DNA of 64,000 bases. Source: Corallococcus carmarthensis. Lineage in GTDB: Bacteria > Myxococcota > Myxococcia > Myxococcales > Myxococcaceae. The notes beneath the pieces were generated by a model. It was given only the letters and a program-made list of their open reading frames with translations. It had not been told where the DNA came from and did not search any database. Shown piece by piece: positions 1 through 64,000 of this stretch (the stretch's first letter is position 1; every line of letters begins with the position of its first letter). Location: positions 1 to 64,000 of the forward strand of contig NZ_RAWE01000013.1 in the NCBI RefSeq assembly GCF_003611695.1, in the 5' to 3' direction. The translations under genes and the position numbers were made by a program.

Positions 1-549
1 CCATGGCCCCGCGAGCCCCGCCACGCGCTGGACCACCGGCAGCGCGCGAGCGAGCAGCGGCCCCGCGCGGCGAAGCGCCGCGGCCCCGAGCCTGCCCGCC
101 CGCCGCACACCCTGCGCGACGCCGCGCGCGGCACTCCGCACGCGCCGGGCGACGCGGCGGAGGAAGGCCTCGGCGTCATCCGCGTCCATCGACTCCAGCA
201 CGAAGGGGTTGAGCGTCCGCGCGAGCGTCACGGCGGCGGGACCGGACACGAGGCGTTGGGCAGTGGTCGGCATGTACAGACCGCTGGCCAGGTCCTGCTC
301 GAACGCGTCGAAGCCGTCCTCCTCCAGGAAGGCGTCGTCCGCCTCGGCCTCGGCGAACAGCTCCTCGAAGCCGTCGTCCTCGAAGCCGTCCCCCTCGAAG
401 CCGTCCGCCTCGAAGCCTTCCGCCTCGAAGGCCTCCATGTCGCTGAACGCGTCCGCCAGTTCCTCCAGTTCCTGGAGGGCATCGGCGCCCTCCCAGGCGT
501 CCATGGTGTCGAGGGACTCCACATCGGACATGAACTCAGCGCTGGTCAT
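1..549 (-). CDS. Acidic pentad-repeat hypothetical protein, 3' end cut by window edge
   Basis: The frame is open from an ATG at 549, preceded by a purine-rich AGGGGGAAG ribosome-binding site, down to base 1 without a stop, so the C-terminus is missing (183 codons seen). Roughly residues 35-60 are five-residue units of the form E-x-D/E-G-F, strongly acidic. After about residue 110 the composition flips to Arg/Ala-rich with repeated R-R-x-A/G-R and A-A-L-R-R-A-G-P-L-type segments. No catalytic motif or signal peptide is visible. The acidic-then-basic layout could mediate self-association or DNA/membrane contact, but that is inference. I do not recognise the family. Confidence 0.6.
   Translation of the reverse strand, partial: MTSAEFMSDVESLDTMDAWEGADALQELEELADAFSDMEAFEAEGFEADGFEGDGFEDDGFEELFAEAEADDAFLEEDGFDAFEQDLASGLYMPTTAQRLVSGPAAVTLARTLNPFVLESMDADDAEAFLRRVARRVRSAARGVAQGVRRAGRLGAAALRRAGPLLARALPVVQRVAGLAGPW
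363..437. repeat. Five tandem 15-bp units coding the acidic pentads
   Basis: Five consecutive 15-bp units, each beginning CCTCGAAG on the + strand, encode the E-x-x-G-F pentads of the overlapping minus-strand gene. Divergence is mostly in the last few bases of each unit, as expected of a coding minisatellite that could expand or contract in frame. Confidence 0.75.
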
Positions 550-662
550 CGCTTCCCCCTCGCATGGCGCAACCTCCGCCCTTCACGGGCCCCAAGTTGG
601 AGAAGGCGAACGGGGAGTGGCAGTCACTCGTTTGAGCTAGTGCTGGCAGAATCCCGCGCGAC

Positions 663-1409
663 ATGACCCTGGAAGAGACGATGCGGGAGCTGGAGCGGCT
701 GGGCACGGAGCAGACGCGGAAGACCTATCTGCGGCACGGCGCTCCACAGCCCCTGTCCGGTGTGAACTTCGGTCCGTTGGCGGTGTTGAAGAAGCGCATC
801 GGCACGGACGCCGTGCTCGCCCGGGCGCTCTGGGCGTCGGGCCACGTAGAGGCGCGCTTCCTGGCGACGATGGTGGTGGACGCGCCCGCGATGCCCTGGA
901 CGGAGCTGGACGCCTGGGCGAAGGGGCTCGACTGGCACATGCTGGCGGACGTCTTCGTGACGAACGTGGTGCTGCGCTCACCGCACGCGGCGAAGGCGCT
1001 GACGTGGACGCGCTCCAAGTCCGAATGGGTGGGGCGTGCGGGCTGGCAGGGCCTGGCCGCGCTGCTCACGAAGACAGCGGTGCTCGCGCACGAGGACCTG
1101 CCGCCGTGGGTGAAGCGGATTGAACAGGAACTGCCGGGCGCGAAGAACCGCGTCCGTGAGGCGATGAACGGGGCGCTCATCGCGCTGGGCGCCACTGGAG
1201 GCGCGGTCCAGACCGCGGCGCTCGCGACGGCGAAGCGGCTGGGCAAGGTGGAGGTGGATCAGGGCGACACGGCCTGCGAGACGCCGGATGCCGCTCAGTA
1301 CATCCAGAAGATCCAGGCCCGGAAGGAGGCGAAGGCCAAGGCCACGAAGCCCGCCAAGGCCAAGGCCAAGAAGCCCGCGGCCTCCAAGCGCACGCGAGCC
1401 CGGACCTGA
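663..1409 (+). CDS. DNA alkylation repair protein (AlkD-like, HEAT-like repeats) with basic tail
   Basis: 248 residues. Residues 1-200 read as the helical-repeat DNA alkylation repair family (PF08713): an early E-x-L-G-T-E-Q-x-R-K-T-Y segment, then the L-A-x-A-L-W-A-S-G-H and E-W-V-G-R-A-G-W-type helices. The family binds and excises bulky or cationic alkylated bases such as 3- and 7-methylpurines. The last 30 or so residues are almost entirely Lys, Ala, Pro and Arg, resembling a histone H1-like tail that could raise non-specific DNA affinity (inference). The start at 663 opens the conserved N-terminus; no strong ribosome-binding site is seen. It stands alone, divergent from the acidic repeat gene. 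Confidence 0.82.
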   Translation: MTLEETMRELERLGTEQTRKTYLRHGAPQPLSGVNFGPLAVLKKRIGTDAVLARALWASGHVEARFLATMVVDAPAMPWTELDAWAKGLDWHMLADVFVTNVVLRSPHAAKALTWTRSKSEWVGRAGWQGLAALLTKTAVLAHEDLPPWVKRIEQELPGAKNRVREAMNGALIALGATGGAVQTAALATAKRLGKVEVDQGDTACETPDAAQYIQKIQARKEAKAKATKPAKAKAKKPAASKRTRART

Positions 1410-1461
1410 ACTGGCTCGTGCGCCCGGCATGGAGGCCGGGCGCACGGCACCGCTCAACGAC

Positions 1462-2772
1462 TCAGTTCTTCACGCACGCGGACTGGCCGCCCGCGTCCTT
1501 GTACGCCTTCACGCGCTTCACCAGGTTTCCGTTGTCCGTCTCCGGCGTGGTCTGCTCGTAGTTGCCCGCGCCGAAGAGCATGCCCACGCCGCCCGCGGCG
1601 GCCACTTCACCCGGGTGGGTGAGGAAGTAGTCCACGCGGTTGTCGCGCCACTGCTTGCCGCTGTTGGGCAGGGCCATGTTGCCCACCGGCAGCTGCCACC
1701 ACAGGTGCGGCTTGTTCAGCCGCGCGGAGACGGCCTTCGCCCAGGTGAATGCCTGGTGGAAGTGCGGCAGCTTGCGGTTCTCCGGATCCCACCAGACCGC
1801 GTTGCCCGTCGTCTCCTGGTACCAGCCCGCGTCGCGGTCGGACGCCTCCACCGTGACGAAGTCCGTGTCACCCGCGCCCACGGACAGGAGGAAGTCCGCG
1901 ACCTTGTTCGCCTCGCCCGCCACGTCGAACGACGCGTCCGTGTTGCCGGACACGTCCGTCTTCGTCGCCCACGCGCTCGCGTGCAGGCCCACCTTCGCGT
2001 TGGGCGCGTACTTGCGCACCATGGCGATCATGCACTTGCCCAGGCCCGCGGCGTTGTTCTCCTGGCTGCCGCAGTCCGTGGGGTTCGCCGCCTTCACCGC
2101 CACCGCCGTGGACTGCGCCTTGCCGTCCTTGGGGAAGAACTGGAGGTAGGCCCACATGTCCGGCTCAATCTGGAGCAGCACCTTCTCCTGGCCCACCTGC
2201 TTCAGCAGGAACCGCCAGTCCGCCAGGTAGCGCCCCAGGAACGCCGAGTCGTTGAGCGCCTTCAGCTGCTCCTCGCCCTCCGTGTAGCCGCTGGCCTGGA
2301 ACGCCTCGTAGTAGGTGATGAAGGGAAGCTGGCCCTTCGCCTGCGTGGCCTTGATGAAGTCGCGCACGTAGGCGCCGGGCGCCTCCTGGACATCCTGCCA
2401 GCAGCCCCACCAATTGCAGCTGCCGTTGGCGCACGACGTGCCGGCGGACGTGCACCCGGACGTGCATGAATTGCAGGCGTCCTTCGAATCGAACACGCCC
2501 GCCGCGATGTAGAGGTAGCGCACGTCGAAGGGCGCCTTCCCCGCGGTCTCCTCCTCCATCTGCGCGCCCACCAGCAGCGTGCTCTTGCCCAGCGTGGTGA
2601 GGAACTTCGCGCCCAGGCACTCCGAGCCGTCTCCCGGAGTCACCCCGGGCCCATCCGTGCCCGGTCCGGGCTCCTCACCCGGCGAACTCGAATCCGAACA
2701 GCCCGCCACGGCCAGCAGGCCCGCGGCGAGGAACGGCCAACACTTCCGACGAATCAGGGCAGGGGTCCGCAT
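1462..2772 (-). CDS. Secreted lipoprotein, possible TIM-barrel glycoside-hydrolase-like
   Basis: 436 residues from the ATG at 2772, chosen because it gives a compact lipoprotein signal ending in L-A-V-A-G-C. A longer frame reaches 2844 but adds a non-signal leader. A Gly/Pro/Ser/Asp linker follows the lipidated Cys, then a Cys-rich stretch (C-N-S-C-x-S-G-C and a C-x-W-W-G-C-W segment), then a globular domain with barrel-like strands carrying acidic residues (L-L-Q-I-E-P-D-M-W, V-T-V-E-A-S-D) and many Trp. This suggests a carbohydrate-active enzyme fold, but no specific family can be named. Convergent with the AlkD-like gene, 52 bp apart. Confidence 0.6.
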   Translation of the reverse strand: MRTPALIRRKCWPFLAAGLLAVAGCSDSSSPGEEPGPGTDGPGVTPGDGSECLGAKFLTTLGKSTLLVGAQMEEETAGKAPFDVRYLYIAAGVFDSKDACNSCTSGCTSAGTSCANGSCNWWGCWQDVQEAPGAYVRDFIKATQAKGQLPFITYYEAFQASGYTEGEEQLKALNDSAFLGRYLADWRFLLKQVGQEKVLLQIEPDMWAYLQFFPKDGKAQSTAVAVKAANPTDCGSQENNAAGLGKCMIAMVRKYAPNAKVGLHASAWATKTDVSGNTDASFDVAGEANKVADFLLSVGAGDTDFVTVEASDRDAGWYQETTGNAVWWDPENRKLPHFHQAFTWAKAVSARLNKPHLWWQLPVGNMALPNSGKQWRDNRVDYFLTHPGEVAAAGGVGMLFGAGNYEQTTPETDNGNLVKRVKAYKDAGGQSACVKN

Positions 2773-2907
2773 GATGTCCAAAACTCTACTCCGCTCCCGT
2801 CCCCGCATGCCCCTCCCTGCTGAAGGGTTGTTCTGGCATTCCATGAAAGTCTTGAGTCACGCTCACCCCACCGGCCAACAGCCGGCCTTCCCCCCGAGGT
2901 GTGCGAG

Positions 2908-3954
2908 ATGAAGCTCCGAATGTGCGTGCTGCTGGTGCCGGCGCTGCTGGCGGCCGGCTGCGGTCCCCTGGAAGAAGTCCCCGCGCCGGTCATCGACGAG
3001 CTGACCGGACAGGTGCTCCAGGAGGCGACGACGAAGTACGACATGCACCGCCTGCTGGAGGACTCGGACGTCACGGGTGGGACGGGCATCACTCCGGCGC
3101 AGGTGCAGGCGTTCCTCCAGCAGCAGGGCTCGTACCTGGCGGGCTACACGGACCCGGCCTACGGCAAGACGGCGGCGACGCTCATCGTGGAGCGCTCGCG
3201 CGCGTCCAACATCAGCCCGCTCTACATGCTGGCGCGCATCCAGGGCGAGTCCAGCCTCATCCAGAGCGGCACGTCCACGAACCTGAGCAAGGCCACGGGC
3301 TGTGGCTGTCCGGACACCAGCGGCTGTGACGCGCAATACGTGGGCTTCGGCAAGCAGGTGGAGTGCGCCGCGAAGAAGATGCGCGGCTACCTCACGGACC
3401 TGGAGGCGGGCCGCGCCACCATCTCCGGCTGGAAGACGGGGGTGACGAAGTCCACGTCCGACCCGTGCACGGTGAAGCCGGTGAACAACGCCACCGCCGC
3501 GCTCTACACGTACACGCCCTGGGTGGGCGCGTACGCCATCCAATGTGGCCGCACCACGGTGGGCGGTTCGTCGCTGATGGCGTCCATCTACAACCGCTAC
3601 AAGACGGCGTACCCGTGGACGCTGACCACCGCGGAGGGTTGCTACTCCGGCACGGTGGACGGCACGGTGCCGGAAGGCGCGTGCGTGCAGAGCTCGTCGG
3701 ACGCGCTGTGGCGCCAGTGCTCTCAGGGCGTCTTCATTGGCGGTACCACCGCGAAACCGTCCAACTGCAACGTGTCCTTCCCGTACTGCGTCTCCACGCG
3801 CCTGGGCCGCGGCGTGCCCCTGCGCACCTGCGTGCAGGTGAGCACCACCGTCTGGCAGCAGTGCGGCGCGGAAGGGGCGTGGCGGGACGCGCCGGGCGCG
3901 GGCACCACGGGCGTGGGGCCCGTGGGCACCTGCTACGCGTCGTACGCGCTGTAG
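2908..3954 (+). CDS. Lipoprotein with lysozyme/transglycosylase-like domain
   Basis: 348 residues from the ATG at 2908, which has GAGG about eight bases upstream; an in-frame start at 2899 is less likely. The signal ends L-L-A-A-G-C. The middle domain holds Y-M-L-A-R-I-Q-G-E-S-S-L-I, which resembles the catalytic-Glu helix of lytic transglycosylase or glucosaminidase-like folds, followed by a Cys-rich insertion (G-C-G-C-P-D-T-S-G-C). The C-terminal 110 residues have paired Cys and repeated W-x-Q-C motifs, probably a small disulfide-stabilised binding module. A cell-wall role is likely; the exact bond cut is unknown. Convergent with tamB, with a strong hairpin between them. Confidence 0.65.
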   Translation: MKLRMCVLLVPALLAAGCGPLEEVPAPVIDELTGQVLQEATTKYDMHRLLEDSDVTGGTGITPAQVQAFLQQQGSYLAGYTDPAYGKTAATLIVERSRASNISPLYMLARIQGESSLIQSGTSTNLSKATGCGCPDTSGCDAQYVGFGKQVECAAKKMRGYLTDLEAGRATISGWKTGVTKSTSDPCTVKPVNNATAALYTYTPWVGAYAIQCGRTTVGGSSLMASIYNRYKTAYPWTLTTAEGCYSGTVDGTVPEGACVQSSSDALWRQCSQGVFIGGTTAKPSNCNVSFPYCVSTRLGRGVPLRTCVQVSTTVWQQCGAEGAWRDAPGAGTTGVGPVGTCYASYAL

Positions 3955-3966
3955 ACCGTCACACCG

Positions 3967-3998
3967 CCGCCCGGATGGGACACGCCAGGTCCGGGCGG
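3967..3998. terminator. Hairpin between convergent genes
   Basis: A perfect 9-bp stem (CCGCCCGGA at 3967-3975 with TCCGGGCGG at 3990-3998) sits exactly between the stops of the lipoprotein (3954) and tamB (3999). There is no T-tract on either strand, so if it terminates transcription it does so as a GC-rich hairpin acting in both directions. Confidence 0.5.
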
Positions 3999-6900
3999 TC
4001 AGTATTCCTTGGTCCAGATGAGGTCCAGGCCGCCGGAGCGCGCGTCGCCGTACATGCCTTCCAGGCTCCAGCGCGGGCTGAAGAGGTACTGGAAGCGCAC
4101 GGCGTTGGCGTTCTCTCCCTTCTGGAGGTTGGCGCCCACGCGGCCGGTGTAGCCGACGTAGATTTTATCCGTCACGTACGTGCCCACCTCCAGCTTGGTG
4201 CCGGCGATGCCGCTGTCACCCGCTTCGATGGAGAGCACGTCCAGGGGCAGCTTCGCGGCGATGGCCTTGCGCGCCTCGTTGGCGACGAACGAACCCACCA
4301 CCGACGCGGCCTGCGCGCTCGCGTTCATGGACGCGCCAGAGCCGCGCTCCAGCGTGCGCCGGCCGGTGGCGAGCAGCGTGTAGATTTCCGACTCCGGCAG
4401 GGCCGGGTCGCTGGTCGTCTTCAGCGTCACTTCCTTGCCCTGGCCGCGCACGGTGACGAAGACGGTGACGTTCGCGTTGTCGTTGCGGTGCTCGGCGGTG
4501 ACGTTGATGTACGGCATCATCACCGGGCCGGTGAAGCGCACCTGGCTGTCGCGCTGCACGTCGAAGCGGCGGCCCAGCACGTCCACGCGGCCCAGCAGCA
4601 CCATCACCTCGCCGAACATGCGCGCCTCGTTGGCGTACTCGACGCGGAAGCCCTCGGACAGGCCCAGCTGGACGTTGAGGTCCGTGCCGCGCACCCAGAG
4701 GTTGCGGGGCGCGTTGATGTTCACCCAGAACTGGCGCTGCGGTGCTTCCTTCTCCTCGCCTTCCTCCGCCAGGGCCTCGGCTTCCGCCTGCGACGTGGGG
4801 CCGCCCGCGCCACCGCTGCCCAGGGTCGACTCCGGGTTGCCGGGCATGCCGGGCGAGTCCGGCGCGTTGCGCGGGTTCTGGGCCTTCTGCGACGTCGCCA
4901 CCTGCGTGGGCGCCTTCTCCTTCTTCTTGCGCTTGTCCACCGGCACGCCGTTGCGGACCATCACCACGTCCACGGGGCGCTCCAGCGGCTGCAGGTCCTT
5001 GCGCTTGGCCTCCGGCAGTTCGACGTGCGCCTCCGGGATGGACAGGTCGCTGATGTTCACCAGCCGCTCGGTGAGGCTGCCCTTCATGGACAGGTTCATC
5101 GTCAGCAGGGCCATGAGCTGGTCTTCCACCACGATGGGCAGGTTCTTGGTGTTGCCCTTGCCCTCCAGCACGAACTCGCCGCTCTTGCCCTGGCGGTTCG
5201 CGGTGGCCGTCAATTCCAGCGTGCCGTTGCCGGACTTCGCGGTGAGCTGCTTGAGCTCGATGCGCTGCTGTGACGCGTTCAGCGCGAGCTGGATGTCGTT
5301 GTACTCGCCGAAGCCCATCAGCCCCAGCCGGCCGTTCTTCCACTCCAGGCTGCCCTTGAAGGTGGGCGCGCCCACGGTGCCGCCCAGGCTCGCGTCCGCC
5401 TGCATGAGGCCGCCCAGCGAGCGCACGTACGGGGAGATGCCGGAGAGGAACGTCGGGTCGAAGCGGCGCGCGCGCAGCGACACCTCCACCGGCGCCCGGT
5501 CCACCTTCTTCGCGGGCCCCTGCGCGGCCTGGAACGCGGGCAGCGACAGGTCCAGCTCCATCGTGCCGCCCAGCAGCAGCGACCCGCCGCCGGGCGCGGT
5601 GAGCATGGCGTCGAAGAGGGACTTCGCCTGGGAGTAGGAGTAGTGCAGCCGCGCCTGCCCCAGCGCCGTCTGCGCGACGCCCAGGCCCTGCAGGCCCCCG
5701 TTCAGCTCCAGCTCCGGAGCCTCCGGCGTGCCGCGCGCGACCAGCTCCATGGACAGCACGCCCTGCGGCCCGCGGTTGCCCGGGCCAGGGTCCACCACCA
5801 TGCCGGGAATCTCATTGAGGGGCACCGGCCCCACGCGCCCCTTCATGCGGAAGGGCACGCGGGCGATGACCTCGCGGTCCTGGAGCGCGGCCAGCGGCGC
5901 CAGCACGCGCGCCTCCAGCGTGGCGAGCGGCCCGTTGGGGCGCTGCACGTCCAGCGTCAGCTTCACGTCCTCGTTGCCCGCCAGCGCCAGCGCGGTGCCG
6001 TTGAGGGGCGGCAGGCCGTTGGCGGTGACGCCCCGGGCCTGCATCTCCACGCGGCCCAGCGGCGCGAGCGCGGAGCCGTTCACGTCCGCCTTCAGCGTCA
6101 CCGTGCCGCCGGGCTTGTCCACGCCCTCGGCGCCCTCGAGCAGCTTCAGGGGCAGCTCCGCCACCAGCGCCTCCAGGTGCAGCGGCGCCTCCAGGGCCTG
6201 CGCGGGCGTGGGCGGCTTCGCGATGACACCGCCCAGCGTGAAGGGCGTCTTCAGCGCGACGTAGGCCTGCGGGGCAATCCCCTTCACGTCCAGCCGGGCA
6301 CCCAGCGTGGCGTCGTTCGCGTCGGAGTTCGCGTGCAGCTCGAAGCCCAGCGCCTGCGCGAAGAGGGCCTCCGGACGGCCGGGGTAGCGCAGGTCCTCGC
6401 CCACCACCTTCAGGTCCAGGCGCGGGTCCTTCGCGGAGCCGTTCACCACCAGCGTGCCGGTCATCTGACCGGAAGGGCCGGGCGGCTGGTTCGCCAGCTT
6501 CAGCGTCTCCGCGACGTCCAGCTTCTCCAGGTTCACCGTCAGGGACAGGGGCTCGTTGCGCCGGCGCAGCACGCCCTGCACGGGCACGTCGAACTTCGAG
6601 GACACGCGCGCCGCGCTCAGCCCCGCGTTCAGCATGCCGGTGGCGCGGTCCTTCACGTACTGCGCCTGGAGCTGGAGCCCCAGGCCTTCGTAGCCGCGCG
6701 CGCGGCCGTCCGCCCAGGTGAGGTCCACGTCCGCGTCCGGCCGGGCCATGCGCCCCTTCGCCGCGACGTGGCCGCTCAGCGTGCCGCCCAGCCCCAGGGA
6801 CTCCGGCACCGCGATGCGCGGCAGCTTGGACAAATCAAAGGCGCCCAGGTCGATGCGCGCGTCCACGCGCTCGCCGTCCTTCACCGCGGCGATCTTCAGC

Positions 6901-8738
6901 GTCTGCGGCCCGGACGCCAGTGACAGCGGCGGCTCCAGCGCGATGCGCCCGCCCCCGAAGGCCAGGTGCGTGGGCTGCTGGAGCGTCCAGGTGGCCTCCG
7001 GCCACGACAGCGAGAAGGCGCGCATGGCCAGCCCCTCGTTGTCCGCGTCCACGGTGCCCTCCACGCCCAGCGCGAGCTGCGCGTCGCCGTCCACGCGCAC
7101 GCTCGCCTTCAGCTCGCGGTGGTCGTCGGTGGTGAGCGCCAGGGACAGGTCGCGGAAGGTCTTGCCCGCGGTCTTCAGCTGGCTCACCAGCACGGTGGCG
7201 TCGGTGGTGAGCGGACGGGTGACGTCCGGCACGTTCGCCTTCAGCGACAGGTCCTGGATGGCGATGTCGCCGTAGTCGAGCGCGACGAAGTTGCCGTCCA
7301 CCTTCACGCCCGGCGAGCGCGGAGGTCCCTGCACCTGGAGCTCCAGCGAACCGCTGCCGGACATGGGCGGCACGGTGCCACCGGGCAACAGCTTGTCGAG
7401 CGCCTGCGACAGCAGCTTCAGGTCGCCCGCGGACAGGCTGCCGCGCGCCTCCAGCGCCTTCGCGGTGCCTTCGCCGGACGCGATGAACGCCGCGCCCGGC
7501 ATCATCACGCGCAGGTTGGCCACGTTGTAGCGGCCGTCCTTGGCGCTGGCCTTCATCTCGATGGGGCCCACCGACTGGCCCCGGTACTCCGAAGGGGACA
7601 CCGTGAGGGCCACGTCGCCGTCCAGCGTCTCCACGCTGTCGCCACCGCCGTGCGCGATGAGGTCCGCGGCGATGTTGGTGGGGATGCCGTTCTCCATCAG
7701 CTCCGCCAGGTTGACCCCGCGCGCCTTCACGGTGGTCTCCGTGGTGCGGAACGTCTTGAGGTTCACGTCGCCCGTGAGGTCCAGCGTGGCCTTGCCCGCG
7801 GACGCGCCCAGCCGAGCCTTCGCGAGGTCGCCATCCATGGACGCGGTGCCCTTGGCTTCAATGGGCACCATGAGCGGGTACGCGGGCACGAAGGCCTTCA
7901 CCGGCTCGGGCGGCACCGTCAGCCGGCGCAGCTCCACGGCCGCGGCCGTCTCGCCGGTCTGCTTCGCGCCCAGGTCCGCTTCGATGCCCGCCAGCGCGAG
8001 CTGCGCGTCCACCTGGCGCACCACGTCCTTGCCCTGGCCCTTGAGCACCAGGCGCACCGGGCCCGTGAGCGGACGGGTGAGGCCGCCCGTGGCCTGGAGG
8101 TCCGCGGCGAAGTCCATGTCCGCAAGCCCGTAGTGGCCTTCACCCTTCGCGCCGAACTCCTCCAGGCGCACCTGGCGTTCGCCGCCGTCGGGCAGCTCCT
8201 GCTGGAAGTCCACGTAGCCGTGGCTCAGCTCGAAGTCCTTCAGGTGGATGCGCAGGGCGCTCTGGCTCTCCGTCGGCGGCTCCTCAGGCTTGGGCTTCCT
8301 GGGCTCCAGCGCGCGCATCAGGTTGAGGCCGCGCTCGTCCTGCACCAGGTACAGGCGGGGCGCCTCGATGCGCACCTTCGTCAGGTCCACCCGCTGGCCC
8401 AGCAGTGGCGCCAGGTGGAGCCGCGCCTCCACGCGGGCGATCTCCGCCGCCAGGTCTCCCTCCGGCGTGTAGATCTTGATGCCGGTGAGGACCGCGCCGT
8501 TCAGGTCCAGGTCGAACCCGCCCAGCTCCAGCCGGCCGGCGAGCTGCTTGTTCGCCAGGTCCACGCCGAAGCGCGCGATGCGGGCGGAGCCGCTGGCGCT
8601 GGTGGCGTACACGAGCGCGCCCACCACCAGCAGGACGATGAGCCCCAGCAAGCCAAGCAAGCCCCACAGGATCCGCCGTCCCCAGCGCTTGCGCCGGTGG
8701 GGCGGGGCGGTGGGCGCGGGGGTCGTGGGGTCGCTCAA
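3999..8738 (-). CDS. tamB: TamB-type translocation and assembly module protein (DUF490)
   Basis: 1579 residues. A basic N-terminus (R-R-K-R-W-G-R-R) precedes one membrane anchor at about 22-46. A very long beta-rich repetitive region follows, then the C-terminal DUF490/TamB domain over about the last 330 residues, ending in the characteristic L-D-L-I-W-T-K-E-Y. TamB-family proteins are AsmA-like bridges spanning the periplasm that help outer-membrane protein assembly and/or phospholipid transport, with an Omp85 partner. A low-complexity Pro/Ser/Gly/Glu linker lies at about 1185-1245. The start overlaps the stop of the upstream Omp85 gene by 4 bp, so the two are translationally coupled. Confidence 0.92.
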   Translation of the reverse strand: MSDPTTPAPTAPPHRRKRWGRRILWGLLGLLGLIVLLVVGALVYATSASGSARIARFGVDLANKQLAGRLELGGFDLDLNGAVLTGIKIYTPEGDLAAEIARVEARLHLAPLLGQRVDLTKVRIEAPRLYLVQDERGLNLMRALEPRKPKPEEPPTESQSALRIHLKDFELSHGYVDFQQELPDGGERQVRLEEFGAKGEGHYGLADMDFAADLQATGGLTRPLTGPVRLVLKGQGKDVVRQVDAQLALAGIEADLGAKQTGETAAAVELRRLTVPPEPVKAFVPAYPLMVPIEAKGTASMDGDLAKARLGASAGKATLDLTGDVNLKTFRTTETTVKARGVNLAELMENGIPTNIAADLIAHGGGDSVETLDGDVALTVSPSEYRGQSVGPIEMKASAKDGRYNVANLRVMMPGAAFIASGEGTAKALEARGSLSAGDLKLLSQALDKLLPGGTVPPMSGSGSLELQVQGPPRSPGVKVDGNFVALDYGDIAIQDLSLKANVPDVTRPLTTDATVLVSQLKTAGKTFRDLSLALTTDDHRELKASVRVDGDAQLALGVEGTVDADNEGLAMRAFSLSWPEATWTLQQPTHLAFGGGRIALEPPLSLASGPQTLKIAAVKDGERVDARIDLGAFDLSKLPRIAVPESLGLGGTLSGHVAAKGRMARPDADVDLTWADGRARGYEGLGLQLQAQYVKDRATGMLNAGLSAARVSSKFDVPVQGVLRRRNEPLSLTVNLEKLDVAETLKLANQPPGPSGQMTGTLVVNGSAKDPRLDLKVVGEDLRYPGRPEALFAQALGFELHANSDANDATLGARLDVKGIAPQAYVALKTPFTLGGVIAKPPTPAQALEAPLHLEALVAELPLKLLEGAEGVDKPGGTVTLKADVNGSALAPLGRVEMQARGVTANGLPPLNGTALALAGNEDVKLTLDVQRPNGPLATLEARVLAPLAALQDREVIARVPFRMKGRVGPVPLNEIPGMVVDPGPGNRGPQGVLSMELVARGTPEAPELELNGGLQGLGVAQTALGQARLHYSYSQAKSLFDAMLTAPGGGSLLLGGTMELDLSLPAFQAAQGPAKKVDRAPVEVSLRARRFDPTFLSGISPYVRSLGGLMQADASLGGTVGAPTFKGSLEWKNGRLGLMGFGEYNDIQLALNASQQRIELKQLTAKSGNGTLELTATANRQGKSGEFVLEGKGNTKNLPIVVEDQLMALLTMNLSMKGSLTERLVNISDLSIPEAHVELPEAKRKDLQPLERPVDVVMVRNGVPVDKRKKKEKAPTQVATSQKAQNPRNAPDSPGMPGNPESTLGSGGAGGPTSQAEAEALAEEGEEKEAPQRQFWVNINAPRNLWVRGTDLNVQLGLSEGFRVEYANEARMFGEVMVLLGRVDVLGRRFDVQRDSQVRFTGPVMMPYINVTAEHRNDNANVTVFVTVRGQGKEVTLKTTSDPALPESEIYTLLATGRRTLERGSGASMNASAQAASVVGSFVANEARKAIAAKLPLDVLSIEAGDSGIAGTKLEVGTYVTDKIYVGYTGRVGANLQKGENANAVRFQYLFSPRWSLEGMYGDARSGGLDLIWTKEY

Positions 8739-10906
8739 AACGCCTCTCCGATGGAGATATGGACCGCGCAGAGCCCTTCAGGGGCGCCCGCGTACGCTGC
8801 CTCGGCGGAGGTCGAGGTCTTGTCGAACTTGCGCCCGAAGCCCAGGCATCCACCAGAGGACGGATAGATGTATCCGGGATCGCTGACGGGCAATCCCCGC
8901 CCGATGTTCAAGCGCCGTGCGATGTCCAGTCGGATGGGTCCCACCACCGTCAGGTAGCGCAGACCGGCGCCCACGGCGTGGTAGTGCTCGGGACCGAACA
9001 GCTTGGGGGCGTTCTTGCCAATCAGCCCCTCCGTGCCTACGAGGCCGGAGTCGTAGAAGAGGGCCAGCATCAGGCTGTCCGTGAGCATGTAGCGCAGCTC
9101 CACGGCGCTCTCGAAGAGGCTGTTGCCGCCCACGGGCACCGTGTCCCAGGAATCCAGGATGGGGTTGCCGGCCTCGTCCACCAGGATGTTGCCGTCGTCG
9201 TCTTCCTTGTAGGTGGGAGCGAGCGGCGTCATGGGCGACAGCCGCTGGCCGTTGAAGCCGCGCATCGCGGTGGCGCCGCCGGAGAAGAAGCGGGTGACGA
9301 TGGAGCTCTGGCCGCCGCCCGCCGGATCCAGCGTGCCCATGCGCAGCTTCACCGCCAGCGTCAGGTCCTTCTTCTCCCCGATGGAGTAGTAGTAGCGCAG
9401 GTCAGGCAGCAGCCGGACGTAGTCGTAGTTGCCGAAGAAGGGACCGCCGCCCTTCTGCACGGACAGCGCCGCGTAGTAGCCCTCGCGCGGCTCGGTGCGG
9501 TCGTCGCGCCGGTCCCAGGCGAACGCCACCTCCAGGAAGCTGAGCGCGACGTCGCACTTTCCCTCCGGGTTGTTGCAACCCAGGATAATGGGCGGGACGG
9601 TTTCATCCGCGGTCACCTGCCCGTTCAGCCGGTAGAGCTGCAGGTTGTACGAAGGGAACACGGAGAAGGACGGGTGGGGTGTCCAGATGACGCCCGTCTT
9701 GAGGTAGCCGCCGTAGAACGAGTACGCCTGCTGCAGGCCCTTCTCCGCGGTGACGGAGGCCTGCAGGGCCACGTCGCGGAAGAGGAAGCGTGGCTGTTCG
9801 AACTCCGTGGTGAGGGTGAACACCGGGCCGGACTGCGAACCCTCGTCGGCGCGGAGGCCCGCCAGCACGTTGGGGATGAACGCGTAGCCCACGCGCCCGC
9901 GCAGCGTGAGCCTTCGCAGGCCGCCGCGGAAGTTGCGGTTGGTCCACTCGCCCAGCACGCGGCCTTCCTGCCGCGCGGCGTCCACGCCGATACCGCCGCC
10001 CAGCTTGAGCGAGTGGAAGGGCGCCTCGCGCACGTCCACCACCACTGGCACCGTGGCGTTCTGCCGGTCCGGCGCGCCCCGGTTCACCTTCACCGCGCCG
10101 AAGACGCCCATGCGGAAGACGCGCGCCTGCGCCTCCGCCAGCGCCGCTTCACTGAAGTAGGCGCCCTTGGTCACGGCGCCCTGCGCCTGTTCGATGATGC
10201 GGCGGGGCGGCACCTGCGGATTGGCGTCCGTGGCGATGAAGATGTTGCCGAAGCGGTAGCGCAGGCCCGGGGCCATCTGCAGGTCCACCACGGCCTTCTG
10301 CGTGGCCACGTCCACGCGCACCTCGCCGCCGACCTCCGCTTCCGCGTACCCCAGGTCCTTGAGCCGCTGGAGCACCAGGTCCTTGGTGGTGGCCCACGTC
10401 TCCTCGCGGAACACGTCCCCGGGCTTCATCGGCAGCTCTTCCAGGATGCGCTCGCGCTCGCGCTGCGAGGGCCGATCCTCCCCTTCGCCCAACGGCTCCA
10501 GGCCGTGCGGTTCGATGCGGTCGATGAGGGTGGGCTCGCCCTCGTTGACCACCACCTTGAGGCGCACGGCCTGGTCGCCGTCGGGGATGACCTCATTGGA
10601 CTCCACCTGTGCCTGGTAGAAGCCCTCCGCCTGGTAGAAGCGCTCGATGCGGCGCAGGTCCGCCTGCCATGCGTTGGTGTCGAAGTAGTGCGCCTTGCCG
10701 AAGGGCCAGAACGCGTACCAGGGCGTGGAGGACGTGAGGATGCGGTCCTTGATGTCCCCGTCGTCCACCTTCTTCGTCCCCTCGATGTCCAGGGACTTCA
10801 CCTTCGGCCCGGTGGGCTGATTGGAAGTGGTGGCGCACGCCGTCAACAGCACGGTCAGCGCGAGGGTCAAGGCGAGGCGGGATCGAAGGAGTCGGACGTC
10901 GGCCAC
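8735..10906 (-). CDS. tamA: Omp85/TamA (BamA-family) outer-membrane protein with lipoprotein-type signal
   Basis: 723 residues. After the signal, residues about 35-330 carry POTRA-like repeats (K-V-K-S-L-D-I-E-G-T-K-K-type start). The C-terminal part is a beta-barrel of the bacterial surface antigen family, with F-F-S-G-G-A-T-A-M-R-G-F (lid-loop region) and a terminal aromatic residue. Its position directly before tamB identifies it as the TamA-like partner. The signal ends L-L-T-A-C at residues 20-24, a good lipobox, which is unusual for a barrel protein. First gene of a two-gene operon; the divergent neighbour starts at 11073. Confidence 0.88.
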   Translation of the reverse strand: MADVRLLRSRLALTLALTVLLTACATTSNQPTGPKVKSLDIEGTKKVDDGDIKDRILTSSTPWYAFWPFGKAHYFDTNAWQADLRRIERFYQAEGFYQAQVESNEVIPDGDQAVRLKVVVNEGEPTLIDRIEPHGLEPLGEGEDRPSQRERERILEELPMKPGDVFREETWATTKDLVLQRLKDLGYAEAEVGGEVRVDVATQKAVVDLQMAPGLRYRFGNIFIATDANPQVPPRRIIEQAQGAVTKGAYFSEAALAEAQARVFRMGVFGAVKVNRGAPDRQNATVPVVVDVREAPFHSLKLGGGIGVDAARQEGRVLGEWTNRNFRGGLRRLTLRGRVGYAFIPNVLAGLRADEGSQSGPVFTLTTEFEQPRFLFRDVALQASVTAEKGLQQAYSFYGGYLKTGVIWTPHPSFSVFPSYNLQLYRLNGQVTADETVPPIILGCNNPEGKCDVALSFLEVAFAWDRRDDRTEPREGYYAALSVQKGGGPFFGNYDYVRLLPDLRYYYSIGEKKDLTLAVKLRMGTLDPAGGGQSSIVTRFFSGGATAMRGFNGQRLSPMTPLAPTYKEDDDGNILVDEAGNPILDSWDTVPVGGNSLFESAVELRYMLTDSLMLALFYDSGLVGTEGLIGKNAPKLFGPEHYHAVGAGLRYLTVVGPIRLDIARRLNIGRGLPVSDPGYIYPSSGGCLGFGRKFDKTSTSAEAAYAGAPEGLCAVHISIGEAF

Positions 10907-11072
10907 GTCATGTTTCTTACCGGAAGGCCAGTGCCTGACGCGTTTCGCAATGTTTCTTTGTGTGGAGAGTGTCGCATTCCGCGACCTCGGGGGCGGGGTC
11001 AGTGTCCGCCAACCCCCGGGCCCCGCCGTGGCGCGTGCAACCCGGCCCGGGGTGCGTCAGATTCGGGCTCCT

Positions 11073-11384
11073 ATGGTCCGGCGAATCGTGATGTTGCTGT
11101 CGGCCACGCTGGTGCTCGCCACCGGCTGCGGCGTGAACGAAGACGAGGTGGTCCAACTCAAGGAGGGCGAGAACCTCTCCGACACGCCCTACTGCGGCTC
11201 GCTCGGGTGCGCGGATCCGTTCCGCTTCTGCGCGGAGCTGTTCCTGGAGTTCGGCCGCTCGCCGCCCCTGTGCGTCTCGGAGAACATCTGCGACCGGCTG
11301 GATTGCGCGAAGTCCGGCCGCCGCTGCGCCGTGTTCGACGGCTTCCCCGGCCAGGTGAAGTGCGTCGAGGACGACGGCCAGTAA
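11073..11384 (+). CDS. Small cysteine-rich lipoprotein
   Basis: 103 residues starting M-V-R-R-I-V-M-L-L with a clear lipobox (L-A-T-G-C). The mature part has about ten Cys residues in C-G-S-L-G-C and C-D-x-L-D-C-style pairs, suggesting a disulfide-knotted extracytoplasmic domain. The family is not recognised. The shorter start is preferred over upstream in-frame codons because it places the signal at the N-terminus. It diverges from tamA and converges on malQ. Confidence 0.7.
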   Translation: MVRRIVMLLSATLVLATGCGVNEDEVVQLKEGENLSDTPYCGSLGCADPFRFCAELFLEFGRSPPLCVSENICDRLDCAKSGRRCAVFDGFPGQVKCVEDDGQ

Positions 11385-11416
11385 CGGGGCCGCGAGGCGT
11401 CCCGTCAGTGCCCGCT

Positions 11417-11447
11417 CCCGGGGCGGCCGTCGTCCAGCGGCCCCGGG
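11417..11447. terminator. Hairpin between convergent lipoprotein and malQ genes
   Basis: An 8-bp perfect stem, CCCGGGGC (11417-11424) with GCCCCGGG (11440-11447), lies between two convergent stops. It has no T-run, so it is a candidate bidirectional GC-rich terminator. Confidence 0.4.
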
Positions 11448-11459
11448 GCGGAAATCACG

Positions 11460-13013
11460 TCAGCGGCGCGACGAGGCGGTGAGCCACGCCAGGCGCTCCG
11501 CGGCGTCCTTCGTCTGGGCGTCCGTGAGCAGCGCGTCCGTGTTCTGCGCGATGCGGTAGGCCCAGTTGGCGTCGCCCATGGTGCCGGGCAGGTTGATGCG
11601 GTCGCGCGTGCCCAGCACGTCCTGCCACGGCAGCACGCACAGGTCCGCGCCCGCGTTCAGCGACGCGGCCAGCGTGGCGCGGTGGATGTCCGGGGTGAAC
11701 TCACGCGTCACCGCCACGCCCTGGAACTCCGGCCACGCGCGCGCGGCGTTCTGGCGCTCGTGCTCCTGCGCCTGCTCCCACCACTCCGCCTGCGGCTCCG
11801 TGTCGTGCGTGCCGGTGGTGACCAGCGACACGGCGGGGAACTGGTGCGGGTCGCGGTAGGTGTTGTCGTCGCGCTCCCAGCGCAGCACGCGGTAGCCGGG
11901 CAGCTTCAGGTCCGCGAGGATCTGGCGCACGAACGGCGGAATCACGCCCAGGTCCTCGGCGACGATGCCCGCGCCCTCCGACAGCAGGCGGAAGTGCTTC
12001 TCACCCTGGCGGCGCCAGGTGGCCTCGTCCGCGGGGACGAAGTAGCCGGTGGGGTTCTTCTCGTCGCGGATCCACTGGCGGAAGTAGCCCACCGCGTGGT
12101 CCACGCGGCGCAGGTCGTAGTAGCTGGCCGCCTTGGCCGCGCGCTTCTTCAGCCACGCGTAGTCGTCCTTCTCCATGGCGGCGAAGTCGAAGTAGGGCAG
12201 GCCCCAGTCCTGGCCCGTGGCGGAGAAGTCGTCCGGCGGCACGCCCAGGCGCGCGTCGCGGCGCAGGATGTCCGGGTGGGCCCAGCAGTCGGAGCTGTCC
12301 TGCCCGATGATGAAGGGCTCGTCACCGCACAAGAGCACGTCCTTCGCCTTCGCCTGCGCGCGGACCTGGTTCCACTGGACCTCCGCCAGCCACTGGAGCC
12401 ACGCGTGGTAGCGCACGCGGCGCTCCAGGCCTTCCTTCTGGATGGCGAGCAGCGCCGCCGGCTGGCGCGTGCGCAGCCCTTCCGGCCACTGCCACCAGGG
12501 ACGGCGGTCCTCCTTCTCGCTGATGGCGGTGAAGAGGGCGTAGCTCTCCAGCCACTCGCCCTGCGCCTCGCGCCACTTCTGGAACTCCTGGGCGCGCGGC
12601 GTGCGCGGGGTCCACTCGTGCTTCTCGAAGTGGTCGAAGGCGCGCGCGAACGCGGCGTCCTTCAGCGGGAACACCAGGTCGTAGCGCACGCGCGGCGCGG
12701 AGCGGGCCTCCGTCAGCTGCTGCTTCTGCGCGTCGCTGAGCGCGCCCTCGCCGCCGGTGGCCTGGAACTCCGGCACCTGGTGGAGGTCGATGAAGAGCGG
12801 GTTCAAACCGAACGCGGAGCGCGTGGCGTAGGGGCTCGGGTCGCCGGGCGCGGTGGGCAGCAGGGGCAGCACCATCAACAGGCGCTGCCGCGCGGCCTTC
12901 ATCCAGGAGAACAGGCCGTCCATGGCGCCGAAGTCGCCAATGCCGAAGTCCGTCCGCGAGCGCAGGGAGAACAGGGGAAGCAGGAGACCGGAGAGCCGGC
13001 CAGGAGTGGACAT
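11460..13013 (-). CDS. malQ: 4-alpha-glucanotransferase (GH77, amylomaltase)
   Basis: 517 residues from the ATG at 13013, the usual family length. The frame extends upstream to 13256, but that part is Arg/Ser-rich with no homology-like character. Hallmarks of GH77 are visible: the start L-S-G-L-L-L-P-L-F-S-L-R-S-x-x-D-F-G-I-G-D, a Y-D-L-R-R-V-D-H segment (catalytic Asp region), I-V-A-E-D-L-G (acid/base Glu region) and T-H-D-T-E. The cytoplasmic enzyme transfers alpha-1,4-glucan segments in maltodextrin and glycogen metabolism. Upstream lies a 202-bp gap, then a lipoprotein on the same strand. Confidence 0.93.
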   Translation of the reverse strand: MSTPGRLSGLLLPLFSLRSRTDFGIGDFGAMDGLFSWMKAARQRLLMVLPLLPTAPGDPSPYATRSAFGLNPLFIDLHQVPEFQATGGEGALSDAQKQQLTEARSAPRVRYDLVFPLKDAAFARAFDHFEKHEWTPRTPRAQEFQKWREAQGEWLESYALFTAISEKEDRRPWWQWPEGLRTRQPAALLAIQKEGLERRVRYHAWLQWLAEVQWNQVRAQAKAKDVLLCGDEPFIIGQDSSDCWAHPDILRRDARLGVPPDDFSATGQDWGLPYFDFAAMEKDDYAWLKKRAAKAASYYDLRRVDHAVGYFRQWIRDEKNPTGYFVPADEATWRRQGEKHFRLLSEGAGIVAEDLGVIPPFVRQILADLKLPGYRVLRWERDDNTYRDPHQFPAVSLVTTGTHDTEPQAEWWEQAQEHERQNAARAWPEFQGVAVTREFTPDIHRATLAASLNAGADLCVLPWQDVLGTRDRINLPGTMGDANWAYRIAQNTDALLTDAQTKDAAERLAWLTASSRR

Positions 13014-13215
13014 GCGGCGCAATCTGCCCCAGCCCCGGGCCGGTGTGAACTGCTGTCGCGACGCGGTGCGCACACGCCTGCCTGTCCGCCGGTTGGAAAA
13101 CGCAGCGTTGGACGCTTTGCCGGCGCGAGCGCTCAGTGGTGGACGAAGTGCACGCGAGGCGGGACTCGACCGCCTCGCGGACGCCTGGCTCCCTGGCGTC
13201 GGGGGCGCCGCTCCT

Positions 13216-13881
13216 TCAGTCCTGGAAGTCGAAGTCCAGGGAGACCTCGGCGGCATCCCCAGGGCAGGTGCCGGCCGTCGGTCCCTGGACCGTCAGCTCC
13301 AGTTGCCCCCGGAGCCGGTCCTCCGAGTTCTCCTCCAGCACGAACCGGCCGGAGACCTGCTGGAGGGCGGTGACCGTGTCGTCCCCGTCCGGGCAGAACG
13401 ACTGGGTCCACGCCGCCTTCAGTCCCGGCGAGTGTCCAGGGCCGGGCTCGAATTGGACCTTGTACCTGGAGCCCGCGTACCGCTGGTCCGGGACCTCGGT
13501 TGTTCCCTCGATGGCGTACTCCGCGGGCCCGCTCCCTTTCGCGAAGGATTCGAAGTCCACGTAGACGCAGAGGCCCCGGGCGTCCTCCCGGCGCTCCTCC
13601 AACGAGAGGTCGTCCGAATTGCAGAAGGCGAAGACCGGGCCGAGGTCGAAATCGGAGCTCCGGTCCGCATTGGGAAGGAACCCGCCAGAACCCGGCGTGG
13701 GGAACTCCTCCCAGACGTCGCCATGCCGCACCCGCATATGGCCGGTGACCCCGGGCTCCTTGCCGCACCCGGTCCCTCCCAGGACCGCGAGCGACAGCAG
13801 CAGCGCGAACGGGGCACGGCGGCAGAGGGGAGGCCTCCTCAGTGGGTTGTGCATGAGTCCGTGTGCCATCATCTTTCGCAC
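13216..13881 (-). CDS. Hypothetical lipoprotein
   Basis: Up to 221 residues. The frame opens at GTG 13881, with in-frame ATGs at 13872, 13869 and 13854, so the exact start is uncertain. The signal ends L-G-G-T-G-C. The mature protein is beta-rich and acidic, with four Cys that could pair (F-C-N-S, L-C-V-Y-V-D-F, S-F-C-P-D-G, G-T-C-P-G-D). No enzymatic motif is seen and the family is not recognised. It diverges from the AAG glycosylase gene 70 bp away, so the short interval must hold both promoters. Confidence 0.65.
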   Translation of the reverse strand: MRKMMAHGLMHNPLRRPPLCRRAPFALLLSLAVLGGTGCGKEPGVTGHMRVRHGDVWEEFPTPGSGGFLPNADRSSDFDLGPVFAFCNSDDLSLEERREDARGLCVYVDFESFAKGSGPAEYAIEGTTEVPDQRYAGSRYKVQFEPGPGHSPGLKAAWTQSFCPDGDDTVTALQQVSGRFVLEENSEDRLRGQLELTVQGPTAGTCPGDAAEVSLDFDFQD

Positions 13882-13951
13882 CCGGGCAAGCCCCCCTGGC
13901 GTCGTGGGTGGATCTGGCCCCGGCTCCCGGTCCGGTTACGCTCCGCGACCC

Positions 13952-14536
13952 ATGAAACCCCTTCCCCTGTCCTTCTACGCGCGGCCCGCCCTGGAGGTGG
14001 CGCGCGACCTGCTGGGCACCCTGCTGGTGGTGGACGGCGCGAAAGGCCGGCGGGTGGCCCGCATCGTGGAGGTGGAGGCCTACCTGGGCGAGCATGACCT
14101 GGCGGCTCATTCGTCCAAGGGGCGCACGCCGCGCACCGAGGTGATGTTCGGTCCGGCGGGGCGCTCCTACGTCTACCTCATCTATGGAATGCACCACTGC
14201 TTCAACGTGGTGACGGACGCGCCCGGGGTGGCGGCGGCGGTGCTGGTGCGGGGCGTGGAGCCGGTGGAGGGCATCCCGCCCGGGGAGCGGACGGACGGGC
14301 CGGGGAAGCTGTGCCGGGTGCTGGGGCTGAACCTGAACCACAACAACCTTCCGCTGGATTCGGACGGGCTGCACCTGCTCCCGGGGACGCCGGTGCCGGA
14401 CGCGCGGGTGGAGCGGGGGCCGCGCATTGGCGTGGAGTACGCCGGGGCGTGGGCCGCTGAACCCTTCCGGCTGTGGGACCGGGACAGTGGACACGTCAGC
14501 CGCTTCGTGTCCAGGCGGCCTCGCCGTCGGCCTTGA
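13952..14536 (+). CDS. DNA-3-methyladenine glycosylase (AAG/MPG family)
   Basis: 194 residues, the usual bacterial length. The core reads R-I-V-E-V-E-A-Y-L-G (general-base Glu42 and intercalating Tyr44 by comparison with human AAG), His53 in D-L-A-A-H-S, M-F-G-P-A-G-R-S-Y-V-Y-L-I-Y-G-M-H, then V-L-V-R-G-V-E-P. The enzyme excises alkylated and deaminated purines to start base-excision repair. An ECF sigma gene begins 35 bp downstream on the same strand, so co-transcription is possible, although a repair role linked to that sigma factor is only inference. Confidence 0.93.
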   Translation: MKPLPLSFYARPALEVARDLLGTLLVVDGAKGRRVARIVEVEAYLGEHDLAAHSSKGRTPRTEVMFGPAGRSYVYLIYGMHHCFNVVTDAPGVAAAVLVRGVEPVEGIPPGERTDGPGKLCRVLGLNLNHNNLPLDSDGLHLLPGTPVPDARVERGPRIGVEYAGAWAAEPFRLWDRDSGHVSRFVSRRPRRRP

Positions 14537-14571
14537 CGCGGAACCTTCCGGCTGGTTGGGTGGGAAACGCC

Positions 14572-15201
14572 ATGTCCCAAGAGGCTTCCCAGGAAGAAGA
14601 CCGGCAGGAAGAAGACCGGCGGCTCCTGGCGCGCGCCCAGGACGGTGACGTGTCCGCCTTCGAGGCCCTGGTGGGCCTGCACCAGGACCGGGTGTACGGC
14701 CTGGCGCTGCGGATGACGCGTTCGGAGGCGGACGCGGCGGAAATCACCCAGGACACCTTCCTTTCCGCCTACCAGCACCTGAAGGACTTCCGGGGCGAGG
14801 CGGCCTTCGGGTCCTGGGTGCACCGCATCGCGGCCAACCACGCCCTCATGCGCCTGCGTCACCGCCGGGTGGCCCAGGCGGCCGAGTCGGAGCTCCAGGC
14901 GCCGGAATTCACGGAGCGGGGCACCCTGGCGGACTACCCCGTCACGGACTGGAGCCGGGACGCGGAGGAGAAGGCGCTGGACGCGGAGCTGGGGCAGGCC
15001 ATCCAGCAGGCGGCCGACCGGTTGCCGGAGGGCTACCGGGAAGTCTTCCTCTTGAAAGACGTGGACGGCCTCAGCTACGAACAAATCGCAGAAGTGACGG
15101 GGGCTTCCATCCCCGCCATCAAGAGCCGGCTTCACCGGGCACGGCTCGCGCTGCGAGAAGCCATCGACCTGTTCTACAACCGGGACAATCGCGGGGTGTG
15201 A
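14572..15201 (+). CDS. ECF-family RNA polymerase sigma factor
   Basis: 209 residues from the ATG at 14572. Region 2 spans about 20-90 (F-E-A-L-V-x-L-H-Q-D-R-V-Y-G-L-A-L-R-M and A-A-E-I-T-Q-D-T-F-L). Region 4 begins near 150 (R-L-P-E-G-Y-R-E-V-F-L-L-K-D-V-D-G-L-S-Y-E-Q-I-A). The N-terminus has a duplicated E-E-D-R-Q/R unit. Region 4 is followed by the short gene for a zinc-binding anti-sigma-like protein, the typical regulator arrangement. Linker and spacing are standard for this class. Target promoters are unknown. Confidence 0.93.
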   Translation: MSQEASQEEDRQEEDRRLLARAQDGDVSAFEALVGLHQDRVYGLALRMTRSEADAAEITQDTFLSAYQHLKDFRGEAAFGSWVHRIAANHALMRLRHRRVAQAAESELQAPEFTERGTLADYPVTDWSRDAEEKALDAELGQAIQQAADRLPEGYREVFLLKDVDGLSYEQIAEVTGASIPAIKSRLHRARLALREAIDLFYNRDNRGV

Positions 15202-15266
15202 AACCCCCAGGGCGTCTCGGCATCTTCGAACTGGAACGAGGGGAGCCGCAGTCAGCCGAGGTTCGG

Positions 15267-15506
15267 ATGTATACCTGCAAAGATTCCATCAACCTCCTGC
15301 TGGAGTTCCTCGAAGGCGAGATGCCCGAGGAGGAGGCGCGGCACCTGCAGGAGCACCTGTCGGGCTGTAAGCCCTGCGAGGAATTCCTCAGCACCTATCG
15401 GGCGACTCCCGGCCTCTGCAAGCGCGCCATGGCGCTGAAGATGCCCCGGGAGGTGTCGGCGAAGCTGACCGAGTTCCTGCGCTCGAAGATCAAGTCCTGC
15501 TCGTGA
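15267..15506 (+). CDS. Short anti-sigma factor with ZAS zinc-binding motif
   Basis: 79 residues from the ATG at 15267 with GAGG upstream; an alternative GTG at 15198 overlaps the sigma stop as GTGA and would add 23 residues. Cys4 plus H30-x3-C34-x2-C37 form the zinc-finger anti-sigma (ZAS) signature. No membrane segment follows, so it is soluble and small, probably sensing redox or metal state directly or acting with another protein (inference). It sits between the ECF sigma gene and rlmN and overlaps the latter by 4 bp. Confidence 0.85.
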   Translation: MYTCKDSINLLLEFLEGEMPEEEARHLQEHLSGCKPCEEFLSTYRATPGLCKRAMALKMPREVSAKLTEFLRSKIKSCS

Positions 15507-16573
15507 ACCTGAAACAACTGTCGCTGCCGGAGCTGGAAGCGGCGCTCGCGCCGGCCCAGCCGTCCGCGATCGCGGTGCGCAAGGTGTTCGCGGGCGTCTT
15601 CGCCCATGCCCGTCCCACGGTGGAGGCCGTCGCGCTGGCGCCCCAGGTGCCGCGCCGTGTCGCGGACCTGCTCCGCGCGCAGGCGGAGATGCCGTCCCTC
15701 AAGGTCGTCGAGCGGCGGCAGGCGGAAGACGGCTTCGTGAAGTACCTCTTCGAGTCGCCGCTGGGTGGCCGCATCGAAGCGGTGCGCATCCCCATCTTCG
15801 AGGAGAAGTACGTCGTCTGCGTGTCCAGCCAGGTGGGCTGTGCGCTGGCGTGCGACTTCTGCATGACGGGCAAGCTGGGCTTCCAGCGCAACCTCCAGAC
15901 CTGGGAGATTCTGGACCAGGTGATGCAGGTGCGCGCGGAGGCGGACCGGCGCGTGGGGGGCGTGGTCTTCATGGGGATGGGCGAGCCGCTGCTCAACTAC
16001 AAAGAGACCATCCGCGCGGCGCAGATCCTCTCGCACCCGGCCGGGTTCTCCATCTCCGGCACGGCCATCACGTTCTCCACGGCGGGGCACGTGCCGGCCA
16101 TCCGCCGCTACACGCGGGAAGGGCATCCGTTCCGGCTGGCGTTCAGCGTGACGAGCGCCATCCCGGAGAAGCGCGCGAAGGTGCTCCCCATCGAGAAGAC
16201 GCACCCGCTGCCAGAGCTGATTGAAGCCATCCGCGAGTACAGCGAGGCGCGGCGCGAGCGGGCGATGATCGCCTACGTGGCCATCCAGGGCTTCAACCTG
16301 GAGCGCGAGGACGCGGAGGCGCTGAAGGCGGCGTTCGAGGGCATCCCCATCAAGGTGGACCTCATCGACGTGACGGATCCGACGGGCAAGTACCTGCCGC
16401 CCACGGCGGAGGAGTTGAGCGCGTTCCGGGACCACCTGCAGATTTTGAAGGCGCCCATCGCGCGGCGCTATTCGGGCGGCAAGGAGATTGGTGCGGCGTG
16501 CGGCACGCTGGCGGCGAGCCAGTACGGCGGTACGGTGCTGCCGACGCCGGCCGCGGCGCCCCGACAGGCCTGA
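15503..16573 (+). CDS. rlmN: 23S rRNA/tRNA adenine-C2 methyltransferase RlmN
   Basis: 356 residues. The radical SAM cluster motif is C113-x3-C117-x2-C120 (V-G-C-A-L-A-C-D-F-C-M-T-G). The methyl-carrying Cys is C333 near the C-terminus in G-A-A-C-G-T-L. The family methylates A2503 of 23S rRNA, and A37 of some tRNAs, by a radical mechanism. It starts with GTG overlapping the anti-sigma stop (GTGA), so translation is coupled to the sigma/anti-sigma unit. Length and motifs indicate a complete gene. Confidence 0.95.
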   Translation: MNLKQLSLPELEAALAPAQPSAIAVRKVFAGVFAHARPTVEAVALAPQVPRRVADLLRAQAEMPSLKVVERRQAEDGFVKYLFESPLGGRIEAVRIPIFEEKYVVCVSSQVGCALACDFCMTGKLGFQRNLQTWEILDQVMQVRAEADRRVGGVVFMGMGEPLLNYKETIRAAQILSHPAGFSISGTAITFSTAGHVPAIRRYTREGHPFRLAFSVTSAIPEKRAKVLPIEKTHPLPELIEAIREYSEARRERAMIAYVAIQGFNLEREDAEALKAAFEGIPIKVDLIDVTDPTGKYLPPTAEELSAFRDHLQILKAPIARRYSGGKEIGAACGTLAASQYGGTVLPTPAAAPRQA

Positions 16574-16587
16574 CGTGCCGCCGTGTT

Positions 16588-16603
16588 CACCCGCGCGCGG
16601 GTG
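16588..16603. terminator. Palindromic hairpin after rlmN
   Basis: A perfect 16-bp palindrome, CACCCGCGCGCGGGTG, begins 15 bp after the rlmN stop. It can fold as a 6-bp stem with a GCGC loop. No T-tract follows, so termination is a weak call. Confidence 0.35.
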
Positions 16604-16685
16604 GAGCGGGCCCCGGGTTCCGCCGGGCGGGGAGACGACTTAAGTCTCGCGCAGGGAGCTTGCAGTCCTGGAGGGCACCGCGCGG

Positions 16686-17309
16686 ATGTGGATCGAGCAC
16701 GTCGACAAGCTGATTGGGGCGCTGGGGCCGTTCGGGTTCCTGGTGCTCGGCGTGGCGGCGATGCTGGAGTACGTGGTGCCGCCGTTCCCCGGGGACACCA
16801 TCGTGTTGATGGGCGGCATCTACGCCGTGCGCGGGGAGAAGCCCTGGTGGCTGGTGCTCGCGGTGGTGACGGCGGGCAGCGTGATGGGCGCGTTCATCAA
16901 CTACGCGGTGGGCAAGTGGCTGGCGAAGCGCTTCGAGGCGCAGCCGGGGCGGTCCTTCTTCGGGCTCACGCACGCGCGGCTGGAGCAGGTGCAGACGCGG
17001 ATGCGGCACGCGGGGCCGTGGCTCTTGCTGGTGAACCGGTTCCTGCCGGGCATCCGGGGCGTCATCTTCATCGCGGCGGGGGCGGCGCGGGTGCCGCGCT
17101 TCAACGCGTTGGTGCTGGGCGCGGTGTCCGCGCTGGCGCACAGCGGGCTCATCATCGCGTTGGGCATGGCGGTGGGCGGCAACCTGGAGCGGCTGACGGT
17201 GCTGGTGTCGCGCTACCAGTACGCGGTCATCGGGCTGCTGGTGGTGGCGGCGCTGGGGTTCGGCGTGCGGGCGTTGACGCGGCGGCGTGAGTCGGCCGTG
17301 GAACCGTAG
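16686..17309 (+). CDS. DedA-family membrane protein
   Basis: 207 residues with several hydrophobic spans. DedA/VTT motifs are present: V-V-P-P-F-P-G-D-T-I-V-L-M-G-G near the N-terminus, and N-R-F-L-P-G-I-R-G-V-I-F-I-A-A-G with its conserved Arg and Pro in the centre. The family includes lipid scramblase/flippase-type and proton-linked transporters of the inner membrane. It is preceded by a 112-bp gap holding a palindrome (GACTTAAGTC at 16637-16646), so it probably has its own promoter. Confidence 0.88.
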   Translation: MWIEHVDKLIGALGPFGFLVLGVAAMLEYVVPPFPGDTIVLMGGIYAVRGEKPWWLVLAVVTAGSVMGAFINYAVGKWLAKRFEAQPGRSFFGLTHARLEQVQTRMRHAGPWLLLVNRFLPGIRGVIFIAAGAARVPRFNALVLGAVSALAHSGLIIALGMAVGGNLERLTVLVSRYQYAVIGLLVVAALGFGVRALTRRRESAVEP

Positions 17310-17402
17310 CGGGCCCGGCCGGGCAGGGAAATGTGTGGGGACGGCGTGCCGGAGCGGCGCGCACGTTGCGCGGGCCCGGGGTGGCGCGGTTGAGTCGGGG
17401 GC

Positions 17403-19757
17403 ATGTTCCGCGCCCGTGCTCGCTGGTGGCTGCTCGTGTTGCTCGTCCTGGTGGGAGGGTGCCGCTGTGGCGACGACCCCAACGTGGGCGGTGCGAGCGC
17501 CAGCTTCCGGCCGCAGCAAGAGGTGGTGGACTTCGGCCGGGTGCTGGAGGGCACCCAGGTGCGCCGCTCGCTGACGCTGGTGGCCACCGGGCGCGCGGGC
17601 GTCACGGTGGACGCGGTGACGGACGCGCCCTTCTTCGTCGTCGTGTCGCAGATTGTCGTGGGGGGCAGCGGCACGGGCACGGTGGACATCCTGTTCTCCG
17701 CGGGCAGCACGCCGGTGGAGGGCGAGCTGGTGCTCACCGCGGGGCGCACCACGGCGAAGGTGCGGCTCACCGGCGTGGGCGTGCGTCCGCTGCCGTGCGT
17801 GCCAACGGGCGAGTGCCTCGATTCGCGCTTCGACCTGGAGTCCGGCCAATGCATCGAGTCGCCGCTGTCCGACGGTGCGTCGTGCATCCCCAGCAGCCGC
17901 TGCCAGGAGAACGGCCGCTGTCAGGCGGGCGCCTGCGTGGGGCAGCCCCGCACGTGCAATGACGACAACCCGTGCACGGAGGACAGCTGCTCTCCGGCAC
18001 TGGGCTGCGTGAGGGCGGAGGTCGCGTGCCCGTCGTCGAGCAACCCCTGCAAGGTGGGCGTGTGCGACCGCAACGAGGGCTGCCAGGAGGTGGACGTGGC
18101 GGACTTCAGCCCGTGCGGCGCGGTGAGCTGCAAGGCGGCGCAGGTCTGCTTCAGCGGCACGTGCCGGACGGTGAAGCCGCCGGACGGCTTCGTCTGCGCG
18201 CCGGCCACGCCCTGCCAGGACGAGGGCAAGTGCAGCGCGGGTGAGTGCATGCGCCCGGACGCGGGCGACCTGAAGCCCGACTTCAGCGCGGAGCTGGGTG
18301 GAGCGCCCGTCGCGGAGGACGGGGGACCGGTGCTGCTGGCGGACGACGGGACGGTCTACGCGTCGGTGTGCGGTGAGGACGGAGGATGCTGGCTCGCCGC
18401 GTACACGGAGAGCGGACTGCTGCGCTACGCGTCGCCCTATGAAGACGGAGGTGTGAGGACGTTGCTCGCGGCTTCGGACGCGGGCGTGGTGGTGCTCGCG
18501 CCGGAAGCGCTGGAGGCGTACGCGCCCCGGGGCGTGGGCGAGCTGCGCTGGCGCACGTCGCTGGCGTTCTCCGACGCGGCGCTGGATGGAGGGACACCGG
18601 AGGGCGTGCCCGGTACGGGAACGGGCCGGGTGGCGCTCACGAAGGAAGGGGACGTGCTGACGTACGTCACGTGGAGCGGCGATGCGGGCACGGAGCCACT
18701 GCGCTCCCGGCTGGTGTTGCTGAGCGCGGACGCGGGAGCACCGCTGGCGATGGGGCCGGAGGAGGATGGAGGCGGAGCGGCGAGGCTCGCCGTGGACGAC
18801 ACGCGCGGCGCGTACCTCTACACGCCGTGGGATGGACGGCTGGCTTTCACGAGCTGGGCACTGCCTGAGCCGGGCACGGACGGCGGGACTGCCGTCGCGG
18901 GCTTTGCGTCGCCCGTCGGACCGTACTCCGCGGATGTTTCGGGCTCAGGCCCTGTGCTGGCCACGCGCCAGGCCGACGCGCACGCGAGCGGGTTCGGCGC
19001 TGCGCGCCCTGTACGGCCCGCGTTTGCGACATGGGCCGGCGCATCCACTGCGGAGGTTGGACCCATGTTCGGGCCGGCTGTCCTCGAGGACGGAGGCGTC
19101 GCCGCGCTGAGCCTCGAACCGCTCGGGCCCGGTGTTCCGGGGGGCGCATCGTCACTGGCGCTCGCATCGGGACGGTTGCTCGTGGGCACGCAGGCCTTCG
19201 TGGAAACGGATGGGGGCGTGCTCGGCGCGCTGGATTGGGACGCGGGCACGCGCACGCTGTCGCCCCTGGCCGAGCCCGTTCTCATGTCGCCCGGAGGCAC
19301 GACCGGCCATGCGCTCGCGCTCGCATGCGACCACACGGACGGCACCCCCTGCGTCGACGCGGAGCTGCGCACCGTGCTGCGCTCCTTCAGCTCCGACGAT
19401 GGCCACTTCCTCTCGGAGGTGGACGTGCTGCCCTCGCCGCTGTTGCCCGGCACCTTCCATGAGGCCGCGCTGCTGGAGCAGAACACCGTGGGCGTGCTCG
19501 CGGACGCGGCGCTGCCGAACGGTCAGCGTCAGGCGTGGCTCGAATGGATTGCCTTCGGCAACAAGGTCAATCAGTGCGCCCTGCCGGGCCGCGTGGAGGT
19601 CGCGGGCGCGGTGTTCGCGGGGAACCTGCTGCACGTGGCCCTGCGCCGCGACGGCGTCTGGTGGCTGGAGGCCTATCCCCTCGGTGGGCGCGCCGAATCC
19701 CGCGGCTGGCCCCAGCGCAACGCCAGTCCCGGCGGGACACGCAGGGCCGTGCCCTGA
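17403..19757 (+). CDS. Large cysteine-rich lipoprotein with Ig-like and propeller-like regions
   Basis: 784 residues. The signal ends L-V-G-G-C. Residues about 28-125 look like an immunoglobulin-type ASPM/SPD-2/HYDIN domain (V-D-F-G-R-V-L-E-G-T start, repeated strands). Residues about 128-285 are rich in Cys in C-x-D-x-N-P-C-T-E-D-x-C-type units, as in myxobacterial surface proteins. The remainder has repeated D-G-G and D-A-G turns with W-x-A/V strands, suggesting a beta-propeller. It is probably a surface-exposed structural or binding protein; no catalytic residues are evident. Confidence 0.75.
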   Translation: MFRARARWWLLVLLVLVGGCRCGDDPNVGGASASFRPQQEVVDFGRVLEGTQVRRSLTLVATGRAGVTVDAVTDAPFFVVVSQIVVGGSGTGTVDILFSAGSTPVEGELVLTAGRTTAKVRLTGVGVRPLPCVPTGECLDSRFDLESGQCIESPLSDGASCIPSSRCQENGRCQAGACVGQPRTCNDDNPCTEDSCSPALGCVRAEVACPSSSNPCKVGVCDRNEGCQEVDVADFSPCGAVSCKAAQVCFSGTCRTVKPPDGFVCAPATPCQDEGKCSAGECMRPDAGDLKPDFSAELGGAPVAEDGGPVLLADDGTVYASVCGEDGGCWLAAYTESGLLRYASPYEDGGVRTLLAASDAGVVVLAPEALEAYAPRGVGELRWRTSLAFSDAALDGGTPEGVPGTGTGRVALTKEGDVLTYVTWSGDAGTEPLRSRLVLLSADAGAPLAMGPEEDGGGAARLAVDDTRGAYLYTPWDGRLAFTSWALPEPGTDGGTAVAGFASPVGPYSADVSGSGPVLATRQADAHASGFGAARPVRPAFATWAGASTAEVGPMFGPAVLEDGGVAALSLEPLGPGVPGGASSLALASGRLLVGTQAFVETDGGVLGALDWDAGTRTLSPLAEPVLMSPGGTTGHALALACDHTDGTPCVDAELRTVLRSFSSDDGHFLSEVDVLPSPLLPGTFHEAALLEQNTVGVLADAALPNGQRQAWLEWIAFGNKVNQCALPGRVEVAGAVFAGNLLHVALRRDGVWWLEAYPLGGRAESRGWPQRNASPGGTRRAVP

Positions 19758-19793
19758 ACCCCTGTGGCTTGACCGTGCAGCACGCACGAGGAG

Positions 19794-19825
19794 GCTGCCT
19801 GTCGCTTCGGGCAGCGACAGGCAGC
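19794..19825. terminator. Perfect 13-bp hairpin between convergent genes
   Basis: GCTGCCTGTCGCT (19794-19806) pairs exactly with 19813-19825 around a six-base TCGGGC loop, 36 bp after the lipoprotein stop and 51 bp beyond the convergent gene's stop. It is the longest perfect stem I noticed in the window. It lacks a T-tract but is well placed to stop transcription from both sides. Confidence 0.55.
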
Positions 19826-19876
19826 GTGCGGTGCAGTCGGGTCGGCGGGGAGTCTCAAACTCCGCGCGCCTGACTC

Positions 19877-20194
19877 CTAGGGAAGAATCCCGCCCGTCCA
19901 CGCCCGGACGTGGTTCGTGCCTCGCCACTCCTTGTTCTTCGCCTCAGCCGTGGAGTGGATCCGAAACATGATGCGCTTGGCGTTCGCCTTCTCGGGAACC
20001 TCGACAACCTCGTACGAGAGCACGGTCCCGCCGAAGTACGAGCGCTTCCCCTTGGTCTCGTGGAGGTAGATCGTTCCGCCGACGAGCTGAGCTGCCTCCT
20101 CGGGCGAGAAGTCCCAGTAGCCCGAGTTGTAGATCGGGGGTTTGACGGCATGAAGGTTGAGTTCACGCGCGCATTTGATGTGAGTACTCGCCAT
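19877..20194 (-). CDS. Hypothetical 105-residue protein
   Basis: The ATG at 20194 has GGGAG six bases upstream. The small soluble protein has a conserved-looking core: G-Y-W-D-F-S-P-E-E-A-A, G-G-T-I-Y-L-H-E-T-K, S-Y-F-G-G-T-V-L-S-Y-E-V-V-E and R-G-x-x-H-V-R-A-W-T-G-G. There is no signal peptide or membrane span. GC content is visibly lower (about 60 percent by eye) than in neighbouring genes, hinting at transfer. It begins 34 bp after the stop of the receptor-fusion gene on the same strand, so the two may share a transcript. I cannot assign a family; the beta-rich pattern vaguely recalls small nucleic-acid-reader folds, which is speculation. Confidence 0.75.
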   Translation of the reverse strand: MASTHIKCARELNLHAVKPPIYNSGYWDFSPEEAAQLVGGTIYLHETKGKRSYFGGTVLSYEVVEVPEKANAKRIMFRIHSTAEAKNKEWRGTNHVRAWTGGILP

Positions 20195-20228
20195 GGTTGC
20201 TCCCAGTTGAAGCGTAAGAGGTGGTGCC

Positions 20229-23200
20229 CTAGCCGACCGCGGCGGGGTCCACCCAGAGATCCTCGAAGCGCACCTGCGGCGGGGTCTGGTGCAGCCGCAG
20301 GTTCTGCACCGCCGCCGTCGCCGCCGCGTGCGTGCGGTCGTGGTATAGCGGGATGAGCGGGCAGTCCTCGCGTGCCAGCATCTCCGCGCGTTTGTAGAGC
20401 TGCGAGCGGAGCTCCGGGTCGATGGACACGCGCGCCTCGGCCGTCAGCCGGTCCAGCTCCGGGTTGCGATAGCCCAGCGGATACACCGTCTGCGCGCTGG
20501 AGTTGAGCAGGAAGTGCAGGAACGCATCCGGATCCGGGAAGTCCGCCAGCCACAGCGTGCGGAACGCCGGGACCTTCCCCTCGCGCAGGCGCGGCAGGTA
20601 CTCCTCCGGCGTCATCTGTTCGTGCCGCAGCTCCAGCAGCCCCGCTTGAATCAAGGGCCGGAAGAGCACCGCGTCCTCCGCGGACGTGTCGCGGCCCACC
20701 GGGTGGTGCAGGGTGAGCTGCAACCGCCGCACGCCCGCCTCGCGCAAGAGCCGCTCCGCCAGCGTCAGGTCCGGCACCGGCGCGGGCCCCAGCTCCTGTG
20801 CGCCATCCAGCAGCTCCGGCGGCGTGAACGTACGGGCCACACGCGCGCCCGGATGGAACTGCTCCACCACGCCCGGGATGTCCATGCCCGCGCGCAGCGC
20901 CCGCCGCACGCGCACGTCGTTGTAGGGCGCCTCGTTCAGGTTGAGACCCAGGAACGCCGTGGACGGCGTGGTGCTGGTCACCACCTGGTGCGCCTCCAGC
21001 CCCTTGGCCTCCGTGTGCTCCACGTGCAGGAACGACACGAGGTCCACCTGCCCGTCCAACAACTGCCGCACGGCCTGGAGACGCGTGTCCGCGAGGACGA
21101 ACTCCAACCGGTCCAGCAACGGGACCCCGCCGCGCCAGTAGGTGGCGTTGCGCTCCAGCACCATCCGGTCCTGCTGCATGCCGACGACGCGGAACGGGCC
21201 GGTGCCCACCAGCTTCCCCGAAGGGTCCAGCTTCGCCACCGCCGTGGCCGTCAGCGCCATGAGCTGGAGGAAGAACGCCTTGGGCTCGCGCAGGCGGATC
21301 TCCAGCGTGCCCTCGTCCAGGACTTCGATGCCTGTCACCTCGCGCGCCATGCCGCTGGAGTACTCGCGCGCGCCCTCCACGTCCTCCAGCAGGCTGCGGT
21401 CCGGCGAACGCAGCGCCGGGTCCATCAGCCGCTCCAGGTGACGCTTCACGTCCTGGGCGTTGAGCATGGTGCCGTCGTGGAAGGTGACACCCCGGCGCAG
21501 GTAGAAGCGGTAGCGGCGAGCGGACGGGTCCGCGTCCCAGCGCTCGGCCAGGTCGGGCACCAGCACGCCGTCCTCCAGCCGCACGAGGCAGGAGAAGAGA
21601 CACGCCGTCAGCTCCGCCATCTGGTTCTCGACGCTGAACAGCGGATCCACCACCTGCCGCGCGCGCAGCGAGCCCGACTGGTGCAGCCCCACCCGCAGCG
21701 TGCCGCCCGCCCTTGCCCGGGGCAGCTGGAAGCGGAACACCTCCGCCTCCAGGCTCGCCGTCTCGTGGCCCAGCTGGTCCACCGTGCGGTCCAACCCGTC
21801 GCCAATGCGGATGACCCGGCGCGCGTCCTCGCGCACCTGCGCGATCTCTTCACGGATGGACGCGTCGCCCCGGGTGAGCACCTGGTGCGCGGCCCGCAGC
21901 TCCTCGATGGCCGCGCTCAGGCGCATCACCGCTTCGGACAGATCGCGGCCGGTGCGTGCCTGGGCCTCGGCCTTCTGGCCGGCGCTCTGGCCCACGCGCG
22001 ACATCTCCTGAATCTGCCGCACCAGGTCCCGCGCGTTGCCGGACTGCTCGATGGCCATGCGCGTGATGTCCTCCACGCGCCGGGCCACGCGCTTGCTGGC
22101 CTCCACGACGGTGGCGCCCTGCGCCTCCAGCCGCTGCGTCTCCATCACCGTGGCCTCCACGGCGGCGAAGGTGCGCTGGGTGATGGAGCGGATCTCGCTC
22201 AGGGCCTCGGAGGCGCGGTCGCCCAGGGCCACGCCCGCGGTGGCCTGCTCGCGGCCCTCCTGCACCAGCGCCACGGCGGTCTCCACCGCGTCGCGGATGC
22301 CGGTGACCATGGTGCCAATCTCGCGCGTGGAGCGCGTGGTGCGCTCGGCGAGGCTGCGGATCTCGTTGGCCACCACGCCAAAGGGTCGGCCGTGCTCGCC
22401 CGCCTGCGCGGCGATGATGGCGGCGTTGAGGGCCAGGAGGTTCGTCTGGTCGGCGATCTCCTGGATGACGTCCACGATGCGGCCAATCTCCAGCGACCGC
22501 GTGCCGAGCATCTCCATCAGCTCGGCCGCCTTGCGCACCGTCTCCTCCACCCGGTACATGCCCTGCACGCTGTCGCTCACCAGCGCCTCGCCGCGCTGGG
22601 CGGTGGCGGTGACGGCGATGGCCATGCTGTTGGTGTCGGTGGCGCGGCGGCGCACGGCGTCGATGCCGCCCTCCACCAGCGCGACGAAGTCCTCCGCCTC
22701 GGAGGCGAAGCGGCCCAGCTCGTCACCCGACGCGGCGATGTGGGTCAGCCGCTCCGTCATCGCCTGGGTGAGGCCGCTGGTGCGCTGGCTGAAGTCGTTG
22801 ACGGTCTCCAGGCCGTCCACCACCTGGTGCAGCCGCTCGGTCATCTCCAGCAGGGCGCCCGTCGTCTCGTGCGCGAAGGTCTCGATGTGCTGCACGCGCT
22901 TGATGGCGACCTGGAGGCTGGTGCCGTTGCCGCCCACGGCGCTGAGCGTCCGCTCCACGGCGCCGCCCTGACGGCGCGCGGCCTCCAGCAGCATGCGGGC
23001 CTGCTCGCTCACGCCGTTGCCGGTGCGGTGCAGGTTGCTCGTCACGCGCTGCACCTGGGACATGGCGCGGCGCAGGGACAGGATGAGGCGGCGCAGGTCC
23101 TCCTGGCCCTCGAAGCCCGTGTGGATGGGCGTGGTGAGGTCGCCCTCCGCCAGCCGGGACATCAGGTCGCGCCGCTCGCGCCGGCGCATCGCCGCGAAGC

Positions 23201-23378
23201 GGAACCACGCCAGATAGCTGCCGATGAGCCAGAGGAACGGCACGCCAAGAATCAGCACCGCCCAGCCGGCCACGTCATCCGGCTGGCCCGTCACCCACCG
23301 CAGCAGCAGGCCCAGGATGAGCGCGGAAACCAGGGCCGCCGCCAGCCCGAACGAGAAGAGGTACCGTTTGGCGCCCAT
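20229..23378 (-). CDS. Methyl-accepting protein fused to family-5 solute-binding domain
   Basis: 1049 residues from the ATG at 23378; the open frame extends further upstream without coding character. Two membrane spans lie at about 6-28 and 38-58 with only a short loop between, so there is no periplasmic sensor. A HAMP-like/helical segment follows, then the receptor signalling domain with its hairpin tip near 305-330 (D-Q-T-N-L-L-A-L-N-A-A and G-x-x-F-x-V-V-A-N-E-I-R). From about 555 to the end is an SBP_bac_5 peptide-binding-protein domain (Y-R-F-Y-L-R-R-G-V-T-F-H-D-G-T, late L-A-D-F-P-D-P-D-A-F). By this topology the ligand domain is cytoplasmic. Probably senses an internal metabolite or peptide (inference). 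Confidence 0.88.
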   Translation of the reverse strand: MGAKRYLFSFGLAAALVSALILGLLLRWVTGQPDDVAGWAVLILGVPFLWLIGSYLAWFRFAAMRRRERRDLMSRLAEGDLTTPIHTGFEGQEDLRRLILSLRRAMSQVQRVTSNLHRTGNGVSEQARMLLEAARRQGGAVERTLSAVGGNGTSLQVAIKRVQHIETFAHETTGALLEMTERLHQVVDGLETVNDFSQRTSGLTQAMTERLTHIAASGDELGRFASEAEDFVALVEGGIDAVRRRATDTNSMAIAVTATAQRGEALVSDSVQGMYRVEETVRKAAELMEMLGTRSLEIGRIVDVIQEIADQTNLLALNAAIIAAQAGEHGRPFGVVANEIRSLAERTTRSTREIGTMVTGIRDAVETAVALVQEGREQATAGVALGDRASEALSEIRSITQRTFAAVEATVMETQRLEAQGATVVEASKRVARRVEDITRMAIEQSGNARDLVRQIQEMSRVGQSAGQKAEAQARTGRDLSEAVMRLSAAIEELRAAHQVLTRGDASIREEIAQVREDARRVIRIGDGLDRTVDQLGHETASLEAEVFRFQLPRARAGGTLRVGLHQSGSLRARQVVDPLFSVENQMAELTACLFSCLVRLEDGVLVPDLAERWDADPSARRYRFYLRRGVTFHDGTMLNAQDVKRHLERLMDPALRSPDRSLLEDVEGAREYSSGMAREVTGIEVLDEGTLEIRLREPKAFFLQLMALTATAVAKLDPSGKLVGTGPFRVVGMQQDRMVLERNATYWRGGVPLLDRLEFVLADTRLQAVRQLLDGQVDLVSFLHVEHTEAKGLEAHQVVTSTTPSTAFLGLNLNEAPYNDVRVRRALRAGMDIPGVVEQFHPGARVARTFTPPELLDGAQELGPAPVPDLTLAERLLREAGVRRLQLTLHHPVGRDTSAEDAVLFRPLIQAGLLELRHEQMTPEEYLPRLREGKVPAFRTLWLADFPDPDAFLHFLLNSSAQTVYPLGYRNPELDRLTAEARVSIDPELRSQLYKRAEMLAREDCPLIPLYHDRTHAAATAAVQNLRLHQTPPQVRFEDLWVDPAAVG

Positions 23379-23442
23379 GGACGGGGGGACGCTATCCCGC
23401 CTTCTCGCGCCGGTCCTCAATTCGACGCATGCTTGGCGACAC

Positions 23443-24492
23443 ATGAAGGCCTTCTTCGCCATCGCCATGCTGGCGCTCCCGGGAATCCCCGCCAGCACGG
23501 GCGCTGAGGCCGCCAGGGCAGCAAGCTCGGCCCGGTACGTCTTCGCGTGGCGGGGCGTGCCGGTGGGCACGGTGGGGCTGTCCCTGGACGCGGGGCGGTT
23601 CACGTACACCAGCCGGCACCTGCACGTGCGCGATGGCCGCGCGGGCGAACGCGTGCGTGAGGTGACGCTGCGAGTGGACGCCGCGGGGCGCGTGACGGGC
23701 GCGGACGCGGTGCCCCAGGCCCTGTGGCTGTGGCACGGGCCGCCGCCCGAGGGCTGCGTGAAGGGCCGCGAGGAGCTGTCCGGCCAGGAGGGACCCCACT
23801 GCGTCACGGCGAGAGGCGCCACCACCGCCGAGGGCACGATGCTCGGCGCGCGCTTCCGTGCCCGCTATGACGAACAGGGCCAGCTCCAGGCGCTGGAGGT
23901 GGGCGACTCCCGCTTCACCCTGGCGGCGCCCGGGGCGCGGCTGCGAGCACCGCCGGAGCTCTTCGCGGACGGGGTGCCCGTGGAGGGCGGCACCGACGGC
24001 GCCCTGAGGCTCGTGCCGGCCCGGCAGGAGGCACCGCGCGCTCCAGCGGTTCCCGCCCGGCTGCCGGACATGACGGAGTGGACGACAGCCGAAGCGCGGG
24101 CCCTGTCCGCGAAGGTGCACGCGGCCTTCCCGGACAAGGAGCCCACGGCGGCGGACTGGCGTTCGGGAGGGGAGGGCGAGGCCGGAGGCTGCCTGGCGCA
24201 CGCGCTGCGCTTCGCGTCCCTGGCGCGCGCCAGGGGGCAGCGGGTGGGGCTGGTGCACGGGCTGCTGGTGGTGGACGGCGGCGCCGCCCGGCCGCACGCC
24301 TGGGTGCGGGTGGCGCTGCGGGGCGGCGGGACGTTGGACCTGGACCCCACGTCCCTGGACTCCGTGCGTCCGGACACGCACCTGGCGTTGGCGCTGGTTC
24401 CGCCGGACGGCCCCGGCCTGGAGGCCGGGGAGCGATGGCTGTCGCTCCTGCGCGGAGACTGGCGCGTGGTGCGCGCTACTCGAACGGAATGA
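23443..24492 (+). CDS. Secreted transglutaminase-like domain protein
   Basis: 349 residues from the ATG at 23443, giving a signal sequence M-K-A-F-F-A-I-A-M-L-A-L. The C-terminal third carries a transglutaminase/cysteine-protease-type triad: Cys in E-A-G-G-C-L-A-H-A, His in A-R-P-H-A-W-V-R-V, Asp in L-D-L-D-P-T. The N-terminal region (A-W-R-G-V-P-V-G-T-V-G-L) resembles domains found beside such cores in exported proteins. Substrate unknown. It diverges from the receptor fusion (64-bp gap), and its 3' end overlaps the convergent astA by 17 bp. Confidence 0.75.
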   Translation: MKAFFAIAMLALPGIPASTGAEAARAASSARYVFAWRGVPVGTVGLSLDAGRFTYTSRHLHVRDGRAGERVREVTLRVDAAGRVTGADAVPQALWLWHGPPPEGCVKGREELSGQEGPHCVTARGATTAEGTMLGARFRARYDEQGQLQALEVGDSRFTLAAPGARLRAPPELFADGVPVEGGTDGALRLVPARQEAPRAPAVPARLPDMTEWTTAEARALSAKVHAAFPDKEPTAADWRSGGEGEAGGCLAHALRFASLARARGQRVGLVHGLLVVDGGAARPHAWVRVALRGGGTLDLDPTSLDSVRPDTHLALALVPPDGPGLEAGERWLSLLRGDWRVVRATRTE

Positions 24493-25501
24493 TGGACAGC
24501 TTCGCGCCGGCCTTCACTTCCAATATCTCCTTGGCGCGCGCGGGCAGGTAGATGACGGTGTTGTCCAGCCGGGCCTGGCAGCGCACGGAGCGGAAGCGGT
24601 TGCGGCCGGACTCGCGCTCGGCGGCGACCAGCACGTCGTCGCCTTCCAGTTCGAAGTCCTCGTCCGCCAGCTTCACCGTGCGGTAGCGGCGCACCAAAGT
24701 GATGTCCGCCGTGTCCGCCTCGAAGTGCGGGCCGCCGTCGAACGGGTCGATGCGCTCCACGTACCGGAAGCCCACCCGCTCCAGCATCCGCTGCACGCCG
24801 CGCGTGGCCGGGCCCACTTCGCCCAGCACCTTCTGCACGCGGTCCGGGAACAGCGACGCGTAGATGTCCGACGCGGGGAACAGCTCCTTGATGAACTCCT
24901 TGTTCTGGCGGCTCAGCCGGTCGGCCTCCAGGTAGGTGAGCCCGGTGAACTTCTTCCCGCAGGCCTCCCACAAGAGGCTGCGGCCGTCCGGGAGCAGCGG
25001 CGGGAGCAGCTCCGCCAGCACGCGCGGCCGGAACAGGCGCCGGTGCATGGAGATGAAGAGGAAGCGCACGAAGGACAGCTGCTTGCCGGGCTTGTCCGGC
25101 GTCGCGCGGTAGGGCGGGTCCACCACCAGGCCGCCAATCTCCGTGGGGCCCTCGTAGTTGTACGCGATGGACAGCACCTTGTGCCGCAGGTGCCGCTCCA
25201 GCGAGGCGGAGTAGTGCTCGCGCTCGCTCACCTCATAGTAGATGTGCGGCGCGTCGTACGTGCCGTGCTGGGCGATGATCATCGACGTGCCGATGATGAG
25301 GCTGTTGCGCACGTCCTCCAGCACGAACAGGTATTCGCGCTCGAACGGGTCCTTCACCTTGCCGGCGAAGCTCTTCACCGACTTGTCGATGATGGCCTCG
25401 AGCGTCTCCTCGTTGTTCGGCAGGTTGACCGTGTTCAGCACCGCGGCAAGACGCTTCAGGCCGGGCAAATCGGTTTTCTGGACGTCTCGCAACACGAGCA
25501 T
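24476..25501 (-). CDS. astA: Arginine N-succinyltransferase (AstA)
   Basis: 341 residues from the ATG at 25501, which opens with the family start M-L-V-L-R-D-V. Family features include the N-N-E-E-T-L stretch, F-V-L-E-D, I-G-G-L-V-V-D-P-P-Y-R, S-L-L-W-E-A-C-G-K-K-F-T-G-L-T-Y-x-E-A-D and the D-P-F-D-G-G-P-H segment. AstA transfers succinyl from succinyl-CoA to arginine as the first step of the AST arginine catabolic pathway. No other ast gene is next to it here, so it stands alone. The 3' end overlaps the convergent transglutaminase-like gene. Confidence 0.9.
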   Translation of the reverse strand: MLVLRDVQKTDLPGLKRLAAVLNTVNLPNNEETLEAIIDKSVKSFAGKVKDPFEREYLFVLEDVRNSLIIGTSMIIAQHGTYDAPHIYYEVSEREHYSASLERHLRHKVLSIAYNYEGPTEIGGLVVDPPYRATPDKPGKQLSFVRFLFISMHRRLFRPRVLAELLPPLLPDGRSLLWEACGKKFTGLTYLEADRLSRQNKEFIKELFPASDIYASLFPDRVQKVLGEVGPATRGVQRMLERVGFRYVERIDPFDGGPHFEADTADITLVRRYRTVKLADEDFELEGDDVLVAAERESGRNRFRSVRCQARLDNTVIYLPARAKEILEVKAGAKLSIIPFE

Positions 25502-25835
25502 GGGGCACGCTGAAGAGCGCCCCGGGAAGGGAGCGCCGGAAGGGCCCGTGACCTTACACCACGCCCCCGGCCCGTCAGCCTCCTGCATGCTCCCTTGTCA
25601 ATGACGCGTTGCGTTCAGGACATCGCTCCGCCGTCCGCCCGGTGGGTACGGACGGCCCGGTCCCGTCGTGAAACATGTCTCAATCCAGGTGGGGGCTTGC
25701 CTGGTTGCATGCTGTGTTGTCAGGCGTCTGGGAATGGTTTGGCGGCGGAATGAAGACAGGGAATGATGTTGGCCAATCGCTGTCGAAGTTTGAAAGCAAA
25801 GCATCAAGTCTTCCCCCTCCCCCAAGGACACCTCA
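25502..25835. other. 334-bp intergenic region between divergent astA and lyase-like genes
   Basis: No convincing coding frame on either strand. It holds an 8-bp inverted repeat, GCCGTCCG (25630-25637) with CGGACGGC (25649-25656), which could be a hairpin or operator. The half near 25740-25830 is richer in A/T and should hold the promoter of the downstream TTG-initiated gene; AAGGA at 25824-25828 is its ribosome-binding site. I could not fix -35/-10 elements with confidence. Confidence 0.5.
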
Positions 25836-26870
25836 TTGAAAGCACTGCACCTCTGGCTCGTGGCGTGTCTGCTCCCGAGCCTCGCTGCGGCGGAAATCGT
25901 CTGGCGGGGCGATTTCGAGACGGGAAACCGTTCTCAATTCAGCACGGAACAGATGGTGAGCTCGGACCGGCTCCAGGTGGTGTCGAGTCCGGTGGCGGAG
26001 GGCAAGTACGCGCTCAAGGCCACGGTGAAGCAGGGCGATGACCCCATCAACTCCAGCGGCAACCGCAATGAGCTGGTCTACCTGAGCAACGAGAAGGTGG
26101 GCTCGGAGTACTGGTACCGCTGGAAGGTGATGTTCGCGAACGACTTCCCCAGCGTGGACGCCTGGCAGCTCTTCACGCAGTGGCACCACGACGGGTGCTG
26201 CGGGTCGCCGCCGGTGGAGTTCTTCGTGAAGGGCGAGCTCATCCGCCTGACGCTGAACGACAACGGCACGGTGTGGAGCACGGCGCTCAAGCGCGGCGTG
26301 TGGCAGGAGTTCATCTTCCACGTGAAGTGGTCCCCGGACGCGTCCGTGGGCTACGTGGAGCTGTGGCACAACGGCGTGCAGGTGTTGAAGAAGACCAAGG
26401 CCATGACGATGTTCGCTGGCCAGAACAACTACCTGAAGCTGGGCCTGTACCGGGACGACACCATCAAGCCGGTGGGCGTCGTCTACCACGACGGGTTCAT
26501 CCAGGCGACGAGCCGCGAGGACGTGTTCCCGGTGGTGCAGCCGGATCCGGATCCCGTGGTGGACGCGGGCACTCCGGCGGACGCGGGTTCGGCGGTGGAC
26601 GCGGGCTCGCCGGTGGATCCGGTGGTGGATGCGGGCTCGCCGGTGGATCCGGTGGTGGATGCGGGCTCGCCCGTGGATCCGGACCCCGTGGCGGACGCGG
26701 GCACGTCGGTGGATGCGGGCGCGGGCACGGGCGTGAAGCCGTCTCCGCTGGATGAGGGCGAAGGCGACACGAACTTCCACGGCGGTTGCTCCGCGAGTGG
26801 TGGGTCGCTGGCCGCGTTCTCGCTGCTGGGCCTGCTGGGCCTGGTGAAGGCGCGCCGCCGCCGGAGCTGA
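25836..26870 (+). CDS. MYXO-CTERM polysaccharide lyase-like secreted protein
   Basis: 344 residues starting at TTG 25836, with AAGGA seven bases upstream. The signal ends S-L-A-A-A. The domain at about 20-235 resembles the heparin/alginate-lyase jelly-roll family (PF14099-type): W-R-G-D-F-E-T-G-N start, R-N-E-L-V-Y, E-Y-W-Y-R-W, F-T-Q-W-H, Y-L-K-L-G-L-Y-R-D. A Pro/Val/Asp/Ala/Gly repeat linker (about 235-305) leads to a C-terminal tripartite tail: G-G-C-S-A-S-G-G, hydrophobic stretch, K-A-R-R-R-R-S. That tail is the MYXO-CTERM signal, known to direct myxobacterial proteins to the surface. Substrate unproven. Confidence 0.83.
   Translation: MKALHLWLVACLLPSLAAAEIVWRGDFETGNRSQFSTEQMVSSDRLQVVSSPVAEGKYALKATVKQGDDPINSSGNRNELVYLSNEKVGSEYWYRWKVMFANDFPSVDAWQLFTQWHHDGCCGSPPVEFFVKGELIRLTLNDNGTVWSTALKRGVWQEFIFHVKWSPDASVGYVELWHNGVQVLKKTKAMTMFAGQNNYLKLGLYRDDTIKPVGVVYHDGFIQATSREDVFPVVQPDPDPVVDAGTPADAGSAVDAGSPVDPVVDAGSPVDPVVDAGSPVDPDPVADAGTSVDAGAGTGVKPSPLDEGEGDTNFHGGCSASGGSLAAFSLLGLLGLVKARRRRS
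26601..26680 (+). repeat. 30-bp tandem repeat in the lyase-like gene linker
   Basis: Two exact copies of a 30-bp unit (starting GCGGGCTCGC, at 26601-26630 and 26631-26660) and a partial third copy encode A-G-S-P-V-D-P-V-V-D repeats. They lie in frame in the low-complexity linker before the sorting tail, so copy number can vary without breaking the protein. Confidence 0.85.
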
Positions 26871-26888
26871 AGCGCGGGTGAAGGGCCT

Positions 26889-26915
26889 TCCCGCTCCGGT
26901 GCGTCCGGAGCGGGA
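26889..26915 (+). terminator. Hairpin terminator candidate after lyase-like gene
   Basis: An 11-bp perfect stem (TCCCGCTCCGG at 26889-26899 with CCGGAGCGGGA at 26905-26915, TGCGT loop) starts 18 bp after the stop codon. There is no T-tract, but it is well placed and strong, separating the lyase-like gene from the toxin-immunity pair. Confidence 0.55.
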
Positions 26916-26958
26916 GGTGGGTTGAAGGAGTCCGCGCTTCCATGCGAGGAGGCGCGGA

Positions 26959-27771
26959 ATGACTCCTCCCCGAAGGATGTGGTGGCTGTGCTGCTTCCTG
27001 CTGTGGACTGCGTGCGCGGGCCCGGAGGTTCGTGCGCCGCGAAGCTACTCCCAGGTGGCGATGGACTCCGCGACGGCGGGGTGTCTGCGAAGCCCGGCGT
27101 GCGCGTCCCAGGTGGGACAGGACGCCATCCTGCCGTGGCTGTCCCGCGCGGCGGTGCGTGCTGCGGAGGCCGCGGCGGTGATGCGCCTGTGGGAGGCGGC
27201 GGAGGTGGCCCGCGTGGAGCATGTGCTGGTGGAATGCGCGAAGCAGGCGAACCGCGAGGTAAACGATCGGATGCTGGGGCCCGGACGGCGGACCTCTCGC
27301 GAGATCTGTGAGCAGAAGGTGGTGGACGCGAACGGCCGGGAGATGACGCGGGCCGTGCAGTTGGGGAACGCGAAGCACGCGGCGGCGCTGGAGTGCGTAC
27401 AGCGGGAACTGGGCGCCACGGACGCGGGACGGTTCAGTCTGGAGCCGCGCTACCTGCGGGACGCGAAGACCGGGCGGACGCGATGGTTGGATCCAGAGGA
27501 GGTGGCCCGCTGGCTGGCTGCCGGACAGTTCTTCCTGCTGACGGGGACCATCGCGCCGGATGTGGTGCTGCACGCCTTGGGGAACCCACTGAAGGTACAG
27601 CGGATCTACGACTTCAAGTTCCCGTGCCCGGTGAGCAACTTTCCTCGATGGGATCCCTATCCTGAAGGGCACCCCTTCGCCCCAAAAGAGCAGGGTGAGA
27701 TCTACCAGCAGCTGCTTGAGAGCGAGCAGACTCCTCAGCTGATATCTCCCAATTTTGGAGTCACGCCATGA
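26959..27771 (+). CDS. SitA-like lipoprotein toxin with PD-(D/E)xK nuclease motif
   Basis: 270 residues. The short signal M-T-P-P-R-R-M-W-W-L ends in a lipobox with Cys19 (L-W-T-A-C). A helical region with spaced Cys (about 40-150) follows. The C-terminal domain carries P200-D201 in G-T-I-A-P-D-V-V-L-H and D218-x-K220 in I-Y-D-F-K-F-P-C, the restriction-endonuclease-fold pattern of polymorphic nuclease toxins (Tox-REase type). The next gene, overlapping by 4 bp, encodes a DUF3396 immunity-type protein. This layout matches the swarm-inhibition lipoprotein toxins that myxobacteria pass to siblings by outer-membrane exchange. Allocation to Sit is by pattern, not search. Confidence 0.75.
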   Translation: MTPPRRMWWLCCFLLWTACAGPEVRAPRSYSQVAMDSATAGCLRSPACASQVGQDAILPWLSRAAVRAAEAAAVMRLWEAAEVARVEHVLVECAKQANREVNDRMLGPGRRTSREICEQKVVDANGREMTRAVQLGNAKHAAALECVQRELGATDAGRFSLEPRYLRDAKTGRTRWLDPEEVARWLAAGQFFLLTGTIAPDVVLHALGNPLKVQRIYDFKFPCPVSNFPRWDPYPEGHPFAPKEQGEIYQQLLESEQTPQLISPNFGVTP

Positions 27772-28682
27772 CCGGGCCAGTCCCAAGGATTCGTGAAGGC
27801 ATGGACATCGAGGACCAGTGGGTGGTCCTCGTGCGGGAGGGGATCAGCATCGCGTTCTACATGCGGCAGCCCCACGAGTTGATGGCCTCGGCCGTGTGGC
27901 GAGCACTGGAGCGCTACCGTCAGGCCATCAGCCCGCGCCAGCCTGGCTGGTACGTAGACTACTCGGGGGACTGGCAGCCGTTGGACTCCGAGGGCGAGGC
28001 AGTCATTCGGAAGCGGCTGCTGGCAACCTCTGCATTGGTCGAGCTGATCGAGCGCCCCGACTCCGTGACGGGAATCGCATTCAAATACCAGGGGCGGAGC
28101 AAAGCGGCGGCTGGCTTCGAGAAGGAGGAACAGGAGAGTACCTGTGCCTTGGAGTTCCGGCTGCCCATCGAGTTCTTGGCCGAGCGGGGGCCGGAGTGGA
28201 TCCGCTCGCTGGCCATCGACCTGGGGCACGAACTGCCCTGGAACTCGGGGCACGCGGGGCTGTCGCTTGAGTTGGGCACCTGGCCCAAGACCCTCACGCC
28301 GCGCCTCCATGAAGTGACCCGGCGTCACCCGGGCTTCGACCTGAATCGACTGAACAAACTCGCCCTGTACCTGGGCACGAAGCTCCGTCCCCCCGCGTGG
28401 CTCACGTTCCTGGGGCCACCGGTCCTGAACGAACTGGGTGGCGTGGAAGGACTGCGCTCCCAGCTGCGCTCACCTTCAACCCAGGTCGAATCCCTGTCTC
28501 CGGACCGCGCACTCGTGTCCCTGGGCCCGGTCCCCGAAGCCGGGGACATGGATGCCGGTGACACGCTGCCCGCGTACCGCGAGCTGGCCCGCGTGCTGGA
28601 ACCCTGGCTCTATGCGCACAAAGGCGAATGGGGCTTCTTCACCGAAGCCGAGGTCCGCCAGTGGGAGCGCCGCTTCCTCTGA
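27768..28682 (+). CDS. DUF3396 (type VI immunity family) protein, partner of the lipoprotein toxin
   Basis: 304 residues, no signal peptide, so cytoplasmic where a nuclease would have to be neutralised. DUF3396 hallmarks are clear: V-R-E-G-I-S-I-A-F-Y-M-R-Q-P-H, G-W-Y-V-D-Y-S-G-D-W-Q-P-L-D, S-G-H-A-G-L-S, R-H-P-G-F-D-L, L-G-T-K-L-R-P-P-A-W-L-T-F-L-G and L-P-A-Y-R-E-L-A-R-V-L-E-P-W-L-Y. The start codon overlaps the toxin stop (ATGA), so it is made from the same message. Known family members pair with secreted toxins; binding to this toxin is inferred from the arrangement. Confidence 0.88.
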   Translation: MTGPVPRIREGMDIEDQWVVLVREGISIAFYMRQPHELMASAVWRALERYRQAISPRQPGWYVDYSGDWQPLDSEGEAVIRKRLLATSALVELIERPDSVTGIAFKYQGRSKAAAGFEKEEQESTCALEFRLPIEFLAERGPEWIRSLAIDLGHELPWNSGHAGLSLELGTWPKTLTPRLHEVTRRHPGFDLNRLNKLALYLGTKLRPPAWLTFLGPPVLNELGGVEGLRSQLRSPSTQVESLSPDRALVSLGPVPEAGDMDAGDTLPAYRELARVLEPWLYAHKGEWGFFTEAEVRQWERRFL

Positions 28683-28743
28683 CCGCGCACCCGGCAGGCG
28701 TGCCTCGCTGCGGACAGGCCCTGTGGCATCATCCCCAGCCGCC

Positions 28744-30030
28744 ATGCCGCAGACGCCTCGCAAGGTCTCGCTCGTCCTGAGCTACCAGTACCCCGGCAAG
28801 TACGCCTTCACCGTGCTCGCCGGCGCCGTGGAGGCGGACCCCGCGCTCGCGGACGTGTCGCTGCACTTTCCTCGCAACCGCGAGGACCTGCTGACCACCG
28901 TGCGCGAGCGCGTGGACGCGGGCGACACCGTCGTCGCCGCGTGGTCCTTCTACTCCGCCAGCTTCGGCCCCTCCGTGGAGGAGCTGGCCTGGGTGCGCGA
29001 ACGGCTGGAGGGCCGCGACGTCCTCTGCATCGCGGGCGGCGTGCACGCCACCGCGGAGACCCTCCAGACGCTCCAGGCCGGCTTCGACCTCGTCGCCGTG
29101 GGCGAGGGCGAACACACCCTGCGCGCCCTGCTGGTCCGTATCCTCAAGGGCGAGGACCCGCGCACCACGCACGGCACCGCGCACCTGAAGGACGGCAAGC
29201 TCGTGCAGCACGGCCACGGCGAGGGGGTGCGCCTGGACGACTTCCCCCCGTTCGCCGCGCGGCACGTGAAGTTCGGCGCCATCGAGATCACCCGGGGCTG
29301 CATCTACGCCTGCCGCTTCTGCCAGACGCCCTTCATGTCCAAGGCGCGCTTCCGGCACCGCACCGTCGCCAACATCGCCCACTGGGCCCGCGAGCTGCGC
29401 CGCGCGGGCCGGCGCGACCTGCGCTTCATCACCCCCACGTCCATGTCCTACGGCACTCCCGACGAGACCGTGAACCTGGCCGCCGTGGAGGAACTGCTCG
29501 CCGCCGTGACAGAGGCCATGGCCCCGGACGGGCGCATCTACTACGGCACCTTCCCGTCCGAGGTGCGCCCGGAGCACGTCACGCCGGAGGCCCTGGCGCT
29601 GCTCAAGCGCTACGTGGCCAATGACAACCTCATCATCGGCGGCCAGTCCGGCTCCGAGCGCATCCTCCAGGCCACCCGCCGCGGTCACGACGTGGAGACC
29701 GTGGTGCGCGCCGCGCGGCTCGCGGTGGAGGGCGGCTTCGTGCCCAACGTGGACTTCATCCTGGGCCTGCCCGGCGAGGAGCCCGCGGACGTGGAGGCCA
29801 CCCTGGACCTCATGCAGCGGCTGTCCGACCTGGGCGCCCGCGTGCACGGCCACACCTTCATGCCGCTGCCCGGCACGCCCTACCGCGACGCGGCCCCCGG
29901 CCGCCTGGACGCGCGCACCCAGCAGCGGCTGGACTTCCTCGCGTCCCAGGGGCGCCTGTATGGCCACTGGAGGGCGCAGGGCGTGCTCGCGGAGGCCATC
30001 GCCGCCCGCAGACAGCCGCGCGCCCGCTAG
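28744..30030 (+). CDS. B12-binding/radical SAM domain protein (TIGR04013-like)
   Basis: 428 residues from the ATG at 28744; earlier in-frame codons lie in the immunity gene. An N-terminal cobalamin-binding-like Rossmann domain (V-A-A-W-S-F-Y-S, C-I-A-G-G-V-H-A, V-G-E-G-E-H-T) precedes a radical SAM core with the cluster motif C-x3-C-x2-C in R-G-C-I-Y-A-C-R-F-C-Q. Later segments (G-G-Q-S-G-S-E-R-I-L, D-F-I-L-G-L-P-G-E, H-T-F-M-P-L-P-G-T-P) fit the MJ_1487-like family of unknown reaction. A small unknown gene follows 22 bp later and may be co-transcribed. Confidence 0.85.
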   Translation: MPQTPRKVSLVLSYQYPGKYAFTVLAGAVEADPALADVSLHFPRNREDLLTTVRERVDAGDTVVAAWSFYSASFGPSVEELAWVRERLEGRDVLCIAGGVHATAETLQTLQAGFDLVAVGEGEHTLRALLVRILKGEDPRTTHGTAHLKDGKLVQHGHGEGVRLDDFPPFAARHVKFGAIEITRGCIYACRFCQTPFMSKARFRHRTVANIAHWARELRRAGRRDLRFITPTSMSYGTPDETVNLAAVEELLAAVTEAMAPDGRIYYGTFPSEVRPEHVTPEALALLKRYVANDNLIIGGQSGSERILQATRRGHDVETVVRAARLAVEGGFVPNVDFILGLPGEEPADVEATLDLMQRLSDLGARVHGHTFMPLPGTPYRDAAPGRLDARTQQRLDFLASQGRLYGHWRAQGVLAEAIAARRQPRAR

Positions 30031-30052
30031 CCGCACCCGTTACACTCGCGCG

Positions 30053-30394
30053 ATGGCTGAACAGACGCCTTACTGGCTCCTCATCTCCGTGCTCTTCAGC
30101 TCCCAGCCCCTCACCCCGGCGCTGGCCATGACGCTGCACGAGGCCGCCTTCGAGCTGTACTCGCGCGGCGAGGGCTCACGCGAGGTGGCCGGCGATCTGC
30201 TCTCCGGCCGCGTGAACAACCTGCGCAAGGACGTGTCCCTGGGCGGCATCGCCGGGCCCGCCTTCGAGGCCGAAATCGAGACCGAGCGCGGCTCCGGCGT
30301 GGTCCGCTTCGTCCTCACCCGCCAGGGTCTGGAGATGATGAAGGCCCAGGCACCGGCTTCAGCGGCCCCCGCGAAGCCGAAGTACCTCAACTGA
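30053..30394 (+). CDS. Hypothetical protein
   Basis: 113 residues. The start M-A-E-Q-T-P-Y-W-L-L-I-S-V-L-F-S-S-Q-P-L gives a short hydrophobic stretch; the middle is mixed with L-Y-S-R-G-E-G-S-R-E-V-A-G-D-L-L, then V-R-F-V-L-T-R-Q-G-L-E-M-M and an Ala/Pro/Lys tail. No catalytic motif. It follows the B12/radical SAM gene by 22 bp, so they are probably an operon and may work together, but nothing in the sequence tells how. Confidence 0.65.
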   Translation: MAEQTPYWLLISVLFSSQPLTPALAMTLHEAAFELYSRGEGSREVAGDLLSGRVNNLRKDVSLGGIAGPAFEAEIETERGSGVVRFVLTRQGLEMMKAQAPASAAPAKPKYLN

Positions 30395-30475
30395 GGAAGG
30401 GGGGCCCTGGCCGCCCGGCCGCTCCCGGAACGGCACTCCGTCACCACCTTGAGGGCTCAAGGGAGGAATGACGGC

Positions 30476-30721
30476 ATGGACCCCAAGGACGAATACCTGA
30501 AGAAGAGCGCCGGCATCCCACTGGATCCGGAGAGGCAGAAGGACCCGGACGAGGACGGCGACAGGGTGCCCGCGGAAGGCCGCGCCGAGGAACTCAACGA
30601 CGTCACCGGACAGAACGGCGGTCAGCGCACCGACGTGGACAAGCCCTGGAACGACGCGCGGAGCCGACAGGACGGCATCCGCGACCAGTACAGCGACGAC
30701 AGCGACAAGAAAAAGCCCTGA
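30476..30721 (+). CDS. Small acidic hydrophilic protein
   Basis: 81 residues from the ATG at 30476 with GGGAGG about nine bases upstream; an in-frame start at 30449 lacks this. The protein is almost wholly charged (Asp, Glu, Lys, Arg, Gln, Gly), contains no Cys or membrane segment and is likely disordered. Its last codons (K-K-K-P) and stop lie inside a hairpin that serves as a terminator on the opposite strand. The family is not recognised; a stress or spore-type hydrophilic protein is a guess. Confidence 0.65.
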   Translation: MDPKDEYLKKSAGIPLDPERQKDPDEDGDRVPAEGRAEELNDVTGQNGGQRTDVDKPWNDARSRQDGIRDQYSDDSDKKKP

Positions 30722-30738
30722 GGTCTCCCCCAGGGCTT
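30713..30738 (-). terminator. Intrinsic terminator (minus strand) overlapping a stop codon
   Basis: AAGCCCTG (30713-30720) pairs with CAGGGCTT (30731-30738) around a ten-base loop. Read on the minus strand the stem is followed by a T-rich run (TTTCTT after the TT of the stem), giving a classical intrinsic terminator 41 bp after the stop of the minus-strand gene ending at 30779. On the + strand the same stem covers the stop codon (30719-30721) of the small acidic protein. Confidence 0.65.
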
Positions 30739-30778
30739 CGTGAAATCGGGTGCTGAAGAACGGCCTGGGGCGCTTTGA

Positions 30779-31192
30779 CTACTCGCGCTCCAGGTCCAGC
30801 TTCATGCCGCCCATGTGCAGGATGGACTGGGACATGGACACCGCGGACATGGTGGCCAGATCCTCGATGGCCTGCATCTCCTCGCTCTTGGGCTCCGCGC
30901 CCGTGCCCGTCTGCGAGGTCGCGGCCTGCTGCTGCGGCTGCTGGCCCGTGACGTTCACCGGCGTGGAGGTGGCGCCCGCGGTGTAGGTGCCCAGGAGCGA
31001 GCCGTGCGGCGTGGCCCCCATCTGCGCCAGCGCCGACGACACCACCGACGCGCCCGTCAGCTGCGCGCCCGCCTTGGGCTGCGCGGCCGCGCCCGACATC
31101 AGCGAGCCGAAGCGGCTGCCCGACACGGAGGAGGCGGTGTTCGTCGTGGCCGGCTGCACCCGCGGACCGGAGAGGGACGTGATGCGGTTCAT
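30779..31192 (-). CDS. Hypothetical protein, Ser/Thr/Gln/Ala-rich
   Basis: 137 residues from the ATG at 31192 with GGGAG upstream. The N-terminal two thirds is low complexity (Ser, Thr, Gly, Ala, Gln, with a Q-Q-P-Q-Q-Q tract). The C-terminus is helical and better conserved-looking: E-E-M-Q-A-I-E-D-L-A-T-M-S-A-V-S-M-S-Q-S and M-G-G-M-K-L-D-L-E. No signal peptide. Unrecognised. It has its own intrinsic terminator and is separated from aceA by 233 bp, so it appears to be monocistronic. Confidence 0.6.
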   Translation of the reverse strand: MNRITSLSGPRVQPATTNTASSVSGSRFGSLMSGAAAQPKAGAQLTGASVVSSALAQMGATPHGSLLGTYTAGATSTPVNVTGQQPQQQAATSQTGTGAEPKSEEMQAIEDLATMSAVSMSQSILHMGGMKLDLERE

Positions 31193-31345
31193 GGCGGCTC
31201 CCGTCAAAAGGCCCCGGTCAACTCGAGACGCGCCTGGGCGCGCCTCTGGGGCTTCAAGTTCGTTCTCCCCATTATCGCCCCGGGCCCCGGGAAGTTGCCT
31301 CTTCCGCTTCCAAGCCCGCTGGCCCCAGGACCCTGGGAACGGCGA

Positions 31346-31390
31346 AGGCCGCGAAATCCCGGGGGAATTTCCCCTGGGACGCCGCGGCCT
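31346..31390 (-). terminator. Large two-part hairpin downstream of aceA
   Basis: Outer arms AGGCCGCG/CGCGGCCT (8 bp, 31346-31353 and 31383-31390) flank a 3-nt by 3-nt internal loop and an inner 9-bp stem (31357-31365 with 31371-31379, one G-U pair) with an AATTT loop. It starts 36 bp beyond the aceA stop on the minus strand. There is no T-tract, but a 17-bp total stem is a strong structure; it probably ends the aceB-aceA message or protects its 3' end. Confidence 0.55.
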
Positions 31391-31425
31391 CCATGCCTTT
31401 CAGCCTTGGGGCTGATCCGCCCGGC

Positions 31426-32712
<1,287 letters not shown>

Positions 32713-32776
32713 GCCAGGACTCCTCGGGCTGCGGTGAAGGGTTGAAGAAGACGTCGGTGCTGCGTTGGAAAAGGCG

Positions 32777-34399
<1,623 letters not shown>

Positions 34400-34426
34400 G
34401 TCGGCTCCTGACGAGATGCGTTGTAA

Positions 34427-34434
34427 AAGCGCTT
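34427..34434. promoter_or_regulatory. AAGCGCTT palindrome in aceB leader
   Basis: On the minus strand this reads TTGAAGCGCTTTTAC, resembling LacI/GalR-family operators such as Cra sites (TGAANCGNTTCA-like). It lies 28-35 bp upstream of the aceB start and downstream of the proposed promoter, a position suited to repression. Weak evidence on its own, because short palindromes occur by chance. Confidence 0.35.
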
Positions 34435-34484
34435 CAACGGGCTGAAAGATGTCCCTGCCGTCTGTGGAAGGGAAGCCTTGGTGA

Positions 34485-34515
34485 ATTAGAAGCTGCTTGC
34501 CTGTAAGGCTGTCAA
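34485..34515 (-). promoter_or_regulatory. Sigma-70-like promoter of aceB-aceA
   Basis: On the minus strand a perfect TTGACA (34510-34515) and TCTAAT (34485-34490, 5 of 6 to TATAAT) are separated by 19 bp, slightly longer than the optimal 17. This would start transcription near 34478, leaving a leader of about 80 nt. The stretch is AT-rich compared with its surroundings. An imperfect inverted repeat GGATT...AATCC (34524-34542) sits just upstream of the -35 box. Confidence 0.5.
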
Positions 34516-34675
34516 CATCATCGGGATTAAATTTGTAAATCCACTGACGCGGCCGGACATAAACCCCCGGAATCAGGGCGCCGGAGGTGACACGGCAATC
34601 AACCGCGGCGGATTTCCGTAGGTAGGAATGGGACCCCCATCGTGCCAAGCGGGGGACCGACCGGGAGGTCACCTC

Positions 34676-35035
34676 ATGGACGTCACGACACGTTGCAGGG
34701 CCTGTTCGAGGGAGCTGTCCGGGGAGGCGGCGCGCTGCCCGCACTGCCGGACGCGGACACTGCCGATGCACCGGGGCGAGGGGCGGGCGCTCCTGGGCGT
34801 CTGCGCGGCGCTGGCCCGTGAGCTGGGCGTGGATCCCGCGCTGGTGCGGGTGGCGTTCGTGCTGATGTTCTTCGCGTCCGGGGGGATGAGCGCGGCGCTC
34901 TACCTGCTGCTCTGGGCGTTCATCCCGGCCAGGGCCTGGGGCCAGGCTCCGCTGCAGGGGACGCTGGACTGGGTGTCCAAGGTGGCGAACGCGCCGGTGG
35001 ATGACGACACGCCCCGCTGGGAGAAGCGCGTCTGA
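34676..35035 (+). CDS. PspC-domain protein with N-terminal zinc ribbon
   Basis: 119 residues from the ATG at 34676 with GGGAGG upstream. Residues 1-25 hold C-R-A-C and C-P-H-C pairs forming a rubredoxin-like zinc ribbon. The PspC domain follows: G-V-C-A-A-L-A-R-E-L-G-V-D-P-A-L-V-R-V-A-F-V-L-M-F-F with its membrane span and L-Y-L-L-L-W-A-F-I-P. PspC-type proteins act in envelope-stress sensing; here neither pspA nor pspB is adjacent. Divergent from aceB and convergent with the chemoreceptor gene. Confidence 0.88.
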   Translation: MDVTTRCRACSRELSGEAARCPHCRTRTLPMHRGEGRALLGVCAALARELGVDPALVRVAFVLMFFASGGMSAALYLLLWAFIPARAWGQAPLQGTLDWVSKVANAPVDDDTPRWEKRV

Positions 35036-35057
35036 CGGCGGCTTGGGGGGCGCTCCG

Positions 35058-36959
35058 CTAGACGCGCCAGACGCCGGCCACGGACTCCATGCGCTCGGCC
35101 ACGCCCCGCAGGGCGTGCGTCATCCGCTGGGTGCCGTGCATGGCCTGGAGGGTGTCGTCCATCATCCGGGACAGGTCCGTGACGGCGGTGAAGATTTGCG
35201 CGATGCCGGCGTTCTGCTGGATGACGGCGGCGGCGATCTGCTGCGCCGCGGAAGCGTTGTCCTGGATGATGTCCGTCAGCGCATGCAGGCTCTGCCCGCT
35301 TTCGCGCACCTGGGCCAGGCCCGCCTCGGAGCGGCGCTGGCCCTCCTCGGAGAGCGCCACGGTGTCGCGGATGCCGCCGCGGATGGCGTCCAGGATTTCG
35401 CGCACCCGGCCGGTGGCATGGATGGACTGATCCGCGAGGCTGCGGATTTCGCGCGCCACCACGCCAAAGCCCTTGCCGTGTTCGCCGGAGCGCACCGCTT
35501 CGATGGCCGCGTTGAGCGCGAGCATGTTGGACTGGTCCGCCAGGTCCTTCACCGTCTGGGTGATGCCGCCAATCTGGTGCGTGCGCTCGTGGAGGGAGGA
35601 GATGCCATCCGCCAGGCGCGCGCCGTGCTCACGCAGCTGTTCGAAGCCGTCCAGGCTGGCGCCGAGCGCCTTCTGTCCGGAGCCACCCGCCTCGCGCGCC
35701 CGCGCCACCAGCGCGAGCACCGCCTGTGAGCGCTCCGCGGCGAGCTGCGAGGTCTGCTGAATCTCCTTCGCGGTGACCTGCGTCTCCTGGATGGCGGCAC
35801 CCTGCCGGGTGAGGTTGCGCTCCTGCTGCTCGGTGGCCTGGGTGAGCTCGCCCACCGTCTGCCCCAGCACGCGGGTGGCCTGCTGGAGGCTGGTGGTGGA
35901 CTCGCGCAGGTGGTCCATCATCCGTGAGACGGCGGAGGCCAGCTCGCCCACCTCGTCCTGGTGGCCGTGCGACTCCACCTTCTGGGTGAGGTCGCCTTCG
36001 CGCACCACGCGAGTCACCAGCGCGCTCAGCGTGGTGATGGGCCGGGTCACGCCGCGCGCCAGGGCCCAGGCGGCCAGGACGGCCAGCCCCAGGAGCACGG
36101 CCACCGCGAACAGGCTGAGCTGGAGGAAGCGCCGCAGGGGCAGGAAGGCCTCGTTCGCGTCCATCGCCGCCACGAAGCGCCAGCCCTTGCCCGCGGTGAA
36201 GCGGGCGGTGTCGTCGCGGGCTTCGGCCCGGACGGAGTCCACGAGGCCTGGCGCGGTCGCGGCCCGGGAGCTGAAGAGGCGGCCTCCGTCGGGCGCGAAG
36301 ATCTCCAGGGTGAAGCTCCTCTGCCCCCGGTCGTGGGCGCGGTTGACCGCGCCCGCGACCACCTCCTCCAACTGGCCCCAGTCATACGCGGCCAGCAGCA
36401 CGCCCACGCGCGCGCCGGAGATGGGGCTGAGGACGGGCAGGGCCAGGGGCATCACCGGGCGGGCGAAGAAGGGGTCCTTCTTCGTCAGCGCGTTCGTGAG
36501 GATGGCGGCGTCCAGCCGGCCCTCCAGCGCGGTCTGGAACCAGGGGGCGGCGAGCACCTCCTGCTCGCGTCCAGCGAAGGCCTGACGCAGCTCCGGCCGG
36601 CTCACGGAGACGGCGCGCCCATCCGCGGTGAACAGCACCAGGCCCGCGAAGCTGGTGTGGCGGCCGTTGAGGGAGGCGAGCACCGCGTCGCTCTTGGCGT
36701 AGGTGTCGAAGAGGAGCGCGCCGCGCACGATGGCGTCCTCGGTCCACGCGCGGGCGTTCGCTTCGCGCTCGTGCAGGGACGCTTCGATGAGGTCTTGCAG
36801 GCCCTGGGCCTCCACGTGGAGGACGCCTTGCACCTGCTGCTCCAGGTTGCGCCGGATGACGTGGACCCCTACCGCGACGACGGGGGTGAGGGCCGCGACG
36901 AGCAGCAGGCAGACCCACAGCGTGAGGCGGCCCCGCAACTTCAATCCGGACAGGCGCAT
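35058..36959 (-). CDS. Methyl-accepting chemotaxis protein with periplasmic Cache-like sensor
   Basis: 633 residues from the ATG at 36959. The first membrane span lies at about 10-35, an extracytoplasmic Cache-type domain about 36-285 ([27 protein letters not shown]), a second span about 290-312, then HAMP (G-V-T-R-P-I-T-T-L) and the signalling domain with tip [24 protein letters not shown]-x-V-V-A. It starts 31 bp after the gene for a separate Cache-like exported protein, suggesting a two-protein sensor unit. Confidence 0.93.
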
Positions 36960-36990
36960 GCGTGAGGACCCTGGGTGGGAACGGTCGGTG

Positions 36991-37542
36991 TCACAGGTCG
37001 AGCAGGGACAGGCCCACGGTGAGCGCGCCAATGACCTGGGCGCCGTCGCGGACGGGGAGGGACACCTGGATGACGTAGGCCTGGGAGGACTCGTCGAAGA
37101 AGGGGGCTTCGCGCAGCGCGGGACCGCCCTGGCCTCCGGCGTAGGTGCGGAGCCACTTGGACTCGTCCCCCTGCCAGTAGTCGGACGTGCGCCGGCTGGC
37201 GCAGACGAGCGCGCCCTGGCCGTCCATGGCGAAGGCCTCCGCCATCGCCGGGCCCAGCCGCTCCCGCAGGCGGCGGAGCGCGCCCGTGCACGGGCCGTCC
37301 AGGATGCGTTGCTTGAACGGCGTGAGGGCCGGGGTCGCCATCCACTCCGCGTCGTGCTGCTGGATGGTGGCGAGCGGGACGCGGCGCGCGTTCTGGGCGC
37401 GGATGGCCCGCACCACTTCCGGGTCTTCAGCCAGCCGCCGCAGGTGCGGCATCACGCCGTCCACCTTCTGGAGCTGCGCGACACCGTCGGGAGGGAGCTG
37501 ACCCCCAACGGTCAGCGCCAATCCCATCCAGAATATGGCCAT
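36991..37542 (-). CDS. Exported Cache/PDC-like sensor protein
   Basis: 183 residues from the ATG at 37542 (a TTG directly before it is also possible). A short signal [14 protein letters not shown] precedes a single globular domain with Cache-like features: [34 protein letters not shown] and [10 protein letters not shown]. It lacks membrane or signalling output domains. Placed 31 bp before the chemoreceptor, it may bind a ligand in the periplasm and present it to that receptor (inference). Confidence 0.72.
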
Positions 37543-37624
37543 CAACAGACGCCCCCAGGAGCCGTGAGAACGGTTGAGAAAAGTGTGTCATGGAACCGTT
37601 CGCGCAGTCACCCAGGCGGGCGTG

Positions 37625-37641
37625 ATTTGAATAATTCAAAT
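37625..37641. promoter_or_regulatory. Perfect 8+1+8 AT-rich palindrome, operator-like
   Basis: ATTTGAAT-A-ATTCAAAT is an exact inverted repeat in a GC-rich genome, 83 bp upstream of the exported sensor gene start (37542, minus) and 127 bp upstream of the Uma2 gene (37768, plus). Length and symmetry fit a dimeric regulator site. No regulator gene is adjacent. Confidence 0.5.
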
Positions 37642-37767
37642 TAAGCGTGTTTTCAGCGGTTTCAGGGCAGGCAGCACTGCGCGGGCCTGTCTTCCTGCTC
37701 CTGTGTGTTGGGGATGGGGTCGGCCGTTGGCTTGAGGATGTCAGGGGTAGGAGGCATCCTTGCGCGC

Positions 37768-38346
37768 ATGGGCGATGGAAACGGGAGCGGGAAGGGGAAG
37801 TCGGTGTCGTATGCCGTCCTGGAGGACGTGCCGCCGACGAAGGTGGGGGAGATCATCGAAGGGGAGCTGGTCGTCAGTCCCAGGCCCGCGTCTCCCCACG
37901 CGCGGGCGGCGACGAAGCTTGGGGGGTGGCTGGATGGGCCGTTCGATGAGGGCAGCAATGGACCCGGTGGTTGGATCTTCCTGTTCGAGCCGGAGCTGCG
38001 CTTTCCTGCGTTGGGCGATGCATTGGTTCCGGACGTCACCGCGTGGCGGCGAGAGCGGATGCCCCGCATGCCCGATGTGCCCTACTTCTCACTCGCGCCG
38101 GATTGGGCATGCGAAGTGGTGTCCGACGTCACGCAGGCGTGGGACCGCGGCCCGAAGATGCGCGTCTATGCGCGCGCGGGCGTGGAATGGCTGTGGTTCA
38201 TTGATCCGCTGGGCGAGGGGCTGGAGATCCACCGTCTCCAGGAAGGGCAGTGGCGCCTGCACGGCGTGCACCTGGGCAGTGGAACCGTGAATGCCGCTCC
38301 CTTCGATGCGGTGCCCTTGAACATGGGCAAGCTCTGGCTCTGGTGA
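37768..38346 (+). CDS. Uma2-family (DUF820) putative nuclease-fold protein
   Basis: 192 residues from the ATG at 37768; upstream in-frame ATGs exist (37705, 37738). Uma2 features: E-I-I-E-G-E-L-V-V-S-P-R-P near the N-terminus, F-L-F-E-P-E-L-R-F, L-V-P-D-V-T-A-W-R-R, W-A-C-E-V-V-S-D-V-T and A-G-V-E-W-L-W-F-I-D-P. The family has a PD-(D/E)xK-like fold but its cellular role is unclear; copies are common in myxobacteria and cyanobacteria. Convergent with the MOSC gene, 4 bp apart. Confidence 0.85.
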   Translation: MGDGNGSGKGKSVSYAVLEDVPPTKVGEIIEGELVVSPRPASPHARAATKLGGWLDGPFDEGSNGPGGWIFLFEPELRFPALGDALVPDVTAWRRERMPRMPDVPYFSLAPDWACEVVSDVTQAWDRGPKMRVYARAGVEWLWFIDPLGEGLEIHRLQEGQWRLHGVHLGSGTVNAAPFDAVPLNMGKLWLW

Positions 38347-38350
38347 CGGC

Positions 38351-38830
38351 TCAGGGCAGCTTCGGCCGGATGATGCGCGGTGCGTCCGGGTTCACGTCCA
38401 GCAGGCGCACGGTGTCGCCTTCATGCACGGTGCCTGCCTTCAGCACGCGCGCGAGCTGACCCCTCCGGCCCCAGCTCTCCTTCAACAATCCCGGGCGCAG
38501 GGCGTCCAGCTTCCAGCAGGGGACGCAGGGTTCGGTCAGCTCCACCACCACCGCGTCTCCCAATGCCAGGCGCTGTCCCGGCGGCAGCGCGTCCAGGGAC
38601 AGGCCCTCCACCAGCACGTTCTCCTTGAGCGCGCCTTCGGGCACATCCAGCGCCGCTCGCTCGGCCTCATCCAGCAGCAGGAGCTGGCGCTTGTGGCCCA
38701 CCGCCCTGCGCTGGTGGCGGTCGCCTTCGAAGCCGTGCTGCTCCACGGCGCGGGCCTCGGGGACCCGGCGCATGGGCGTGCCTCGCTCCTGGGCCAGGAA
38801 GAGGGCTCGGATGGTGCCTGCGGTGCTCAC
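38351..38830 (-). CDS. MOSC-domain protein
   Basis: 159 residues initiated by GTG at 38830. MOSC-type features: H-G-F-E-G-D-R-H, R-Q-L-L-L-L-D, L-K-E-N-V-L-V-E-G-L, a conserved Cys pair in E-P-C-V-P-C-W-K-L, and a C-terminal V-H-E-G-D-T-V-R. MOSC domains carry or transfer sulfur in molybdenum-cofactor chemistry and N-hydroxylated-compound reduction. No partner redox domain is attached. It stands alone between Uma2 and fumC. Confidence 0.85.
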   Translation of the reverse strand: MSTAGTIRALFLAQERGTPMRRVPEARAVEQHGFEGDRHQRRAVGHKRQLLLLDEAERAALDVPEGALKENVLVEGLSLDALPPGQRLALGDAVVVELTEPCVPCWKLDALRPGLLKESWGRRGQLARVLKAGTVHEGDTVRLLDVNPDAPRIIRPKLP

Positions 38831-38951
38831 GACGTGACACTAACGCTGGGGGGCTTCTTTGGTGAGGGGGCGGCCCGTCACTCAGGCCTGCCGTGGCGGC
38901 GCGGCGGTGTTAATGGCGCGGGACATCGTTCCTGCCTGGAGAGGCCCCACC

Positions 38952-40349
38952 GTGAGCACGAAGAACGTTCGCATCGAGAAGGACACCTTTGGTCCCATCG
39001 AAGTCCCGGCCGACCGGCTCTGGGGCGCCCAGACGCAGCGCAGCCGTCAGAACTTCGCCATCTCCTCGGAGCGCATGCCCCTGGCGCTCGTGCACGCGCT
39101 GGTGCTGGTGAAGAAGGCCGCCGCGCTCGTGAACCAGGAGAACGGCTCGCTGTCCAAGGAGAAGGCCCAGGTCATCGTGAAGGCCGCGGACGAGGTCCTC
39201 GCCGGCCAGCACGACGAGGAGTTCCCCCTGCTGGTCTGGCAGACGGGCAGCGGCACCCAGACGAACATGAACTGCAACGAGGTGCTGGCCAACCGCGCCT
39301 CGGAGCTCCTGGGCGGCGAGCGCGGTGAAGGGCGCAAGGTCCACGCCAACGACGACGTCAACAAGGGCCAGAGCTCCAACGACGTGTTCCCCACCGCGAT
39401 GAGCGTGGCCGCCGTGGAGGCCGTGGTGAAGCACGTGCTGCCGGAGCTCCAGGCCCTGCGCGACGTGCTCGCCCAGAAGGCCCAGGCGTTCCAGGCCATC
39501 GTGAAGATTGGCCGCACGCACCTGCAGGACGCGACGCCGCTCACCCTGGGCCAGGAGTTCAGCGGCTACGTGGCGCAGTTGGACCGCGCCAAGGGCCACA
39601 TCGAGGCGTCCCTGCCGCACCTCTTGGAGCTGGCGCTGGGCGGCACCGCCGTGGGCACCGGCCTCAACGCGCCCCCGGGCTACGCCGAGCGCGTGGCGGC
39701 CGAAATCGCGAAGCTCACCGGCCACGCCTTCGTCACCGCGCCCAACAAGTTCGAGGCGCTGGCCGCCAACGACGCGCTGGTGCAGGCGCACGGCGCGCTC
39801 AAGGGGCTGGCGGCGGTCCTGTTCAAGGTGGCCAATGACATCCGCTGGCTGTCTTCGGGCCCCCGCTCGGGCATTGGGGAAATCAACATCCCGGAGAACG
39901 AACCGGGCAGCTCCATCATGCCGGGCAAGGTGAACCCCACGCAGAGCGAGGCGCTCACCATGCTGTCCGCCCAGGTGATGGGCAACGACGTGGCCATCTC
40001 CCTGGGCGGCGCGTCCGGCAACTTCGAGCTCAACGTCTTCAAGCCGCTCATCATCCAGAACTTCCTGCAGAGCACCCGGCTCCTGGCGGACGGCATGCGC
40101 AGCTTCCGCCTCAACTGCGCGGTGGGCATCGAGCCCAACCTCCCGCGCCTTCAGGAGAACCTCCAGCGCAGCCTGATGCTGGTGACGGCCCTCAACCCGC
40201 ACATCGGCTACGACAACGCGGCGAAGATCGCGAAGACGGCGCACAAGCAGGGCAAGACGCTCAAGGAGGTCGCCGTGGAGCTGGGGCTCGTCACCGCGGA
40301 ACAGTTCGACCAGTGGGTCCGCCCGGAGAAGATGACTGGCAACCTGTAG
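38952..40349 (+). CDS. fumC: Class II fumarate hydratase
   Basis: 465 residues initiated at GTG 38952 with GGAGAGG upstream; the open frame runs back to 38859 without homology. The fumarase/aspartase signature [11 protein letters not shown] is at 319-329, with the flexible-loop Ser at 320 or 321. Also seen are [24 protein letters not shown] and G-R-T-H-L-Q-D-A. It interconverts fumarate and malate in the TCA cycle, iron-sulfur-independent. Monocistronic, followed by GC-rich inverted repeats and clpP. Confidence 0.97.
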
Positions 40350-40442
40350 GCCCCCCTCCGACCCGCCCAAGCGTGGGACAGCGCACGCTCCTGCAAGAAG
40401 GGGGGAGCGCGCGCGCGGGGGGACGATTAGGGTACGGGAGCC

Positions 40443-41042
<600 letters not shown>

Positions 41043-41061
41043 CTTTCCATTCCGAAGGAGA

Positions 41062-41093
41062 CCGGAGGAGCAGGCCCCGTGCCGTTCCTCCGG
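41062..41093 (+). terminator. Hairpin after clpP
   Basis: CCGGAGGA (41062-41069) pairs exactly with TCCTCCGG (41086-41093) with a 16-base loop, starting 20 bp after the clpP stop. No T-run. Candidate terminator or 3'-end stabiliser. Confidence 0.4.
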
Positions 41094-41169
41094 GCGGGCA
41101 TGCGACGGGTGGCGGCTTCGCAAGCCGTCCCGGGGTGCGGCTTGACGGGGACGTGCCCAGCGTTCGGGT

Positions 41170-41577
41170 ATGGCTCCCCGCTTCCTCGTTGCCGCTCTGC
41201 TGCCTGCCCTCCTTGCCGGTGTGGGGTGCGCCACTGGCCCGACGGGCCGCCTGCCCGTGCCCCCCAGCTCCCAGCCGGTCCAGGAGGAGCTGGGCGAGCG
41301 CAACGTCGTCGACGCGGGCGCGGAGTACGCCCGGCAGAACGGCATGGTGCTGGCGGACTACGGTGATGCGGTGCGGATCCGCCCCAACTACTGGCGGATC
41401 CGCTTCGGGCTCCCGGAGGAGGGCTCCGGGAAGTTCCTGGAGCTGGACTTCGACGAGCTGGCGCAGCGCGTGACGGGGTCGCGGCGCCTGGACATCACCT
41501 CCGCCCAGTCGCCCATCCCCCGCACTTCCCTGCCCAGCGAGTCGAGCCCCGCGACGGGCGGCTCGGGCCCCCAGTGA
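41170..41577 (+). CDS. Small lipoprotein
   Basis: 135 residues. The signal ends L-L-A-G-V-G-C. The mature part has a Pro/Ser linker, a compact domain containing A-E-Y-A-R-Q-N-G-M-V-L-A-D-Y-G-D-A-V-R-I and W-R-I-R-F-G-L-P, and a Ser/Pro tail. No known catalytic motif or recognised family. The ATG at 41170 is 127 bp beyond clpP, with a hairpin between, so it is probably separately transcribed; convergent with the 5'-nucleotidase gene. Confidence 0.68.
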   Translation: MAPRFLVAALLPALLAGVGCATGPTGRLPVPPSSQPVQEELGERNVVDAGAEYARQNGMVLADYGDAVRIRPNYWRIRFGLPEEGSGKFLELDFDELAQRVTGSRRLDITSAQSPIPRTSLPSESSPATGGSGPQ

Positions 41578-41580
41578 CGG

Positions 41581-43497
41581 CTACGGCAGCCGGGTGATGC
41601 GGTCGAGCGCCGGGGCCCGCAGCGGTGTGCCCTGCGAGCTCTTCGCGGCGAGGTACGCCTCCAGCGCGTCCGAGTCCACCGCGCCGCCCAACAGGTTCGT
41701 GCCCTCCGGGAGGACGCTGAAGCCGTCGCCGCCGGGCGCGAGGAAGCTGTTCACGGTGACGCGGTAGGTGCCAGCCGGGTCGAGGGTCACGCCGTTGAGC
41801 TGGATGCTCGCGGGGTCCACCTTGGAGCCCGTGGGCGCGGACGCGCTGAACGCGTACGTGAAGCCCGCGGACGGGTGGAGGATGCGGGTGGTGGTGGCGT
41901 TGGGCCACTGCTGCTCCAGCAGGCGTTCAATCTGCGCGCCCGTCAGCGTCAGGGTGGCCAGGGTGTTGCCGAAGGGCTGCACGGTGAAGGCCTCGCCGTA
42001 GGTGACGGCGCCCCGGTCGTTGGGGTCCGCCGGGTCGCGCACCAGGTCCGCGCGCACGCCGCCGGGGTTCATGAAGGCAATCTGGGCGCCGCCCAGGTTC
42101 GCGGGCTTCGTGGCCTCCAGCTGCGCGTCCGCGATGACAAAGCCCAGGGTGGACTGGCCGGTGGGGTCCGTCTGGATGCTGCCGCGCGTGAGCGTCTGGT
42201 CAATCCAGCCGATGACGCGGTTCTCCAGCGGCGAGGTGAGGCCCTTGTAGCGGGTGATGAGCTCGGTGACCTCGGGGTCGGGCGTCACCGTGCGGGTGAC
42301 GATGAGGTTCTGGGCCTGGGCCTTCACGACCTGGCCCGTGGCCGCGTCCAGCGTCAGATCGATGTCCGTGACGAGCCGGCCCACCGACGCGGCGCTGGTG
42401 ACGAGCTTGCCGCTCAGCGTGCAGTTGTAGGCGTTGTGCGTGTGGCCGCTGACGATGACGCTCACGGCGGGGTCCAGGTTCGCCGCGATGTCCACGATGG
42501 GGCCGGTGATGCCCTTGCACTCGTCGTAGAGCGAGTTGACGGCGGGCACGCCGCCCTCGTGCACGATGACGACGATGGCGTTCACGCCCTGCGCCTTCAG
42601 CTCCGGGACGAGCGCGTTGACGGTCTCCACCTCGTCCTTGAACTGGAGGCCGGCGATGCCCGTGGGCGTGACGAGGGTCGTCGTCCCCTCCAGCGTCATG
42701 CCGACGAAGGCGATCTTCACGCCTTCGAAGGTGCGCACGTCGTAGCGCGGGAAGAGGGTGCGGTCCGGGCCGGTGGCCACGTTGGCCGCGAGGAACTTGA
42801 ACTTCGCGCCGGTGAAGCCGGTGCCGTCCTGGCAGCCGTCCTTCGGGTGGCAGCCGCCAGCCTGCATGCGCAGCAGCTCCGAGCCCCCCTCATCGAACTC
42901 GTGGTTGCCCACGGCGCTGATGTCCAGGCCGATGTCGTTCATGGCCTCGATGGTGGGCTCGTCGTGGAAGAGCGCGGAGAGCAGCGGCGTGGCGCCGATG
43001 AGGTCACCGGCGGACACCACGATGGAGTTCGGGGTCTTCGCGCGCAGGTCCGCGACATACCGGGCGAAGTACACGGCGCCGCCCGCGTTCACCCGGCTGG
43101 TGGTGTCCACGCCACCGTCCGGCAGGAGGGCCTGGGCAATCTGTCCACCGCTGCCGGCCGCGGGCTCCAGCTGCCCGTGGAAGTCGTTGAATGCGATGAT
43201 CTTCACGGAGACGGTGGTGCCGCCGTCGTCCGTGCCGGTGCCCGCGTCGCCGGTGCCCGCGTCGGTGTCACCGCCGCCCGGAGGCGGAAAGGTGACGGCC
43301 TTGCAGACGTGGTCCACGCAGGTCCAGCCCTGGCCTTCCGGCGCGGGGTTCTCTGCCTGGCAGTCGAAGGCGTTGGTGCACTCGTTGTTGCCACAGCCGC
43401 CGTGGAAGGCGAGCAGCAGGCCGGTGACGAAGGCGCCGGCGAGGAGGAAGACGCTGGGACGCGCGACATCACGCGCGCGCGGGGCGGAAGGCTGCAT
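41581..43497 (-). CDS. Lipoprotein 5'-nucleotidase/metallophosphatase
   Basis: 638 residues from the ATG at 43497 with AGGAG upstream. The signal and Cys (A-F-H-G-G-C) are followed by a Cys-rich, Asp/Gly-rich linker. Metallophosphatase motifs are D-F-H-G-Q-L-E near residue 105, G-D-L-I-G-A, G-N-H-E-F-D-E-G and S-G-H-T-H-N. The C-terminal 5'-nucleotidase domain includes M-N-P-G-G-V-R-A-D-L and G-D-G-F-S-V-L. Such enzymes hydrolyse extracellular nucleotides to nucleosides and phosphate; here lipid-anchored at the cell surface or periplasm. Confidence 0.9.
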   Translation of the reverse strand: MQPSAPRARDVARPSVFLLAGAFVTGLLLAFHGGCGNNECTNAFDCQAENPAPEGQGWTCVDHVCKAVTFPPPGGGDTDAGTGDAGTGTDDGGTTVSVKIIAFNDFHGQLEPAAGSGGQIAQALLPDGGVDTTSRVNAGGAVYFARYVADLRAKTPNSIVVSAGDLIGATPLLSALFHDEPTIEAMNDIGLDISAVGNHEFDEGGSELLRMQAGGCHPKDGCQDGTGFTGAKFKFLAANVATGPDRTLFPRYDVRTFEGVKIAFVGMTLEGTTTLVTPTGIAGLQFKDEVETVNALVPELKAQGVNAIVVIVHEGGVPAVNSLYDECKGITGPIVDIAANLDPAVSVIVSGHTHNAYNCTLSGKLVTSAASVGRLVTDIDLTLDAATGQVVKAQAQNLIVTRTVTPDPEVTELITRYKGLTSPLENRVIGWIDQTLTRGSIQTDPTGQSTLGFVIADAQLEATKPANLGGAQIAFMNPGGVRADLVRDPADPNDRGAVTYGEAFTVQPFGNTLATLTLTGAQIERLLEQQWPNATTTRILHPSAGFTYAFSASAPTGSKVDPASIQLNGVTLDPAGTYRVTVNSFLAPGGDGFSVLPEGTNLLGGAVDSDALEAYLAAKSSQGTPLRAPALDRITRLP

Positions 43498-43624
43498 CGA
43501 GGCGGCTCCTGGGGCTGACAAGCGAGGGGGGACCCTTGCATCGTCACGTGGCGCGCCTGTGAGGGCCGGGTTCCGAATGGGTGTCGTCCAGGTGGATGTG
43601 ACCTGTCCGATACCCGCGGCGGGC

Positions 43625-44074
43625 TCAGGAGCGGGAGGGCTCCAGGCACATCACCAGCTCCGCGGTGCCGCCCACCGCGCCCCAGAGCACGGCCTCCTGG
43701 TCGAACAGGCGGCCAAGGCGCAGGGCCTCGTCGCGGAACAGGCCGGGGACGAAGAGGCTCTCCTCGAACCAGCGCCGGTCGTCAGCCACGCCCACTCCGG
43801 ACACGCTCGGGTGGCTCTGGGCTTCGAGCAGTGCAACGAGGCGCTGTTGAAGGCGCGCGTTGGTGCGGGGCGGGCGCGCCTGCGCGTGGGGGTTCCACGC
43901 GGTGAGGAAGGCCCAGGTGGTGAAGCCGTGCACGGTGAGCGCGGCGTCGAGCGATGGGTGCTCGGCGTCCACGCGCAGCACGTGTTTGGCGTTTCCGACG
44001 AGCGGGTGCGGACGCACGACGTAGCCCGTGGCCTTGAAGGCCGCGTGCAGCGCGGCCCGTCCTGCGTCACTCAT
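43625..44074 (-). CDS. DUF3293-domain protein
   Basis: 149 residues from the ATG at 44074, which overlaps the end of the upstream metallo-hydrolase gene by 8 bp. DUF3293-type features: F-T-T-W-A-F-L-T-A-W-N-P-H, then N-A-R-L-Q-Q-R-L, G-V-A-D-D-R-R-W-F-E-E-S-L-F-V-P-G and Q-E-A-V-L-W-G-A. Cytoplasmic, function unknown. The overlap shows translational coupling with the membrane metallo-hydrolase. Confidence 0.75.
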   Translation of the reverse strand: MSDAGRAALHAAFKATGYVVRPHPLVGNAKHVLRVDAEHPSLDAALTVHGFTTWAFLTAWNPHAQARPPRTNARLQQRLVALLEAQSHPSVSGVGVADDRRWFEESLFVPGLFRDEALRLGRLFDQEAVLWGAVGGTAELVMCLEPSRS

Positions 44075-45716
44075 GCGGAGTGGCGACCGCCGGGCCCGCC
44101 CCCTGCGGGCTGGTGGCCGGAGCGGCCACGGCGGGTGGGTTCGCGGGCTTCGTCCCGGCACCCTGCGGAGGCGACGACGGCGGGCTCGCGGTCGCCGGTG
44201 CGGCTTGCGGATTCGCGGCCGTCGGGCTCGCGCCCCGCGGAGCCGTTGCCGGCGCGTTCATCTCCGGAGGATTCGTGGCCGGAGGTGTGACCGGTGGCTT
44301 CGCGGCCGTCGGATTCGCGCCTTGCGGTGCGGCTTGTGGATTCGCGGCCGGCACGCTCCCGGTGGGCGGCGCGGTCTGCGCGTTCGGCTTCGCGGCCTGC
44401 GTGCCCGTGCCCTGCGGGCTCACGGCCGCTGGAACCAGGAGCAGCGGCAGCGCCGGGTGTCCTTCCCGAAGCTTGGGCGGAATCTGGCTGGCCACGATGG
44501 GGGCCTCCTCCGCCGTCTTCCACGGGCGGTCGGGCCACCAGCGCTCCACGGGCAGCGGCGCCAACGCGAGGAAGTCCTGCCCGGGCCGGGGCGCGGTGAT
44601 GCCCACGCCGTCGTGCTTCGCGGCCACCAGCGAGCGCTCGATGGGCTCCGTCCAGCCGTGGTACGCGAGCGTCACCAGCCCCCAGTGCACCGGCAGCATC
44701 AAGCGGCCCTTCACCAGCCGGTGGGCGAGCACCGCCTGCTCCGGGCCCAGGTGCCAGTCCGGCCAGCCCGCGCCGTACTGGCCCGTTTCAATCATCGTCA
44801 AATCGAACGGCCCCAGCTTCGCGCCAATCTCCTCCATCGCGGGGAACAGGCCGGTGTCGCCGGAGTAGTAGACGCGGTGCTGCGGCCCCACCAGCGCCCA
44901 TCCCGCCCACAGCGTCTTGTCCTGCTGAAGGAACCGGCCCGACGCATGCCGCGCGGGCGTGCACACGATGTCCAGCCCCTTCACCTTCGTGCGCTCCCAC
45001 CAGTCCAGCTCCACGATGTGGTTGGCCGGCACGCCCCAGTATTCCAGGTGCGCGCCCACGCCCAGCGGCACCACGAACGTGGTGTTCCAGTCCTTCATCG
45101 CCGTGATGGTGGCGAAGTCCAGGTGGTCGTAGTGGTCGTGGGAGATCACCACCGCGTCGATGGGGGGCAGCGCGTCCAGAGCGATGGGCGCCGGGAACCA
45201 GCGCTTCGGGCCAATCCACTCCAGCGGCGACGTGCGCTCGCCCCACATGGGGTCGGTGAGCACGCGCAGCCCGTCAATCTCCACCAGCGTGGACGAGTGC
45301 CCCATCCAGGTGACGCGCAGCCCGTCCGCGGGCGGCGTGGCGAAGCGCTTCGGGTCGATGCGGTCCACCACCACCGGCATCCGGGGCGAACTCTCCGGAC
45401 TCGAGTGGAACAGGTCCGACAGCGTGCGCTCCCAGTTGTTGAGGATGGGCTGCGGGTTCACGAACCCGCCGTCGTGCCACTGCGGCGAGCGCGCCATCCG
45501 CTCCAGCCGCGCCCCTTCCGCCCCCGTGCCGAACGCACGCCACCCGTCGATGACGACAATCAGCAGGACCACGCCCAGCAGGAGCAGGCCCCATCCGAAC
45601 AGGCGCAACAACCTGCTGCCCCAGGACGGCCGCTGGCCGTAGGAGGGAAAGGCCGTGCGGAAGGCCTTCTGGCGGGCCTTGTCCGCGGCCCGCATGGGTC
45701 CCGCGTTCATCCTCAT
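44067..45716 (-). CDS. Membrane-anchored MBL-fold hydrolase (NAPE-PLD/UlaG-like) with Pro/Ala tail
   Basis: About 549 residues from the ATG at 45716 (ATGs at 45710 and 45695 are also possible). One membrane span lies at about 38-58. The metallo-beta-lactamase fold core has M-G-H-S-S-T-L-V-E-I-D, S-H-D-H-Y-D-H-L-D (zinc ligands), Y-Y-S-G-D-T-G, and L-P-V-H-W-G, the pattern of NAPE-phospholipase-D-like/UlaG-like hydrolases. The last 130 or so residues are Pro/Ala/Thr/Asn repeats with no fold. Possible lipid-directed activity; the substrate is unproven. Confidence 0.83.
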   Translation of the reverse strand: MRMNAGPMRAADKARQKAFRTAFPSYGQRPSWGSRLLRLFGWGLLLLGVVLLIVVIDGWRAFGTGAEGARLERMARSPQWHDGGFVNPQPILNNWERTLSDLFHSSPESSPRMPVVVDRIDPKRFATPPADGLRVTWMGHSSTLVEIDGLRVLTDPMWGERTSPLEWIGPKRWFPAPIALDALPPIDAVVISHDHYDHLDFATITAMKDWNTTFVVPLGVGAHLEYWGVPANHIVELDWWERTKVKGLDIVCTPARHASGRFLQQDKTLWAGWALVGPQHRVYYSGDTGLFPAMEEIGAKLGPFDLTMIETGQYGAGWPDWHLGPEQAVLAHRLVKGRLMLPVHWGLVTLAYHGWTEPIERSLVAAKHDGVGITAPRPGQDFLALAPLPVERWWPDRPWKTAEEAPIVASQIPPKLREGHPALPLLLVPAAVSPQGTGTQAAKPNAQTAPPTGSVPAANPQAAPQGANPTAAKPPVTPPATNPPEMNAPATAPRGASPTAANPQAAPATASPPSSPPQGAGTKPANPPAVAAPATSPQGAGPAVATPHE

Positions 45717-45828
45717 CCCCGGACCCTGATGGGTCCGGTGCGTGGGTGTCAATGGGGAGACGTTTCGACGGTGACCGGTTTTTCCTGACTCCAGCGGCGT
45801 CGGGCACGACCCGTGGCCGTTCGGCGCG

Positions 45829-46962
45829 CTAACGGGTCAGGGCCACGGCGGCGCGAATCTCCGGCCGCAGCTGCTGCTCCAGCCCCATGGAGAAGGCGGC
45901 CACGCGCTCCTCCTGGCTGACCTCCAGCTCCATGCCCAGGATGGCGTAGTAGCCGCTGTCGCGGTCCACCCACGGCGTGAAGCCGAACGCGCCGGGGGAC
46001 GACACCGCCGCGCAGCCCGTGGACGGCGTGTCGCACTCCAACCACGCGGTGAGGCCATAGCGGTACGGCAGCCCCACGTCCGCCATGGGCGAGCTGCCCA
46101 CTTCGACGGTGTACGGCTCGCGCGACTGCGCCTCGAAGAGGCCCTGGGACGCGTAGCGCGCGCCGTCCACGGTGAGGCCCTGGTGGTACACGACGGCCAA
46201 CATCCTCGCGTACTCGTCCATCGTGGCGCGCAGGCCGCCCGCGATCAGCGGGTTGGTGGTGCCCAGGGTGTTGCGCGGGAAGGTGTAGTACGCGAGCTCG
46301 TCGCTGGTGAGCCCCAGCGGCGTCTTCACCTGCTCCGTGAAGATCTGCTGCCACGTCTTGCCGGTGAGCACCTCCGCCATCCGCGCGGCGACGTGCAGGT
46401 GCGTGGAGCCGTAGTCGAAGCGCGTGCCGGGCGTGGCCACCTGCGCCGCGGCGGCGATCTGATCCACGCACTGGGCCAGCGTGATGCCGGACTGCACGTT
46501 GCAGTCGGCCCGGGGGTTCATCCCGGAGGTGAAGGACAACAGGTGGCGCAGGGTGATGGTGCCCTTGAGCCCCGTCCACCCGAGCACCTGGCCCGTGGTG
46601 GTGTCCAGCGACAGCACGCCCGCGTCCACCAGCCGCAGCAGCGCCATGCCGGACACCATCTTGGAGGCGGACGCGATGGCCACGCGGCGCGTGGGCTCGA
46701 AGTCGCCGTAGCTCTTCACGAAGACGCGGCGGTCCTGCGCGTCGTAGACGGCGAGCGTCAGGCCCGGCACGCCCGCGTCCGCCACGGTCGCCGTGACGAT
46801 GGCATCCACGCGCGACCACGGGTCCTGTCCCCCGGCATCCACGGCGCCCGCGTCCGGCGCCTCCGCCGTGCCGCCGTCGTCCGCGGGGCCTCCGGACGTG
46901 GAGGCGCCCCCGCACGCGGTCAGGGTGAGGGCCAGCAGCAACGCTTGGACGGTCTTCGGCAC
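45829..46962 (-). CDS. Lipoprotein serine hydrolase (class C beta-lactamase/esterase family)
   Basis: 377 residues initiated by GTG at 46962 with GGAGG seven bases upstream. The signal ends T-L-T-A-C, then a Gly/Asp/Ala linker. The S-x-x-K motif is Ser98-A-S-Lys101 (I-A-S-A-S-K-M-V-S-G). The second motif is Tyr in F-D-Y-G-S-T-H. The rest follows the penicillin-binding-protein-like/class C fold with F-T-S-G-M and L-I-A-G-G-L-R-A-T. The family ranges from beta-lactamases to D-aminopeptidases and esterases, so no antibiotic role can be read from sequence. Confidence 0.83.
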   Translation of the reverse strand: MPKTVQALLLALTLTACGGASTSGGPADDGGTAEAPDAGAVDAGGQDPWSRVDAIVTATVADAGVPGLTLAVYDAQDRRVFVKSYGDFEPTRRVAIASASKMVSGMALLRLVDAGVLSLDTTTGQVLGWTGLKGTITLRHLLSFTSGMNPRADCNVQSGITLAQCVDQIAAAAQVATPGTRFDYGSTHLHVAARMAEVLTGKTWQQIFTEQVKTPLGLTSDELAYYTFPRNTLGTTNPLIAGGLRATMDEYARMLAVVYHQGLTVDGARYASQGLFEAQSREPYTVEVGSSPMADVGLPYRYGLTAWLECDTPSTGCAAVSSPGAFGFTPWVDRDSGYYAILGMELEVSQEERVAAFSMGLEQQLRPEIRAAVALTR

Positions 46963-47026
46963 CAGGGGCCTCCGGAGGGATGAGCCCCCTTCAACCCGCG
47001 TCTGGCGAAGAGGTTGCGGAGATTCT

Positions 47027-47542
47027 TCAAGGGTCTGGCGGCACGATCTTGAACCCGCGCTGGAGCAGCGGTGCCAGCCGGTCGGTGAGGTCCCACGACT
47101 CCACCAGCCGGCCGTCGCGCAGGCGGTACAGCGAGTCCCCGTGGAACGTGACCGGACGGGACTTGCCGCCGAGGGTGGGCGGGCCCTGGGTGTCCGTGCC
47201 CGTCGCGCGCCAGCGCACCAGCACCCAGTCGTCCTCCGCCATCACGTGGAGCAGCTCGAACTTCAGGTCCGGGAAGAGGGTGAACCCCTGCTCCGCCTGG
47301 GTTCGCACGACGTCCGGGCCCCGGAGCTCCTGGGGCGCGCCCTCGGAGCGGTCCACGAAGTCGGCCGCGACGTACTCCGGGATGCGCTCCAGGCGCTTCT
47401 GGTTGTAGATCTCCTCGGTGAACAGGCGGGCGCGCTCCTTGTTGGACTCGCCCACCTGCCGGGCCCGCTCCGCCGGGGACACCGTCGCGCAACCGGTCAG
47501 CCCCACGAGCCCCACCACCACCCACGACACACAGGTCCTCAT
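47027..47542 (-). CDS. NTF2/SnoaL-like lipoprotein
   Basis: 171 residues. The signal ends L-V-G-L-T-G-C. The mature protein matches the SnoaL-like ester-cyclase/NTF2 cone fold: F-T-E-E-I-Y-N-Q, D-F-V-D-R-S, F-P-D-L-K-F-E-L-L-H-V-M-A-E-D-D-W-V-L-V-R-W, T-F-H-G-D-S-L-Y-R-L-R-D-G-R and E-S-W-D-L-T-D. Exported small-molecule binding or isomerase-like activity is possible. The start overlaps the stop of the acyl-CoA oxidase-like gene by 4 bp, so they are co-translated. Confidence 0.82.
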   Translation of the reverse strand: MRTCVSWVVVGLVGLTGCATVSPAERARQVGESNKERARLFTEEIYNQKRLERIPEYVAADFVDRSEGAPQELRGPDVVRTQAEQGFTLFPDLKFELLHVMAEDDWVLVRWRATGTDTQGPPTLGGKSRPVTFHGDSLYRLRDGRLVESWDLTDRLAPLLQRGFKIVPPDP

Positions 47543-49953
47543 GACGCGCGGGAATCTGCCGGGCCCGCACGGGCGCTGTCAGCCGCCGTGTCGTCGAAGC
47601 GTTCACCGCCGGGCGCCAGCCGCCCCAGCCCGATGGGCGCCGCCAGGCACGTGTCCGGAATCCCGAAGGCGTCCACCAGCCCCACGGCGTCCGGCCGCAG
47701 CTCCTCGCACAGCTTCACGCGCTCCTTGCGGATGGCCTGGGCCTTGGGGGCCGTGAGCCAGCCGTGCTCCAGGAACCAGCCGCTGGCGGACTCCAGGCAG
47801 GACAGGCCGAAGAGGTCCGCCATGCGCCCCAGCACCGGCTTGAGCGCTTCATCCTTCACCGCCGCCACGCCGCGCAGGAACTGCTCCAGCACGATGCGCT
47901 CCACGCTCGCGTGCGCCAGGGCCAGCAGGTGCGCCTGCACCTGGTTGAAGGCCTCGAAGGCCTCCACGCCCGCGGTGAGCCGCTTGCGGATCCGCTTGGA
48001 CACCGACGCGAGCAGGGCCTCTTCGCGGAAGCGCAGGGCGCGCAGCTGGAAGTCGCTGTCGCGCAGGTGGTCCGTGTCCGTGCGCCGGCCCGCGATGGGG
48101 TTCCTGTCCGTGATCACCGTGGTGGCCTGGTCCACGATGAGACGCAAGACCGCGAAGACGCGGTCGTCCTCGAAGCGCTGGCGGTAGCCCGTGAGCAGGC
48201 CCTTGGCCACCAGCTGCATGAGCACGGTGTTGTCGCCCTCGAAGGTGGTGAACACGTCCGTGTCCGCCTTGAGCGAGGCGAACCGGTTCGCGGTGAGGTA
48301 GCCCTGGCCGCCGCACGCCTCCCGGCACTCTTGAATGGAGGCGGTGGCGTTCCACGACGCGTAGGCCTTGAGGCCCGCGGCCAGCGCCTCCACCTCGCGC
48401 GCGTCGTCCTCCGTGCGGTGGACGTAGCGGTCCACCAGGTACTCCAGCGCGAAGTCCACCGCGTAGGCCTTGGCCACGAGCGGCAACAGCCGCAGCTGGT
48501 GCGACTGGTGATCCAGGAGGCGCACCTCGGGCGCGCCCTGGGGGCCGAACTGGCGGCGCAGGTCGCCGTAGCGCACCGCGATGGTCAGCGCGCTCTTGGT
48601 CGCGGACAGCGACGCGCAAGCCACGCTCACGCGGCCCGCCACCAGCGCGCCCAGCATGGTGAAGAAGCGCTTGGAGTCGCCGGTGATGGAGGAGGTGTAT
48701 TCGCCGGCTTCCGTCACCTGGCCGTAGCGGTCGAGCAGGTTGTCGCGCGGCACGCGCACGTGGTCGAACCACAGCCGGCCGTTGTCCACGCCGTTGAGGC
48801 CCATCTTCTCGCCGCAGTCCTCGATGCGGATGCCCGGCAGCACCTTGCCGTGAGAATCGCGCAGCGGGACGAGCAGCGCGTGCACGCCCAGCCGTTCCCC
48901 ATCCACCTCCAGCTGCGCGAACACCGTGCCGATGCGCGCGTGGCGGGCGGCGTTGCCAATCCACTCCTTGCGCGCGGTCTCCGACGGCGTGTGGATGACG
49001 AACTCGCTGGTGGCCGCGTCGTAGCGGGCCACCGTCTCGCAGTCGCGCACGTTGGAGCCGTGGCCCAGCTCGCTCATCGCGAAGCAGCCGGGCAGCTCGA
49101 ACGAGGCGACCTTGGGCAGGTACTGCTGGTGGTGCCGCTTCGTGCCCAGGAACAGGATGCTGGAGCCGAACAGGCCGAAGTGCACGCCCGCCTTGATGAC
49201 GAGGCTCAGGTCGAAGAAGGCCATCGTCTCGAACGCGGCGATGAACGCGCCCAGGTCCCCGCCGCCCTCGCGCCCCTTGGGGAAGGCGAGCTGGCCCAGA
49301 CCGTCATCGGCCAGGTGCTTGAGCCAGTCGAAGACCTGGTCGCGGTAGGCGGTGGTGCCGAGCCCTTCCTTGTAACGGAAGTCCGCGTCCTCCAGCCAAC
49401 CGCGCACCCGCTGGCGCACGTCCGCGTAGGTGCGGTCCAACACGGCGGTCATCGCCGCGGGGTCGAACGAGGCCGTGTGGGAACGCGGCTCCGCGCGCGG
49501 GACGCGCGACGCCCTGGGCACCAGCGAGCGCACCGCCTCCTTGCCGTCCACGCCCAGGGTGGCCTCGATGGAGGCCAGGGCCCTGGCCAGCTCCGCCGGC
49601 GCGATGCTCAGGGGCGCATCCCCCGCGAGCGCCTGGGCCAGCTGCACGCCCAGCTCCGCCAGGTTCTGCTGCTGACTGTTGGCCAGCTTCTCCGCGGTGG
49701 CGCGGATGTGTTCGCGCAGGAGGGCCAGCTCGCGGGGCGGGGGCGGACGCAGCGGATCCACCCAGAGGGCCAGGACGGAGCTGGACTTGAGGTCCAGCCA
49801 GGGCTGGGTGCGGGCAGCGGCGCCCAGGGTCCGGAGCTCGTCGCCTGTCAGCTCGCCGTCCGTCCAGGCGACGTACAGCATGGGGACCAGCGGCGCGAGG
49901 CTGGCCAGGGACAGCAGCTCCCGGGCGGAGGGGCGTGATGGGGCGTCGAGCAT
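47539..49953 (-). CDS. Acyl-CoA oxidase/dehydrogenase-like enzyme with TerB-like N-terminus
   Basis: 804 residues from the ATG at 49953 (GGAG eight bases upstream); ATGs at 49998 and 50016 also exist. Residues about 10-60 look TerB-like or EF-hand-like (Y-V-A-W-T-D-G-E-L-T-G-D-E-L). The acyl-CoA dehydrogenase/oxidase fold follows: F-A-M-S-E-L-G-H-G-S-N-V, K-E-W-I-G-N-A, G-L-N-G-V-D-N-G-R-L-W-F-D, R-R-Q-F-G-P and E-A-C-G-G-Q-G-Y-L. These fit FAD-dependent oxidation of acyl-CoA in the cytoplasm. Coupled with the NTF2-like lipoprotein gene downstream. Confidence 0.87.
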   Translation of the reverse strand: MLDAPSRPSARELLSLASLAPLVPMLYVAWTDGELTGDELRTLGAAARTQPWLDLKSSSVLALWVDPLRPPPPRELALLREHIRATAEKLANSQQQNLAELGVQLAQALAGDAPLSIAPAELARALASIEATLGVDGKEAVRSLVPRASRVPRAEPRSHTASFDPAAMTAVLDRTYADVRQRVRGWLEDADFRYKEGLGTTAYRDQVFDWLKHLADDGLGQLAFPKGREGGGDLGAFIAAFETMAFFDLSLVIKAGVHFGLFGSSILFLGTKRHHQQYLPKVASFELPGCFAMSELGHGSNVRDCETVARYDAATSEFVIHTPSETARKEWIGNAARHARIGTVFAQLEVDGERLGVHALLVPLRDSHGKVLPGIRIEDCGEKMGLNGVDNGRLWFDHVRVPRDNLLDRYGQVTEAGEYTSSITGDSKRFFTMLGALVAGRVSVACASLSATKSALTIAVRYGDLRRQFGPQGAPEVRLLDHQSHQLRLLPLVAKAYAVDFALEYLVDRYVHRTEDDAREVEALAAGLKAYASWNATASIQECREACGGQGYLTANRFASLKADTDVFTTFEGDNTVLMQLVAKGLLTGYRQRFEDDRVFAVLRLIVDQATTVITDRNPIAGRRTDTDHLRDSDFQLRALRFREEALLASVSKRIRKRLTAGVEAFEAFNQVQAHLLALAHASVERIVLEQFLRGVAAVKDEALKPVLGRMADLFGLSCLESASGWFLEHGWLTAPKAQAIRKERVKLCEELRPDAVGLVDAFGIPDTCLAAPIGLGRLAPGGERFDDTAADSARAGPADSRAS

Positions 49954-50105
49954 GCAGTCTCTCCAGGCGAGGGAACCGAATCCGGGCAGTGTCGCCATGG
50001 CGGAAGGCTCCGGCAACGACGGAATGGGGACCTGTTCACCGGGCGGAGCCGGAGGGCGGGCGGAGACTCCCAGGAGTGGGCGGGCGTCCCTACGTTGCAG
50101 GGACC

Positions 50106-51374
50106 ATGAGCGAGCTTACGGACGAGTTGCTGCCCCAGCCGGGGGCGCATGGGTTCGACGGCGGCGACGAGACGCGCAAGCACGAGATGCAGGGCCCGTT
50201 CGAACTGCCACCCGGGCCCGAGGGCTTCTCGTTCGCGCTCTACCAGGCCACGGGCGTGGGGCTGTCGCCGGGGCACCGGATGCACCTCCTGGAGAACAGC
50301 CAGGTCTTCGACCGGATGTTGGAGGACATCCGCGCGGCGAAGCACAGCGTGCACATGCTCATCTACATCTGGCGGCCGTGCGAGCTGTCGGACCGGTTCG
50401 TGGAGGCGTTGATTGAACGCTCGCGCGCGGGTGTGCAGTGCCGCGTGGTGGTGGATCCGGTGGGCAGCGAGGAGACGACCGGGGACAAGGACTTCGACCA
50501 GCAGATCGAGAAGCGGCTGACGGACGCGGGCGTGGAGGTGCACTACTACCGGCTGCTCGCGGGCAAGGTGCTGGGGCGGCTGTTGAGCCGGTCGCACCAG
50601 AAGATCGTCGTGGTGGACGGGCGCATCGCGTACACGGGCGGCTTCGGCATCTGGAAGGTGTGGGAGGGGGACGGGCTGAAGCCGGACAACTGGCGCGACA
50701 CGCACATCCGCGTGGAGGGGCCGGAGGTGCGGCGCATCCAGGTGACGTTCTCCAAGCACTGGATTGAGTCGGGCGGAGGGTTCCTGCCGCGCGATTGCTT
50801 CCCGGAGCTGAAGGCGGACGGCGGCGGGTGCGCGGCGTTCATCGACAGCGCCGGGCGGTTGGGCATCACCGAGGCGGAGCGGATGGTGCGGCTGGTGGTG
50901 GCGGCGGCGACGAAGCGGCTGTGGATCGCCAACGCGTACTTCACGCCGCCCAACGACATCCTGGAGCAGCTGGAGGTGAAGGTCCGGCAGGGCGTGGACG
51001 TGCGGGTGCTGGGCCCGGGACCGAACCACGACGTGCCAGTGGTGCGCGCGTCGCAGCGGTCCACGTACGAGCGGCTCCTGGCGGCGGGGGTGCGCATCTG
51101 GGAGTACCAGCCGGCGATGCTGCACTCGAAGACGATGCTGGTGGACGACTGGCTGTGTGTCGTGGGCTCCACGAACATGGACTCGCTGTCGCTCAACAAG
51201 TTGAGCGAAGGGTCGCTGGTGTTCGAGGACCGGGAGATTGCTTCGAAGCTGGAGGGGTGCTGGGAGAAGGACGTGCGGCACTCGAAGGAGATCTCGCTGG
51301 AGAACGGCGGCCGGACGAACCCGTGGCGGAGGTTCGCGCGGCGGGCCACGCAGTGGGCGGGGCACGACCGGTAG
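50106..51374 (+). CDS. Phospholipase D/cardiolipin synthase-family protein
   Basis: 422 residues from the ATG at 50106. Two HKD motifs: H164-x-K166-x4-D171 (S-H-Q-K-I-V-V-V-D) and H340-x-K342-x4-D347 (L-H-S-K-T-M-L-V-D), the second followed by G-S-T-N-M-D. There is no N-terminal membrane span, unlike typical Cls, so it resembles the ClsB/PLD-like soluble branch. Expected chemistry is phosphatidyl transfer to make cardiolipin or hydrolysis of phospholipids. Divergent from the acyl-CoA oxidase-like gene; convergent with nth, 9 bp apart. Confidence 0.9.
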   Translation: MSELTDELLPQPGAHGFDGGDETRKHEMQGPFELPPGPEGFSFALYQATGVGLSPGHRMHLLENSQVFDRMLEDIRAAKHSVHMLIYIWRPCELSDRFVEALIERSRAGVQCRVVVDPVGSEETTGDKDFDQQIEKRLTDAGVEVHYYRLLAGKVLGRLLSRSHQKIVVVDGRIAYTGGFGIWKVWEGDGLKPDNWRDTHIRVEGPEVRRIQVTFSKHWIESGGGFLPRDCFPELKADGGGCAAFIDSAGRLGITEAERMVRLVVAAATKRLWIANAYFTPPNDILEQLEVKVRQGVDVRVLGPGPNHDVPVVRASQRSTYERLLAAGVRIWEYQPAMLHSKTMLVDDWLCVVGSTNMDSLSLNKLSEGSLVFEDREIASKLEGCWEKDVRHSKEISLENGGRTNPWRRFARRATQWAGHDR

Positions 51375-51383
51375 CGGCGTTCC

Positions 51384-52148
51384 TCAGCGGTGGGAGGTGA
51401 CGCCCTCCTGCCGGCAGTAGGGGAGGACGGGACAGGTGGAGCACTTCGGGCGGTTGCCGGTGCACACGTGTTTGCCGAAAGGGACGAGGAGCCGGTTGAG
51501 CTCCACCCAGTAGGGGCGGGGGAGCACGGCTTCGAGCGCGGCCAGGGTGCGTTCCGGGGTGGAGGCCTTCACGTAGCCCCAGCGGTTGGTGACGCGGTGG
51601 ACGTGGATGTCCACGCTGATGACTTCGTGGCTGCAAGCGATGCCGAGCGCCAGGTGCGCGCACTTGGGGCCCACGCCCTTGAAGGACTGGAGCACGTCCG
51701 CGTCGGCGGGGAGCTGGCCGTGGAACTCGTCGCGCGTGCGCACCGCGATGGCGTGGACCTGCCAGGCCTTGCCTTCGTGGAAGGTGGCGGGGCGGATGAG
51801 GGCGTCGATCTCTTCCGGCGTGAGGCGCGCGAGGGCTTCGGGCGTGTGCGCTCGGCTCAGGAGGCGGAGGGACGCGGGGAGGCTGATCTCATCGAGCGTG
51901 CGGATGGAGAGGATGCACGCGATGAGCTGTTCGAAGAGGGAGCCATGGCCCTTGGCGGCGAGCTCGAACATGGCCGCGTCCGCGAAGGAGCGGACTTCAT
52001 GGCGCACGCGGCGGAGGACCTCCTCGATGTCGAACGGGAGATTGTCCGTGTTCGACGGAGCGGAGTGCGCGGTGCGGGCGCTCTGGGCGCGCGGTGCACG
52101 CAGGGGTGCTGACGTCGTCGTGGACCGGGGCTGCTTCTTGGCCGCCAT
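51384..52148 (-). CDS. nth: Endonuclease III-like DNA glycosylase/AP lyase
   Basis: 254 residues. A basic Ser/Pro/Ala tail of about 35 residues precedes the HhH-GPD fold. The helix-hairpin-helix carries Lys162 (F-K-G-V-G-P-K-C-A) and the catalytic Asp180 (S-V-D-I-H-V-H-R-V). The iron-sulfur loop is complete: C229-x6-C236-x2-C239-x5-C245. Removes oxidised pyrimidines and cuts AP sites. Active-site spacing matches Nth. The S-Q-x-T-D helix is altered to S-I-R-T-L-D-E, a divergence seen in Nth-like branches, so specificity may differ. Confidence 0.9.
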   Translation of the reverse strand: MAAKKQPRSTTTSAPLRAPRAQSARTAHSAPSNTDNLPFDIEEVLRRVRHEVRSFADAAMFELAAKGHGSLFEQLIACILSIRTLDEISLPASLRLLSRAHTPEALARLTPEEIDALIRPATFHEGKAWQVHAIAVRTRDEFHGQLPADADVLQSFKGVGPKCAHLALGIACSHEVISVDIHVHRVTNRWGYVKASTPERTLAALEAVLPRPYWVELNRLLVPFGKHVCTGNRPKCSTCPVLPYCRQEGVTSHR

Positions 52149-52242
52149 GCGGGCCTCCTGACCTGGGAAGTTGGGTCTGGAGGACGTGACGTGCCGGGCG
52201 TACTTGCCGGGCCGGTGGGCGGGCGGTCAGGCTGGTGAGGTG

Positions 52243-52827
52243 ATGCGGCAACGTTACTACTCCATCCTGTGGAGCCTCCTTGGGCTGGTACTCGCCTGCG
52301 CGAGCCCCAGGCTCTACTTCCTGAGCAGTGAACTGCCTCAACTGGAGAACAACCCGAGGTTGATTGTCGCGCCTGGGCCCTGGACGCATCCGGATGTCCC
52401 CGTGGTGTACGCGGACATGGGCGCTGTCCCTGATGACTTGGTGCTACCCGCACTCAAGACCTTGATGGCACTTCCTGGGGCCACGGATGCGTGTGACGCG
52501 AACACAGGACGCCCGCGACCCGATGCCACCGAGTATTGCCTCGCCGTGTATCGGACGCCGAAGGACTGGCGTGTCTCCTGGCCCGTCCGCAAACAGATAG
52601 GGGAGCGAGGAGGCTGTCAGTCCCCGATGGGAGGTGTCGTGGATCAGGACTTCGGAAGCGACCTGCCCATCTTCGGCTTCGCGCACAACCATCCGTGTGG
52701 GACGGACATGAGCAGTGCGGACCTGCGGGTGTTTCCAGCGGTCAGACTTGGCGAGGCCCGCTGCGAGCCCGCTCCTCCCAGCAATATCGGTTCGACCCTT
52801 TCTCCTCCGAAGTGCTACCCACGATGA
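52243..52827 (+). CDS. Lipoprotein with JAMM/RadC-like HxHP motif, possibly degenerate
   Basis: 194 residues from the ATG at 52243 (GAGG just upstream). The signal ends L-V-L-A-C. Near residue 150 is F-G-F-A-H-N-H-P-C-G-T-D-M-S-S-A-D-L, close to the JAMM metalloprotease pattern H-x-H-P...S-x-x-D but one residue short, with only about 40 residues after it, too few to finish the fold. The C-terminus (C-E-P-A-P-P-S-N-I-G-S) looks abruptly joined. GC is lower than in neighbours. It may be a truncated JAB-type toxin or peptidase, or a small intact relative. Confidence 0.6.
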   Translation: MRQRYYSILWSLLGLVLACASPRLYFLSSELPQLENNPRLIVAPGPWTHPDVPVVYADMGAVPDDLVLPALKTLMALPGATDACDANTGRPRPDATEYCLAVYRTPKDWRVSWPVRKQIGERGGCQSPMGGVVDQDFGSDLPIFGFAHNHPCGTDMSSADLRVFPAVRLGEARCEPAPPSNIGSTLSPPKCYPR

Positions 52828-52861
52828 TGCGGGTTCATCGTCTCCGCGGGCGAGGTGCCAC

Positions 52862-53299
52862 TTGCTGAAGCCTCATCACGTCCTGCTGCTGGTGTCGCTC
52901 GTGGCGGATGGCGGAAGCCCGCCCTCTCGAACCGATGCCGGGACTCCTGCGAGGCCGGATGGGGGAGTCGTGGCCGCAGCTTCGGATGCAGGCATCCAGT
53001 GGCCCACGGACTTGCGCCCGCTCGCGACGCTGGAGGGGCCCGCGGTCATGGCGGCCCATGCCGTGCTCCAGCGCGTCCTTTCCAGTTTCCCCAAACAGGA
53101 CGCGGGGGCGTGTGAGTCGTCTGCCCGCTCGCTGGACGTGGTGGTGGGCCTGGAGGGGGGCGTCTACTTTGTCCGGGTCGATCGACGGCTCGACCGATGT
53201 GGATGGCCCGTGGGCAGCCAGCTGGAGTTCGACTGGTTCGAGCTGTACGCGGTGTCACCCGAGGGCAAGGTCCTTGGGCGGCGCGCGTTCATGCCGTAG
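52862..53299 (+). CDS. Small exported protein, unknown
   Basis: 145 residues if it begins at TTG 52862 (GAGG seven bases upstream), giving a signal-like M-L-K-P-H-H-V-L-L-L-V-S-L-V-A-D-G-G. An Asp/Ala/Gly/Pro linker follows, then a compact domain with L-D-V-V-V-G-L-E-G-G-V-Y-F-V-R-V-D and E-F-D-W-F-E-L-Y-A-V-S-P-E-G-K-V-L-G. Two Cys could pair. Lies 34 bp after the JAMM-motif lipoprotein; a partner or immunity role is conjecture. The start is the weakest point of this call. Confidence 0.55.
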   Translation: MLKPHHVLLLVSLVADGGSPPSRTDAGTPARPDGGVVAAASDAGIQWPTDLRPLATLEGPAVMAAHAVLQRVLSSFPKQDAGACESSARSLDVVVGLEGGVYFVRVDRRLDRCGWPVGSQLEFDWFELYAVSPEGKVLGRRAFMP

Positions 53300-53302
53300 C
53301 GC

Positions 53303-53803
53303 TCAGGCGGGCGGGGTGAGGTTCATCGCGTACCAGCGGTCGCAGCCGAAGTGGCCGGTGCGGCCCATGGGGGCGCAGAGCGGTTCGAAGCCGACCTTGC
53401 GGTAGAGCTTCTGGGCCTGCTCCATGCCTCCCAGCGTTTCCAGGTAGCACTGCTTGAAGCCGGCGCTTCGCGCGAACTCCAGACAGTGTCTCAACAAGCG
53501 CTCGCCCATGCCGTGGCCCCGGGCCGTGGGCAGGAAGTACATCTTGCGCAGCTCGCAGACGTCCGGCGCGCCTCCGTCCAGCGGCGCGATGCCCGCGCCT
53601 CCCACCACCTGGCCCCCATGCTCCACGATGAAATACACGTGCCGGGGACGGCCGTAGGCCGCGCTCATCGCGTCCACTTCCGGGTCGTGGATCGCGAAGC
53701 CCGGGCCGTCCGCTCCGAACTCCGGCATCACCGCGCGGATGACCGCGGCCATCGCCGCGTCGTCCCGGGCCTCGATGGGCCGCAACGTCAGTTCCGTGCT
53801 CAT
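53303..53803 (-). CDS. GNAT-family N-acetyltransferase
   Basis: 166 residues from the ATG at 53803, with GGAGG just upstream. Classic GNAT layout: L-T-L-R-P-I-E-A-R-D-D start, V-V-G-G-A-G-I-A-P-L, acetyl-CoA loop motif A in L-P-T-A-R-G-H-G-M-G-E-R-L-L-R-H-C-L (R/Q-x-x-G-x-G/A), then A-Q-K-L-Y-R-K-V-G-F. Substrate unknown. Convergent with the small exported protein gene, 3 bp apart, and divergent from the giant membrane protein gene. Confidence 0.9.
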   Translation of the reverse strand: MSTELTLRPIEARDDAAMAAVIRAVMPEFGADGPGFAIHDPEVDAMSAAYGRPRHVYFIVEHGGQVVGGAGIAPLDGGAPDVCELRKMYFLPTARGHGMGERLLRHCLEFARSAGFKQCYLETLGGMEQAQKLYRKVGFEPLCAPMGRTGHFGCDRWYAMNLTPPA

Positions 53804-53969
53804 GACCTCCACGGTCCCATGACTCCGCCCCGCCGGCCAGCGGCGTCGGGTGTGCACGTGTGCAGCGCCCTGCACAACCGCCACGCGCCCGACGCACCCC
53901 GGTGGGTTTCAATCCCGTGCCCTTCCAGGGCATTGTGCGTGGCACGGTCGTTGTAGAGGGGGAAGCACC

Positions 53970-56900
53970 ATGTACTGTCCTGCCTGCCGACAAGAACGCC
54001 TGGGAAGCGCGTCCCAGTGCGTCGTCTGTGGCAATCGTCTCGCCGCCAGAGCCCGGTCCGCCATCGAGGCCGAGCTCGCGCATGTCCACTTCCTCCTGGA
54101 CGAGGTGCGACGCTGGGACGCCCACGACGTTCCGATCCACGTCGGCCGCCGCCTCACCGAGCGCTACGAGCGCCAGGCCCGCATCCTCCTCTCCGTCCTC
54201 ACCGAGATTCCCGTCGACGCGCTGACGTCCGCGCCCGTCGAGCCTCGCGACGAGGCCGTGGCGCCTCAGGCGATGGGGGAGGGGGCTGTCGCCCTCGGCC
54301 CCGTGGCGTTCTCCACCGGGGACGCTGCTTCCGCTGAAGTGCCTGTCGCGCACGGCGTGAGCTCCGATGCCGAAGAGGCCTCCGTCGCGCATGCGGCTGC
54401 GAATGTCGTCGCGGAGGCTGGCTCCGAGCCTTTCGTCGCGGGTGCCGCTGCTCCTGACGCTCACGCCTCCGTCGCCAACGACGCTGTCTCCGAAGCTCCG
54501 ACCGCTCACGCCTCCGTCGCCAACGACGCTGTCTCCGAAGCTCCGAACGCTTCCGCCGCTGTCACCGACGCTTCAGCGCCCCCTGCCGCGACCAGCGCCT
54601 CCGCCGTCCGCTTCACCACGCTCGACCTCGCCGCGGCCCTGGGGATCGCCCCTCCGTCTCCCGGGCTCCCCCGCGCCGCTCACGCTTCGAACGCGGCCCG
54701 TGCTTCTGCCGAGTCCCGCACGCGGGCCTTGAACGAACAGCGCGCGGCCCGCCAGTTGCCCCCGAACCCGGGCGAAGCGTTCATGGAGCCTCCCGCTCCG
54801 AACAGCCGCACCGCCCGCCTCGTCGAGGAGACCTCGACGTGGAGCCGCGTGTGGCGGCCGTTCCTCTACGAGAGCATCGCGTGGTTCATCGGCGCGTTCC
54901 TCATCCTCTCCGGCACGCTCTACTTCGTCTTCGAGTCCTGGGCCGGGATGACGTCCGTCACCCGCTCGCTCACGGTCTTCCTCATGACCGTGGGCTACTC
55001 CGTCGGCTTCTCCGTCTGGGGCGGCTACCTCGCCCGCCGTGAATCGCTGCGCAAGCCGGGCCACATCCTGGGCCTCATCGGTTCCGCCGTGGCTCCGCTC
55101 GGTGGCCTCGCGCTGGGGCCCATGGGCTTCGGTGAAGCCCTCCAACTCGACGGCGTGCGCCCCGTGCTGCTCGTGCCGCTCCTCTTCGCCTGGTCCGGCG
55201 CCGCGGCCTGGCTCGCCCGCAAGCCCGCAGAGTCCTTCGACGCGCCCTCCCGGCCGTTCATCCAGCTGGGCCTCGTCGGCGCCACGCTCATCATGGGCCT
55301 GGCCCCGCTGGCCGCGCGCCTGGGGGCCCCTGCGGTGTGGCTCAACGCCCTGCCGTGCATCCTCTTCTTCCTGCTGTCGAGCAAGGCCCTCACCACCCCG
55401 CGCAAGGGTGATGCGCTCGCCTTCGCGCTCGCCGCGCCTCTGTACCTCACCGCGCTGTTCGCCATCCGCCTGCACCTGGCGCTGGGCGCCGAGGGCACCT
55501 CCGTCCCTCCAGGCACCTACGCGCCCTTCGTCGCGTTCCTGCTCGCCACCTGCCTGCGCTTCCGCACGCTCGACGAGAAGCGCGCCGCGGATCCGCTCGC
55601 GGTCCTCATCATCGCGCTCCAGGTGGCCTGCCTCGCGGGCGCCATCACCGGCACGAAGCCCGCCTTCTTCTTCACCGCCGCCATCTTCACCGGCACGGTC
55701 GTGTCGCTGTCGCGCGGCCCCGTGAACCGCCTGCCGTGGCTCTACCCGGCGTACGTGGGCGCCTACTTCAGCTATGCGTCCAGCGCGCAGTTGATCCCGC
55801 ACGCGCTCACCCTCCTCATCAATGCCCTCAAGACGCGCATGGGCTACCCGCCCTCGGCGCCGCTGCCCCTCCACTACGGCGCGCTGACGGCCCTTCCGTT
55901 CGTGCTCGCGGGGCTGGTGCTCGCGTTCTTCTCCCAGAAGCGCGGCGAGCGCACCGGTGACGCGCGTTCCCTGGGGGTCGCGGACGTGCTGCTGCGAGCC
56001 ACCACCTGGGCCGCGCCCGCGTTCGCGCTCTACTCGCACCTGGGCGCCGACTCGCGTCCCTCCTTCTTCGCCACGCTGGCCCTGGCCGTGATGTCCCTGG
56101 GCGCGGGCCTGCTGTTCAAGCGCTTCCCGCTGTCCGCCGTGGGCTCGGTGCTCTTCGGCCTCCTGCCCTTCACCGCCTTCCGCGTCTACGGCGCGGGCAC
56201 CGCGGCCGTCGTGGCGGGCGTGTTGGCCCTGGGCCTCGCGGGCCTTGTCTGGCGGCTCACGGACGAGCGCACGCGGCGCTTCGTCTCCGCCGTGGTCGGC
56301 GTCATCGCGACATGCGGCTTCGCCATCGCGCTCGGCACGACGCCTGTCGCCGCGCCCGTCGTGGGCATGACGCTGGGAGGCGCGGGCGTGCTGGTGGCCG
56401 CGCTGCGGCTGCGCGACGAGCGCTACCTGGCCTACGGCGCGTTCCTCGCGGGTGCCATCCTGCCGAAGCTCGCCGCGGTCCACTCCACGCAGGCGCTGCT
56501 CGCGACGATGGTGGGCGGCTCGCTGGTGCTGGCGCTCCTGGGCGAGCGTGGCGGCCTGTTCAAGCGGTTCGGTGTGCCGGGCCTCCTGTACGCGGGGCTC
56601 GCCGTGATGTGGGGCCTGGTCGATCAGGCCTTCATGGGGCCCGTGCTCCTCACCGCCGCCGCGTCCGTGGCGGTGACCTCCCGCAGCTTCCCCGGCGTGC
56701 GGCCGTTCGCGGTCGTGCTCGTGGGCTTCGCGCTCCTGCCGGATGTGCCGCACGTGTACACCGCATGGGGTCTGCCGCCGGGGCTGTCGCTGGGACTGCT
56801 CATCCTGGGGTCGCTCGTGGCCTCCATCGTCGCCGCGCGCAAGGGGAAGAGCGCGAGCACCACCACCGCGGGCATCCTCGCGCTCCTCCTGCCGCTCTTG

Positions 56901-59714
56901 CCGGTGGCCCTGTCCCGTTCCGGTGATGGGTCCGTGTTCCTGATGGGCGCGGCGCTGGCGGCGCTGTTCACCGCCCGGACCCTGCCCGTGACGCTGGGCC
57001 TGGTGCTGGCCACCCTCGAGGCCACCTTCGCGCTGCACGCGTCCGGCCCGCTGGCCCTGGTGGGGCTCGCCGCGTTCCTCAGTGTCCTGGCCCTCCTGGA
57101 GGAAGTGCCCGCCGTGCGGCGCATCGCCGCGGGCGGCGAGTCCTTCCGCGTCGTCTCCGCGGTGGGCGCGATGGTGGTGCTGGCGGACGCCTCGTGGGCG
57201 TGGCACGGGCACGCGCTGTCGGAGCTCCGCGGCGCCATCCCGCTCGCGCTCCTCGGTCCAGCGCTGCTGCCACTCCTGTGGACGCGCGCGCTGCGCCATC
57301 CCTTCGCCGCGGCGCTGATGGTGCCCTACGGCGTGTTGACGTTGACGGCCTGGCACCCGCCCTTCGGGTGGACCGCGCTGCTGCCGCTCTTCCCGCTGCT
57401 CGTGGTGCGCATCGTGGAGCATGTGCCCGCCGTGGCCTCGCTGCTCCTGGGCTCGCGCGAGGAAGGCCCGCGCCACGAGTTGTCGAAGTGGATGCAGGTG
57501 GCGGTCGCGTGCCTGGGCGGCCTGGTGCTGTTGATTCCGGAGTCGGAAGTGGGGCAGCGCACGGCCCTCTTCTGCGCCATCGCGCTGGTGCCCATGACGG
57601 GCCCGCTGCCGTCCGTCCGGGTCATCGCCGCGTCCCTGCTGCTGCTGTTCCTCCCGGAAGCGCGGCCCTGGGCCACCGGCCTGTTGCTGGCCCTGGCGTT
57701 GGCTGAGCATCACGCGCCCCAGGCCCTGTCCTCCTTCTTCCGCGGCCCTCGTGACACGGCGCTGCGTGTTGCCGCGACGGGCTCGGCCCTGGCCGTGGCG
57801 GGGGTGTCCACGCTGGTGTCGCCGACTCCTGGCGCGCTCGCGGTGCTGGGCGCTGTCGTGCTGGTGTCCGCGTTCCTGCTGTCGCAGCGCTGGCTGCTCA
57901 CGGCGGCGGTGGCGGCGTTCGCGCTGGCGCCGCTGGGCCAGACGGCGGACCTGGCGGTGGGCATGTGGCGTCCGGAGGGCGGCCTGCTCGTCGCGGCCGT
58001 GGGCCTGGCCTCCGCGCTGCTGTCCGCGCTGTGCCAGTCCGGCGCCGTGCAGCGCACGCTGACGAACGTCACCGCGCGCCTGACGCCCGGCATCGAGGGC
58101 ACCTGGAGCGAGCCGCTGTGGGCCGGCGGCGCTGGCACCGTGGCGCTGCTCGTGGGCCTGCGTCTGGTGGACGCGGGCCCGGGGGCGCTGCCCCTGTCCG
58201 TGGCGCTGGTCGCGGGTGCCGCGTCGCTGACGCTGATGGTGACGCGCGAGCGCTTGATGATGAACGCCGCCACGGCGCTGCTCGGGCTGGTGCTGGTCGC
58301 CGCCGTGCCGCCGCTGTGGGCGCCCGCGGTGGTGGCGGGCACGGGCCTGCTGCTGGCGGCCGTGGGCTTCGCGCTGGACAAGCGCGGCGTGGAGGTTGGC
58401 GCGGCGCTGCACCACGGCGGCGCGCTGCTGGCGCTGCTGTCACTGGCGGGCCTGCGCTCGCTGAAGCACCCGGGCATGCCGCTGTGCGTGCTCTTCGCGT
58501 GGGCCACGGCGTGGGTGGTGGTGCTGCGCCGCCGGGACCGCGAGTGGGTGGGGTGGCTGGCGTCCCTCTTCGCCGTGCACGCCTTCATCCTGAACCATGG
58601 GGCAACGCACTCCACCGGCCGGGGCGCGGAGTTCATCATCCCGTACTTCGCCGCGGCGACGGCGCTGCTCGCCACGCTGGTGCTGTCCGTGGCGGGCAAG
58701 GCGGTGCGCGGGCGCATGGGGCGGGCGTTCTCCATCATCGCGCTCGTGGAGGTGCTGTTCGCGGTGCTGGCGGTGCACGTGCCGGGTGGCGCGGCGCGCG
58801 AGGCGTGGGTGGCGTGCGGCGGGCTCGTGTTCCTGTTGTTCGCCCTGGTGCGCCACGCGGCGCGCGAGCAGGACGAAGCCGCCGCGTGGCTCGCGCAGGC
58901 GGTGGTGGCGCTGGGCTACTTCAGCGTGCGCTTCATGGGCCTGGGCTCAAGCCCCGACGCCGCGGACAGCCTGATGTCCATCATGGGGGGCGCGGCCTTC
59001 ATTGGCCTGTACCTCTTCGTGCGGCGCGAGGGCGCGGGCCTCGAGGCCTTCCGCCGTCCCGCCGTGGCGGGCGCGTGGCTCTTCCCGCTGGCGGGCCTGC
59101 TGACGGTGCCGTGGAGCCAGCCCTTCGTGGCGATGGCGCTGCTCGTGGGCTACGCGGCGCACTTCGCGGCGCTCGGGGCGTTCACGAAGCAGAAGGGCGC
59201 GGCGTCCTTGATGTCCGTCGCCGCCTTCAACACGGCGCTGTACCTCGTGTGGCTGGGCACCGGCTCCGGCGAGCCGCAGTACTACGTCATCCCCGCGGGC
59301 CTCTCCCTGCTCCTGCTGCTGCGCGTCTTCCGCAAGAGCCTGTCGCAGGACGCCTACGCGCAGCTGCGCGCCCTGGCGGTGACGGGCATCTACGTGGCGG
59401 GCGCCTGGAAGCCGCTGCTCTTCAACGACGGCGAGGCGATGCTCCTGTGCGTCTTTCTCTGCCTCGTGGGCGTGGGCGCGGGCATCGCGCTGAGGATCCG
59501 CTCCTACGTGTACCTGGGCTCGGCGTTCCTGGTGACGGCGGTGGCGGCCAACCTGGTGCGCTTCGGCATGCGCGACCACCGCATCGGCGCCCTGTTCCTG
59601 TCCATGCTGGGCCTGCTGGTGGTGGGATTCATGGTGGTGCTCAGCGCCCACCGCGCCACCCTGCTCCAGAAGTACGGGCGGGTGCGCGACCTGCTCGCGA
59701 CCTGGGAGGGATGA
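53970..59714 (+). CDS. Giant polytopic membrane protein with N-terminal zinc ribbon
   Basis: 1914 residues from the ATG at 53970, with GAGGGGG upstream. Residues 3-20 form a zinc ribbon (C3-x2-C6...C17-x2-C20), followed by a charged helix and an Ala/Val/Ser-rich spacer including a 15-residue duplication (about 164-193). From about residue 300 to the end the protein is a near-continuous series of hydrophobic spans separated by short basic loops, several dozen by eye. The first (W-R-P-F-L-Y-E-S-I-A-W-F-I-G-A-F-L-I-L-S-G) recalls DUF2157/DUF2339-type membrane proteins. Function unknown. Possibly a scaffold or transporter. Confidence 0.8.
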   Translation: MYCPACRQERLGSASQCVVCGNRLAARARSAIEAELAHVHFLLDEVRRWDAHDVPIHVGRRLTERYERQARILLSVLTEIPVDALTSAPVEPRDEAVAPQAMGEGAVALGPVAFSTGDAASAEVPVAHGVSSDAEEASVAHAAANVVAEAGSEPFVAGAAAPDAHASVANDAVSEAPTAHASVANDAVSEAPNASAAVTDASAPPAATSASAVRFTTLDLAAALGIAPPSPGLPRAAHASNAARASAESRTRALNEQRAARQLPPNPGEAFMEPPAPNSRTARLVEETSTWSRVWRPFLYESIAWFIGAFLILSGTLYFVFESWAGMTSVTRSLTVFLMTVGYSVGFSVWGGYLARRESLRKPGHILGLIGSAVAPLGGLALGPMGFGEALQLDGVRPVLLVPLLFAWSGAAAWLARKPAESFDAPSRPFIQLGLVGATLIMGLAPLAARLGAPAVWLNALPCILFFLLSSKALTTPRKGDALAFALAAPLYLTALFAIRLHLALGAEGTSVPPGTYAPFVAFLLATCLRFRTLDEKRAADPLAVLIIALQVACLAGAITGTKPAFFFTAAIFTGTVVSLSRGPVNRLPWLYPAYVGAYFSYASSAQLIPHALTLLINALKTRMGYPPSAPLPLHYGALTALPFVLAGLVLAFFSQKRGERTGDARSLGVADVLLRATTWAAPAFALYSHLGADSRPSFFATLALAVMSLGAGLLFKRFPLSAVGSVLFGLLPFTAFRVYGAGTAAVVAGVLALGLAGLVWRLTDERTRRFVSAVVGVIATCGFAIALGTTPVAAPVVGMTLGGAGVLVAALRLRDERYLAYGAFLAGAILPKLAAVHSTQALLATMVGGSLVLALLGERGGLFKRFGVPGLLYAGLAVMWGLVDQAFMGPVLLTAAASVAVTSRSFPGVRPFAVVLVGFALLPDVPHVYTAWGLPPGLSLGLLILGSLVASIVAARKGKSASTTTAGILALLLPLLPVALSRSGDGSVFLMGAALAALFTARTLPVTLGLVLATLEATFALHASGPLALVGLAAFLSVLALLEEVPAVRRIAAGGESFRVVSAVGAMVVLADASWAWHGHALSELRGAIPLALLGPALLPLLWTRALRHPFAAALMVPYGVLTLTAWHPPFGWTALLPLFPLLVVRIVEHVPAVASLLLGSREEGPRHELSKWMQVAVACLGGLVLLIPESEVGQRTALFCAIALVPMTGPLPSVRVIAASLLLLFLPEARPWATGLLLALALAEHHAPQALSSFFRGPRDTALRVAATGSALAVAGVSTLVSPTPGALAVLGAVVLVSAFLLSQRWLLTAAVAAFALAPLGQTADLAVGMWRPEGGLLVAAVGLASALLSALCQSGAVQRTLTNVTARLTPGIEGTWSEPLWAGGAGTVALLVGLRLVDAGPGALPLSVALVAGAASLTLMVTRERLMMNAATALLGLVLVAAVPPLWAPAVVAGTGLLLAAVGFALDKRGVEVGAALHHGGALLALLSLAGLRSLKHPGMPLCVLFAWATAWVVVLRRRDREWVGWLASLFAVHAFILNHGATHSTGRGAEFIIPYFAAATALLATLVLSVAGKAVRGRMGRAFSIIALVEVLFAVLAVHVPGGAAREAWVACGGLVFLLFALVRHAAREQDEAAAWLAQAVVALGYFSVRFMGLGSSPDAADSLMSIMGGAAFIGLYLFVRREGAGLEAFRRPAVAGAWLFPLAGLLTVPWSQPFVAMALLVGYAAHFAALGAFTKQKGAASLMSVAAFNTALYLVWLGTGSGEPQYYVIPAGLSLLLLLRVFRKSLSQDAYAQLRALAVTGIYVAGAWKPLLFNDGEAMLLCVFLCLVGVGAGIALRIRSYVYLGSAFLVTAVAANLVRFGMRDHRIGALFLSMLGLLVVGFMVVLSAHRATLLQKYGRVRDLLATWEG
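54459..54548 (+). repeat. 45-bp tandem duplication in the giant membrane protein gene
   Basis: Two 45-bp units (54459-54503, 54504-54548) differ only at one codon (ACC versus AAC) and encode A-H-A-S-V-A-N-D-A-V-S-E-A-P followed by Thr or Asn. They lie in the low-complexity spacer between the zinc ribbon and the first membrane span. Confidence 0.85.
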
Positions 59715-59777
59715 TCCCTGTTTGACGTAAAACGATTCCGGGGTTGAATGCGTCCGCGTTCACCCCCGGAGGACTTG

Positions 59778-60674
59778 TTGCTGCTGCGCCGTTCGTCGCT
59801 CGTCACCCTGATGTCGCTGGGCTGCCTGGTGGGTTGTGCGCACGTCCCGGACGCCGCGCCTCGCATGGCGGTGGAACTCCCGGTCTCGGCCGCTATCCGC
59901 TCCCCCGTCGTTGAAGCACCAAGGGGCGCGCCGGTGGGCGCGGAGGGCGCACTTGGCGTGAAGGCCGAAGCCCCTCCTCCGCTGGCCTTCGTGACGCCGG
60001 AAGGCAGCGAGGGGCTGGCCGCGCTGCTGGACGCCGACCCGCACCCGGTGCCGGAGGAGGCGGGCGTCATCGCGGCGGCGCTGGAGGCCGCGGCGCTCTT
60101 CACCGGGCCCACGCAGGGGCCGGGCGGATTCTGGGAGGAGCTGCTGCCGCCCCCGTCGAAGCAGGCGCGCGGCATCGTGGCGCGCGCGGCGCAGCTGGTG
60201 GGCGCGCGGCGGTTGGACCGCTCGGTGCCCAATGACTGTTCGGGGCTGGTGCGGCTGGCCTACCTGCAGGCCGGCATCGACCTGGTGGCGCACGGCTTCC
60301 TCGCGGGCGAGAACGCGGTGACGGGCATCTTCCGTCGCGCGCAAGCCGCCAACGCGGTGCACCGGCTGAACCCGCGTCCGGGCGACCTGGCGTTCTTCAA
60401 GGAGACGTACGACCGCAACCGCGACGGCAAGCGCAACGACGGCATGACGCACATCGCGGTCGTGGAGGCCGTGGCGCCGGACGGCACCGTGACGTTCATC
60501 CACCGGGGCGGCAAGGGCGTGGCGCGCAGCCACATGAACCTGGCGTTCCCCACGGTGCACCGGCTGAACTCCGGTGCGCTGCTCAACGATTTCATCCGGC
60601 CGGCGAGCAAGGGGATGCGCGCGTACCTCGCGGGCGAGCTGTTCGTCGCGTTCGCTTCACCTGGAGGTTTGTAG
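59778..60674 (+). CDS. NlpC/P60-like (CHAP-type) lipoprotein peptidase
   Basis: About 298 residues if it begins at TTG 59778, which has GGAGG five bases upstream and gives a compact signal M-L-L-R-R-S-S-L-V-T-L ending L-V-G-C; an ATG at 59748 is the alternative. After a Pro/Ala linker the papain-like domain has the catalytic Cys in V-P-N-D-C-S-G-L-V-R-L-A-Y and His in G-M-T-H-I-A-V-V-E-A-V. Such lipoproteins cut peptidoglycan stem peptides. It follows the giant membrane protein by 63 bp on the same strand. Confidence 0.82.
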   Translation: MLLRRSSLVTLMSLGCLVGCAHVPDAAPRMAVELPVSAAIRSPVVEAPRGAPVGAEGALGVKAEAPPPLAFVTPEGSEGLAALLDADPHPVPEEAGVIAAALEAAALFTGPTQGPGGFWEELLPPPSKQARGIVARAAQLVGARRLDRSVPNDCSGLVRLAYLQAGIDLVAHGFLAGENAVTGIFRRAQAANAVHRLNPRPGDLAFFKETYDRNRDGKRNDGMTHIAVVEAVAPDGTVTFIHRGGKGVARSHMNLAFPTVHRLNSGALLNDFIRPASKGMRAYLAGELFVAFASPGGL

Positions 60675-60751
60675 TCTCACGGCAGTCAGTCTCAATGGCT
60701 CGCACCGCGAGCGCGTTTGAATCCCTGCGCGGGTGTGGCGTCATCCCGCGC

Positions 60752-61165
60752 ATGAGATTGCCCCTGCCGCTGCTCCTCGGAAGCCTGCTGCTGTCGTCCG
60801 GCTGCATCGTGGCGGAGACGCGCCCTTCGCGTCCTTCGCGTCCGCCTCCGAGGCCGCCCCCGTCACGTCCGGTGGCGATGGGCTACGACGAGGCCGTGCG
60901 GCGCGGGTTCGACCAGTGCCGTTCCCGCGGTTACCGCTGCGAGTTGCAGGAGGCGCACCTCACCGGCAACGACGTGTGGAAGGTGAAGTTCCGCGTGGAT
61001 GGCCGGGGCGAGAAGGGGCACCTGCACCTGGACTACGACGCGTACTCGCGCAACCTCATCAAGGTGAACGACAAGGTGAAGGACAAGGGCGGCCGCGACT
61101 GGGACGACGACGATGACGGCCCGGGGCGTGGCAAGAAGAAGGGCCACGCGCACCGGGACGACTGA
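60752..61165 (+). CDS. Small lipoprotein with charged C-terminus
   Basis: 137 residues from the ATG at 60752, chosen because it begins the signal M-R-L-P-L-P-L-L-L-G-S ending L-S-S-G-C. A Pro/Arg linker is followed by a domain like PepSY/small beta-alpha modules (G-Y-D-E-A-V-R-R-G-F-D-Q-C, L-T-G-N-D-V-W-K-V-K-F-R-V-D-G-R-G) and a Lys/Asp-rich tail. Upstream in-frame start at 60695 adds no homology. No function assigned. Convergent with the metallo-beta-lactamase gene. Confidence 0.65.
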   Translation: MRLPLPLLLGSLLLSSGCIVAETRPSRPSRPPPRPPPSRPVAMGYDEAVRRGFDQCRSRGYRCELQEAHLTGNDVWKVKFRVDGRGEKGHLHLDYDAYSRNLIKVNDKVKDKGGRDWDDDDDGPGRGKKKGHAHRDD

Positions 61166-61178
61166 TCCGCCGCGTTTC

Positions 61179-61937
61179 CTAGCGCGAGGCCTTCTTCAGC
61201 AGGGCCTCGGTGTGGTCGAGCAGCTCCGGTCCGCCGGGCTGTTCATGGCCGGGCACGACGATGCGGGCGTTGGGGAAGTGCTCGCGCGCGGCCTTGAAGC
61301 TCGCGGGCCACGCGGCGACGTCCGCGTCCTCCAGGTTGCCCATGGCCTTCGCCTTGGCGTCGCGGATGAAGCAGCCGCCGTAGAGGACGCCCGAGGCCGG
61401 GTGCATGACGACGAGGTTGTCGGGCGTGTGGCCGGCGCCGGGGAAGAACACCGACAGCGGTCCGAAGTCCTGCGCGTCCGCCAGCCGCTTCGAGGGAACG
61501 GGGTTGCCCTGCTTGCCAGCACGGAGCGCGGTGTCCTCGCGTCCATGGACGGGGATGCCCTGGGCGTCGAGCGTGGGAATGCCGCCGGTCCGGTCGACGT
61601 GGAAGTGCGTCACCAGCGCGGCGCGCACGGGATGGTGGAGCGTGTCCTTTGCCCAGGTGAGCAGCGCCTTGGACTGCTCCGGCGTCCAGCCGGTGTCGAC
61701 GAGGATGGACGCGTCACCGTCTTCCACGAGGAGCCCGTTCGCGGCGGTGCCGCCCCAGTCCTTGCCGGCGTTCGTGATGTGCATCCAGACGCCGGGGGCG
61801 ATGCGGCGCACGCGCACGTCCTTCGCGAGCACGGTCTCCTCCTGCTTGGGGGCCTTGGAGGTCTTGGGAGGCGCCGCGGAGGCGGTGGAGGCGCAAGCGA
61901 GGACGGCGAGCAGGGTGATGCAGCGCAGTGGCTTCAT
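61179..61937 (-). CDS. Subclass B1-type metallo-beta-lactamase
   Basis: 252 residues from the ATG at 61937, preceded by AGGAG. All B1 zinc ligands are in place: H111-F-H113-V-D115 (site motif H-x-H-x-D), H170 in G-A-G-H-T-P-D-N-L-V-V, C189 in Y-G-G-C, and H231 in V-V-P-G-H. Asn201 follows the Cys as in B1 enzymes. An export signal precedes the mature start. B1 enzymes hydrolyse penicillins and carbapenems with two zincs. The closest known myxobacterial relatives are the MYX-type enzymes. An imperfect inverted repeat lies at 61979-61993. Confidence 0.88.
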   Translation of the reverse strand: MKPLRCITLLAVLACASTASAAPPKTSKAPKQEETVLAKDVRVRRIAPGVWMHITNAGKDWGGTAANGLLVEDGDASILVDTGWTPEQSKALLTWAKDTLHHPVRAALVTHFHVDRTGGIPTLDAQGIPVHGREDTALRAGKQGNPVPSKRLADAQDFGPLSVFFPGAGHTPDNLVVMHPASGVLYGGCFIRDAKAKAMGNLEDADVAAWPASFKAAREHFPNARIVVPGHEQPGGPELLDHTEALLKKASR

Positions 61938-61978
61938 GGGGCTCCTGAGAAGGGAACGCATGGGAGGCCCGCCGCGAA

Positions 61979-61993
61979 TGCAAACCGTATGCA
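61979..61993. promoter_or_regulatory. Imperfect inverted repeat upstream of the beta-lactamase gene
   Basis: TGCAAAC-C-GTATGCA (7-bp arms, one mismatch) sits 42 bp upstream of the ATG. Operator-like in size, but no regulator of the AmpR or BlaI type is adjacent. Confidence 0.3.
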
Positions 61994-62080
61994 CAACGGA
62001 TCCGCCGCGCTTCCATTCAGGAACCCGGGCGGGCACGCGGCTCCTGGGCCACACGCGCGTCCGGGGAGCCACGCCAGCGC

Positions 62081-64000
62081 TCAGGGCGCGGACTTCTTCT
62101 TCAGATCTTCAATGGCCCGGCTGAGAATCTGCGTGTTGCAGGCCTTGCCACCATTGGACGGCTTCTGAGGGGCTTGCTCCAGCGCGCGCGTGAGGGCGGG
62201 CAGGGCGGCGGGGTCGCCCAGGCTCCCCAGCCGCTGGGCCGCCTTCGTGCGCACGTTGCAGTCACTGGACTCCAACGCCGCGGAATAGAGCCCCAGGCGG
62301 TCCAGGCCTGGATGCTCCTTCCAGTCCAGGTAGCGCAGCGCGCCCCACTGCTTCGTCGAAGGCTGCCCCCGGGTCAGGGACTCCAGGTGCGAATGCACCG
62401 TGGGGGCAGGCAGGGCGTCCAGGGCCCTGCGCGCGGAGAGGTCCTTCTCGTTGTCCCCGAAGTCCTCCGCCAGCCCGTCCAGGAGCGCCATCTCGGGCGC
62501 CGTCTGGCCTTCCTTGTCCAGGCCCAGGATGAGGGCGTGCTCTTCGTTGTGCGCGCCCACCGAGTGCTTCGCCATCGCGCGCAGCCGTGTCGTCTCCGCG
62601 CCCTTCGGCGCATCTGGCGCATCCAACTGCTGGAGTGCCTCCTTGGGCTTGCCGTCCTTCAGCAATGCGCGCGCCCGCACCCGCGGATCATTCGCGTGCA
62701 CCGTCCAGGCGACGCCCGCCACCAGCAGCACCAGGGCGCCCGCGACGCCAGCCAGCACGCGCGGACGCTGACGCAGGAAGGCCATGCCCTTGCGCGCCTT
62801 CGTGCGCAGTCCGGCCATGCCCTCGCGCGCCTTCGTGCGCAGGCCGTCCAGCGGTGACTGCTTCGTCCCGTCCTCCGGGATGCCCAGCGCCGCGCCGAAC
62901 GGCGAGCCCTCCGCCGCGCGCGTCACCCGGTAGAGCTGCACCTTCTCGTCGCGGCCGGGCAGGGGGATGGTGCCGCAGGGCTCGGCGGAGGCCTCGGCGC
63001 GGTTTCGCACCATGTTCACGGCTTCGGTGAAGGTCACCTCGTCCGCGGCGGCCACGTGCTCCACCGCCTTCACCACTTCCATCGGCTCGCCGAGCACCGC
63101 GTCGTTCGTCACCAGCACTTCGCCCGCATGCAGGCACACGCGGATGTGGAGCTGGTGCTCGAGCGGAACCGTCTGGTTGTAGCGCCACAACGCCTGCTGC
63201 ATCGCCATGCCGCAGCGGATGGAGGTGGACGGGGCGCGGAAGACCGCCAGCAACGCGTCGCCGCGCTTCTGCACCAGCTTCCCGTCGTGTTCACGCACCA
63301 GCGGCATCAACAGCCGGTCGTGCGTGTCCAGCATCCGCGCGTTCTCCTCGTGCGTCTGCCGGCTCATGCGGTCGGTGAAGCCCTGGATGTCGGTGAGCAT
63401 CACCGTCACGTTCTGCGCCTTCGTCACCGCCGCGCCGCCCGTCACCGAGGGCATCCCGCCCGTCATCCGGGCCGCCGTGCCGAACGCCGCCGTGCCCGTG
63501 CGCGGCTGCGACTGCACCGGAGGCGCCGTCACCGAGGGCGCTCCCGGATTCACGCCGAACGCCGCCGTGCCGGAGCCCGGACCCGCGGGCGCGGGATTCA
63601 CGCCGAACGCCGCCGTGCCCGACCCGGAGAGGGCCGGCGCCGTGTTCATCCCGAAGGCCGCCGTGCCCGAGGAGGGCGTCGCGTGGACGATGGGCGTGCC
63701 CTGGCCAGGCGTGAACGCCATCAGCGCCGCATGCGCGATGCCCAGCGCGTCCGCCAGCTCGTTCGCCGTCTGCGGACGCTTCGCCGGGTCCTTGTCCAGC
63801 AGCCGCATCACCAGCGACAGCAGCCCCACGTAGCGCGACAGCTGCGGAGCCGCGCGCTCCAGGGGCAGCGGCGCGGACGAGGCGTGCTGGGACAGGAAGT
63901 GGCGCGGCGTAGGCCCGTCGAACGGCAGCCGCCCGGACAGCACGCGGTAGGCCAGCACCCCGAACGAGTACAGGTCGCTGCGCGTGTCCACCTTCGCGCC
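62081..64000 (-). CDS. Ser/Thr protein kinase fused to class III cyclase-like domain, 5' end beyond window
   Basis: 640 codons seen; the kinase N-lobe and catalytic loop lie beyond base 64000. The visible part starts in kinase subdomains VIII-IX (V-D-T-R-S-D-L-Y-S-F-G-V-L-A-Y), then a linker with four G-T-A-A-F-G units, then a nucleotidyl-cyclase/guanylate-cyclase-like domain with two Asp likely to bind metal (V-M-L-T-D-I-Q-G-F-T and K-R-G-D-A-L-L-A-V-F). One membrane span follows (L-A-G-V-A-G-A-L-V-L-L-V-A-G-V-A-W) with a HEAT-like helical C-terminal domain. Kinase-to-cyclase signalling in one chain, topology with a periplasmic tail, is inferred. Confidence 0.85.
   Translation of the reverse strand, partial: GAKVDTRSDLYSFGVLAYRVLSGRLPFDGPTPRHFLSQHASSAPLPLERAAPQLSRYVGLLSLVMRLLDKDPAKRPQTANELADALGIAHAALMAFTPGQGTPIVHATPSSGTAAFGMNTAPALSGSGTAAFGVNPAPAGPGSGTAAFGVNPGAPSVTAPPVQSQPRTGTAAFGTAARMTGGMPSVTGGAAVTKAQNVTVMLTDIQGFTDRMSRQTHEENARMLDTHDRLLMPLVREHDGKLVQKRGDALLAVFRAPSTSIRCGMAMQQALWRYNQTVPLEHQLHIRVCLHAGEVLVTNDAVLGEPMEVVKAVEHVAAADEVTFTEAVNMVRNRAEASAEPCGTIPLPGRDEKVQLYRVTRAAEGSPFGAALGIPEDGTKQSPLDGLRTKAREGMAGLRTKARKGMAFLRQRPRVLAGVAGALVLLVAGVAWTVHANDPRVRARALLKDGKPKEALQQLDAPDAPKGAETTRLRAMAKHSVGAHNEEHALILGLDKEGQTAPEMALLDGLAEDFGDNEKDLSARRALDALPAPTVHSHLESLTRGQPSTKQWGALRYLDWKEHPGLDRLGLYSAALESSDCNVRTKAAQRLGSLGDPAALPALTRALEQAPQKPSNGGKACNTQILSRAIEDLKKKSAP
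63480..63668 (-). repeat. Repeated GTAAFG-coding units in kinase-cyclase linker
   Basis: Four near-identical short stretches on the + strand reading CCGAACGCCGCCGTGCC (one copy with AAGG instead of AACG) code G-T-A-A-F-G, separated by Pro/Ala/Gly-rich spacers, between the kinase and cyclase domains. Each has a Thr that could be an autophosphorylation site, which is inference. Confidence 0.7.

Follow-up and report, generated by a model that had tools for sequence, protein, structure and literature searches.

The stretch of Corallococcus carmarthensis DNA analysed here (64,000 nucleotides, hereafter the window) encodes a chemoreceptor with an internal domain of the peptide-binding type, an observation that is confirmed as real, and the protein is evidently the Corallococcus orthologue of Myxococcus xanthus McpK (MXAN_6456). 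On a modest balance of probability, McpK would be a membrane-anchored receptor that senses cytoplasmic oligopeptides and signals to a Group-1 Che system (Che7/8 or Dif). Its existence and domain content have been in print under this name since 2014, and it is almost unstudied; the interest therefore lies in the mechanism, and what is new here is the predicted topology, the retention of OppA-type anchor residues, an unusually conserved linker and an Ile/Gln signalling tip.

The gene is a single uninterrupted frame of 1049 residues on the minus strand (window 20229-23378; ATG at 23378, stop codon at 20229-20231) in a host genome of 10.8 Mb. Its product is composed, from N- to C-terminus, of two membrane spans, a long coiled-coil signalling domain and a complete SBP_bac_5 domain. 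Pfam searches place an MCPsignal domain (PF00015, E 6e-33) at residues 254-417 and an SBP_bac_5 domain (PF00496, E 3e-64) at residues 606-962, both far over the cut-off. The latter match extends over model positions 2-365 of 368, and alignment with OppA covers about 420 residues, as in a complete two-lobe domain. The former, together with a hairpin tip conserved at 84% identity, places the protein among the methyl-accepting chemotaxis proteins (MCPs), and binding of CheW and CheA is predicted. The domain search thus bears out an earlier note on this DNA, which had proposed an MCP signalling domain followed by an SBP_bac_5 part and had put the tip near residues 305-330, inside the interval now assigned to it; the range given in that note, 19877-23378, contains the receptor but also takes in an unrelated small gene. 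The features are as follows.

20229-23378, minus strand: mcpK orthologue, a 1049-residue membrane-anchored chemoreceptor with a C-terminal SBP_bac_5 domain (single frame, both Pfam matches, full-length orthologues)
23295-23366, minus strand: first membrane span, about residues 5-28, with the N-terminus predicted inside (orthologue hydropathy; mean of 1.7 Lys/Arg in the five N-terminal residues)
23199-23264, minus strand: second membrane span, about residues 39-60, followed by an Arg-rich flank predicted to be cytoplasmic (Lys/Arg charge over 25 orthologues)
23043-23198, minus strand: HAMP-like stretch, residues 61-112, by resemblance to the eye (LAEGDLTTPI...), with no Pfam match to HAMP in these residues
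22128-22619, minus strand: MCPsignal domain as matched by Pfam, residues 254-417
22344-22493, minus strand: signalling hairpin tip, residues 296-345, the best-conserved part of the protein (84% mean pairwise identity in the orthologue alignment)
22404-22415, minus strand: I322 to Q325, Ile and Gln at the trimer ionic-lock positions E385/R388 of Tsr (alignment with Tsr; lock described in PMC8144572)
21723-21908, minus strand: linker between receptor and SBP domain, residues 491-552 (66.5% mean pairwise identity)
20232-21722, minus strand: SBP_bac_5 domain, residues 553-1049, homologous lengthwise to OppA/DppA-type proteins (PDB matches; Pfam match at 606-962)
20541-20561, minus strand: R940, W943 and D946, equivalent to the peptide-anchoring residues R413, W416 and D419 of OppA (conserved in 31, 32 and 31 of 32 representatives, respectively)

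McpK of M. xanthus is a 1048-aa orphan MCP described as carrying a "bacterial extracellular solute-binding proteins domain" (Moine et al. 2014, PMC3945109), and it shares with the window protein both the combination of MCP and solute-binding domains and a near-equal length (1048 vs 1049 aa). The window protein is 77% identical over 1047 residues to its counterpart in M. xanthus AM003, which has the same gene neighbours, a divergent transglutaminase-like gene and astA; the equation with MXAN_6456 itself is based on length, architecture and the position of McpK as the sole SBP-bearing MCP in the table of PMC3945109. The nearest named relatives, judged by McpK, are Corallococcus species at 89-96% protein identity. 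In PMC3945109, McpK is given three membrane spans, assigned to class 44H and tied to DifA/Dif, whereas two spans are found here. The parts of that paper in which McpK is named give neither its ligand nor its polarity; no ligand or mechanism for McpK was found in the published literature, and text searches of the literature returned no matches to either the locus tag MXAN_6456 or the tip motif.

The SBP part finds its best PDB match in 8upi (E 9e-40), with OppA itself at E 3e-35 and most of OppA covered. R940, W943 and D946 were placed by alignment with E. coli OppA, DppA and SgrR, and through them the residues that anchor the peptide termini are present in McpK. In OppA, D419 pairs with the amino group of the peptide, and R413 is among the residues that pair with its carboxylate. 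The equivalent of R355, the carboxylate partner in DppA, is not kept in McpK, and SgrR has a gap at OppA R413 and an Asn at D419. McpK is 24% identical to both OppA and DppA and 20% identical to SgrR, and the SgrR family model scores 2e-8 on McpK vs 7e-31 for the OppA family model. As the OppA anchors are kept in McpK and lost in SgrR, the sequence favours a peptide of the OppA type over a sugar phosphate or nucleotide as ligand, though a peptide is not certain, since family-5 proteins with other kinds of ligand may also carry residues of the OppA type. AlphaFold predictions drawing on 17 sequences had low confidence, with a mean pLDDT of 44 at full length and 53 for the SBP domain alone. A Foldseek search with the low-confidence SBP model retrieved chains of OppA and DppA, yet at TM-scores near 0.3 and an rmsd near 17; the results of both methods were left out of the evidence.

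OppA and DppA, with which McpK shares full-length homology (E values to 9e-40) as well as the equivalents of OppA R413, W416 and D419, are free periplasmic or lipid-anchored proteins that feed an ABC importer, whereas the McpK domain is fused to a receptor and predicted to be cytoplasmic. In its location it resembles the domains of SgrR and DsvR, where a cytoplasmic SBP_bac_5 domain is the presumed sensor of a regulator. The output of those proteins is DNA binding, whereas that of McpK would be a Che kinase; Pfam found no DNA-binding domain of the SgrR type in McpK, an MCP domain standing in that place. The analogy to SgrR drawn in the earlier note consequently holds for location and fails for the ligand, given that SgrR lacks the anchor residues that McpK has. 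Similarly, of the internal ligands it had proposed (peptide, sugar phosphate or nucleotide), an internal origin agrees with the sequence evidence, while the last two are disfavoured by the OppA-type anchors.

A reading that we consider unlikely is that the SBP domain senses some other cytoplasmic metabolite, such as a sugar phosphate, nucleotide or amino acid, as has been proposed for SgrR and its relatives. SgrR and Vibrio cholerae DsvR provide precedents for SBP_bac_5 domains as cytoplasmic sensors, SgrR being reported to bind glutamate and the signal of DsvR being unknown (PMC13060122), and the ligands of family-5 proteins are very varied; the retention in McpK of the R413/D419 anchors that SgrR has lost, its lower identity to SgrR than to OppA/DppA and its far weaker match to the SgrR model all argue against this reading. 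It is quite improbable that the domain binds no small ligand and works instead by docking onto, or scaffolding, another protein, the cytoplasmic face of an ABC importer being one example. In favour of this idea, the C-terminal arm runs back towards the membrane, so that the domain would lie near membrane proteins, and no transporter gene was found coupled to mcpK among its conserved neighbours; against it, R940, W943 and D946 persist in 31-32 of 32 divergent orthologues despite a mean pairwise identity of 56% for the SBP domain overall.

The polarity of the protein is read from charge and hydropathy. In the 25 divergent orthologues that have complete N-termini, Lys and Arg average 1.7 in the first five residues, 0.3 in the loop of about 10 residues between the two spans and 5.0 over the 17 positions that follow the second span. 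Beyond residue 70, the 19-residue Kyte-Doolittle mean never exceeds 1.6 in 31 of 32 representatives, and the sole exception (1.69) lies within the signalling coiled coil. This positive-inside pattern, combined with the lack of any later span, predicts an N-in/C-in protein with its SBP domain in the cytoplasm. The signal peptide or lipobox and the extracytoplasmic location that mark the SBP of an ABC importer are absent, and no span separates the signalling arm from the SBP domain. Two N-terminal spans with almost no loop and no span thereafter were also what the earlier note had described, and its placement of the SBP domain in the cytoplasm fits all of the sequence evidence. That the domain should lie outside the cell, through an inverted topology or an undetected third span, is very improbable: SBPs are usually extracytoplasmic, and TMHMM gives M. 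xanthus McpK three spans (Table 1, PMC3945109), but a third span is unsupported by hydropathy in the 32 representatives, in none of which does a hydrophobic stretch separate the signalling domain from the SBP domain; the positive-inside pattern is strong; and the CheW/CheA-binding tip must be cytoplasmic.

The search for orthologues covered 145 genomes from the order and 195 from the phylum. Full-length, in-frame relatives of McpK are found in nearly all Myxococcaceae genomes searched, mostly at 51-96% identity, and in three neighbouring families at 36-48%, some of them incomplete in draft assemblies; identities overall range from 36 to 100%. Scans of viral contigs for McpK relatives found none. 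A second copy is present in some large-genome members. The genes kept beside mcpK in most of the family, comprising a divergent transglutaminase-like gene (23443-24492), astA, a VTT-domain gene and rlmN, point to vertical inheritance. A frameshift joining two genes, which the earlier note had named as the possible flaw, or any other chance or artefactual joining of receptor and SBP, is excluded by the full-length, in-frame orthologues of many independent genomes, some on single contigs, such that a merger through a frameshift in sequencing or assembly, or a fusion in decay, retains next to no probability even with one Myxococcus genome in which the frame is broken exactly at the junction.

The hairpin tip of McpK (NAAIIAAQAGE) belongs to a variant type. 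In Tsr, E385 and R388 form an ionic lock between dimers within trimers (PMC8144572), and the residues of trimer contact are nearly invariant (PMC4692393). At these usual Glu/Arg positions the McpK orthologues carry I322 (32/32 representatives) and Q325 (31/32), while other contacts such as L380 and N381 are kept. Only 2 of the 22 receptors of the host genome have the Ile/Gln tip, namely McpK and a McpJ-like orphan encoded beside tat genes. A DNA pattern for this tip occurs in 79 of 195 genomes of the phylum and not once in the reversed control; the Ile/Gln tip is therefore a sub-class of MCP tip that exists also without McpK and entails no loss of MCP identity. In the orthologue alignment the linker is better conserved than both coiled-coil arms and than the SBP domain, as would be expected for a segment that transmits a signal. 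Up to 150 residues from the tip, no sequence matches the strict CheR methylation consensus, and one strict site is present at residue 488 in 10 of 32 representatives. CheR/CheB adaptation of McpK may accordingly be weak or absent. Several other receptors of the host genome likewise have no strict methylation sites.

With regard to the partner system, PMC3945109 places McpK in Group 1 with DifA, Mcp7, McpB and McpJ, assigns DifA and McpK to class 44H, suggests that both serve Dif and links McpJ and Mcp7 to the Che7/Che8 side. In a tree of signalling regions, where the host-genome receptors carry names deduced from their size, tip and gene neighbours and not by comparing them directly with those of M. 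xanthus, McpK is sister to the McpJ-like orphan with the Ile/Gln tip (support 93/83), and the group that it forms with DifA-like (91/78) and Mcp7-like receptors stands apart from a separate, well-supported clade of FrzCD-like receptors. This grouping is consistent with Group 1, and on the best explanation McpK would signal to a Group-1 Che system, whether Che7/8 or Dif. The earlier note had written of a Che/Frz-type pathway; Che fits the sequence evidence, and Frz is improbable both from the distinct position of the FrzCD-like clade and from the Dif assignment in PMC3945109. The arms of McpK align without gaps to the McpJ-like orphan, and a 14-residue insertion in the C-terminal arm of the DifA-like receptor is absent from McpK, which speaks against a mixed DifA-McpK team and would place McpK rather on the Che7/Che8 side. 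This leaning conflicts with the assignment to Dif in PMC3945109, where heptads were counted differently.

The same paper reports no defects for M. xanthus mutants of mcpG, mcpI, mcpJ, mcpL and mcp4 and fruiting-body defects for at least 13 mcp mutants; the mutants that it names as defective in S-motility do not include mcpK (PMC3945109). That loss of mcpK impairs development is thus implied only by exclusion, mcpK being absent from both the defect-free and the S-motility lists.

In the oligopeptide-sensing mechanism favoured here, a two-helix hairpin would tether McpK to the inner membrane with no periplasmic sensor, and the ligand domain, equivalent to a mature OppA-type protein, would be attached on the cytoplasmic side to the arm of the coiled coil that runs back towards the membrane. 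A cytoplasmic oligopeptide, derived from Opp/Dpp-type import, internal proteolysis or wall recycling, would close the clamshell of the SBP domain, and the linker (residues 491-552) would then shift the C-terminal arm against its N-terminal counterpart, which is fixed in the membrane. As a result the tip of the hairpin would switch state, altering the activity of a Group-1 CheA kinase (Che7/Che8 or Dif), with multicellular development as the putative output. A broader proposal, which we regard as doubtful though worth stating, is that McpK couples an internal peptide pool, as a signal of starvation, predation or wall recycling, to a Che kinase in development, and does so in a team limited to Ile/Gln-tip receptors that are unable to mix with Glu/Arg ones.

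Chemoreceptors with cytoplasmic sensors or short periplasmic loops are known, for example the Aer-type, PAS and CZB receptors. McpK would share with these the sensing of an internal signal by an MCP, but differs from them in its clamshell peptide-binding domain of about 500 residues at the C-terminus. The way in which myxobacteria gauge their nutrient state and relay it to the pathways of motility and development is only partly understood, and McpK provides a single candidate whose function its predicted polarity, peptide-type cleft and variant tip make testable. If the mechanism is correct, it would add a signalling role in the cytoplasm to the periplasmic uptake for which OppA-type proteins are known. 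The conserved Ile/Gln tip would supply a sequence rule for which of the roughly 20 receptors in a myxobacterial cell of this kind can share a signalling team.

A 105-residue open reading frame begins 34 bp after the mcpK stop codon, as first noticed, and its product has no Pfam match. It adjoins mcpK in 2 of 16 genomes of the same genus, its own included, and is found at other places in six further genomes. This sporadic occurrence rules it out as a McpK partner, for which its co-occurrence had been proposed as a check, and the small gene is a sporadic accessory gene.

Four further features accompany mcpK, which encodes the chemoreceptor with the C-terminal SBP_bac_5 domain, in the window:

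19877-20194, minus strand: downstream gene for a 105-aa protein without a Pfam family
23379-23400, minus strand: TAGCGT-like element about 13-18 bp upstream of the mcpK start
23443-24492, plus strand: divergently transcribed gene with a weak transglutaminase-like match, below the Pfam cut-off
35166-35603, minus strand: second orphan chemoreceptor signalling domain with a Glu-bearing tip

Among the neighbours of mcpK, the divergent gene adjoins it most consistently, and a functional link between the two is possible; its product, judged by eye from the sequence, is probably secreted. The TAGCGT-like element is retained in many orthologues, which show no evident ribosome-binding site, and the mcpK transcript is possibly leaderless. 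The 105-aa protein is scattered across Myxococcota in varying positions, at 36-80% identity, and its gene is an accessory one.

Two copies of mcpK per genome occur in one genus of Myxococcaceae, g3 (genomes G043, G044, G046, and G047, of 12-14 Mb), and the neighbourhood of the second copy differs from that of the first in the loci checked (L086, L110, and L111). In one Myxococcus genome (G098), a frame break splits mcpK precisely at the receptor/SBP junction (G098:C4:214696-217816, equivalent to L074:4697-7817), which may reflect natural fission, decay, or an assembly error. A record titled Comamonas sp. KCTC 72670 (L012, BNCN01000012.1) contains a Myxococcus-like mcpK in the Myxococcus gene order, this version and those of Myxococcus both being 77% identical to the window's; the assembly is probably mislabelled or contaminated. 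The second signalling domain in the window is of the ordinary type in its tip.

Follow-up and report, generated by a model that had tools for sequence, protein, structure and literature searches.

The cyclase domain of a Pkn2-type kinase from Corallococcus carmarthensis resembles one half of a class III catalytic site and may pair with a separate membrane cyclase

The 64 000-nucleotide stretch of Corallococcus carmarthensis DNA analysed here, which we call the window, ends within a gene for a Ser/Thr protein kinase fused to a class III nucleotide cyclase-like domain. The question raised by this locus is whether such a protein makes a nucleotide messenger under the control of its own kinase, as a first-pass annotation of the DNA had proposed, or whether its cyclase domain has some other role. 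We have confirmed that this kinase–cyclase–membrane fusion is real and that it extends beyond the window end. The minus-strand frame at 62081–64000, which stays open at the end of the window and comprises the C-terminal 639 of 829 codons, was read to a GTG start at contig position 64570 (G000:C44), giving a full gene at 62081–64570. In a Pfam comparison of the complete 829-residue protein, residues 15–269 matched Pkinase (1.5e-47), the C-terminal part of this domain occupying window positions 63764–64000, and residues 383–547 matched Guanylate_cyc (PF00211; 3.1e-12; 46.9 bits against a cut-off of 21.9), corresponding to 62930–63424. Between the two domains lies a linker with four GTAAFG units, and beyond the cyclase domain a single span, identified by hydropathy near residues 604–624 (62699–62761), is followed by an all-helical domain (62084–62701; all features on the minus strand). 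The kinase half visible in the window, the cyclase-like domain, the membrane span and the exact number of linker units had thus been correctly anticipated. The kinase motifs in the N-terminal part beyond the window, of which the annotation had singled out HRD and DFG for checking, are all present (GSGGMGEV, VAIK, HRDLKPEN, DFG and GTPEY), and all 46 distinct rows of the orthologue alignment have intact catalytic kinase motifs, the fragment L059 and 11 identical rows having been left out beforehand. Membership of two known families was rejected. The TOMM kinase/cyclase fusion (TIGR03903) likewise carries a kinase and a cyclase in one chain, but only the kinase part of our protein matches it (158.4 bits against a cut-off of 705.75); the PASTA kinase family PknB/Stk1 (NF033483) was also matched by the kinase part only (278.7 against 450 bits), and Pfam gave no PASTA domain.

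Full-length or near full-length matches were found at 21 named loci (L038–L058) from Corallococcus, Citreicoccus, Pyxidicoccus, Myxococcus, one Myxococcaceae MAG and a record that carries the label Comamonas, and a search of 145 genomes showed that such matches also occur in further genera belonging to this GTDB family. The Myxococcus xanthus orthologue (L054) is a full-length match of 830 aa from the same start, which we take to be the length of Pkn2 itself, and its surroundings are conserved, with a divergent TPR gene and an NlpC-type gene nearby; indeed, a very large divergent TPR gene adjoins pkn2 at most loci where that side was covered. By the published description of the Pkn2 architecture, taken together with this presumed length, our gene very probably represents the M. 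xanthus Pkn2 orthologue in this species, and it is therefore called pkn2 here. The description, as given in PMC1262709, is of a kinase, an Ala/Ser/Pro/Thr-rich stretch, an AC/GC domain, a span and nearly 200 outer residues, i.e. the same components in identical order. The kinase, cyclase and membrane plan has accordingly been in print since 2005 (PMC1262709), and the architecture is not new. HU proteins and a β-lactamase are reported substrates of Pkn2 (PMC1262709), phosphorylation of a β-lactamase having been reported in E. coli (PMC1262709; PMC2877116), and disruption of pkn2 gave a low myxospore yield (PMC2877116). Because of the E. coli result, a functional link between pkn2 and the metallo-β-lactamase-fold gene that adjoins it in the window (61179–62072, minus strand) was tempting; we dropped it, as among the loci compared this neighbour is present only in Corallococcus, Citreicoccus and one Myxococcaceae MAG. 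The record titled Comamonas sp. KCTC 72670 (L058; BNCN01000012.1) contains a pkn2 locus that resembles those of Myxococcus and has the same flanking genes, and its label is probably wrong. Elsewhere in the window, a very hydrophobic 1954-aa frame (53850–59714, plus strand) looks like a membrane protein with many spans and matched nothing in Pfam at E 0.01.

In class III cyclase dimers, monomer A contributes the metal-binding Asp residues and a triphosphate-binding Arg, and monomer B contributes Asn, Arg and Lys (PMC2576301; PMC6592433). The nearest solved relative of the Pkn2 cyclase domain is Ma1120, an adenylyl cyclase of Mycobacterium avium (PDB 4wp3, 4wp8 and others), in sequence (E 1.2e-15) as well as in fold (Foldseek E 3.4e-10 for a model of modest quality). 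Since the predicted model of the cyclase domain had a pLDDT of 61.5 and was poor at 113–150, residues were mapped from sequence alignments, in which the six catalytic columns came out alike with two methods in every one of the 60 rows. Both metal-binding Asp residues recognized at first pass are indeed kept, D394 (Asp 1) at 63389–63391 and D438 (Asp 2) at 63257–63259. The other side of the site is lost: the substrate Lys position is Gln (Q434; 63269–63271), the substrate Asp position is Ala (A491; 63098–63100), Glu (E498) and Ala (A502) stand in for the transition-state Asn and Arg, together spanning 63065–63079, and the β7–8 Lys position is Pro (P538; 62957–62959; all minus strand). The same holds across 54 distinct Pkn2 domains, counted after removal of identical sequences. 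Asp 1 is kept in 47 and Asp 2 in all 54, with Gln at the substrate Lys position throughout, Thr, Ala, Ser, Gly or Met at the substrate Asp position, Glu (52/54) or Gln (2/54) in place of Asn, and the Arg lost from 53 and retained in one. Two residues were examined only after the idea of a half-site had been formed, namely the β7–8 Lys, replaced by Pro in 54/54, and the β4 Arg of the metal side, which is retained in 54/54 but also in nearly every other domain read, and hence discriminates little.

By this pattern the Pkn2 domain would correspond to the C1-like half of a heterodimeric cyclase, keeping the A (metal) side and having lost the B (nucleotide) side. With five nucleotide-side residues lost, it would have no complete site, whether as a monomer or as a homodimer, and probably makes no nucleotide messenger by itself; we rejected an autonomous cyclase on the absence of base-binding Lys and Asp and of transition-state Asn and Arg (Lys in 0/54, Arg in 1/54). 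Our alignments differ in this respect from PMC1262709, which gives a conserved Glu and Thr as the base-specifying residues, whereas we find Gln and Ala/Ser/Thr; the loss of the whole nucleotide side is likewise at odds with the view taken there. In full-text searches of open-licence PMC papers, no title or abstract was found that describes the cyclase of Pkn2 as half of a site or links it to a receptor cyclase as its partner.

A candidate for the partner of such a half-site is a membrane protein that we term receptor cyclase b, found in many genomes of the family as frames of approximately 400–570 aa with the plan of cyclase, span and two-Cys solenoid seen in Pkn2. All eight catalytic residues are present in 37/37 distinct b sequences (identical domains removed; L220, from genome G084, was read separately). 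In a search of 134 genomes, with b defined as the second match below E 1e-35, b co-occurred in 66/66 genomes with the Pkn2 cyclase, a co-occurrence that is confounded by common descent. It was read in 31 of these 66 genomes and was complete in 30, and it is also present in genomes without the Pkn2 cyclase. Genome G084 provides a contrast, in this single genome, between the two proteins: its b has Glu and Gly where the two metal Asp residues would be, with K, D, N and R kept and Arg at the β7–8 position, and its Pkn2 (L160) keeps both metal Asp. No second close b was found in G084 besides L220, which, like the b of our own genome (L002), is cut by a contig end. Where Asp 1 of Pkn2 is lost, b is complete as read so far (L223, L224, L272–L275 and L279). 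A mirror-tree comparison of Pkn2 with b gave an uninformative partial r of 0.36, from just the 11 of 24 pairs in which the motif cuts worked. The C. carmarthensis genome also encodes a compact cyclase-like protein (L035; G000:C488) in which Glu aligns with the second metal Asp and K, D, N and R are present; it sits on a long, uncertain branch, and from its residues it is a possible further partner candidate.

Separation of the two sides onto different cyclase domains was also observed in a second GTDB family, f2. At all five f2 pair loci fetched (L249, L250, L251, L253 and L254) a C2-like domain is closely followed by a C1-like domain encoded on the same strand, the two being in one frame in L251. 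The C2-like domains have lost Asp 2 and kept K, D, N and R; the C1-like domains have kept both Asp, carry Gln in place of Asn, and have lost the β7–8 Lys and, in three of five, the Arg. With the catalytic columns removed the two kinds group apart, a single f2 clade being not firmly rejected (AU p 0.08), and Pkn2 itself can be joined to one group (p 0.48) or to the other (p 0.47) in the cyclase tree. A quick tree had grouped Pkn2 with the f2 C1-like halves; this grouping was gone once the six catalytic columns were removed, and we therefore claim no common origin for them. In mammalian adenylyl cyclases the metal side is similarly on one domain and the nucleotide side on the other (C1/C2; PMC2576301; PMC6592433), and the f2 tandem pairs would show this logic in bacteria. 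The mammalian halves differ from the arrangement proposed here in being parts of one chain, whereas the Pkn2 half is tethered to a kinase and its candidate partner is a separate protein.

The four GTAAFG units of the linker, located by pattern search, lie at 63650–63667 (Thr303), 63602–63619 (Thr319), 63554–63571 (Thr335) and 63479–63496 (Thr360), all on the minus strand. A degenerate DNA pattern for this motif matched four times in the 10.8 Mb genome and a reversed control pattern also four times, so that the number of matches is no more than chance; what is non-uniform is their clustering, all four being in the one pkn2 linker. A genome-wide GTAAFG code was rejected, as the exact motif is confined to pkn2 in its own genome. 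Three looser GTxxFG units are present in the linker of a second kinase of this genome (L015/L226; G000:C263), the one match among 16 other kinase loci. The more general motif T..F[GA] occurs in the linkers of 45/45 orthologues (L161, which is without a cyclase, was left out), in one to six copies each. The total of 153 is well beyond chance (shuffle mean 8 and maximum 17 in 500 shuffles); it comes from orthologues sharing descent and does not represent independent events. The first position was Thr in all 153 and Ser in none, even though the linker as a whole contains more Ser than Thr and the residue two before the motif Thr is Ser in 105 and Thr in 34. T-x-x-F was not found in 17/17 cyclase-less relatives, a set that includes a short stretch (L228), a cut C-terminus (L260) and a frame that is doubtful after the kinase (L235). 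Strict use of Thr together with an invariant residue at +3 would be expected under selection by a phosphothreonine reader, for example an FHA domain. As this motif never uses Ser and autophosphorylation of Pkn2 is reported to take place C-terminal to the kinase domain (PMC1262709), it is plausible that the linker Thr residues are phosphosites; juxtamembrane phosphothreonines and the idea of FHA docking have been described for StkP (PMC12077195).

The last 206 residues were modelled as a 13-helix solenoid with a mean pLDDT of 91.5, in agreement with the helical character first assigned to them. The HEAT label that had accompanied this assignment is weak: HEAT_2 at residues 761–800 of the full protein falls under its cut-off (25.6 against 27.7 bits), HEAT_PBS exceeds its cut-off of 20.9 on the window fragment (21.8) but not on the full protein (19.3), and fold matches of the model, TPR/HEAT-like, are weak (best E 0.015). 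Cys771 (62258–62260) and Cys811 (62138–62140) are invariant in 46/46 orthologue rows, and this invariant pair suggests a disulfide outside the cytoplasm; the domain is presumably periplasmic.

Complete kinase–cyclase–membrane fusions with all eight cyclase residues were found in relatives: L200/L237 (G039), L245 and L246 (G183) and L247 and L248 (G182), all five retaining HRD and DFG motifs. In a quick kinase tree, one group (98) comprises Pkn2, its cyclase-less relatives, L201 (with a degenerate cyclase), L200 (assigned to family f6) and the kinase of L207, which lies beside a gene for a C1-like cyclase; the cyclase-less forms (14 rows so labelled) fall in two places within it. L161, which has no cyclase, adjoins the same large TPR gene as pkn2. 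L245–L248 carry a different kinase (97), and their fusion is therefore independent of the L200/Pkn2 one, so that by the kinase tree there are at least two independent complete fusions. The simplest reading would be an old link between kinase and receptor cyclase, one-sided decay of the cyclase in Pkn2 and its removal at least twice. A different kind of fusion is seen in L202 (G138:C1215), a 1387-aa frame with a kinase, a longer canonical cyclase and a large C-terminal part.

Our current working hypothesis is that the Pkn2 orthologue would be a membrane receptor kinase with its Ser/Thr kinase in the cytoplasm and its helical, presumably sensing, domain beyond the membrane, and with a cyclase domain that offers the metal side only and neither a base- nor a transition-state-binding side. 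Its most likely mode of working would be dimerisation in trans with receptor cyclase b, a pair in which one composite site, with the metal side from Pkn2 and the nucleotide side from b, could be active. The linker T-x-x-F Thr residues, once autophosphorylated, would either switch this pairing or dock a phosphothreonine reader. To trans dimerisation with b, with linker phosphorylation as the switch, we would give slightly less than an even chance. It is supported by retention of the metal side and loss of the other side, β7–8 Lys included, in the 54 Pkn2 domains; by the presence of b in every Pkn2 genome and its completeness in all but one of those read; by G084, where b is without metal Asp and Pkn2 has both; by the side-by-side C2-like and C1-like coding at each f2 locus; by the exclusive use of Thr in T-x-x-F and the absence of this motif from the cyclase-less relatives; and by conservation of the cyclase domain, median identity across orthologues being 0.79 for the kinase and 0.72 for the cyclase as against 0.40 for the linker, 0.32 for the juxtamembrane region and 0.36 for the span. 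An active composite site cannot be general, since Asp 1 is lost in 7/54 Pkn2 domains while b there is complete; in those cases Pkn2 would rather hold b down. The more specific proposal, in which Pkn2 contributes the metal-side half of a split cyclase and forms a composite site with b, pairing is gated by T-x-x-F autophosphorylation, and C1/C2-like splits have arisen more than once (in f2, and in Pkn2 and b of G084), we consider rather unlikely. Against pairing in trans, a complete b could act as a homodimer, b occurs where there is no Pkn2 cyclase, and some Pkn2-like kinases have no cyclase domain.

These last kinases, which manage with the same outer domain and without a cyclase, bear equally on a second explanation, that the degenerate domain is a non-catalytic scaffold which only homodimerises Pkn2 and relays an outer signal to the kinase, being part of no cyclase site. 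We regard this as a serious possibility, somewhat short of even, as it accords with the loss of nucleotide-side residues from every Pkn2 domain and of Asp 1 from seven; it leaves unexplained why both metal Asp persist in 47/54 and why the b of G084 has lost just its metal side. That the domain is instead a relic, decaying from an old kinase–receptor cyclase fusion and with no present function, would fit the position of L200 and L207 next to the Pkn2 clade and the two groups of cyclase-less forms within the tree, yet a decaying domain would hardly be expected to exceed the linker, juxtamembrane region and span so clearly in identity, and we consider it improbable. Most improbable is the single-chain cascade of the first-pass annotation, in which the kinase phosphorylates the linker and thereby regulates an active cyclase on its own polypeptide. 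The intact kinase, the conserved T-x-x-F Thr residues and the complete fusions of relatives favour it, but five nucleotide-side residues are missing in this protein and its orthologues. Ma1120, in which Ala replaces the usual Asn, is active without this residue, yet it retains K101, D157 and R168, which are among its key residues (PMC4215837) and which Pkn2 is without. The annotation had itself set the cascade against loss of catalytic residues from the kinase or of substrate-binding residues from the cyclase; the former are intact and the latter are lost, and the cascade is therefore rejected for this chain. Since the five complete fusions have both kinase and cyclase sites in full, the idea fits these relatives, in which such a cascade is possible, and L200 and L245–L248 are candidates for a true single-chain kinase–cyclase.

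The cyclase-like domain of Pkn2 has been listed since 2005 with no role assigned to it in the available part of that report (PMC1262709). The residue pattern described here, along with a partner cyclase, makes a role directly testable, namely that the domain completes or blocks the site of a separate membrane cyclase. If trans pairing with b is correct, a receptor Ser/Thr kinase would physically own one half of an enzyme for a second messenger, and the sharing of one catalytic site would couple cyclic nucleotide signalling to protein phosphorylation.
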